27,296 nucleotides of DNA from a virus: positions 1-27,296 of IMG/VR virus record IMGVR_UViG_3300020430_000075; one strand, 5' to 3'. Below the pieces are notes generated by a model that saw only the letters and a list, made by a program, of their open reading frames with translations, did no database searches and was not told where the DNA came from. Every line of letters begins with the position of its first letter. The first letter of the stretch is position 1. Shown here in pieces: positions 1 through 27,296 of this stretch. Position numbers and translations under genes: made by a program.

Positions 1-123
1 GTCGTTTTTATCAGGCACAAATAATTGAGTCTGAAAAAAATCATAGTAACTATTTAATTTTAAGTATCCGTATCTGTCACGATCAGATACTTCTACTGGC
101 ACATCTTCAAATCTATCTTCCAT
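1..123 (-). CDS. Partial hypothetical protein, cut by left edge
   Basis: The first 41 codons of a leftward gene are visible; the end lies outside the window. The start MEDRFEDVPVEV is preceded by AGGAG 8 bases upstream of the ATG. The peptide is acidic at first and then aromatic (YGYLKLNSYYDFF). It overlaps the end of the 58-residue gene before it by 11 bases, as expected for a translationally coupled operon. I do not recognise the family. Confidence 0.6.
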   Translation of the reverse strand, partial: MEDRFEDVPVEVSDRDRYGYLKLNSYYDFFQTQLFVPDKND

Positions 124-289
124 TTGATTTACTCCTAGTTACAGTTAATGCTTTTGCTAAGTCATAGACCATATGATCTATTTCCCAAGCGGCTATATTA
201 TAATTTTCACAAGTAGTTTGAAATTCATCTACAGTCATTTTAGATATTTGTTCTACATTGTGTGACAGGGTTTCTTTATCAATCGTCAT
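113..289 (-). CDS. Small hypothetical protein, 58 aa
   Basis: A 58-residue ORF beginning MTIDKETLSHNVEQ. Its ATG sits 7 bases after a strong AAAGGAGG ribosome site. It overlaps the 61-residue gene upstream by 11 bases and the partial gene downstream by 11 bases, which supports it as a real member of the leftward operon despite its size. It is acidic, with no cysteine cluster or membrane segment. Function unknown; the family is not recognised. Confidence 0.6.
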   Translation of the reverse strand: MTIDKETLSHNVEQISKMTVDEFQTTCENYNIAAWEIDHMVYDLAKALTVTRSKSNGR

Positions 290-464
290 AGGCTTCCTCC
301 TTTATGTATTCCTTGACTACGTTATCACTGATATTTTCAGTTAAAAATTGTGTAATGTTATCGCCTTCAATGACATTATTGTCATAACAATCAAGAAGAA
401 AATACATAAGATCTCTTCCTTCTAACGATTCCATATCTTCGATTTGCCATTTTGCTAGGGTCAT
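279..464 (-). CDS. Small acidic hypothetical protein, 61 aa
   Basis: The ATG follows the stop of the 203-residue gene by one base and uses AAGGAT as ribosome site inside the end of that gene. The protein is strongly acidic (MTLAKWQIEDMESLEGRD at the start, KEEAYDD at the end). Such small acidic products are common among phage early genes and could be host-protein inhibitors or DNA mimics, but nothing in the sequence shows this. Function unknown. Confidence 0.6.
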   Translation of the reverse strand: MTLAKWQIEDMESLEGRDLMYFLLDCYDNNVIEGDNITQFLTENISDNVVKEYIKEEAYDD

Positions 465-465
465 A

Positions 466-1077
466 TTAATATCCTTTCGCTGATATTAGTTGTTGTGATA
501 CAGATTCAACCAGTGATTTACGATAGTAAAGTAATGGCTGAACAAACTCATAGATCTCTGCCAGTGATGGGAAGAACTTACTCTTCAAACATATTTGTTC
601 ACAAGAATATCTAAGTATGTCGGCAGGTATATGTGACAACTTAGTTGCATATACACGAGCCTTGAGTGCCATGTCTTTTTCTGTAAGCGCTGATTGTTTG
701 GTAGTACATACCATGACTTCGACAATCCATTTCTCAATATCTTTTGGATCAGCGACAGTCATGCCATGTTTCATTAGCTGAGTAATAGACTCTTCACTCT
801 TGACGAGTCCATCAGCTACATCAGATATGCAAGGCATATCCCATCTGAAGAACATATACTGATTGTTTACTCGTTCATTTATCTGACAGTTCAGTAATGA
901 TTCTATGGAAGAACGAATCAGTTTTGTGTGATGGTTTGGTTTGTCTGAGTACCTTTTTATTATTAGCTCTGCGACTGAGTTGTTTGTCACACCATTTGCT
1001 ATATTCGTTATCCCAGTTTTCTTTTCGATACTGGTTGTGTATGTAGAAATGTCTGAAATGTTTGAGTTCTCTGTCAT
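466..1077 (-). CDS. Putative replisome / helicase-loader-like protein
   Basis: A 203-residue protein with a strong AAGGAGG ribosome site 7 bases before its ATG. The C-terminal half (residues about 110-190) reads ADPKDIEKWI, then ALKARVYATKLSHIPADILR and FFPSLAEIYEFVQPLLYYRK. This resembles a conserved block in phage proteins found beside replication genes, where a Pro-Ala-Asp-x-hydrophobic helix is followed by KFFP(S/T)xAEL. The start lies inside the end of the DnaT-like gene (overlap about 200 bases), a pairing that recalls DnaT/DnaC-type or lambda O/P-type loader modules. The resemblance is from memory; no Walker motif is visible, so an AAA+ loader such as DnaC itself is unlikely. Role in DNA replication is inferred. 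Confidence 0.45.
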   Translation of the reverse strand: MTENSNISDISTYTTSIEKKTGITNIANGVTNNSVAELIIKRYSDKPNHHTKLIRSSIESLLNCQINERVNNQYMFFRWDMPCISDVADGLVKSEESITQLMKHGMTVADPKDIEKWIVEVMVCTTKQSALTEKDMALKARVYATKLSHIPADILRYSCEQICLKSKFFPSLAEIYEFVQPLLYYRKSLVESVSQQLISAKGY

Positions 1078-1144
1078 GGTTAACCTCCTTGTATTTGTCC
1101 ATGATTGATTGGCTTGGTTGCCATTGATTAGTAAGTAGCTTCAT
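875..1144 (-). CDS. DnaT-like primosomal protein (putative)
   Basis: I choose the start MKLLTNQWQPS (89 residues), which has GGAG 8 bases upstream, over the longer frame to 1192. The protein carries the pattern WQPS at residues 8-11, a helix, then FRHFYIHNQ and NWDNEYSKWC. This matches the DnaT-type layout W-x-P-S ... F-x-x-Y-W ... (N/S)W-x-x-x-F-x-x-W(C/V), used in replication restart and phage primosome proteins to bind ssDNA or a helicase loader. The C-terminal tail is basic. It overlaps the 203-residue loader-like gene in another frame by about 200 bases, which is extensive for two real genes. The motif is the main reason to accept both. Confidence 0.5.
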   Translation of the reverse strand: MKLLTNQWQPSQSIMDKYKEVNHDRELKHFRHFYIHNQYRKENWDNEYSKWCDKQLSRRANNKKVLRQTKPSHKTDSFFHRIITELSDK

Positions 1145-1349
1145 TGTAGTCACTCCAGTGTTCGTTCCAGAGTTCAACTGCAATGTCATCACATAGATCT
1201 TTCTCTGATTGGAACTTAGGTTTCATTTGATAGTTGATGAATCGCTTTACTTCTGATACATCTTCTGACTCTGATATTTGACGTTCCAATCCCTCGATTG
1301 ATACAACTTTGTCGTAGTAATCTTGGATTTGTTTTTTTACATTACCCAT
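1128..1349 (-). CDS. Hypothetical protein, 73 aa
   Basis: The preferred start is MGNVKKQIQDYYDKV, preceded by GGAGG 9 bases upstream; a longer frame to 1388 has no comparable site. The ATGGGTAA at the start contains the stop of the zinc-ribbon gene, so the two overlap by 8 bases and are probably coupled. It is a charged, helical-looking protein ending in ELWNEHWSDYNEATY, and it overlaps the DnaT-like gene by 17 bases. No family recognised. Confidence 0.6.
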   Translation of the reverse strand: MGNVKKQIQDYYDKVVSIEGLERQISESEDVSEVKRFINYQMKPKFQSEKDLCDDIAVELWNEHWSDYNEATY

Positions 1350-1536
1350 TTTTTTTGTCCTCCATTTCTTGTAGTTCAAGTTCACCATATCGCATAGGCA
1401 AAACGATATTGATGTTACACTTATTACAACAACGACCTTCGCCTACTGGCTGAGCATTGTTGCCTTCTGTCCAATAAATAGTACCATCAGGTTTACGATC
1501 AGGTTCTATTTTTTTGTGACAAATTACACATATCAT
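1342..1536 (-). CDS. Zinc-ribbon small protein, 64 aa
   Basis: Four cysteines are arranged as two knuckles: CVIC at residues 3-6 and CCNKC at residues 36-40. The pattern CxxC-x(about 30)-CxxC predicts a single zinc ribbon. The middle (DGTIYWTEGNNAQPVGEGR) resembles short zinc-finger proteins found in many phages, whose function is unknown. The start ATGA overlaps the stop of the resolvase-like gene, so expression is probably coupled. Confidence 0.6.
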   Translation of the reverse strand: MICVICHKKIEPDRKPDGTIYWTEGNNAQPVGEGRCCNKCNINIVLPMRYGELELQEMEDKKNG

Positions 1537-1844
1537 TTGAATAACTCCTCAAATATATTATCAGGGATTACAGCAACCCATCTTGGATCACCAGTCTTTC
1601 TTTTATACAGAGCAATATCTCTGTTCACTAAAGTTTTAAATACACTAGGGAACTTATCTACTGCTCTGTATTTTATTTCTACTACATACTCTTTGCCATT
1701 AATCATAAGTTTAATGTCACCAGTATGCTCCCCTCCCAAACTTCCTGAGAGGGGAACTCTTTTACAAGATAACTTCCATGAGTTAAATAGTTTTACAAAC
1801 CAGTTTTCATGATAGTTACCTTTGATTTTACTTTTCGAGGGCAT
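1533..1844 (-). CDS. PD-(D/E)XK nuclease, Holliday-junction-resolvase-like
   Basis: A 103-residue protein with the archaeal Hjc-like / VRR-NUC-like core. An N-terminal helix with a Glu (residue 13) is followed by RVPLSGSLGGEHTGDIKL, in which the Asp of GDI (residue 43) would bind metal. Then comes GKEYVVEIKYR, giving the E-x-K catalytic pair at about residues 55-57. This order (E, SG..GD, EIK) is the hallmark of the PD-(D/E)XK resolvase fold. The likely role is resolving branched DNA before packaging, in the place endonuclease I takes in T7. It overlaps the 69-residue gene by 17 bases. The fold is well supported; the junction-resolving activity is inferred. Confidence 0.65.
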   Translation of the reverse strand: MPSKSKIKGNYHENWFVKLFNSWKLSCKRVPLSGSLGGEHTGDIKLMINGKEYVVEIKYRAVDKFPSVFKTLVNRDIALYKRKTGDPRWVAVIPDNIFEELFK

Positions 1845-2037
1845 CTCTACATTTTTCCTTTATACTTACCAATCTCGTATGAGTATCAGTACCTATATCT
1901 TTATCTTCATTATAAAACTTTTCTAATAAAAATTTCATACTCACTTCAATCATTACTAAATCTTTTTCAGTAAATAGATCTTTGATCTTAGGATCAATAG
2001 CATTTTTAACTTCTTGCATAGTCATAAACTTTTGCAT
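1828..2037 (-). CDS. Hypothetical protein, 69 aa
   Basis: Starts at a TAATG overlap with the HTH gene, with GGAGAG 5 bases upstream, so it is probably translationally coupled. The product is helical and charged, beginning MQKFMTMQEVKNAI and ending KEKCRDALEK. No motif is recognised. Its position between an HTH protein and a resolvase-like nuclease suggests an accessory of the DNA-metabolism module, but that is only context. Confidence 0.6.
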   Translation of the reverse strand: MQKFMTMQEVKNAIDPKIKDLFTEKDLVMIEVSMKFLLEKFYNEDKDIGTDTHTRLVSIKEKCRDALEK

Positions 2038-2267
2038 TAGAACTCTCCATCATTAAGTTGCACAGTTAAATATACCTGCAATGCTTCGCACCAACAAAGC
2101 AGGTTGAATAGTCTTGGCTCTTTGTTTTTACGTTCCCATTCACCAAGAGTTTTGGTATCAGTGCCAATAGTCATAGCTAGTTGTTCGATAGTTAGTCCAA
2201 CATCTTTTCTTTGTTGGACTAACACATCTATTATTTTATTGTACTGATACTTTTGTTCAGGGGTCAC
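2037..2267 (-). CDS. XRE-type helix-turn-helix protein, 76 aa
   Basis: The start is GTG, inside the stop of the preceding gene (GTGA overlap). Residues about 12-62 have the XRE/Cro HTH layout: IIDVLVQQRKDVGLTIEQLA, then the recognition-helix stretch TIGTDTKTLGEWERKNKEP, where the terminal E-x-(N/G)-x-x-x-P is typical. This predicts a small DNA-binding regulator. It is embedded in the early operon rather than divergent from it, so it is more likely a modulator of early transcription than a lysogeny repressor. No integrase is present in the window. Confidence 0.7.
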   Translation of the reverse strand: MTPEQKYQYNKIIDVLVQQRKDVGLTIEQLAMTIGTDTKTLGEWERKNKEPRLFNLLCWCEALQVYLTVQLNDGEF

Positions 2268-2527
2268 GACCTGAAGTTCATATGTTTGATACTGCTGTCA
2301 TTGAGTACTTCTTCAATGATTTCTGACATCTGTAGATCAGGGTGGTTTTGTTCCCACATACTAGTTGTCTTAGCAGTCATTTTATTGATCCACACTTCAG
2401 GGTGTAGATCACCATATGGTTTTGTACAGAGTGTTATGTGTTTGTATATATCTCTGTACTCAGATGGGTGAGATACTCGTGCAATATTTTCGCACATCTT
2501 TAGTTCGTTAGTTGTGTATGTAATCAA
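2264..2527 (-). CDS. Hypothetical protein, 87 aa
   Basis: The initiator is TTG, 6 bases after a strong GGAGG; no nearer ATG is in frame. The protein begins MITYTTNELKMCENIARVSH and is rich in His, Met and charged residues. It lies 13 bases after the DUF932-type gene and overlaps the HTH gene by 4 bases. No domain is recognised. Confidence 0.55.
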   Translation of the reverse strand: MITYTTNELKMCENIARVSHPSEYRDIYKHITLCTKPYGDLHPEVWINKMTAKTTSMWEQNHPDLQMSEIIEEVLNDSSIKHMNFRS

Positions 2528-2540
2528 CGTTAGCCTCCAC

Positions 2541-3404
2541 TTAGTTGAGTATTGAGTTTGGTCTATTCATATAGCTTACCATTTTATTGTTACGTTCGAC
2601 AATAGTTTTGTTGGTGCTACTGACATTTTCTGGGTGAGATATCCAATGTGTTACTGCATTGTATAAACCCCATTTGTTTTTACCAATGGTGTGTTGGTAT
2701 TCTTTCCAATGTTGTTGCAGCTTTGCAAACTGTGTTTCATTACGATACTTACCATCAACAGTAGGTTTTGCTGTATAAGTAAGTTTTGAAAACATATCAT
2801 CTGCATCTTGTGTACTAACTGGTGTGTTGTACCAATCACGATATCTTTTTTCGTTACTACGAAATAAATCTACTGATTGTTTAAGATGTTCAAAGTTATA
2901 TTTGAAGTGACCATTATGTTTGAGTCTGAAGTTAGCAACTCTATCAGGTGTTGTGCATTTGTTATAACAAAACATACGAAGCCCATCAGCTTGTATCATA
3001 ACAGACCAAACACCATTATAAGAGTTACGAACTGATATTTGAAAAGCAACATAGCTTTGCAATGCAGGATCATCAAAGCATATCTCTTTGAATACCAATC
3101 GTGTGTCCATCATAGCACCATTGTCTAACATATTTATCTGTGTAACATATGGTGTTTTGAGTGTGTCTGCTATATCAATAATAGGATCAAGTACTTCTTG
3201 ATGAGTTACTGGTCTGTATGATATTGAATGACTGCCAAGATATTCCATTGTATCTGTACGAACAATCATCATTTTGTCAGGACATTTGACTAGCTTTGTT
3301 TCGCAGTCATCATCATATGTACCTGCCATTGATATGGTGTCTATTGGAAAGTCATAGTCACCTTGTTTGTCAACAAGTGTTGCGAGTTGTGTCATATGGT
3401 TCAT
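2541..3404 (-). CDS. DUF932-type phage/plasmid protein
   Basis: A 287-residue protein with GGAGG 5 bases before its ATG. The stretch around residues 55-75 (EYLGSHSISYRPVTHQEVLD), the central RNSYNGVWSV...ADGLRMFC block with a conserved R/C-x-N region, and WGLYNAVTHWISH near residue 245 match my memory of DUF932 (TIGR03299-like, 'phage/plasmid-like protein'). That family is widespread in phages and plasmids, and its biochemical role is not established. It is the largest gene of the leftward block and the first substantial gene after the 33-residue microprotein, so it is probably expressed early. Confidence 0.7.
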   Translation of the reverse strand: MNHMTQLATLVDKQGDYDFPIDTISMAGTYDDDCETKLVKCPDKMMIVRTDTMEYLGSHSISYRPVTHQEVLDPIIDIADTLKTPYVTQINMLDNGAMMDTRLVFKEICFDDPALQSYVAFQISVRNSYNGVWSVMIQADGLRMFCYNKCTTPDRVANFRLKHNGHFKYNFEHLKQSVDLFRSNEKRYRDWYNTPVSTQDADDMFSKLTYTAKPTVDGKYRNETQFAKLQQHWKEYQHTIGKNKWGLYNAVTHWISHPENVSSTNKTIVERNNKMVSYMNRPNSILN

Positions 3405-3417
3405 GTTTACCTCCGTG

Positions 3418-3519
3418 TTAAACCATTGGGTTAAATGCTACTAGACAATAGATCATAGTAACAAACGAAATGATACAGAATATTATCCATATCAAATAGA
3501 TTAAAAAGAAATTATCCAT
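3418..3519 (-). CDS. Single-pass membrane microprotein, 33 aa (putative)
   Basis: A short ORF, MDNFFLIYLIWIIFCIISF at the start and AFNPMV at the end, with AAGGA 8 bases before its ATG. Nearly the whole chain is one hydrophobic helix, so an inner-membrane microprotein is predicted. An in-frame ATG 15 bases upstream would give 38 residues but lacks a ribosome site. It ends 14 bases before the DUF932-type start and would be the first gene of that transcript. It could be a host-takeover or membrane-depolarising peptide, or a chance hydrophobic ORF in AT-rich DNA; the ribosome site and spacing favour a gene. Confidence 0.45.
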   Translation of the reverse strand: MDNFFLIYLIWIIFCIISFVTMIYCLVAFNPMV

Positions 3520-3567
3520 TAACTTATCCTTCATATTAGTTGATGTTGTGTCACTTGTTATGTGTCA

Positions 3568-3592
3568 TACGTTCGTATATCTACGGAACGTA
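3568..3592. other. Stem-loop in leftward leader
   Basis: TACGTTC (3568-3574) pairs with GAACGTA (3586-3592), and the inner GTA/TAC extends the stem to 10 bp around a TATC loop with one bulged G. It lies about 50 bases upstream of the leftward microprotein start. It could act as an operator or as a 5'-end structure of the leader; no T-run follows on either strand, so it is not a terminator. Confidence 0.5.
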
Positions 3593-3621
3593 AGTTGCAA
3601 AGATTCCAGATGCCACCACAG

Positions 3622-3639
3622 CACAGTCTAGTGACTGTG
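3622..3639. other. Stem-loop CACAGTC-TAGT-GACTGTG
   Basis: A perfect 7-bp stem with a 4-base loop on either strand. No T-run follows. Role unknown; as a short symmetric site ahead of an operon containing an HTH protein, an operator is possible but unproven. Confidence 0.45.
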
Positions 3640-3733
3640 TGTGATTAGCATTTTTAGTGTTGTACCATGTTGGGTTGTAGTATTTAGGGGATATGTTTAG
3701 GTAGGTACAAGCACAAAGGTATCGTGGTTGACA

Positions 3734-3763
3734 TAAAAAAAGGACAGATTTCTCTGCCCTTTT
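3734..3763 (-). terminator. Intrinsic terminator of the 145-residue gene
   Basis: Read on the minus strand, GGGCAGA - GAAA - TCTGTCC is a 7-bp stem (one G-U pair in RNA) with a GNRA-type GAAA loop, preceded by an A-run and followed by seven or more T. This is a textbook rho-independent terminator about 10 bases after the stop of the leftward gene at 3770. It separates that gene from the operon further left. Confidence 0.85.
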
Positions 3764-3769
3764 GTTAAG

Positions 3770-4207
3770 TTAGTTAGCTTCTTGGATTGGCTTAAGATCT
3801 TTGCCGAGGATATCGTCAACATCATTAAGTATCTGCGACTTATCTTTAGTAGAAGATTTCTTCCAAGGCTTCCAAACTTCGCCAGTTACTTCTTTGTGAA
3901 CTGCCATATCTGCGTTGAATCTTTCCTCTAATTCAACAAGTTCAAGTTGCATTCGTTTGTAGATATCAACTTTCTTTGCCAACTGAACGGATACAACTTC
4001 AGACTGCTCAGTAGGTCTTAGTGTAGCGATTTCTTCTTTAACGTCTAGCATTTGTTGACATTTGTACTGGATAGAATTGTTTGCAACGAAACAAGCATCT
4101 CTTGCTATGGATTCTCTTGTATAAGCATTTGATTCGCCTGTGTGGTGCATGACAACTGCTAATTTTAAGTTGTAAAGTTCCTTGTTTACTTTGATAGTTT
4201 TCTTCAT
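3770..4207 (-). CDS. Hypothetical protein, intact member of inverted duplication
   Basis: The preferred start is MKKTIKVNKELYNLK (145 residues), with GGAG 6 bases upstream. A longer frame to 4264 adds 19 residues with no ribosome site. The first third has hydrophobic patches (LKLAVVMHH). The middle (residues about 60-110) is charged and looks coiled-coil (KKVDIYKRMQLELVELEERF), and the C-terminus is WKPWKKSSTKDKSQ then an acidic tail. No family is recognised. It is a monocistronic unit: it stands alone, 250 bases from the next gene, with its own strong terminator. A decayed inverted copy lies at 4440-5018 on the other strand. Confidence 0.65.
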   Translation of the reverse strand: MKKTIKVNKELYNLKLAVVMHHTGESNAYTRESIARDACFVANNSIQYKCQQMLDVKEEIATLRPTEQSEVVSVQLAKKVDIYKRMQLELVELEERFNADMAVHKEVTGEVWKPWKKSSTKDKSQILNDVDDILGKDLKPIQEAN

Positions 4208-4276
4208 GATTTTCTCCGTTTTTACAAGATCAGGGAAGTCTGATCCATGTCGTAGCGAAAACATTGCAATTCTGAA

Positions 4277-4365
4277 TACAACAAGAATCTAGGTGGTAGG
4301 GGTGGTCAAAGCCCAAGCCCTGCCTGGGCTTTGTTACCCACACCACCACGCTTATTCTTGTTGTA
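4277..4365. other. Large central stem-loop 1
   Basis: TACAACAAGAAT (4277-4288) pairs perfectly over 12 bp with ATTCTTGTTGTA (4354-4365). Inside, GGTGGT (4292-4297) faces ACCACC (4342-4347), and CAAAGCCCA (4307-4315) pairs perfectly with TGGGCTTTG (4325-4333). The whole 89 bases fold into one long interrupted hairpin with a GC-rich tip, unusual in this AT-rich genome. It lies between the two arms of the inverted repeat. Confidence 0.75.
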
Positions 4366-4375
4366 GGGTTTACCC

Positions 4376-4433
4376 CTGATGTGCGTAACCGAAATGCGTG
4401 GCACTCCTTAGTGCCACACAATTCGCACATCAG
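4376..4433. other. Large central stem-loop 2
   Basis: CTGATGTGCG (4376-4385) pairs with CGCACATCAG (4424-4433), a perfect 10-bp outer stem. GTGGCACT (4398-4405) pairs with AGTGCCAC (4410-4417), a perfect 8-bp inner stem closed by a CCTT loop. It begins 11 bases after stem-loop 1. Neither strand has a T-run after it, so it is not a standard terminator. Confidence 0.75.
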
Positions 4434-4521
4434 TTCTAAGAATTGCCATGTTATCGTGGCGACATTCTTGGGATCAGAGTTCAATGATCGCAGTAGAAAC
4501 GGGTTTAGAAAATCACGAAGA

Positions 4522-4555
4522 AAAGTGTCAAATCTCTTGTAAACAAGAGGACTTT
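4522..4555 (+). other. Stem-loop a in decayed copy
   Basis: CTCTTG (4534-4539) pairs with CAAGAG (4544-4549) around a TAAA loop, flanked by AAAGT (4522-4526) and ACTTT (4551-4555). The intact copy has the AAAGT/ACTTT flanks but lacks the CTCTTG half, so the inner stem arises from an insertion in this arm. Confidence 0.5.
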
Positions 4556-4768
4556 ACAACTTGAAATTCGCTGTTGTTTTTTTAGTATGCACCACACATT
4601 TTAGTAGGCGAATCTAATGCTTATCCTTAAACAAGAGAATCCATGCTTACAGCAAGAGATGGTATGCTTTCGTCAAACAATTATAGACTGTATGAATGTC
4701 TTTAGAAATGCTTGATGTAAAAGATGGAATTGGTACACTTAGTCCTACTTGCATTCTGAGGTTGTAGC

Positions 4769-4793
4769 CTTTCTGTTGCCTTAGCAAAGAAAG
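4769..4793 (+). other. Stem-loop b in decayed copy
   Basis: CTTTCTGTTGC (4769-4779) pairs with GCAAAGAAAG (4784-4793) around a CTTA loop: 10 pairs with one bulged G. The intact copy has the 3' arm (GGCAAAGAAAG) but not the complementary 5' arm. Confidence 0.6.
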
Positions 4794-4839
4794 TCTACAA
4801 ACGACCATGCAACTTAGGACTTTTGAGTTAGATGAAAGT

Positions 4840-4869
4840 GCAGATATCTGTTCACGAAGAAGTATCTGC
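4840..4869 (+). other. Stem-loop c in decayed copy
   Basis: GCAGATA (4840-4846) pairs with TATCTGC (4863-4869) over 7 bp. The intact copy has GCAGATA but reads GTAACTGGC at the partner site, so the pairing is specific to this arm. Confidence 0.5.
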
Positions 4870-4874
4870 GTAGT

Positions 4875-4914
4875 TTGGTAAAGCCTTATCTTCTACTGAA
4901 GATAAGTCTACCAA
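4875..4914 (+). other. Stem-loop d in decayed copy
   Basis: CTTATCTTC (4885-4893) and GAAGATAAG (4898-4906) form a perfect 9-bp stem with a TACT loop. It is enclosed by TTGGTA (4875-4880) and TACCAA (4909-4914), a second perfect 6-bp stem. The intact copy lacks both outer partners and has only a partial inner match. Confidence 0.65.
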
Positions 4915-4928
4915 GCAGATACTTGTTG

Positions 4929-4972
4929 ACGTTATCCGTCTTTGCGAAGATCTCAATCCAAGATGGTAACGT
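4929..4972 (+). other. Stem-loop e in decayed copy
   Basis: ACGTTA-t-CC (4929-4937) pairs with GGTAACGT (4965-4972), 8 pairs with one bulge, around an inner TCTT/AAGA stem (4939-4950). The intact copy has no equivalent pairing. Confidence 0.5.
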
Positions 4973-4977
4973 ACCAT

Positions 4978-5016
4978 AACAAAAGACTAGGCAGAGAAAT
5001 CTGCCAACCTTTTGTT
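4978..5016 (+). other. Stem-loop f, altered copy of the terminator
   Basis: GGCAGA-GAAA-TCTGCC (4990-5005) is the counterpart of the terminator at 3734-3763. Here it is closed by an extra perfect 8-bp outer stem, AACAAAAG (4978-4985) with CTTTTGTT (5009-5016). The continuous T-run of the intact terminator is interrupted to CCTTTTGTTAGG, so termination should be weaker while folding is stronger. Confidence 0.65.
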
Positions 5017-5021
5017 AGGTC

Positions 5022-5084
5022 AAGCACAAAGAAACAAATAGTCAATTCGCCCTTGCGAATTGTCCATACTTGTCCTTTGTGCTT
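5022..5084. other. Nested stem-loop g
   Basis: AAGCACAAAG (5022-5031) pairs perfectly with CTTTGTGCTT (5075-5084). CAATTCGC (5043-5050) pairs with GCGAATTG (5055-5062) around a CCTT loop, the same loop as central stem-loop 2. The AAGCACAAAG block also occurs at 3709-3718, so it is present three times (two plus, one minus) around this region. Confidence 0.7.
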
Positions 5085-5101
5085 ATTTAAGACGTTTCTT
5101 T

Positions 5102-5113
5102 ACTTAGCTAAGT
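5102..5113. other. Perfect 12-base palindrome
   Basis: ACTTAGCTAAGT equals its own reverse complement. It has the form of a site for a dimeric DNA-binding protein. It lies within the chain of inverted repeats leading to the small-terminase-like gene. Confidence 0.4.
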
Positions 5114-5135
5114 CCTTGTTATTGCAAGAGAATAA

Positions 5136-5155
5136 AAAGCCCTTGACAGGGCTTT
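5136..5155. other. Stem-loop h (AAAGCCCT / AGGGCTTT)
   Basis: A perfect 8-bp stem with a TGAC loop, preceded by an A-run and ending in a short T-run (GGGCTTTCG). It resembles a weak terminator on either strand. On the minus strand the A-run before it becomes a T-run after the stem (AGGGCTTTTTATT), so it could stop leftward transcription. Confidence 0.5.
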
Positions 5156-5171
5156 CGCCTTACCCCATAAA
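5143..5171 (+). promoter_or_regulatory. Possible sigma-70-like promoter for rightward block
   Basis: A perfect -35 hexamer TTGACA (5143-5148) is followed at 17 bases by CATAAA (5166-5171, 4 of 6 matches to TATAAT). Initiation would fall a few bases before the ribosome site of the small-terminase-like gene, giving a very short leader. The element overlaps two hairpins, so it may be coincidental. No other good hexamer pair was found in the region. Confidence 0.3.
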
Positions 5172-5183
5172 AAGGGGGTAAGG
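5158..5183 (+). promoter_or_regulatory. Hairpin abutting the ribosome site at 5182
   Basis: CCTTACCCC (5158-5166) pairs perfectly over 9 bp with GGGGTAAGG (5175-5183). The last two stem bases are the first two Gs of the GGGGG ribosome site (5182-5186) used by the TTG start at 5193. Folding would partly hide that site, so translation of the first rightward gene may be structure-controlled. Confidence 0.45.
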
Positions 5184-5192
5184 GGGATTCTC

Positions 5193-5564
5193 TTGTTAAC
5201 AAGGTCGAAGCTAACAAAGAAACAGACTGCTCTAGTTGATACGATTGTAGCATTTGGTTGTAGTATCACAGAGGCAAGTCGTAAAGCTGGATATGCAGAA
5301 GGTGAATCAGGAAGAGTGACAGCCAGTAAGGCTTTACGGTTGCCTCATGTTCAAGAGTATATGCAACAGAGAATTAGAGAAAGCATTGGTATAAATGCTA
5401 CGATAGCCTCAGCTAAGGTACTCGACCTAGCACAAGGCGCTAAGTCTGAGTACGTACAGCTAGAGGCATCAAAGGATATACTTGATAGGGCAGGCTATAA
5501 ACCTACAGAAAAATCTATGACACTTGTCCAAGGTAATATCAATGTGTCTATAGACTTGACTTGA
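5193..5564 (+). CDS. terS: Small terminase subunit-like protein
   Basis: A 123-residue protein starting at TTG, 6 bases after GGGGG. Residues about 7-55 read LTKKQTALVDTIVAFGCSITEASRKAGYAEG and then SKALRLPHVQEYMQQR. This is the classic terminase_2-type N-terminal helix-turn-helix (L-T-x-K-Q-x-x-x-V ... G ... A-x-x-x-A-G-Y) with the usual 'P-x-V-x-x-Y/F' helix. It would bind the viral packaging site and hand DNA to the large subunit. Position upstream of the large subunit fits, though eight small genes intervene. The adjacent palindromes could be its recognition site. The initiator lies inside the 12-base palindrome CTTGTTAACAAG. Confidence 0.75.
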   Translation: MLTRSKLTKKQTALVDTIVAFGCSITEASRKAGYAEGESGRVTASKALRLPHVQEYMQQRIRESIGINATIASAKVLDLAQGAKSEYVQLEASKDILDRAGYKPTEKSMTLVQGNINVSIDLT

Positions 5565-5639
5565 CATGGGGGGTCAAAAATGTTTGTTTCTACATATGAC
5601 ATGGTCTTACACAGACATTAATGTTCAAAAAGGTTCGAT

Positions 5640-5939
5640 ATGGCTAAGACACCTGCATGGCAAAGAAAAGAGGGCAAGAATCCTAAAGGTGGATTAAATG
5701 CTAAGGGTCGTGCCAGTTATAAAGGTGGAACACTGAAGCCACCAGTTAAGAGTGGTGACAATCCCAGACGAGCAAGTTTCTTAGCTAGAATGGGAAACAT
5801 GAAAGGACCTGAAAGAGATGCTAAAGGCAAACCTACTAGATTATTATTATCGCTTCGTGCATGGGGTGCTTCGAGTAAAGCAGATGCTCGTGCAAAGGCT
5901 AGAGCAATTACTAAACGAAATAAGGCAAAAAAGAAATAA
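5640..5939 (+). CDS. Conserved basic phage protein, DUF6321-like
   Basis: A 99-residue, very basic protein. It starts MAKTPAWQRKEGKNPKGGLN, followed by AKGRASYKGG, SGDNPRRASFLARMGNMKGP and KGKPTRLLLSLRAWGASSKA. I recall this signature from conserved phage proteins often labelled DUF6321; the function is unknown. The Lys/Arg content and the Gly/Pro-rich N-terminal half suggest nucleic-acid binding. AAGG lies 6 bases before the ATG. First of the run of small genes between the terminase subunits. Confidence 0.7.
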   Translation: MAKTPAWQRKEGKNPKGGLNAKGRASYKGGTLKPPVKSGDNPRRASFLARMGNMKGPERDAKGKPTRLLLSLRAWGASSKADARAKARAITKRNKAKKK

Positions 5940-5979
5940 GTATGAGTTCATTAAAATCCAATCAGCAAAGGAGAGTACC

Positions 5980-6105
5980 ATGTATGGAACAATGAAGAAA
6001 ACTACTACCAAGAAGAAAGCTACTGGTGGAGGTCTTACCAAGAAACAAAAGACTTTACCAAAACAGCTTCAGCAAAAAATTATGAAAGCTAAAAAGAAAA
6101 AGTAA
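5980..6105 (+). CDS. Small Lys-rich protein, 41 aa
   Basis: Starts MYGTMKKTTTKKKATGGG with GGAG 6 bases upstream and ends KQLQQKIMKAKKKK. About a third of the residues are lysine. The TAATG at its end couples it to the next gene. A longer in-frame start exists but has no ribosome site and would overlap the DUF6321-like gene. Function unknown; nucleic-acid binding is plausible from charge alone. Confidence 0.6.
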   Translation: MYGTMKKTTTKKKATGGGLTKKQKTLPKQLQQKIMKAKKKK

Positions 6106-6278
6106 TGGCTAAGAGTAGAGTCAACGAGGCAGGTAACTATACCAAACCATCTATGAGGAAAGCGATCTTTCAAAGGATCAAAGCAGGAACTAAAGGTGGC
6201 AAGGCAGGACAGTGGTCTGCTCGTAAGGCACAGATGTTAGCCAAACAATATAAAGCAAGGGGAGGTGGATACAGATGA
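6105..6278 (+). CDS. Conserved small basic phage protein, 57 aa
   Basis: Reads MAKSRVNEAGNYTKPSMRK, then RIKAGTKGGKAGQWSARKAQ and MLAKQYKARGGGYR. I recognise the pattern (S-x-V-N-x-A-G-N-Y-T-K-P ... Q-W-S-A-R-K-A-Q-x-L-A-K-x-Y) as a recurring small protein of marine phages with no assigned role. It overlaps its neighbours at TAATG and ATGA, so it is tightly coupled. Confidence 0.7.
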   Translation: MAKSRVNEAGNYTKPSMRKAIFQRIKAGTKGGKAGQWSARKAQMLAKQYKARGGGYR

Positions 6279-6430
6279 AGAAGGCACTTACACCAAGACA
6301 GAAAGAAACTCTTAAACGTCATGCCAAACATCATACTGCAAAGCATATGGCAAGTATGCGAAAGGACATGATGGCAGGTATGTCATTTACAGCTAGTCAT
6401 AAGAAAGCTATGAAAAAAGTTGGGAAGTAA
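6275..6430 (+). CDS. Conserved small basic phage protein, 51 aa
   Basis: Reads MKKALTPRQKETLKRHAKHH, then TAKHMASMRKDMMAG and SFTASHKKAMKKVGK. Rich in Lys, His and Met. The LTxRQxETLKRHxxHHTxKHM block recurs in phage genomes near structural genes; the function is unknown. It overlaps the previous gene by ATGA and the next by one base (TAATG). Confidence 0.7.
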   Translation: MKKALTPRQKETLKRHAKHHTAKHMASMRKDMMAGMSFTASHKKAMKKVGK

Positions 6431-6705
6431 TGGCAGATCCCAAGGTAGGAACTGGTAAGAAACCAAAGGGTACTGGTCGCAGACTTTATACAGACGAGAA
6501 CCCAAAAGATACTGTGTCCATAAAATTTGCTACCCCTGCTGATGCTCGTGCTACTGTTAGAAAAGTTATGAAGGTCAGGAAACCTTTTGCTAGAAAAATA
6601 CAGATCCTTACTGTTGGAGAGCAACGAGCAAAGGTTATGAAGAAAAGAGCAGTTGTAAATATTTTTAAAAAGGGTAAAGATAAAATCCGAAAGGATATGG
6701 CATAA
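6430..6705 (+). CDS. Conserved phage protein, 91 aa
   Basis: Begins MADPKVGTGKKPKGTGRRLY, then TDENPKDTVSIKFATPADAR, KPFARKIQILTVGEQRAKVM and a basic C-terminus. This is a highly recognisable conserved protein of uncultured marine phages. The central part alternates hydrophobic and polar residues like a small beta/alpha domain. No function is assigned. It is coupled at both ends through TAATG junctions. Confidence 0.7.
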   Translation: MADPKVGTGKKPKGTGRRLYTDENPKDTVSIKFATPADARATVRKVMKVRKPFARKIQILTVGEQRAKVMKKRAVVNIFKKGKDKIRKDMA

Positions 6706-6965
6706 TGGCATTATCTAAATCACAGAGATCGCTTCGTGCATGGACAAGACAGAAATGGAGAACTAAATCAGGTAAACCTAGTACTCAAGGACCAAAAGCT
6801 ACTGGTGAACGTTATCTACCTGAGAAAGCGATTAAGGCTCTTTCTGCCAGTGAATATGCCGCCTCTACGGCTAAAAAGCGAGAGGCAACTAGAAGAGGTA
6901 AACAAGTATCTAAACAGCCAAAAAAGATTGCTGCAAAAACGAAAAGATTTAGAAGCTACTCGTAA
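6705..6965 (+). CDS. Conserved basic phage protein, DUF5872-like
   Basis: An 86-residue basic protein: SLRAWTRQKWRTKSGKPS, then GERYLPEKAIKALSASEYAA and RGKQVSKQPKKIAAKTK. This matches my memory of DUF5872 (K-S-L-R-x-W-x-x-Q-K-W-R-T-K-S-G ... G-E-R-Y-L-P-x-x-A). The role is unknown; strong positive charge suggests DNA or RNA contact. It shares the SLRAW motif, and a 16-base identical DNA block, with the protein at 5640-5939. Confidence 0.7.
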   Translation: MALSKSQRSLRAWTRQKWRTKSGKPSTQGPKATGERYLPEKAIKALSASEYAASTAKKREATRRGKQVSKQPKKIAAKTKRFRSYS

Positions 6966-6982
6966 ACTAAAGGAGAAGTTAT

Positions 6983-7198
6983 ATGGCAATACCCAAGAAT
7001 GGAAAAAAGAAAAGCCTATTAAAAAGTAATAAAGAAATGAAGATGGCTGAGTTATCAGGTGGTGATATTAGACAAATGGCAGGTGATCGTGGCTTTCGTG
7101 AATATCTAAGTGGCAAAGGTATGAATGTAGATAAGATTCCTACAAAAGAAATAATGCTTGAAGAATATATGAAATATTTAAATAGTACTGGTCAATGA
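6983..7198 (+). CDS. Hypothetical protein, 71 aa
   Basis: ATG with AAGGAG upstream. The start MAIPKNGKKKSLLKSNKEMK is basic, and the remainder is mixed (GGDIRQMAGDRGFREYL, EEYMKYL). It is the last of the basic series and overlaps the next gene by ATGA. No family recognised. Confidence 0.6.
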   Translation: MAIPKNGKKKSLLKSNKEMKMAELSGGDIRQMAGDRGFREYLSGKGMNVDKIPTKEIMLEEYMKYLNSTGQ

Positions 7199-7389
7199 GT
7201 TTTTTACATACATTAAAGATAGAAGAAAGACGAATACTTCGAGAGGTTGTTAAAAGAGTACACCTGAAACATCACCCTGAACAATTCTGTACTGATAGGG
7301 AAGCAGATAAAGTCATAGCTGTTATTGGTCCTGAAACAGTCGATAAGTTATTAAGGATCGGAGTTAATACAAACATTGATAACGTTTAA
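7195..7389 (+). CDS. Conserved small phage protein upstream of TerL, 64 aa
   Basis: Begins MSFLHTLKIEERRILREVVK, then KHHPEQFCTDREADKVIAVI and GPETVDKLLR. The HHPx-F-x-T-D-R-E-A-D-K-V-I-A-x-I-G-P-E-T block is one I associate with small proteins preceding terminase genes in marine phages. It overlaps the large terminase start by 14 bases. Function unknown. Confidence 0.6.
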   Translation: MSFLHTLKIEERRILREVVKRVHLKHHPEQFCTDREADKVIAVIGPETVDKLLRIGVNTNIDNV

Positions 7390-8896
7390 GTATAAACCTG
7401 ATGGTGAAGTACTCAAGACCTTTATGAAAGATAATACTTTCTTTCGTGGTATCAGAGGTCCAGTAGGAAGTGGTAAGTCAGTTGCTTGTAGTATAGAAAT
7501 ATTTAGAAGAGCCTTAATGCAGGAGAAAAGTCAGAATGGTAAAAGAAAAAGCAGATGGGCAGTTATCAGAAACACAAATCCACAACTCCGTACTACAACA
7601 ATCAAGACATGGCTTGATTGGTTTCCTGAAGAAGAGTGGGGTAAGTTTGCATGGTCAGTCCCATATACACATACTATTACCCAAGCTGATTTGGAGATGG
7701 AAGTCATATTCCTTGCCCTTGATAGACCTGAAGATGTTAAAAAACTTCTTTCGTTAGAATTAACTGGTGTATGGATTAACGAAGCTAGAGAAATACCTAA
7801 GTCGATTATTGATGCTTGTACTATGAGAGTTGGCAGATATCCTAGTGTCAAAGATGGTGGTGCTACATGGGCAGGTGTTATCTGTGATACTAATAGTCCT
7901 GAAGAAGATCATTGGTGGTCTATTATGTCAGGTGAAGTCCCAGTACCAGACCATATAACTTTGGAAGAAAGTCGTATGTTAATTAAACCTGATAATTGGA
8001 GATTCTTTACACAACCTAGTGGTATGCTTGAAGAAAAAGATGAAGATGGTTCTGTTACTGGATATGTGCCAAATAAACAAGCAGAGAATGCAAAAAATAT
8101 TTTGGATTCATATTATCCTAACTTGGTGCAAGGTAAAACAAAGTCTTGGATAGATGTTTATGTTATGAATAGGCTTGGCAGTATTCAAGATGGTAAGCCA
8201 GTTTATAATATGTTTGTAGCTGATACTCATGTTGCAAAAGAAGAAATTCCAGTTGCAGATGGTATACCAGTATATATAGGATTAGACTTTGGTCTTACAC
8301 CTGCGGCAGTCTTTGGTCAAAAGGTTAGAGGTAGATGGAACATATTACAAGAGATTGTAGCCTTTGATATGGGCATTGTAAGGTTTGCTGAATTATTAAG
8401 ATCAGAGATTGCAACAAGATATGCTAATTGTGAAGTGCATATATATGGTGACCCAGCAGGTGACTTTAGATCTCAAACAGATGAATCAACACCTTTTCAG
8501 GTTTTAAGAGGTGCAGGTTTGAGTGCTAGACCAACTCAAAGTAATGATGTTGCATTGAGGATTGAGTCTGTGGCATCTGTATTAAATAGAATGGTAGATG
8601 GCTTATCAGGGATTTTGATTGACTTTAGGTGTAAAGAATTGGTAAAAGGGTTTGAGGGAGGTTATCAATATCGTAGACTTCAGGTTTCAGGAGAACGATA
8701 TGAAGATAAACCTTTGAAGGATAGATACTCACATATCCATGATGCTTTGCAGTATTTAATGTTAGGGTCAGGTGAGGGAAGGCAGGTACTAGGCATGAAT
8801 AAAAAGATAGAAACATTTAATGCTAGAGTAGAGTATGATGTCTTTAATCGTAGACCTAAAGCTAAACGTAGAGCAGGTTTATGGTCAAGAATGTAA
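7376..8896 (+). CDS. terL: Terminase large subunit
   Basis: A 506-residue packaging motor with an N-terminal ATPase and a C-terminal nuclease. The Walker A motif GPVGSGKS is at residues 28-35. The Walker B/catalytic-Glu segment is LTGVWINEAREIP (about residue 130). CDTNSPEEDHWW follows, as in the coupling-motif region. The RNase H-like nuclease is marked by YIGLDFGLTP (Asp about 303), YGDPAGDFRS (Asp about 360) and SHIHDALQYLMLG near the C-terminus. The initiator is TTG, with a GGAG about 12 bases upstream; the first internal ATG (codon 17) would cut close to the ATPase domain. It cuts and pumps concatemeric DNA into proheads through the portal. Confidence 0.93.
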   Translation: MITFKYKPDGEVLKTFMKDNTFFRGIRGPVGSGKSVACSIEIFRRALMQEKSQNGKRKSRWAVIRNTNPQLRTTTIKTWLDWFPEEEWGKFAWSVPYTHTITQADLEMEVIFLALDRPEDVKKLLSLELTGVWINEAREIPKSIIDACTMRVGRYPSVKDGGATWAGVICDTNSPEEDHWWSIMSGEVPVPDHITLEESRMLIKPDNWRFFTQPSGMLEEKDEDGSVTGYVPNKQAENAKNILDSYYPNLVQGKTKSWIDVYVMNRLGSIQDGKPVYNMFVADTHVAKEEIPVADGIPVYIGLDFGLTPAAVFGQKVRGRWNILQEIVAFDMGIVRFAELLRSEIATRYANCEVHIYGDPAGDFRSQTDESTPFQVLRGAGLSARPTQSNDVALRIESVASVLNRMVDGLSGILIDFRCKELVKGFEGGYQYRRLQVSGERYEDKPLKDRYSHIHDALQYLMLGSGEGRQVLGMNKKIETFNARVEYDVFNRRPKAKRRAGLWSRM

Positions 8897-8906
8897 GGAG
8901 AGTCTA

Positions 8907-9134
8907 ATGTGTTTACCTAGAGGCGGCTCAAGTCCACCCCCACCAACTAAAGCAGAAAAAGAAGCTGAGATGGAAACAGAAGCTCAAAAAGAAGTTGAAA
9001 CTCAAAAGAGAGCAGATGCAAGACAAGATGTTCTTGAAGAAAATATTACTCGTAAAAGGAAAGGTAGTGGTAGAAGATCATTGCTACGAGGCTCAGGTGG
9101 TGGCATAGGTTTCTACAACGAATATGATAACTAA
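8907..9134 (+). CDS. Conserved small phage protein before portal, 75 aa
   Basis: The start MCLPRGGSSPPPPTKAEKEA uses GGAG 6 bases upstream; a longer frame lies inside terL and is not credible. It has a Gly/Ser/Pro-rich N-terminus, a charged helix (EKEAEMETEAQKEVETQKR), then TRKRKGSGRRSLLRGSGGG. This Cys-x-x-x-GG ... RKRKGxGRRSLLxGxGGGxGF layout recurs immediately upstream of portal genes in T7-like phages. It may be a minor virion protein; this is inferred from position. Confidence 0.65.
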   Translation: MCLPRGGSSPPPPTKAEKEAEMETEAQKEVETQKRADARQDVLEENITRKRKGSGRRSLLRGSGGGIGFYNEYDN

Positions 9135-10681
9135 TGCACGAAAAGACTGTAGAAAGATTAATCCAAAACTATGAGAAAGCTAAATCTCATAGACTACACT
9201 TTGAAGATGTTTATGATGAAATATTTGATTTTTGTCTGCCACAACGTCAAGGTTTTAAAACTGTAACGATTGGTGAAAGACGAGATGACAGAATATTTGA
9301 TGAAACAGCAGTTGTAGGTATTCAAGAGTTTGCATCAAGATTACAGTCTGGATTAACTCCTAACTTTGCTAGATGGGCAGATTTTGTTACTGGTCAGGAA
9401 GTTCCTGAAGCAGAAAGAGATGATGTTAATAATGCATTAGATGCAGTAACAGATTATGTATTTGAAATATTACAGACCTCAAACTTTGCACAAGAGATAC
9501 ATGAGTGCTTTATAGACTTGGCACTTGGTACTGCTGTGCTTTGTGTTATGGAAGGTGATGCAGTAAATCCTATTAGGTTTCAATCTATTCCATTACCACA
9601 AGTTGTATTAGATACTGGACCTGATGGTAAGGTAGATCATGTATATCGTGAAAGACACATCAAGAATGAAGATCTTATAGTTGCATATCCTAATGCTATA
9701 TTCACACCTAAAATGTTAGAAGATATGACTAAGAATCCTGATGGTAAGACTAAAATATTAGAAGTATCTTGTAAGTTATATGATGATCCTAATGAAGAAA
9801 AGTATGGTTATTATGTCATAGATCAAGGTAATAAAGAAATGATTATGGCTGAAACATATAAAGGTGTTGGATCAAATCCATTTATAGCTTTTAGATGGAG
9901 CAAGGCAAGTGGCGAGATATATGGCAGAGGTCCTGCCTTAAATGCTCTTAGTGCGATCAAGACTTGTAATCTTACAATAGAAATGGTTTTAGAAAATGCA
10001 CAGATGGCTATATCAGGCATCTATCAAATAGATGATGATGGTGTTATTAATGTTGATACAATAAACTTAGTCCCTGGCACAGTCATTCCAAAAGCACCGA
10101 ACTCACAAGGATTACAACCTATTAGAGCGGCAGGTTCTTTTGATGTGGCAAATTTAGTTTTAAATGATATGAGGAATAATATAAAGAGAGCTTTGTATAA
10201 TGATATGCTAGGTGATCCTAATAAGACACCTGCATCAGCTACAGAGGTTGCAGAAAGAATGGCAGATCTATCAAGAAAGATAGGATCAGCTTTTGGTAGA
10301 TTGCAATCTGAGATGGTGCAACCATTATTACAAAGAGTTGTCTACATATTACAAAAGCAGGGTCGAATAGAAATGCCAACAGTTAATGGTAGGGAAGTTA
10401 AAATTCGTAGTGTTTCTCCCCTAGCACAAGCACAAAGCAATCAAGATATTGTTTCTCTAAATCGTTTCCTACAAACTGTGGCAGGATCATTCGGTCCTGA
10501 GATATTAAATATACTTATATCGTCAGAAGAAACTGCACTCTATTTGGCAAAGAAGTTTGGTGTACCTGATAATTTAATTAGAGATGCAGATGAAAGAGAA
10601 CAATTAATTAGATCAGTACAGCAGATGCAACAGATGCAACAACAAGGAGAGCTACCTAATGCCGCAACACTTGGGGGTTGA
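9134..10681 (+). CDS. Portal protein (T7 gp8-like head-tail connector)
   Basis: 515 residues against 536 for T7 gp8. The N-terminal part (RLIQNYEKAKSHRLHFEDVY and FDFCLPQRQGF), followed by GERRDDRIFDETA, FASRLQSGLTP and WADF, is typical of the head-tail connector family. Later come YGRGPALNALSAIKTCN, GDPNKTPASATEVAERM and a Gln-rich C-terminus (QQMQQMQQQGE). As a dodecamer it forms the DNA channel and docks the tail. It follows the 75-residue gene at TAATG and overlaps the next gene by 23 bases. Confidence 0.93.
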   Translation: MHEKTVERLIQNYEKAKSHRLHFEDVYDEIFDFCLPQRQGFKTVTIGERRDDRIFDETAVVGIQEFASRLQSGLTPNFARWADFVTGQEVPEAERDDVNNALDAVTDYVFEILQTSNFAQEIHECFIDLALGTAVLCVMEGDAVNPIRFQSIPLPQVVLDTGPDGKVDHVYRERHIKNEDLIVAYPNAIFTPKMLEDMTKNPDGKTKILEVSCKLYDDPNEEKYGYYVIDQGNKEMIMAETYKGVGSNPFIAFRWSKASGEIYGRGPALNALSAIKTCNLTIEMVLENAQMAISGIYQIDDDGVINVDTINLVPGTVIPKAPNSQGLQPIRAAGSFDVANLVLNDMRNNIKRALYNDMLGDPNKTPASATEVAERMADLSRKIGSAFGRLQSEMVQPLLQRVVYILQKQGRIEMPTVNGREVKIRSVSPLAQAQSNQDIVSLNRFLQTVAGSFGPEILNILISSEETALYLAKKFGVPDNLIRDADEREQLIRSVQQMQQMQQQGELPNAATLGG

Positions 10682-10910
10682 CGGATATCCTAGACCTAAA
10701 GAACAAGACGAACAAATTTCTAAAGTCATAGAATCAGTTTTTAAAACTCCAAATGGTTTGGAGATGTTACAGTATTTAAAGTCAATAACTATCGAGGCAG
10801 TTAGTGGTGCTAATATTTCAGATGCAGAACTTAGACATTTGGAAGGGCAACGATATTTAGTGGCTTTAATAGTCAAAAGAATCAATCATGCAGTGAGGTT
10901 AAAAAAATGA
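10659..10910 (+). CDS. Small phage protein between portal and scaffold
   Basis: 83 residues: MPQHLGVDGYPRPKEQDEQI, then FKTPNGLEMLQYLKSITIEA and LRHLEGQRYLVALIVKRINH. The pattern FxTxxGxxxLxxL ... EGQRxLVxxI resembles Bbp19-like small proteins found beside portal and capsid genes in podoviruses, but the match is from memory. It overlaps the portal and the scaffold genes (ATGA), which implies coupled expression and a head-assembly role. Confidence 0.55.
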   Translation: MPQHLGVDGYPRPKEQDEQISKVIESVFKTPNGLEMLQYLKSITIEAVSGANISDAELRHLEGQRYLVALIVKRINHAVRLKK

Positions 10911-11653
10911 GTGAAGAACAAGCAACACCAATAGAACAAACAGAATCAGCTACAGAAACCCCAACTGAAACAAGTGTGCCTCCCACATCTGTTGACTCTG
11001 TAGCTGAACCAACTAGACCATCTTGGTTAAATGAAAAGTTCGAAACTGGAGAGGACTTACAAAAGTCATATGATGAACTTGCATCTAAACTTGGCAAAAG
11101 CAAAGAAGATGTGAAGAATGAAGTCTTGCAAGAACTTGAAACAGAAGCCTATGCTAATAGACCTGCAAGTGCAGGTGATTATATTATACCTGAGATATTA
11201 GATGAAGGTGAGGCGGCAACTAATCCTTTACTGAAATGGTGGTCAGAATATTCTTGGAACAATGGTTTATCACAAGAAGAATTTGATGAAGGTATTACTA
11301 AATGGGCAGAGTATAATACTTCTGATGAACCTGATCTTGAACAAGTGAAAAAAGATTTAGGTGATAATGCTAATCCAAGAGTAGAAGCAGTGCAGTTATT
11401 TATGAATAAGTTTTTTCCTGAAGAACTACAAGATGCTGTGGCACAGCTTGGCACAAGTGCAGAAGGTATAAAAGCATTAGAACTTATACAAAGATCAATG
11501 CAACAAACAGCACCTAATGCTCAGGCATCATCACCATCTAAAGTAACTATTGAAGATCTTATGGCTAAGATGCGAGATCCTAGATACTATGATCCTGCAA
11601 GAAGAGATAAAGCATATGTTCAAGAAATAACAGATGGCTTCAAGAGAATTTAA
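10907..11653 (+). CDS. Capsid scaffolding protein (T7 gp9-like)
   Basis: 248 residues, strongly acidic, with a Thr/Pro/Glu-rich disordered N-terminus (TPIEQTESATETPTETSVP), then WLNEKFETGEDLQKSYDEL, a segment shared with many podovirus scaffolds. GAGG lies 8 bases upstream. The C-terminal helix (RRDKAYVQEITDGFKRI) is basic, as expected for coat binding. Scaffold guides assembly of the coat into proheads and is then released. Placement between portal and coat is the standard T7 order. Confidence 0.85.
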   Translation: MSEEQATPIEQTESATETPTETSVPPTSVDSVAEPTRPSWLNEKFETGEDLQKSYDELASKLGKSKEDVKNEVLQELETEAYANRPASAGDYIIPEILDEGEAATNPLLKWWSEYSWNNGLSQEEFDEGITKWAEYNTSDEPDLEQVKKDLGDNANPRVEAVQLFMNKFFPEELQDAVAQLGTSAEGIKALELIQRSMQQTAPNAQASSPSKVTIEDLMAKMRDPRYYDPARRDKAYVQEITDGFKRI

Positions 11654-12167
11654 TGGCGAGGGTATCTATGATGGATACCCTATAGTCAAATCACATATAA
11701 AACATTTAAACTATCTACAAAACAATATGCGAGATGCAGATGTTCGTGAGTGCATGATACATGGATCTACACCTTTTCGTGCTTTGATGGCAGGTATAAG
11801 AGAACCGAATAGTGAAAGTTTTACTGTATTAGTTGATGGACAACCTGCATTTATCTTTGGTTGCAATCCTATTATGGATAATATGATAGGTAAAATATGG
11901 GCATTAGGCACATATGATATATATAAAATACAAAGAAAGTTTCTTAAATGGTGTGTACCAGTAGTAGATTACTTTCAAAATAAGTATTATCAGCTAGAAA
12001 ATGTAGTACCTGCTGACCATAATAAGACTTTACAATGGTTAGATTATATAGGTTTTGAGGTTATAGAAGAGCCAATATTAATGAATGGTTTTGCTGTTTT
12101 ACGATTTGTACGTTGCAAAGGTAAAAAAATTTTGGTAAATAAAGAATATAGCCCAGTTTGTAGCTGA
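11634..12167 (+). CDS. T7 gp13-like protein (GNAT-like, DUF2833)
   Basis: 177 residues, with VRECMIHGSTPFRALMAGI, VLVDGQPAFIFGCNPI, GKIWALGTYDI and a final KTLQWLDYIGFEVIE. This resembles the T7 gp13 family (internal virion protein A, DUF2833), which has an acetyltransferase-like fold; the closing N-x-x-x-L-x-W-L-x-x-(I/L)-G-F is also a GNAT hallmark. In T7, gp13 is needed for proper assembly of the internal core. Here the gene lies between scaffold and coat instead of after the tail tubular genes. It overlaps the scaffold gene by 20 bases. Confidence 0.7.
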   Translation: MASREFNGEGIYDGYPIVKSHIKHLNYLQNNMRDADVRECMIHGSTPFRALMAGIREPNSESFTVLVDGQPAFIFGCNPIMDNMIGKIWALGTYDIYKIQRKFLKWCVPVVDYFQNKYYQLENVVPADHNKTLQWLDYIGFEVIEEPILMNGFAVLRFVRCKGKKILVNKEYSPVCS

Positions 12168-12177
12168 TAGCCCTAAC

Positions 12178-12212
12178 GGATAACTAGATGAAGCTAACAT
12201 TGGATAACTAGA
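12178..12212 (+). repeat. Short direct repeat upstream of coat gene
   Basis: GGATAACTAGA occurs at 12178-12188 and again at 12202-12212, a 24-base period. Each is preceded by CTAAC at slightly different spacing. It lies in the 81-base gap before the major capsid gene, one of the few spaces in the rightward block, where a late promoter or mRNA-processing site would be useful. I found no further copy elsewhere. Confidence 0.5.
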
Positions 12213-12248
12213 AAAAATGTAACTTTAACTTTTTAGTGGAGAACTGAA

Positions 12249-13061
12249 ATGGCTAATACAATAGATACAGCCTTTATTACCCAGTTCGAGACCGAAGTGC
12301 ATTTAGCTTATCAAAGAATGGGTAGTAAATTAAGAAATACTGTCCGTACTGTAGCAAATGTATCAGGAAATACAGCAAGGTTTCAGAAAATTGGTACTGG
12401 AACTGCGAGTACTAAATCTCGAAATGGACAAGTAACACCAATGGAACTAGCACATACAACTGTAGATGTAACAATGCAGGACTTCTTTGCCGCAGAGTTT
12501 ATCGACAAGTTAGATGAGCTAAAGACCAATATAGATGAGAGGCAAGCTGTAGCAACAAGTGCGGCGGCGGCTCTTGGAAGAAAAACTGACGAGTTGCTTT
12601 ATACTGCAATGGATTCAGGTGCTAATAGTACACAGATACATGACACAAGTTCTGCTGTTGAAAAAGCAGATTTGCTTACTGTATTTGAAACTTTTGGTAC
12701 TGCAAACATTCCAGAAGATGGTGGCAGATATATTGCTATGCACCCAAAGGGATATGCTGACTTATTTAATATAAATGAGTTTGCATCATCAGACTTTGTT
12801 GGTGAGCAAAACTTACCTTTTGCAGGTGGCATGACAATGAAAGAGTTCTTAGGATTTAAGATCTTTTCTACTGCGGCTATCACAGCAGGTAAGAATATGG
12901 CATATCATACTACTGCTGTTGGTTTAGGTATTGGTGCTGATGTAAGTACAGAACTAAACTACATTGCAGAAAAAGTATCTCATTTAGCAACCTCAATGAT
13001 GTCTATGGGTGCTGTTGTTATTGATAACAATGGTGTCTATGAACTTCTTGATAATAATTAA
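12249..13061 (+). CDS. Major capsid protein
   Basis: 270 residues, starting MANTIDTAFITQFETEVHLA, with GGAG 7 bases upstream. Features are AYQRMGSKLRNTVRTVANV, TGTASTKSRNGQVTPMELAH, KTDELLYTAMDSG, a central RYIAMHPKGYADLF and a late LGFKIFSTAAIT. This is a coat type I recall from marine podovirus genomes. It is shorter than T7 gp10A (345 residues), but its place after scaffold and before the tail tubular genes is diagnostic. An HK97-type fold is expected, not visible. A direct repeat lies just upstream. Confidence 0.85.
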   Translation: MANTIDTAFITQFETEVHLAYQRMGSKLRNTVRTVANVSGNTARFQKIGTGTASTKSRNGQVTPMELAHTTVDVTMQDFFAAEFIDKLDELKTNIDERQAVATSAAAALGRKTDELLYTAMDSGANSTQIHDTSSAVEKADLLTVFETFGTANIPEDGGRYIAMHPKGYADLFNINEFASSDFVGEQNLPFAGGMTMKEFLGFKIFSTAAITAGKNMAYHTTAVGLGIGADVSTELNYIAEKVSHLATSMMSMGAVVIDNNGVYELLDNN

Positions 13062-13072
13062 GGGAGGTTTAA

Positions 13073-13336
13073 ATGGCTTATAGTGCAAGTGGTTTACACA
13101 GAATGGCAGGTGCTAGTGGAGTACAGTTATTCATCTATCAAACAACAGATGCGATTGGTGCTGTAAATACAGCAGGTTATTTTAATAATGCCGCACCTAT
13201 GTTGAATGTTAGAGATCTAATAATTGTTATGGATACTAATACACCAACAACACATTTCTGTACTGTTTTATCCAATACTGGATCAGTGGTTGACGTTTCA
13301 GACGGAACTGCTGTAGCAGAAACAGACGGAGATTAG
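13073..13336 (+). CDS. Putative capsid decoration/head protein, 87 aa
   Basis: Reads MAYSASGLHRMAGASGVQLF, IYQTTDAIGAVNTAGYFNNA and then alternating hydrophobic strands. The A-I-x-x-V-N-T-A-G-Y-F-N-N block is one I recall as a conserved protein directly after the coat gene in marine phages. It is beta-rich, with no charge clusters. A head decoration or cement role is inferred from position and size. GGGAGG upstream of the ATG is a strong ribosome site. Confidence 0.6.
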   Translation: MAYSASGLHRMAGASGVQLFIYQTTDAIGAVNTAGYFNNAAPMLNVRDLIIVMDTNTPTTHFCTVLSNTGSVVDVSDGTAVAETDGD

Positions 13337-13366
13337 GAGTAGGGGGAGCAATCCCCCTATCTTTAT
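13335..13366 (+). promoter_or_regulatory. Hairpin-bridged ribosome site / post-capsid hairpin
   Basis: TAGGGGG (13340-13346) pairs perfectly with CCCCCTA (13353-13359) around an AGCAAT loop. AGGAG (13335-13339) lies directly before the stem, and TCTTTAT (13360-13366) directly after it leads to the ATG at 13367. Unfolded, AGGAG is 27 bases from the ATG; folded, the effective gap is 7 bases. The hairpin could also act as a weak terminator after the coat genes, in the position of T7 T-phi, but the T-run is short. Confidence 0.6.
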
Positions 13367-13954
13367 ATGACAAGTACAAGAGCAAATTCAGCAATAGATA
13401 TAGCATCAAGAGCCTTGGTTCTTATAGGTGCAGAGCCTATTACTTCATTTGACTCTTCTAGTACAGAGGCTTTAGTGGCAACTAATATGTATGAAGATAC
13501 AGTTAGAGCCATGCTGTCTACAGCAAGATGGAGATTTGCAACAGAACAAGCTGTGCTTGTAGAATTATCTGACACACCTACTGGTAGATTTGATATAGCA
13601 CATCAACTTCCAAGTAATTTATTAGTTTTACATGGTATTACTGTGAACGACAATCTTATAGAGTTTACAGTATATGGTGACAAAGTATTTAGTGATACTA
13701 CTTCATCAGATACATTAGTAGCAGACTTTACATTTAGAGCAGATGAAGTTGATTTTCCATCATACTTTTCTTTAGCACTACAGTATTCATTGGCATCTAT
13801 CTTTGCTACATCAATAGCTAGAGATGATAGACTTATGCAGTTGATGGAAACAAAAGCTAATCAACTTATGGCAAAAGCTAGAAACATAGATGCACAGCAA
13901 CAAACAACAAGAAAATTAGTTACATCAAGATTTATTTCTAATAGGAGAAGTTAA
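13367..13954 (+). CDS. Tail tubular protein A (T7 gp11-like)
   Basis: 195 residues, against 196 for T7 gp11. Recognisable parts are ASRALVLIGAEPITSF near the start, YEDTVRAMLSTARWRFATEQ and LPSNLLVLHGITVND. This family forms the ring joining portal and nozzle, the gatekeeper or adaptor of short-tailed phages. No ordinary Shine-Dalgarno lies within 15 bases of the ATG; see the hairpin at 13335-13366. The next gene starts directly after its stop. Confidence 0.88.
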   Translation: MTSTRANSAIDIASRALVLIGAEPITSFDSSSTEALVATNMYEDTVRAMLSTARWRFATEQAVLVELSDTPTGRFDIAHQLPSNLLVLHGITVNDNLIEFTVYGDKVFSDTTSSDTLVADFTFRADEVDFPSYFSLALQYSLASIFATSIARDDRLMQLMETKANQLMAKARNIDAQQQTTRKLVTSRFISNRRS

Positions 13955-16231
13955 ATGGCTAGAGTAAGAGTGCCATTAAATAACTTTCAGTTTGGAGAGA
14001 TAAGTCCTTCTTTAACATCAAGAACAGATACTAAAGTATATACTAATGCAGGTGAGCAGGTTAGAAACTTTTTTATTAGATCTGAAGGTGGTTTGAAGAA
14101 AAGAACTGGCACAAAACGTATTGCAAACTTTGGTAGTAATCCTGCATTTACAGCACTAGCTAGTCTAAGGCAGAGTGTAAGAATAGAACCATTTATATTT
14201 TCAGATGATGAAAAATACATAATAGCATTTAGTAATACAAGAATAGAGATATTTCAGATTAGTCCTACTGATGGAACTGTATCATCTATACAAGCAATTA
14301 CTGGACAGTCATGGTTAGTAAACACAACATCAGATCCATACTTAGAAGAGATTACTTTTGCACAACAAGGTGATCTAATGTTTATATGTCATAATACTTT
14401 TCAGACTAGAATACTAGAAAGAACTGGACTTACTACATTTGCAGTATCTACATTTAACTTTGATACATCAAGAGATGGTAATGATATCTTTCAGCCATAC
14501 TTTAGTTTTCAGCCATTAGGCATGACTATAACTGCAAGTGGCACTACTGGTAGTGTTACTCTTACAACATCAGCAGATTATTTTGTATCTGGTCATGTAG
14601 GTACTGATCTATTGATAGGTGAAACAAGATGTAGAGTAACTGGATTTACAAGTGCTACACAAGTTACTGCTACTGTAGGTGGTACGTTAAGACAGCAACT
14701 TGAGATAGATAGTCTTAAAACTTTTGAGGGTAGTGGTACAGTTAGAGTGACAAAGGCTTTGCATGGTTTAGCTGTTGGAGCATCAGTTACCTTTGAAAGA
14801 TCAGGTGCAGTAGGTGGAATAGCTAACAGCAATATAAATGGTTCAAGAACTATTACTGCTGTTCCTGATGAAAATACATTTGAGTTTACAGCAGGTAGCA
14901 GTGCTACTGCTACATCTAGTGCTATAGGTGGTGGTAGTCCTCGTATTGTAACTGGTGCGGCTACTACTGAGTTTAGCGAGATGTCTTATTCACCTCTTCG
15001 TGGTTATCCTGCGGCAGTTACGTTTCATCAAAATAGACTTTGGTTTGGTGGCACTTTGGCACAGCCTGATGGTATATGGGGTAGTAAATCAGGATTGTTT
15101 TTTAACTTTGATGTTGCAGATGCACAAGATAATGATGCTTTAGATCTTACTGCTAATGTAGGTGAAATATTTTCTATTAGACATTTAGTATCTAATAGAG
15201 ATCTACAGATATTTACTACTGGTGCTGAATTGTTTATTCCTACTGTTGCTAACAAACCAGTTACACCATCTAATGCACAGATTAGAAGGCAGACACCTTT
15301 TGGATCTAGCTTTGTAAAACCTACAGTGTTTGATGGTGCTACTCTGTTTATACAAAAAACTGGCAGTGCATTAAGAGAGTTTTTATTCACAGATGCAGAA
15401 AGTGCATATACATCTGTAGCTGTATCAGGTCTTGCACCACATCTTATATTAGATCCAGTACAACAAACATCTATCAAAGGTGCTTTGAATAGAAGTGAGT
15501 CTTATGCTTTTCTTATAAATAATGATGGCACTATAGCTGTGTTTTATTCAGTAAGAGGAGATCAAAAAGCAGGGTGGAGTCTGTGGGATACACAAGGATT
15601 ATGGCATAGTATCTGTGCAGTACATGAAAGATTGTTTGTAGTCTGTGCTAGAGATGATGGCTCAGGTACTACTAAGTTGTTTTTAGAAGAGTTCCAAGAT
15701 GATATGCCTATGGATTTTTGTAATACATTTAGTGGTAGCTCAAGTGTCTTTGGTAGTTTAGGTTCTCATTTTGCAAATAATGCTGTAGTGAAAGCTACAA
15801 ATGGTAATGATTTCTTAGGTGAGTTTACAGTAGCAAGTGGTGAGATAGATGCTAGTGCTGTAAAGAGTGGATTAAGTCAGGCATTTATAGGATATGCTTT
15901 TACTCCTACTCTAAAAACTTTACCTATAGATGCGGCTATACAAGGTGGACCTTTAACTGGAGAGCCTAGACAAATACCTAAAGTCATATTAGATTTACAT
16001 TCAACACTTGCTGTTAGTGTGCAAGGTCCAAGCACAACATCAACAAGTAGAGATTTGGTTATAAGGAATACAACGGATACTGTAACTGGTGGCTTTATGG
16101 AAAGATCTGCTGTAACTGGTAAAGAAGAATTTAGGTTATTAGGATATAGTCGTGATCCTAGAGTTATAGTATCACAGTCTTTTCCTTTGGATTTACAGAT
16201 TAATGGAATGATAGTAGAGGTGGCATTTTAA
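13955..16231 (+). CDS. Tail tubular protein B (T7 gp12-like nozzle)
   Basis: 758 residues, against 794 for T7 gp12. The start RVPLNNFQFGEISPSLTSRT, then GEQVRNFFIRSEGGLKKRTG, is the standard N-terminal signature of the nozzle family. Later segments include AVTFHQNRLWFGGT and GLFFNFDVADAQDNDALDLT. The protein forms the hexameric tail nozzle and fibre attachment site. AGGAG precedes the ATG. The middle (residues about 200-330) is Ser/Thr/Gly-rich and strand-like, probably a variable domain. Confidence 0.9.
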   Translation: MARVRVPLNNFQFGEISPSLTSRTDTKVYTNAGEQVRNFFIRSEGGLKKRTGTKRIANFGSNPAFTALASLRQSVRIEPFIFSDDEKYIIAFSNTRIEIFQISPTDGTVSSIQAITGQSWLVNTTSDPYLEEITFAQQGDLMFICHNTFQTRILERTGLTTFAVSTFNFDTSRDGNDIFQPYFSFQPLGMTITASGTTGSVTLTTSADYFVSGHVGTDLLIGETRCRVTGFTSATQVTATVGGTLRQQLEIDSLKTFEGSGTVRVTKALHGLAVGASVTFERSGAVGGIANSNINGSRTITAVPDENTFEFTAGSSATATSSAIGGGSPRIVTGAATTEFSEMSYSPLRGYPAAVTFHQNRLWFGGTLAQPDGIWGSKSGLFFNFDVADAQDNDALDLTANVGEIFSIRHLVSNRDLQIFTTGAELFIPTVANKPVTPSNAQIRRQTPFGSSFVKPTVFDGATLFIQKTGSALREFLFTDAESAYTSVAVSGLAPHLILDPVQQTSIKGALNRSESYAFLINNDGTIAVFYSVRGDQKAGWSLWDTQGLWHSICAVHERLFVVCARDDGSGTTKLFLEEFQDDMPMDFCNTFSGSSSVFGSLGSHFANNAVVKATNGNDFLGEFTVASGEIDASAVKSGLSQAFIGYAFTPTLKTLPIDAAIQGGPLTGEPRQIPKVILDLHSTLAVSVQGPSTTSTSRDLVIRNTTDTVTGGFMERSAVTGKEEFRLLGYSRDPRVIVSQSFPLDLQINGMIVEVAF

Positions 16232-16232
16232 T

Positions 16233-16745
16233 ATGGGATTACCATTAGCATTAGCAATAGGCTCAACAGCAATAAGTTTTTTTGGTTCAATGAGTGCGGC
16301 AAAAGCTGCCAAACGAGAAGCGGCTTTACAACGTAGGCAACTTCAAAGACAAATAGAAGGCGCACAGTTAGCATCTTTGCAAGATCATAATAATCGTATG
16401 GCAAACTTACAAGTTTTCTTAGGAACAAATGATGCATTATCTGGAATATCAGGTAGAGATATGGGATCAGATAGAAGCTATAAAGCTATACAAGAAAGAG
16501 CTAAAACACAAATGGCTACTGAAACAGATCGTAAGTTTTTACAATCATTAAATGAACAAGCTAGATTATCACTGGCACAAACAGTAGCTATGGAAAAAGG
16601 CAGGAACTTATCAAGAGCATATAGGTATCAAGCATTTGGCACATTGTTTAGTGGAGCAATGAAAGCACAACCTTTAATGGCAGGGAGTGCTACTACTGGT
16701 CAACCTAATTATGGATTTACTCCATCAACATCAGGATTACGTTAA
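16233..16745 (+). CDS. Internal virion protein B-like (T7 gp14-like)
   Basis: 170 residues against 196 for T7 gp14. The N-terminus MGLPLALAIGSTAISFFGSM is a hydrophobic segment, followed by a long Ala/Arg/Gln-rich helix (AAKAAKREAALQRRQLQRQI). This hydrophobic-then-coiled layout and its place before two giant proteins match gp14, which is ejected first and forms an outer-membrane channel. It ends with a low-complexity Gly/Thr/Pro-rich tail. It overlaps the next gene by one base (TAATGG). Confidence 0.75.
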   Translation: MGLPLALAIGSTAISFFGSMSAAKAAKREAALQRRQLQRQIEGAQLASLQDHNNRMANLQVFLGTNDALSGISGRDMGSDRSYKAIQERAKTQMATETDRKFLQSLNEQARLSLAQTVAMEKGRNLSRAYRYQAFGTLFSGAMKAQPLMAGSATTGQPNYGFTPSTSGLR

Positions 16746-19492
16746 TGGTACAGTTTTTAAAAGCAAAACCTACATCATTTATTAACAAACCTGTCGGTGT
16801 TGTTAGTACAGATATGGGTGGCAAAGAAGCGGCTAATACTTTAGCAAGTGTAGCTAACAATATTGCTACACAAGCCTTTGCTAGAGCTACAGCAGATCAA
16901 GAAAAGTTTGGTAAAAATTATGCTAGATCTATGAGTATAGATGTAAGAGATGGTAATGGTAACTTACAATTCAAACCAATAGATTCTACATTAAGTGATG
17001 TTGCTAAAGCAAGTGCAGAGCCAATAGTAAGACAAAGATATGGTGAAGCATTACGTTTAGATATTAATAATGCAATTATGGATATAAGACGTAACTCAAA
17101 AACTTCAGCAGAGTTTAAACAAAATGTTGAAGTTAGAATGGGAGAGTATCTAAAAGATGTAAAGCGATTTGGTGGCAGTGATTATGAAGGTGTTATTACA
17201 CAAGATATTGCTAAAGTATCATCACAACACTTTCAGGATATGGCAACTAATGAATTTAATGATGCTCAGAAAGTAGCCGCAGTAAATAAACAGTCAATAA
17301 TTACACAAACAAATAATGATTACATTACATCTATTGCTGATAGTGTCAGAGCAAATAGCAACCTAACTGGTGACAACAGTATTGCAGAACTAACACAAGA
17401 ATTAAATGTATCTAAGTTTATTATAGATAAGTTAGTACAAGATAATAATGACAATCTATTTGAAAATAATCAGAATCCAAGCATACATGGAGCAGAGTTT
17501 AGAAAGATAAAATCTGCTACAGTTAAAGGTCTTATGAGAGGTTTAATTGCAGGTAAAGATGGTAAATTTTTAAGAGCAGTAAGACAAAGTGTCTTAAATG
17601 GTAAGGATACAATAGATCAAAATGGTAAACAGTTATTAACTAAATATGAACAACAAGTATTACAATTAATAAAAGATCAAAATAAAGATGACTATGCTTT
17701 AGATGAATTAAATGCAACTTTAACAGTAGTATCTAATGATGAAAGTAATGCAAGAGCAGTTAGAGCCGCAGAAATAAAAGATAAAAACTTTTATGAAACA
17801 CAAATAGAAGCAAAAGATGCTTCATATATTTTTAAACAAAATATACAAGAAAAGTTTTATGAAGATGGATTTACATTAGGATCTGAAATATCTAGTGCAG
17901 GTGGTGAAGTTACAGATAATTTTGTTAATGTTATAAAAAAGAAAACCTCTGAAATAGTCGCACAAAGACAATTTAAAACTACAAAAATTGGTAATGAAGT
18001 TGTTGGATATGATCTTAGTGATAAAGAAATCAAAACACAACTAGCTAAATATTCTCATAACATTGCTGATAAAATGATTAAAGGTAGTGGTTTATTTGTT
18101 ACATCTGCATCAAAAGAAAATCTTTTAAATTATATTGTTAATAAAAGTGAAAAAGGACTAACTGCTAAACAACTTACTGTAGCTAAAAATATAGAAAAAG
18201 TTTTTGATTCAGCAGTATCAGATAATAGTTATATCAAAGATACATTTAAATCTGCTTTAAATTCAGCATCAATAGTTGCATTAAAGAATGAGCAAAATGA
18301 AGCAGAAAATTTAAAAATACAAAATGTAGGATTTGAGGCAGAAAATGGTTTAGGTGTCCATACTGCAAAACGAGCAGATGATTTGGCAAAATATTATGGT
18401 GTTAATTTAAATTATTTTGCACAAGGTAAGTTTAGTGATGATCTTCAGGCTGATGAAGGTACACCTGAAAGAAAGAAAGCTGAAGCTCTTGATCTTGTTA
18501 TGAGTAATGGATTCTTTCCAAAACCAGTATTGGAACTAATGAATCTTGCAGTTAATGGTAATGGATCGGCTTTTTCGATAAATCAGGCATTAAATTTCTT
18601 TAATAAATATACAAGAATAGAAAGAGATGGTAGTTCAGTCGATAGACTTTATGATGTGTTAGATAAAAAAACATACAAGATGTTATCAGTAGCAAACACT
18701 TTATCACAATTTGTAGGCACTAATACATTTGGGATACAAACTGAAGGTGATGAAGGTGTCACTATAAAACAGTTGATGTTAAAATTAAATCAAACTCGTA
18801 TAGACTTAGATCAAAACTCTGCTTCATTTAAAGCAAACTTAGCAGATCTTGCAGAGGGTGAAGGTGGCATAAATAGTTCTTTTGATTTTTTATTAGAAGA
18901 AATGAATTTTGATATTAAAGAATCAGAAGAGTTTGCACCTATCTTAGATATGTTTTTATCTCTTGATATTGGAAAAAATATTATTTTAGACCATTTTGAG
19001 AATATAAAAAATAGTATTTATGTTGATGGAGAAGGTATGATTATTGACGTAATGGGTGGTGGCAATTTATTAGATAGAAGTAAACACGCATTTTTACGCA
19101 CAATACCTGATTCTAATTTACGTCAAGGTGTAAGAATGTTTATACAAAATGAATTATCTAAAATACCAGTAGTAGCTGATCCTTTAACTGCTGATGAAGA
19201 TTCAAGATACTTTTTAAATTATAAACCTAATGATTTAGAACGTATTGAAATGATGAAAACAGCTTATGGTAAATCTATATTACAACAAAAAAGAGAAGAT
19301 GAAAAAGGTGGAGTGCCAGTATTTTTACAGCCATATCCATATGGACCTGATAATTCAAGAGTAAGATATGCCGCATTTTACAGAACAACAGATGGTCAGT
19401 TCAAACCAGTTAAGAATGATGGTGTAGATGTTGTATTTGATTTAGCTGAGTTGTTACAAACAGTAAGTCCAGACTTTGATCCTGAGGAATAA
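16745..19492 (+). CDS. Internal virion protein, T7 gp15-like position
   Basis: 915 residues (T7 gp15 has 747). It begins MVQFLKAKPTSFINKPVGVV, and the body is rich in Asn, Asp, Lys and Gln with long predicted helices. No catalytic motif is seen. Location between the gp14-like and gp16-like genes, size and helical character make it the middle protein of the ejectable core. Homology to T7 gp15 is by synteny, not by a motif I can point to. Codon use is especially AT-rich. Confidence 0.7.
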   Translation: MVQFLKAKPTSFINKPVGVVSTDMGGKEAANTLASVANNIATQAFARATADQEKFGKNYARSMSIDVRDGNGNLQFKPIDSTLSDVAKASAEPIVRQRYGEALRLDINNAIMDIRRNSKTSAEFKQNVEVRMGEYLKDVKRFGGSDYEGVITQDIAKVSSQHFQDMATNEFNDAQKVAAVNKQSIITQTNNDYITSIADSVRANSNLTGDNSIAELTQELNVSKFIIDKLVQDNNDNLFENNQNPSIHGAEFRKIKSATVKGLMRGLIAGKDGKFLRAVRQSVLNGKDTIDQNGKQLLTKYEQQVLQLIKDQNKDDYALDELNATLTVVSNDESNARAVRAAEIKDKNFYETQIEAKDASYIFKQNIQEKFYEDGFTLGSEISSAGGEVTDNFVNVIKKKTSEIVAQRQFKTTKIGNEVVGYDLSDKEIKTQLAKYSHNIADKMIKGSGLFVTSASKENLLNYIVNKSEKGLTAKQLTVAKNIEKVFDSAVSDNSYIKDTFKSALNSASIVALKNEQNEAENLKIQNVGFEAENGLGVHTAKRADDLAKYYGVNLNYFAQGKFSDDLQADEGTPERKKAEALDLVMSNGFFPKPVLELMNLAVNGNGSAFSINQALNFFNKYTRIERDGSSVDRLYDVLDKKTYKMLSVANTLSQFVGTNTFGIQTEGDEGVTIKQLMLKLNQTRIDLDQNSASFKANLADLAEGEGGINSSFDFLLEEMNFDIKESEEFAPILDMFLSLDIGKNIILDHFENIKNSIYVDGEGMIIDVMGGGNLLDRSKHAFLRTIPDSNLRQGVRMFIQNELSKIPVVADPLTADEDSRYFLNYKPNDLERIEMMKTAYGKSILQQKREDEKGGVPVFLQPYPYGPDNSRVRYAAFYRTTDGQFKPVKNDGVDVVFDLAELLQTVSPDFDPEE

Positions 19493-19494
19493 TT

Positions 19495-22400
19495 ATGCAA
19501 TATAATTTATTCGATACTACTACAGAATCTTATAATCCTTATAGAGATATTATATCAGCACAAGAGGTTATGAAAACAACTCTTAGACCTTATAAGATGT
19601 TAGCTGATGTAGAAAAACCTGAAGAAGTATCATTTGGTCAAACAGTTTCAGCATCATTAGGTTATACCTACAATCCAGTAATAGATTATATTTCACAACT
19701 ACAGTTTGATGAAGAAGCACGAGATCCAAACTATAATCCTTTTGCTGATATGGAAGGTTTTGCAGGATATGAAGAAGTTTTGAAAGATGCTGTAAATGCA
19801 GATCATATGAAACTTCTTAAGAAACAACTTAGACGTAATCTTAAGAATAGAAGAATATTAGGTAATGCAAGTATTGGTAAACAAATTATTGCAGGTATAT
19901 TTGATCCTATAAATATATTACCATTACCTTTTGGTTCTATTGGTAAGACTGTGGCAACTAGTGCTTTTAGAACTGGTGCTAGTGTTGGTGTTTTGTCAGC
20001 AGGAACAGAGGCACTAAGATATACATTTGATCCTTTAGCTACTGGTGATGAAGTTGTAGGTAATATTGCGATTGCTACTATAGGTGGTGCAATATTAGGT
20101 GGTGCTATTGGTGGTGTAAATAAACTTAGAGTTAGAAAAGCACAAAAAGAAATAGAAACAGAAATAAAAGATTTCAATAATTTAGCTGATGATGTTGCGG
20201 CATTGAATAGAGCAAGAGATAATGTAGACACTACACAACGACCACTAGCAGGTGCAAAAGAACAAGAACTATTAAACGAACAAGCAACCTTACCTAACTC
20301 ATTAGAAGAACTACAATCACTAAAAGAAAAGTTAAGAAAAGATGATTTAACTTGGATATACGATCAAGAAGGACCAATAGCTAGAGCTAAACTTGCAGAT
20401 AATAATGAAATATTAAAAGAAAGAAAAAGATTAATAAATAAAATTGTTAATCAAAACAAAGGCTTAACAAAGAAAGCTAAAGATACTGTTAAGTTTTTAG
20501 AAGGTATAAAAGCTGCAAGAGATAAATTTGCAGAACCATTACTTAAAATTAAAGAAGATTTATTGGCACAAGCTAGAGGTGAAAAGGGTTTAAATATTGG
20601 GTTATCTAAAAATCAAATTGATTTTTTAAAGAAGATATTAGCACAAGAAAAACAATTATTTCTTACAAAAAAACAAACTGCAATGATTAAAAGAAAAATT
20701 AAAGAAGTTGAAGTAGCACAAAAACGTATTGATGCAAATATGAAAGATCTTATCAATAAGAATAAAGGTGTCCGTGATATTATTAGCATTGATAAAGTAA
20801 AAGAAATACAAGCAGAGAATGTTAAACTAAACAGAGAGATTGGTCACAATAATAATTTACAATCTGTTGTTAAACAAGAACAAGAGATGATTGACGAGAT
20901 TGGTAAAGTTAATACTGAGCTTACAATAAGAAGATCAGAAGATGAAGCTATGCTTGATGCTGATGGTGTGCCAATAGATAAATTTAAGTTACAGCCTAAT
21001 TGGTATACAGATAATTTTGTATACAAGGCTTTAGTTACACCCATGAAGAAAGTATTTCAAAGTAAAGAGCTACCACTAGCTGTTAAGAATGCTTTTAGTA
21101 AATTAGCAAATGATGCAGGATTAACACAAGTGGCACATAAGTTAGGTGCTACATTAGGTATGTCTGTATATACAAGAGCCGCAGTTCGTAATGGTGAGTA
21201 TGTTCAAGCACATGATGCACTTAGAGCTTTATATGCAGAACATACTGGTAAAAATATGAATGTTATGGATATAGATTTTCAAAAGAAAGGATATCATGAG
21301 TGGCTTGAGGACACATATTCAAGAGTATTAAAGCAAGAAAAACTATCCGATTTAGATAAAAGAGTAAAAACTATTGTTGATGATTTTATGAATCGTTGGG
21401 AAAAAAGACTTAGAGATCAAGGATTGATAGGTAGTTCACAACATTTTACAGTTAAAATTACTCAAGAAAATATTAGATTACAAAACTATGTAAAAAAACT
21501 TAGAGAAATATTAGATCCTGAAGTATATGCTAAACGTACTGGCAAACAAGCAAAACTATATTCTGTTACAGAAGAAGCAAGACAGCTTGAAAAAGACTTC
21601 ATAGCTTTTACTAGAGGTGAAGTTGTTGATCTAGCTAAACTAAATAAAACTCTTGATAAATTAGAAAAATTTAAAATCTCTGGAATAAGAATGAGAAGAG
21701 TTAATGACTATAAAAATGATAGAGTTATACCTGAGATAAGAAAGATACAAGAAGATTTAAAAATGCTAAAAGATAATCTTGAACTTTCTAAAAAAACAAA
21801 AGTTACACCAAATAATGAAGAGTTCTTTTTTCCTAGATATTGGGATATTGCGGCAATCAAAGCAAACAGAGTAGATTTTGAATCTAAGCTAATTGATTGG
21901 TATACAAACAATCCTACAATATTAAAGAAAAATAAAGACGGAACACTTGAAAGGGTTGAGGCACTAACAACAGCAGAACTACAAAGAGCCACAGATCCAG
22001 TCGGTATAGCTAAGAGAGTAAAAGCTACAGTAGATACAATTATAAAAGAAAGAGTTGATGTAACTGATGATGCTATAGCTTTTTATGGTCATGGTAAATC
22101 AAAACATTTTAGACACAGAACACTTGATATACCTAATAAGTTTGTAGCTGATTATATTGTGAGAAATCCAGTACAAGTTATGAAAATATATACACAACGA
22201 GTTGCAGGTAGATATGAGTTTTCTAAACAGTTTGGTGGTAGATCTGTAGATCAAGTTATAGCTGATTTAGAAATGGATATGTTTAATGCAGGTCAATCTA
22301 CTGCAAAGATGAATGAAGTTAGAAAAGACTTTTTACATATGTATGATCGTGTAGCAGGTAGGGTTTTAAGGAATCCTGATAGATTCGATCAAAGATTTGT

Positions 22401-23739
22401 TAATATGTTGAAAGATCTTGCACAGTTAAATTATCTTGGTAGTGCAGGGTTTAGCACATTACCTGATTTAGCTAAGGTTTTGATGGAGCATGATCTTGGT
22501 AATGTTATGAAAGGTCTGCAAGGTATATTACAAAATTCAAAAGTAAGAATGAATGCCAAAGAGGGTAGACTTGCAGGTGAAATATTAGAGATACTTCAAG
22601 GTGATGTGCATATGAGATTGATTGAGGATTTACAAAACAATCCTTTATCTCAAAAAAAGTATGATATTGCAATGAGTAAAGTAAGAAATGTTTTCTATCT
22701 TTTAAATGGTTTAGCACCTGCTACAAATCTTATGAAGAAACTTGATTCTGTCATAAGAACACATGAACTTATCGATTTTGCTGTTAAAGATGCCAAAGGT
22801 GTAGCAAAAACAAAAGATATTGAATATTTAAGAAGATACAATATAGATAAAAAGAAAGCACAAGATATTAAAAAACTTGTTGATGATGGTATTATAGAGA
22901 ATACTAAGCCAAATGGATCAGGTGTTTATTTAGGTAATTCTGAAAAATGGTTAGAAGCAGGTGTACCTGAAGAAACATTAGATACATTCAGGGGTGCATT
23001 AAATAATGGTATAATGAATACTATATTGATGGGAACTCCTGCTGATAAACCAATTATTGCAGATGGTGTTGTTTATATTCCACAATGGATTGGTAATAAG
23101 TTCGGTTTAAAATCAGATAAGAGATTCAAAGGTTATACTAGAATTGAAACTGGTTTAGCAGGACTACCATTTCAGTTTTGGTCTTACAGTTTCGCCGCCG
23201 CAAATAAGATTACAGCGGCTATGATGACAGGTCAGGCAAAGAATAGAGCCGCCGCCTTTGTTGTTGCAACTGGGTTAGGGTATATGTCACTTGCAATTAA
23301 GAGTCAGTTTGGAAGTGATTTTGTTAGTTTTAAGTGGGATAATATGCCTGCTGAAGATAAGTTTGCAAGATCAATAGATGCTTCAGGTTTGTTGGCTATG
23401 TATAGTGATTTGTTTTATACAGCTATGAATACTAGTATGGCACTAGGTGGACCTGATATTTCAGGTGGATTATTGCAACCAAAGTTTCCACAAGAGAAAA
23501 ATTTTGTTGATGCCCTTACAGCTATAGGTGGTGCAGGACCTGCAATAGGTGTAGATATTGCGAGAGGTTTACATGATTTTGCTATTGAAGGTAAATATGG
23601 AGAAGGATCAAGGCAAGTTATAAAGAATTTGCCTTATATGAGATTATGGTTTATTAAAGGAATGGTAAACGAATTAACTTCTGTCTTAGTAGATATTGAA
23701 GATGAAGGTTTCGATAGAGCAATGAGGACTAGGTTTTAA
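19495..23739 (+). CDS. Giant internal virion protein, T7 gp16-like position
   Basis: 1414 residues (T7 gp16 has 1318). The N-terminus MQYNLFDTTTESYNPYRDII has no lytic-transglycosylase motif that I can find. Residues about 120-200 hold a glycine-rich hydrophobic stretch (IIAGIFDPINILPLPFGSIG, IATIGGAILGGAIGGV) that could insert in membrane. A long Lys/Glu coiled-coil part runs from about 210 to 480. A second hydrophobic area lies near the C-terminus (AAAFVVATGLGYMSLAIKSQ). It is expected to be ejected and to form the DNA conduit across the inner membrane. GAGG 7 bases upstream supports the start. Confidence 0.75.
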   Translation: MQYNLFDTTTESYNPYRDIISAQEVMKTTLRPYKMLADVEKPEEVSFGQTVSASLGYTYNPVIDYISQLQFDEEARDPNYNPFADMEGFAGYEEVLKDAVNADHMKLLKKQLRRNLKNRRILGNASIGKQIIAGIFDPINILPLPFGSIGKTVATSAFRTGASVGVLSAGTEALRYTFDPLATGDEVVGNIAIATIGGAILGGAIGGVNKLRVRKAQKEIETEIKDFNNLADDVAALNRARDNVDTTQRPLAGAKEQELLNEQATLPNSLEELQSLKEKLRKDDLTWIYDQEGPIARAKLADNNEILKERKRLINKIVNQNKGLTKKAKDTVKFLEGIKAARDKFAEPLLKIKEDLLAQARGEKGLNIGLSKNQIDFLKKILAQEKQLFLTKKQTAMIKRKIKEVEVAQKRIDANMKDLINKNKGVRDIISIDKVKEIQAENVKLNREIGHNNNLQSVVKQEQEMIDEIGKVNTELTIRRSEDEAMLDADGVPIDKFKLQPNWYTDNFVYKALVTPMKKVFQSKELPLAVKNAFSKLANDAGLTQVAHKLGATLGMSVYTRAAVRNGEYVQAHDALRALYAEHTGKNMNVMDIDFQKKGYHEWLEDTYSRVLKQEKLSDLDKRVKTIVDDFMNRWEKRLRDQGLIGSSQHFTVKITQENIRLQNYVKKLREILDPEVYAKRTGKQAKLYSVTEEARQLEKDFIAFTRGEVVDLAKLNKTLDKLEKFKISGIRMRRVNDYKNDRVIPEIRKIQEDLKMLKDNLELSKKTKVTPNNEEFFFPRYWDIAAIKANRVDFESKLIDWYTNNPTILKKNKDGTLERVEALTTAELQRATDPVGIAKRVKATVDTIIKERVDVTDDAIAFYGHGKSKHFRHRTLDIPNKFVADYIVRNPVQVMKIYTQRVAGRYEFSKQFGGRSVDQVIADLEMDMFNAGQSTAKMNEVRKDFLHMYDRVAGRVLRNPDRFDQRFVNMLKDLAQLNYLGSAGFSTLPDLAKVLMEHDLGNVMKGLQGILQNSKVRMNAKEGRLAGEILEILQGDVHMRLIEDLQNNPLSQKKYDIAMSKVRNVFYLLNGLAPATNLMKKLDSVIRTHELIDFAVKDAKGVAKTKDIEYLRRYNIDKKKAQDIKKLVDDGIIENTKPNGSGVYLGNSEKWLEAGVPEETLDTFRGALNNGIMNTILMGTPADKPIIADGVVYIPQWIGNKFGLKSDKRFKGYTRIETGLAGLPFQFWSYSFAAANKITAAMMTGQAKNRAAAFVVATGLGYMSLAIKSQFGSDFVSFKWDNMPAEDKFARSIDASGLLAMYSDLFYTAMNTSMALGGPDISGGLLQPKFPQEKNFVDALTAIGGAGPAIGVDIARGLHDFAIEGKYGEGSRQVIKNLPYMRLWFIKGMVNELTSVLVDIEDEGFDRAMRTRF

Positions 23740-24644
23740 TGACAATAGTATTGAGTGCAAATACACCACGAATAAGTTACACTGTTAATGAGGGTGACTC
23801 TCGTACAACTTTTCCTACTGATTTTGTATTTTTTGAAACAACAGATGTAAATGTTTTTGTTGATGGAGTTGCAAGATCATTTGATGCTTCAACATCAAGC
23901 TCAACAAAGTTTACTCTAAGTGGTGGCAATGGTTCTACTGGAACTGTAACAACACCTGTCACTGGCGCAACTGGTGGCAGTACTGTTGTCATCACTAGAG
24001 ATGTTGAGCTTAAACGTACTACTGACTTTCCTAGTTCAGGTGCTTTTGAGATTTCTAAATTAAATACAGAGTTAGATACTATTATTACAATGATATCTGA
24101 CTCACAAGATGAAAACTCAAGAGCAGTAAGATTGCTTGATAATGATGATTCAGCTACTTTGACATTGCCTCTCAAAGCAGATAGAGCAGGTAAAATATTA
24201 GGATTCAATTCATCATCAGGAAATGCTGAAGCTGTTAACCATATTACTACAGCGGCAGTTACAGTATCTACATTAAGTGCAGGATCTTCTGCTACTGCAA
24301 CTGTATCACAATCAGGTAATACAGCTACATTTGCATTAGGTATACCTACTGGTCCTGCAGGTGCAACTGGCGCAACTGGTGCTACTGGAGCAACTGGTGC
24401 AACTGGATCAACTGGTGCAACTGGACCTCAAGGACCTACTGGACCTCAAGGTCCTGCAGGAGCAGATGGTGATATGACAAGTTTTACAGTAGCAGGATCA
24501 TCAGGTTCAAGCCAAACTATTACAAATGGTAACACATTAACTATTGCCGCAGGATCAGGAATAACAACAACTGCTAGTGCAACTGATACTGTTACTATAG
24601 CTGTCACTGCTGATCCAATAGCTTTTGCGATTGGACTTGGATAA
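23739..24644 (+). CDS. Tail fibre with T7-type anchor and collagen-like repeat
   Basis: 301 residues. Residues 1 to about 150 follow the T7 gp17 N-terminal anchor: PRISYTVNEGDSRTTFPTDF, VNVFVDGVARSF, VVITRDVELKRTTDFPSSGA and ELDTIITMISDSQDENSRAV. This part binds the nozzle. After a linker, residues about 205-245 are Gly-X-Y collagen-like (GPAGATGATG... GPQGPTGPQGPAG), then a short Ser/Thr/Gly-rich tip. There is no large receptor-binding domain, so this is probably a short connector to which the adhesin products downstream attach. The start overlaps the stop of the giant core gene. Confidence 0.85.
   Translation: MTIVLSANTPRISYTVNEGDSRTTFPTDFVFFETTDVNVFVDGVARSFDASTSSSTKFTLSGGNGSTGTVTTPVTGATGGSTVVITRDVELKRTTDFPSSGAFEISKLNTELDTIITMISDSQDENSRAVRLLDNDDSATLTLPLKADRAGKILGFNSSSGNAEAVNHITTAAVTVSTLSAGSSATATVSQSGNTATFALGIPTGPAGATGATGATGATGATGSTGATGPQGPTGPQGPAGADGDMTSFTVAGSSGSSQTITNGNTLTIAAGSGITTTASATDTVTIAVTADPIAFAIGLG
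24351..24471 (+). repeat. Collagen-like Gly-X-Y coding repeat
   Basis: Nine-base units of the type GG(T/C/A)GCAACT repeat here, encoding G-A-T units and then G-P-Q/G-P-T/G-P-A units. In phage fibres such repeats form trimeric triple helices. DNA repetition makes the stretch prone to length change. Confidence 0.8.
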
Positions 24645-24654
24645 GGAGATATAA

Positions 24655-25005
24655 ATGGCAAACACATTTAAAGTCAAAACTAACGGAGCAATGCCTGCAA
24701 GTGCAGGAACACCTCTGACGTTATATACAGTGCCAAGTTCGACAACGACAATAGTGATAGGCTTAATGCTGTGTAACATACATACAACTTCAGTTACAGT
24801 AGATGTTCAGTTAGTTTCAGATACTAGTGACACAGAAACAAATGAAACAGTTTTGTTAGCTAAAGATGTTAGTATACCAAATGGCTCAACACTAGAGCTA
24901 CTTACTGGTGGTAAAGTGGTTTTACAAACAACAGATGTTCTCAAAATAGATTGTTCAGTGACAGGTAAAATAGATGCAACATTAAGTATATTAGAGATTA
25001 CATAG
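24655..25005 (+). CDS. Small beta-rich virion-associated protein, 116 aa
   Basis: Begins MANTFKVKTNGAMPASAGTP and continues with alternating hydrophobic strands (TTIVIGLMLCNIHTTSVTVD, LLAKDVSIPNGSTLELL, ATLSILEIT), which suggests a beta-sandwich. I recall similar proteins beside fibre genes in marine phages; no function is assigned. AAGGAG precedes the ATG. It may be a fibre-junction or tip protein. Confidence 0.6.
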   Translation: MANTFKVKTNGAMPASAGTPLTLYTVPSSTTTIVIGLMLCNIHTTSVTVDVQLVSDTSDTETNETVLLAKDVSIPNGSTLELLTGGKVVLQTTDVLKIDCSVTGKIDATLSILEIT

Positions 25006-25012
25006 GTGATAC

Positions 25013-25999
25013 ATGGGATTTATAGGTAAACAACCAACACCAGTACCATTAACATCATCAGATATTACAGATGGTATAATATCTACTGCAAAGATTGCTG
25101 ATGATGCAGTTGATAATACAAAATTAGATTTGACTGATGACTATAGTTTAACTGGTGCTTTTACATCTAAAGGTATAGATGATAATGCAAGTTCTACTGC
25201 TATGACTATTGATAGTTCAGGTAATATAGGTGTTGGTGGCTCACCAAATAATCATGGTAGCATGAATAAAACTTTTGAAATAATTGGAACTTCTGAAGTT
25301 GAATTAACACTTCATGCAACAAGTGATTCCTTATCTACTGGATCAAGGATTGGTCAAATTAATTTTTCTGCTGGAAGTGATTCTACTGTACCGATGGTTG
25401 CAGCAATAAAAGGAGGTGTAGCTGGAACAGATGAAAATAAAGGCTTTTTAACATTTAATACAAGAGGAACTGATACTGGTGGTTTGCCTTCACAACGTAT
25501 GGAAATAGGTAATGAAGGAGATATTGGTATAGGTACTGGCTCTACAAGTTCTTATTTTTTTTATTGTATAAATACCCCTGGTCGTGGTGTTGTATCTTAT
25601 TTTGCAGCAACTAGTGGTGCTGGTGTTTATTTAAGTAATGGTGCAGGTTCATGGTCAACAGCATCAGATGAAAATATAAAAGAAAATATAACTGAGTTAG
25701 ATAAACAGAAAAGTTATGACAATATAAAAAATATAAGAGCAGTAAATTATAATTTTAAAGATGTAGTAAAGACTGATGAAGATGGCAAAGAAGTTATACA
25801 TAAAGATGATATAAAACGTTTAGGTTTCATTGCACAAGATTGGCAAAAAAAATATCCTGAAATTATAGTAAAAGGACCCGAAGATAATTTAGGACTTAGC
25901 TATACAGAAACAATACCAGTTTTATTATCAGCCTTACAAAAAGCACAAGAAAAAATTGAAGCATTAGAAGCTAGAGTTTCAGCATTGGAGAGTTCTTAA
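25013..25999 (+). CDS. Tail fibre/adhesin with C-terminal S74 chaperone domain
   Basis: 328 residues. The N-terminus is MGFIGKQPTPVPLTSSDITD followed by GIISTAKIADDAVDNTKL, a motif frequent in marine phage fibre proteins. The middle is Gly/Ser/Thr-rich beta repeats. From residue about 215, SDENIKENI, then NYNFKD, LGFIAQDWQKKYPEI and LLSALQKAQEKIEALEARVS form an intramolecular chaperone (peptidase S74, endosialidase-type). Ser218 and Lys222 are the expected self-cleavage pair. The domain folds the fibre trimer and is then released. AGGTGATAC precedes the ATG. It shares its first residues with the next protein. Confidence 0.85.
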   Translation: MGFIGKQPTPVPLTSSDITDGIISTAKIADDAVDNTKLDLTDDYSLTGAFTSKGIDDNASSTAMTIDSSGNIGVGGSPNNHGSMNKTFEIIGTSEVELTLHATSDSLSTGSRIGQINFSAGSDSTVPMVAAIKGGVAGTDENKGFLTFNTRGTDTGGLPSQRMEIGNEGDIGIGTGSTSSYFFYCINTPGRGVVSYFAATSGAGVYLSNGAGSWSTASDENIKENITELDKQKSYDNIKNIRAVNYNFKDVVKTDEDGKEVIHKDDIKRLGFIAQDWQKKYPEIIVKGPEDNLGLSYTETIPVLLSALQKAQEKIEALEARVSALESS

Positions 26000-26997
26000 T
26001 GGCATATATAGGCAAAGAACCACAAGTAGGTAACTATATCAAGCTAGATGCTATTAGTACTTCTAGCACTAACACATATAACCTTACTAAAGATTCAGTG
26101 GCATTTACACCTGAGTCAGCATTACATATGCTTGTATCTTTGAATGGTGTCATACAATCACCATTAAGTTCATTCTCTGTGTCAGGCTCTACTATTACAT
26201 TCTTGCCTAGTAGTGGCACTTTGTCCTCCAGTGATACAATAGATTTTATTCTTGTGTTAGGTAATGTACTGGATATTGGCACACCTAGTGATAGCACTGT
26301 GACAGATGCAAAGGCAAACTTTGTATCAACATCATCAAATGCTGGGTTACAGATTAAGGGTGATGGTACTACTGATGGAACATTGCAATTAAATTGTAGA
26401 GTTAATTCTCATGGTATTAAATTAAAATCACCACCACATTCTGCTGGTCAATCATATACATTAACTTTTCCAACAACTGCACCATCAGCTAATACAGTTT
26501 TACAAACAGATGGTTCAGGAAATTTATCTTTTGCAAATAATATAACAACTGTTAATAGTGGTGGTGTATCTGTTAGTGGTACTATTGGTGCTGATTTTAC
26601 AGGTTTACCATCAGGAATAAAAAGAATATTTGTTAATTTTTATGGTGCAAGTGCTGGAAGTGATACTGGAGCTTTAATAAGACTTGGAACAAGTAGTGGT
26701 TTTGTATCTTCAGGGTATGGTTCTCTTTCTCGTTATGATGGAGGTGGGCAAAGTGATGCAACTGGTTTTTTTATTGGATACACTAATGGTTCAAATTCTA
26801 TTAACGGAACTGTAATAATAAATCACATGGGAAGTAATGTTTTTGTTAGCTCTCATTCTATAATGTACAGTACATCAGGAGGTGCTTTCGGTGGAGGTTA
26901 TAAAGATTTAGGTGCAACTTTAGACAGATTAACAGTCAGGTTAGTTTCAGGTGGTAATTATGATGCAGGTTTAATTAATATTATGTATGAGTTATAA
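25999..26997 (+). CDS. Putative receptor-binding fibre protein
   Basis: 332 residues, starting MAYIGKEPQVGNYIKLDAIS, followed by TYNLTKDSVAFTPESALHML and VSLNGVIQSPLSSFSVSGST, a layout typical of small phage adhesin N-terminal domains. TTAPSANTVLQTDGSGNLSF is a common fibre repeat. The C-terminal third is Gly/Ser-rich (FGGGYKDLGATLDRLTVRLV) and probably the receptor-contacting tip. No chaperone domain is present. The start overlaps the previous stop (TAATGG). Confidence 0.7.
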   Translation: MAYIGKEPQVGNYIKLDAISTSSTNTYNLTKDSVAFTPESALHMLVSLNGVIQSPLSSFSVSGSTITFLPSSGTLSSSDTIDFILVLGNVLDIGTPSDSTVTDAKANFVSTSSNAGLQIKGDGTTDGTLQLNCRVNSHGIKLKSPPHSAGQSYTLTFPTTAPSANTVLQTDGSGNLSFANNITTVNSGGVSVSGTIGADFTGLPSGIKRIFVNFYGASAGSDTGALIRLGTSSGFVSSGYGSLSRYDGGGQSDATGFFIGYTNGSNSINGTVIINHMGSNVFVSSHSIMYSTSGGAFGGGYKDLGATLDRLTVRLVSGGNYDAGLINIMYEL

Positions 26998-27006
26998 GGC
27001 AATACT

Positions 27007-27296
27007 ATGGCAAAAAAAAGTATATATGATTTTTCAACAAATAAAACAGTTACTAGAGATTTGACAAGTGAAGAGCAAAAAGAACTTGATGCACAAAAAC
27101 CAAGTGCTGAAAAAAAATTAGAATATTTAAGATTAGAAAGAAATAGATTATTATTTGAAACAGATTGGTGGGCATCATCAGATTTAACAATGACAGATGC
27201 ACAGAAAAAGTATCGTCAAGATTTACGAGATATTACTAAGACATATCAAAGTTTATCAGATAAAGACTTTGCATTTCCAACAAAGCCAACGGAGTA
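27007..27296 (+). CDS. Phage tail assembly chaperone-like protein, end at window edge
   Basis: 96 codons are visible; the last two bases (TA) may begin the stop. The segment from residue about 40 (YLRLERNRLLFETDWWASSD, then MTDAQKKYRQDLRDIT) matches the Phage_tail_APC pattern R-N-x-L-L-x-x-T-D-W ... Y-R-Q-x-L-R-D. Proteins of this kind commonly follow fibre genes. AAGG lies 7 bases before the ATG. Its precise role in a podovirus is unknown; fibre assembly is the likely task. Confidence 0.75.
   Translation, partial: MAKKSIYDFSTNKTVTRDLTSEEQKELDAQKPSAEKKLEYLRLERNRLLFETDWWASSDLTMTDAQKKYRQDLRDITKTYQSLSDKDFAFPTKPTE

Follow-up and report, generated by a model that had tools for sequence, protein, structure and literature searches.

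What does a phage gain from carrying, on its plus strand and next to a terminase gene, a non-coding copy of the neighbouring minus-strand gene? A first-pass annotation of this locus read positions 4522-5016 as a decayed gene copy that had repeatedly completed hairpins absent from its parent, and proposed a structured RNA of roughly 600-900 bases. Comparison among related phages shows a co-evolving inverted repeat whose plus strand is under selection to form a bulged rod. The region looks like a large, previously undescribed kind of phage RNA, and not a decaying gene copy.

An early gene and its mirrored copy lie upstream of terS

The window (the whole 27,296-nt stretch analysed) covers 27 kb of a dsDNA phage genome, in which head-tail connector, terminase and capsid genes were recognised. 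The large terminase shares 65% identity with the one in Pelagibacter phage EXVC031P Hodr, which makes SAR11 the likely host. Minus (leftward) genes meet plus (rightward) genes at about 4.2-5.2 kb; the following features were found in and around this region.

3724..4361, plus strand: left arm of the rod, antisense of the early gene and its terminator (self-palindrome; MFE rod)
3738..3763, minus strand: intrinsic terminator for the early gene, located at the left-arm base; a conserved block in L052, L016 and L099
3773..4207, minus strand: early gene for an all-helical protein of 145 aa; start ATG at 4207, SD GGAG
4363..5027 (approximate), plus strand: right arm of the rod, a non-coding 'mimic' of the gene's mRNA that contains the supposedly decayed copy (alignment, palindrome, MFE)
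5143..5171, plus strand: putative late promoter for terS (TTGACA, 17 nt, CATAAA), right of the rod, a consensus match only
5193..5564, plus strand: terS, terminase small subunit, first rightward gene (PF03592; phrog_2538)

The early gene begins at the same Met in the relatives L052, L016 and L099, and a 164-aa reading from 4264 is probably over-extended. Its protein matched no Pfam or PHROG family at the default cut-off, and a fold search with its all-helical fold gave no significant or confident structural match. Among annotated phage records, neither protein relatives of the gene nor DNA relatives of the rod region were detected; there, only terL and terS led to a relative, Pelagibacter phage Hodr. 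The genome contigs searched contained no relatives. The putative terS promoter element recurs in L099, L181 and L081 and, because it is situated between the rod and terS, terS could have a leader that does not include the rod.

Several other features of the window were recorded. At 5131-5192, hairpins AAAAGCCCTTGACAGGGCTTTT and CCTTACCCCATAAAAAGGGGGTAAGG flank both the ribosome site of terS and its putative late promoter, and about 85 nt of this hairpin region is conserved across many phages. Left of the rod lies an unusually long non-coding gap (3405-3723), of which only the right end (GTGGTTGACA...) is kept in four lineages, as a possible plus promoter site. A run of very small Lys/Arg-rich ORFs lies between terS and terL (5640-7198), and a collagen-like Gly-X-Y repeat at 24346-24471 (GATGATGAT...GPQGPAG) marks a probable tail-fibre gene. 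A tRNA scan found none.

Gene and copy are the two arms of one long rod

Self-alignment revealed a single quasi-palindrome of about 1.3 kb (3724-5027, E=3e-161). Its left arm (3724-4361) is the exact complement of the early gene and terminator, as in cis-encoded antisense, and its right arm is, in the window, an untranslatable and imperfect mirror of the early-gene mRNA. The plus-strand copy seen in the first pass does exist: it aligned to the minus-strand gene with 72% identity over 622 columns (E=3e-85). Most of its bases, however, also pair with the gene's own strand in the larger rod, a point on which the first-pass framing was mistaken.

The plus strand of 3700-5192 was predicted to fold into an almost unbroken rod with an MFE of -729 kcal/mol, against -659 kcal/mol for the minus strand. 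The rod comprises about 560 bp and is bulged; its apex and one double bulge are conserved. Its left end is the gene terminator in the window group, and the whole gene is spanned in other long-rod lineages. Compared with shuffled controls, folding was strongly favoured both for 4522-5016 (z -6.1) and for 4276-5190 (z -12.9), whereas the early gene mRNA folded like its own shuffles (z +0.2). A plus-strand rod of about 1,300 nt is well supported by the comparison among lineages, and it is both larger than the 600-900 bases first suggested and of another kind. We infer its transcription and function. Inside the rod there is no strong plus-strand terminator; at its left base no convincing plus promoter was found, and promoter scans did not agree on where a plus RNA would begin. 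Between the gene and the right base, the window has minus-strand terminator-like sites at 5156-5135, 5062-5043 and 4420-4395.

The arms co-evolve in diverged lineages

In every relative, the copy is about 68-73% identical to its own gene (about 70-73% in L006/L007, L052, L016, L099 and others) and about 60% identical to the copies of other phages; the L099 copy-versus-gene value was derived from its palindrome. Since the copy follows its own gene even where lineages have diverged, with compensatory changes present, a neutral pseudogene was rejected, and the copy cannot be called decaying. Among the left-arm differences between lineages, 43-73% are Watson-Crick paired in both lineages (window versus L052, 83/145; window versus L016, 125/189; L016 versus L099, 82/113). 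In an alignment of nine rods (A4), 95.6% of cells were paired, against at most 42% when the partners were slid. The same alignment holds 67 pairs changed on both sides, compared with at most 12 in the slid controls, which is covariation of the kind that marks a structured RNA. Several adjacent double changes, in columns 32-35 of A4, resemble multi-base template-switch events.

Pairing is maintained on the plus strand

Standing G·U pairs outnumbered A·C pairs on the plus strand by 533 to 160, and G·U was the higher in 16/16 long-rod lineages counted. The recent changes were scored in nine pairs that we picked, one per close group (window-L006, L052-L181, L181-L182, L215-L220, L203-L210, L200-L218, L201-L213, L192-L198 and L016-L102). 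One-sided changes numbered 100 WC/GU against 13 WC/AC (p=4e-18), in addition to 80 double WC changes. At 98-99% identity the changes were mostly one-sided, with G·U differences present, and double changes accumulated later. The MFE was lower on the plus than on the minus strand in every long-rod lineage. Wobble pairs are thus tolerated in a strand-specific manner, as in structured RNAs. A plus-strand mutation bias was rejected as the source of the asymmetry, as four-fold degenerate sites in the window lack the G excess that a plus-strand C-to-T bias would cause.

Together, the G·U excess and the co-evolution of the arms indicate that selection acts on base pairing within a plus single strand, an RNA rod being the simplest case. 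Pairing of plus single-stranded DNA would yield the same bias, as G·T. The first-pass proposal of a structured RNA is thereby strongly supported, by homologues and covariation, as far as selection for a large plus-strand RNA is concerned; the main fold, however, is the rod and not a series of hairpins. Clades with short rods show little or no G·U bias, and in L045 it is reversed (1:12).

The apex, one double bulge and the mimic start

Three elements of the rod are kept in sequence or by covariation, and a fourth resembles a translation start.

4277..4365, plus strand: apical hairpin with a sequence-conserved internal loop (AATCTAGGT...ACGCTTATT), kept in relatives
4376..4433, plus strand: second apical hairpin, fully covarying (CTGATGTGC/GCACATCAG; GGGCGAA/TTCGCCC; CGCTAGGCGAA/TTCGCCTAGCG)
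4501..4517, plus strand: disabled mimic translation start, its SD split by GTTT (4503-4506) and its ATG changed to ACG (4515-4517)
4577..4608, plus strand: double bulge motif TTTTAGTA-TGC...TTTTAGTAGG of the right arm, shared by every long-rod lineage examined

The apical hairpin at 4277-4365 is also found in L013, L018, L020 and L021, all of them without the long rod. The first copy of the double bulge (TTTTAGTATGC...TTTTAGTAGG) is present in 20/20 lineages listed, and the second copy varies. The other bulges of the rod keep their places while their sequences change.

The mimic start is disabled within the window sub-clade (L052, L016, L099, L181 and L185), and SD and ATG are kept elsewhere. 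The 4-nt insert that splits the SD varies in sequence, and L099 has ATAG in place of the mimic ATG; SD and start codon were disabled independently (ACG, ATAG, split SD). Silencing of the mimic as a universal rule was rejected, given its confinement to this sub-clade.

Local hairpins are a trait of the window sub-clade

Folding of the right arm by itself produced the following helices.

4533..4551, plus strand: local hairpin TCTCTTG/CAAGAGG, which uses the bulge TCTCTT and competes with the rod; counterparts in L052 and L099
4769..4793, plus strand: local hairpin CTTTCTGTTGC/GCAAAGAAAG, stem CTTTCT-TTGC/GCAA-AGAAAG (right-arm folding)
4861..4924, plus strand: local hairpin AAGTATCTGC/GCAGATACTT, with CTTATCTTC/GAAGATAAG nested within TTGGT/ACCAA (4875 onwards); bulge at 4909-4914
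4929 onwards, plus strand: local hairpin ACGTTA/TAACGT (right arm folded alone)
4977..5017, plus strand: local hairpin TAACAAAAG/CTTTTGTTA around GGCAGA/TCTGCC, a mirrored-terminator remnant; conserved in L052, L016 and L099

The hairpins listed in the first pass are thus true local helices when the right arm is folded alone with a short span; the one at 4840-4869 is present, but as just one option of a competing helix. That at 4861-4924 has covarying counterparts in L052, L016 and L099. When the right-arm substitutions were placed at random sites, the energy was -138 +/- 7 kcal/mol, compared with -187 observed (z -6.2 to -6.8). By lineage, the z of random placement was -6.8 for the window, -4.1 for L052, -3.5 for L016, -8.4 for L099, -2.9 for L185 and -2.1 for both L181 and L215, with the remaining lineages between -1.3 and +1.8. 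The local hairpins are partly shared, 55-62% of their pairs being canonical against about 40% when slid. A preference for local pairing at positions that are not Watson-Crick paired in the rod was rejected, the Fisher test being mostly not significant.

The repeated gain of hairpins that had been remarked on is therefore beyond chance, but it is limited to the window sub-clade and has no strand preference. Because the local hairpin energies of the right arm hardly differ between the strands, the hairpins may be products of template switching. They are a sub-clade trait, which could stem either from that process or from selection acting on a second fold.

Distribution of the rod among related phages

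The protein-family profile of the early gene retrieved 48 loci. Gene-long rods occur in about 44 IMG/VR contigs, the window included, by our own tally of contigs, some of which are near-identical. With five exceptions, the family loci analysed bear a rod that is gene-long or cut by a contig end (619-1,315 nt). L212 and L219 carry the gene without a palindrome, and in L214, L223 and L224 the palindrome is only about 300-340 nt.

Other phages with this terS have palindromes of about 340-560 nt at the same place, where the first leftward gene belongs to other families. The shorter rods always include the start of that gene, with a left arm reaching 28-185 nt past it where measured, and their wobble bias is mixed. 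In the cultured Pelagibacter phage Hodr (L178) a 543-nt palindrome shows no strand bias. Phages of the L192 type have, at the right base of the rod, a strong promoter-like sequence on the minus strand (TTGTCA, 18, TATACT).

The first leftward gene upstream of terS comes from several families that differ by clade and have no detectable mutual similarity; some have a C-terminal G..W/H-KPW-like motif in common and could be distantly related. In L192, L194, L195 and L198 a strong minus promoter-like site lies just right of the rod, inside an inverted repeat (TGACGTA...TACGTAACGTCA), and adjoins a plus-strand TTGACA, which looks like a divergent promoter with an operator. Two further, shorter structured elements were seen upstream of terS, where they take the place of the rod in other phages of the group: one of about 110 nt at approximately -205..-78 in L008, L031, L036, L043, L048, L049, L051, L066 and L071, and one of 135-150 nt at approximately -250..-98 in L014, L017, L023, L032, L037, L038 and L054. 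Both are possibly compact counterparts of the rod.

Comparison with known RNAs

A search of 3700-5300 with the Rfam 15 covariance models (GOLLD, ROOL, OLE and others; E up to 10) returned sub-threshold chance matches only, and none of 11 relatives matched at the gathering score. The first-pass remark that it fitted no recognised large phage RNA class agrees with Rfam. No report of such an RNA was found in open-access papers, and from these two sources no described RNA class with a gene-mirroring rod design emerged.

Like cis-encoded antisense RNAs, the rod has an arm perfectly complementary to a protein gene, including the start region. It differs in carrying a co-evolving, gene-length mimic; we know of no ordinary antisense RNA on which such a mimic folds back. 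Hairpin RNAs of eukaryotic RNAi similarly turn inverted gene fragments into a long self-duplex RNA that can act on the parent mRNA, but the duplex here is broken by conserved bulges and, to our knowledge, bacteria have no RNAi. GOLLD and ROOL are large ornate RNAs of phages and prophages, ROOL with multiple pseudoknots, often located near tRNA islands (PMC12286853). They too are large, structured and phage-encoded, with function unestablished (PMC12286853), but their folds are elaborate, in contrast to an unbranched rod that overlaps a protein gene beside terS. Obelisks, viroid-like RNAs and hepatitis delta also form self-complementary rods of about 1 kb with a protein encoded along the rod, and are RNA replicons (PMC11922315), whereas here the genome is that of a dsDNA phage and the protein lies on the strand opposite the rod.

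A model for the rod and its alternatives

As the best explanation, with a likelihood somewhat below even, we propose that the plus-strand rod works as a self-caged antisense RNA directed at the early gene. We favour it because the rod spans the gene, short rods include the gene start, and the mimic is imperfect and, in the window, untranslatable. A plus-strand RNA would start near the left base (~3700), run antisense through the gene and then through the apex and the mimic. On self-folding, its antisense arm would be duplexed with a 70% matching partner, the mimic, which would stabilise the arm and shield it from ribosomes. The mRNA could displace the mimic because its match is perfect and that of the mimic is not, so that the mRNA would be silenced as rod RNA accumulates. 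The predicted outcome is that the first early gene, at the early/late divergence, would be shut off with a delay. The displaced mimic of the window sub-clade may relax into the local hairpins, which would favour the exchange. The best counter-evidence is the minus promoter at the right base in the L192 class, from which the other strand of the rod would be transcribed. The lack of a convincing plus promoter at the left base, the little or no G·U bias of short-rod clades, and the intact SD and ATG of the mimic outside the window sub-clade also speak against it. The fullest statement of this proposal, a new giant-RNA class of marine podoviruses in which a plus rod of 1.1-1.3 kb joins early-gene antisense to a co-evolving, translation-dead mimic as a self-caged strand-displacement switch, is possible but rather doubtful.

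On the unlikely side is a structural rod RNA that would serve as an RNA-protein scaffold or as a sponge, binding for instance a host RNase or a protein of the phage, with the double bulge and apex loop as binding sites and the gene overlap incidental. Conservation of the double bulge (TTTTAGTA...TTTTAG) in long-rod lineages and of the apical loop, even in L013-type phages without the long rod, is what it predicts, and structured RNA persists upstream of terS although rod length differs widely by clade. A scaffold, however, needs no coding overlap, and the left arm ends at the gene terminator (window group) or spans the gene.

Another reading, in which the arms evolve in concert through template switching or gene conversion at the DNA level and any RNA is a by-product, is improbable. 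Hairpins are known to arise and persist by template switching, through compensatory multi-base changes (PMC8794818); the process can create inverted repeats and paired changes, and some adjacent double changes in A4 look like this type. It is a mutation process and not a function, and does not predict a wobble bias on one strand. Conversion should not yield G·U over A·C at 100:13; it should erase the conserved bulges and would restore the mimic start codon. Further, at 98-99% identity one-sided G·U differences are seen while double changes are still rare.

Equally improbable is a function of the minus strand, in which early mRNA would begin at the right base and carry a 5' leader complementary to its own coding region, controlling translation or decay. 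The strong minus promoter of L192-type phages and the constant inclusion of the gene start in rods fit it, but the wobble bias favours the plus strand in every long-rod lineage, and in the window the three minus-strand terminator-like sites separate the right base from the gene. The original reading, a recent duplicate decaying into a local-hairpin RNA, is very unlikely as the main account: local hairpins do surpass what random placement gives within the window sub-clade (z -2.1 to -8.4) and are shared in part, but in each lineage the copy tracks its own gene, the arms co-evolve, z is near 0 in most other long-rod lineages and the hairpins have no strand bias.

More than 1 kb of a small phage genome is spent on a rod that mirrors a whole gene and whose register is kept by many compensatory changes. 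The many lineages available, rodless ones included, make its function directly testable. If the proposal is true, the rod would represent a novel way of exerting antisense control, or else a large phage RNA of a new type, probably in phages of SAR11.
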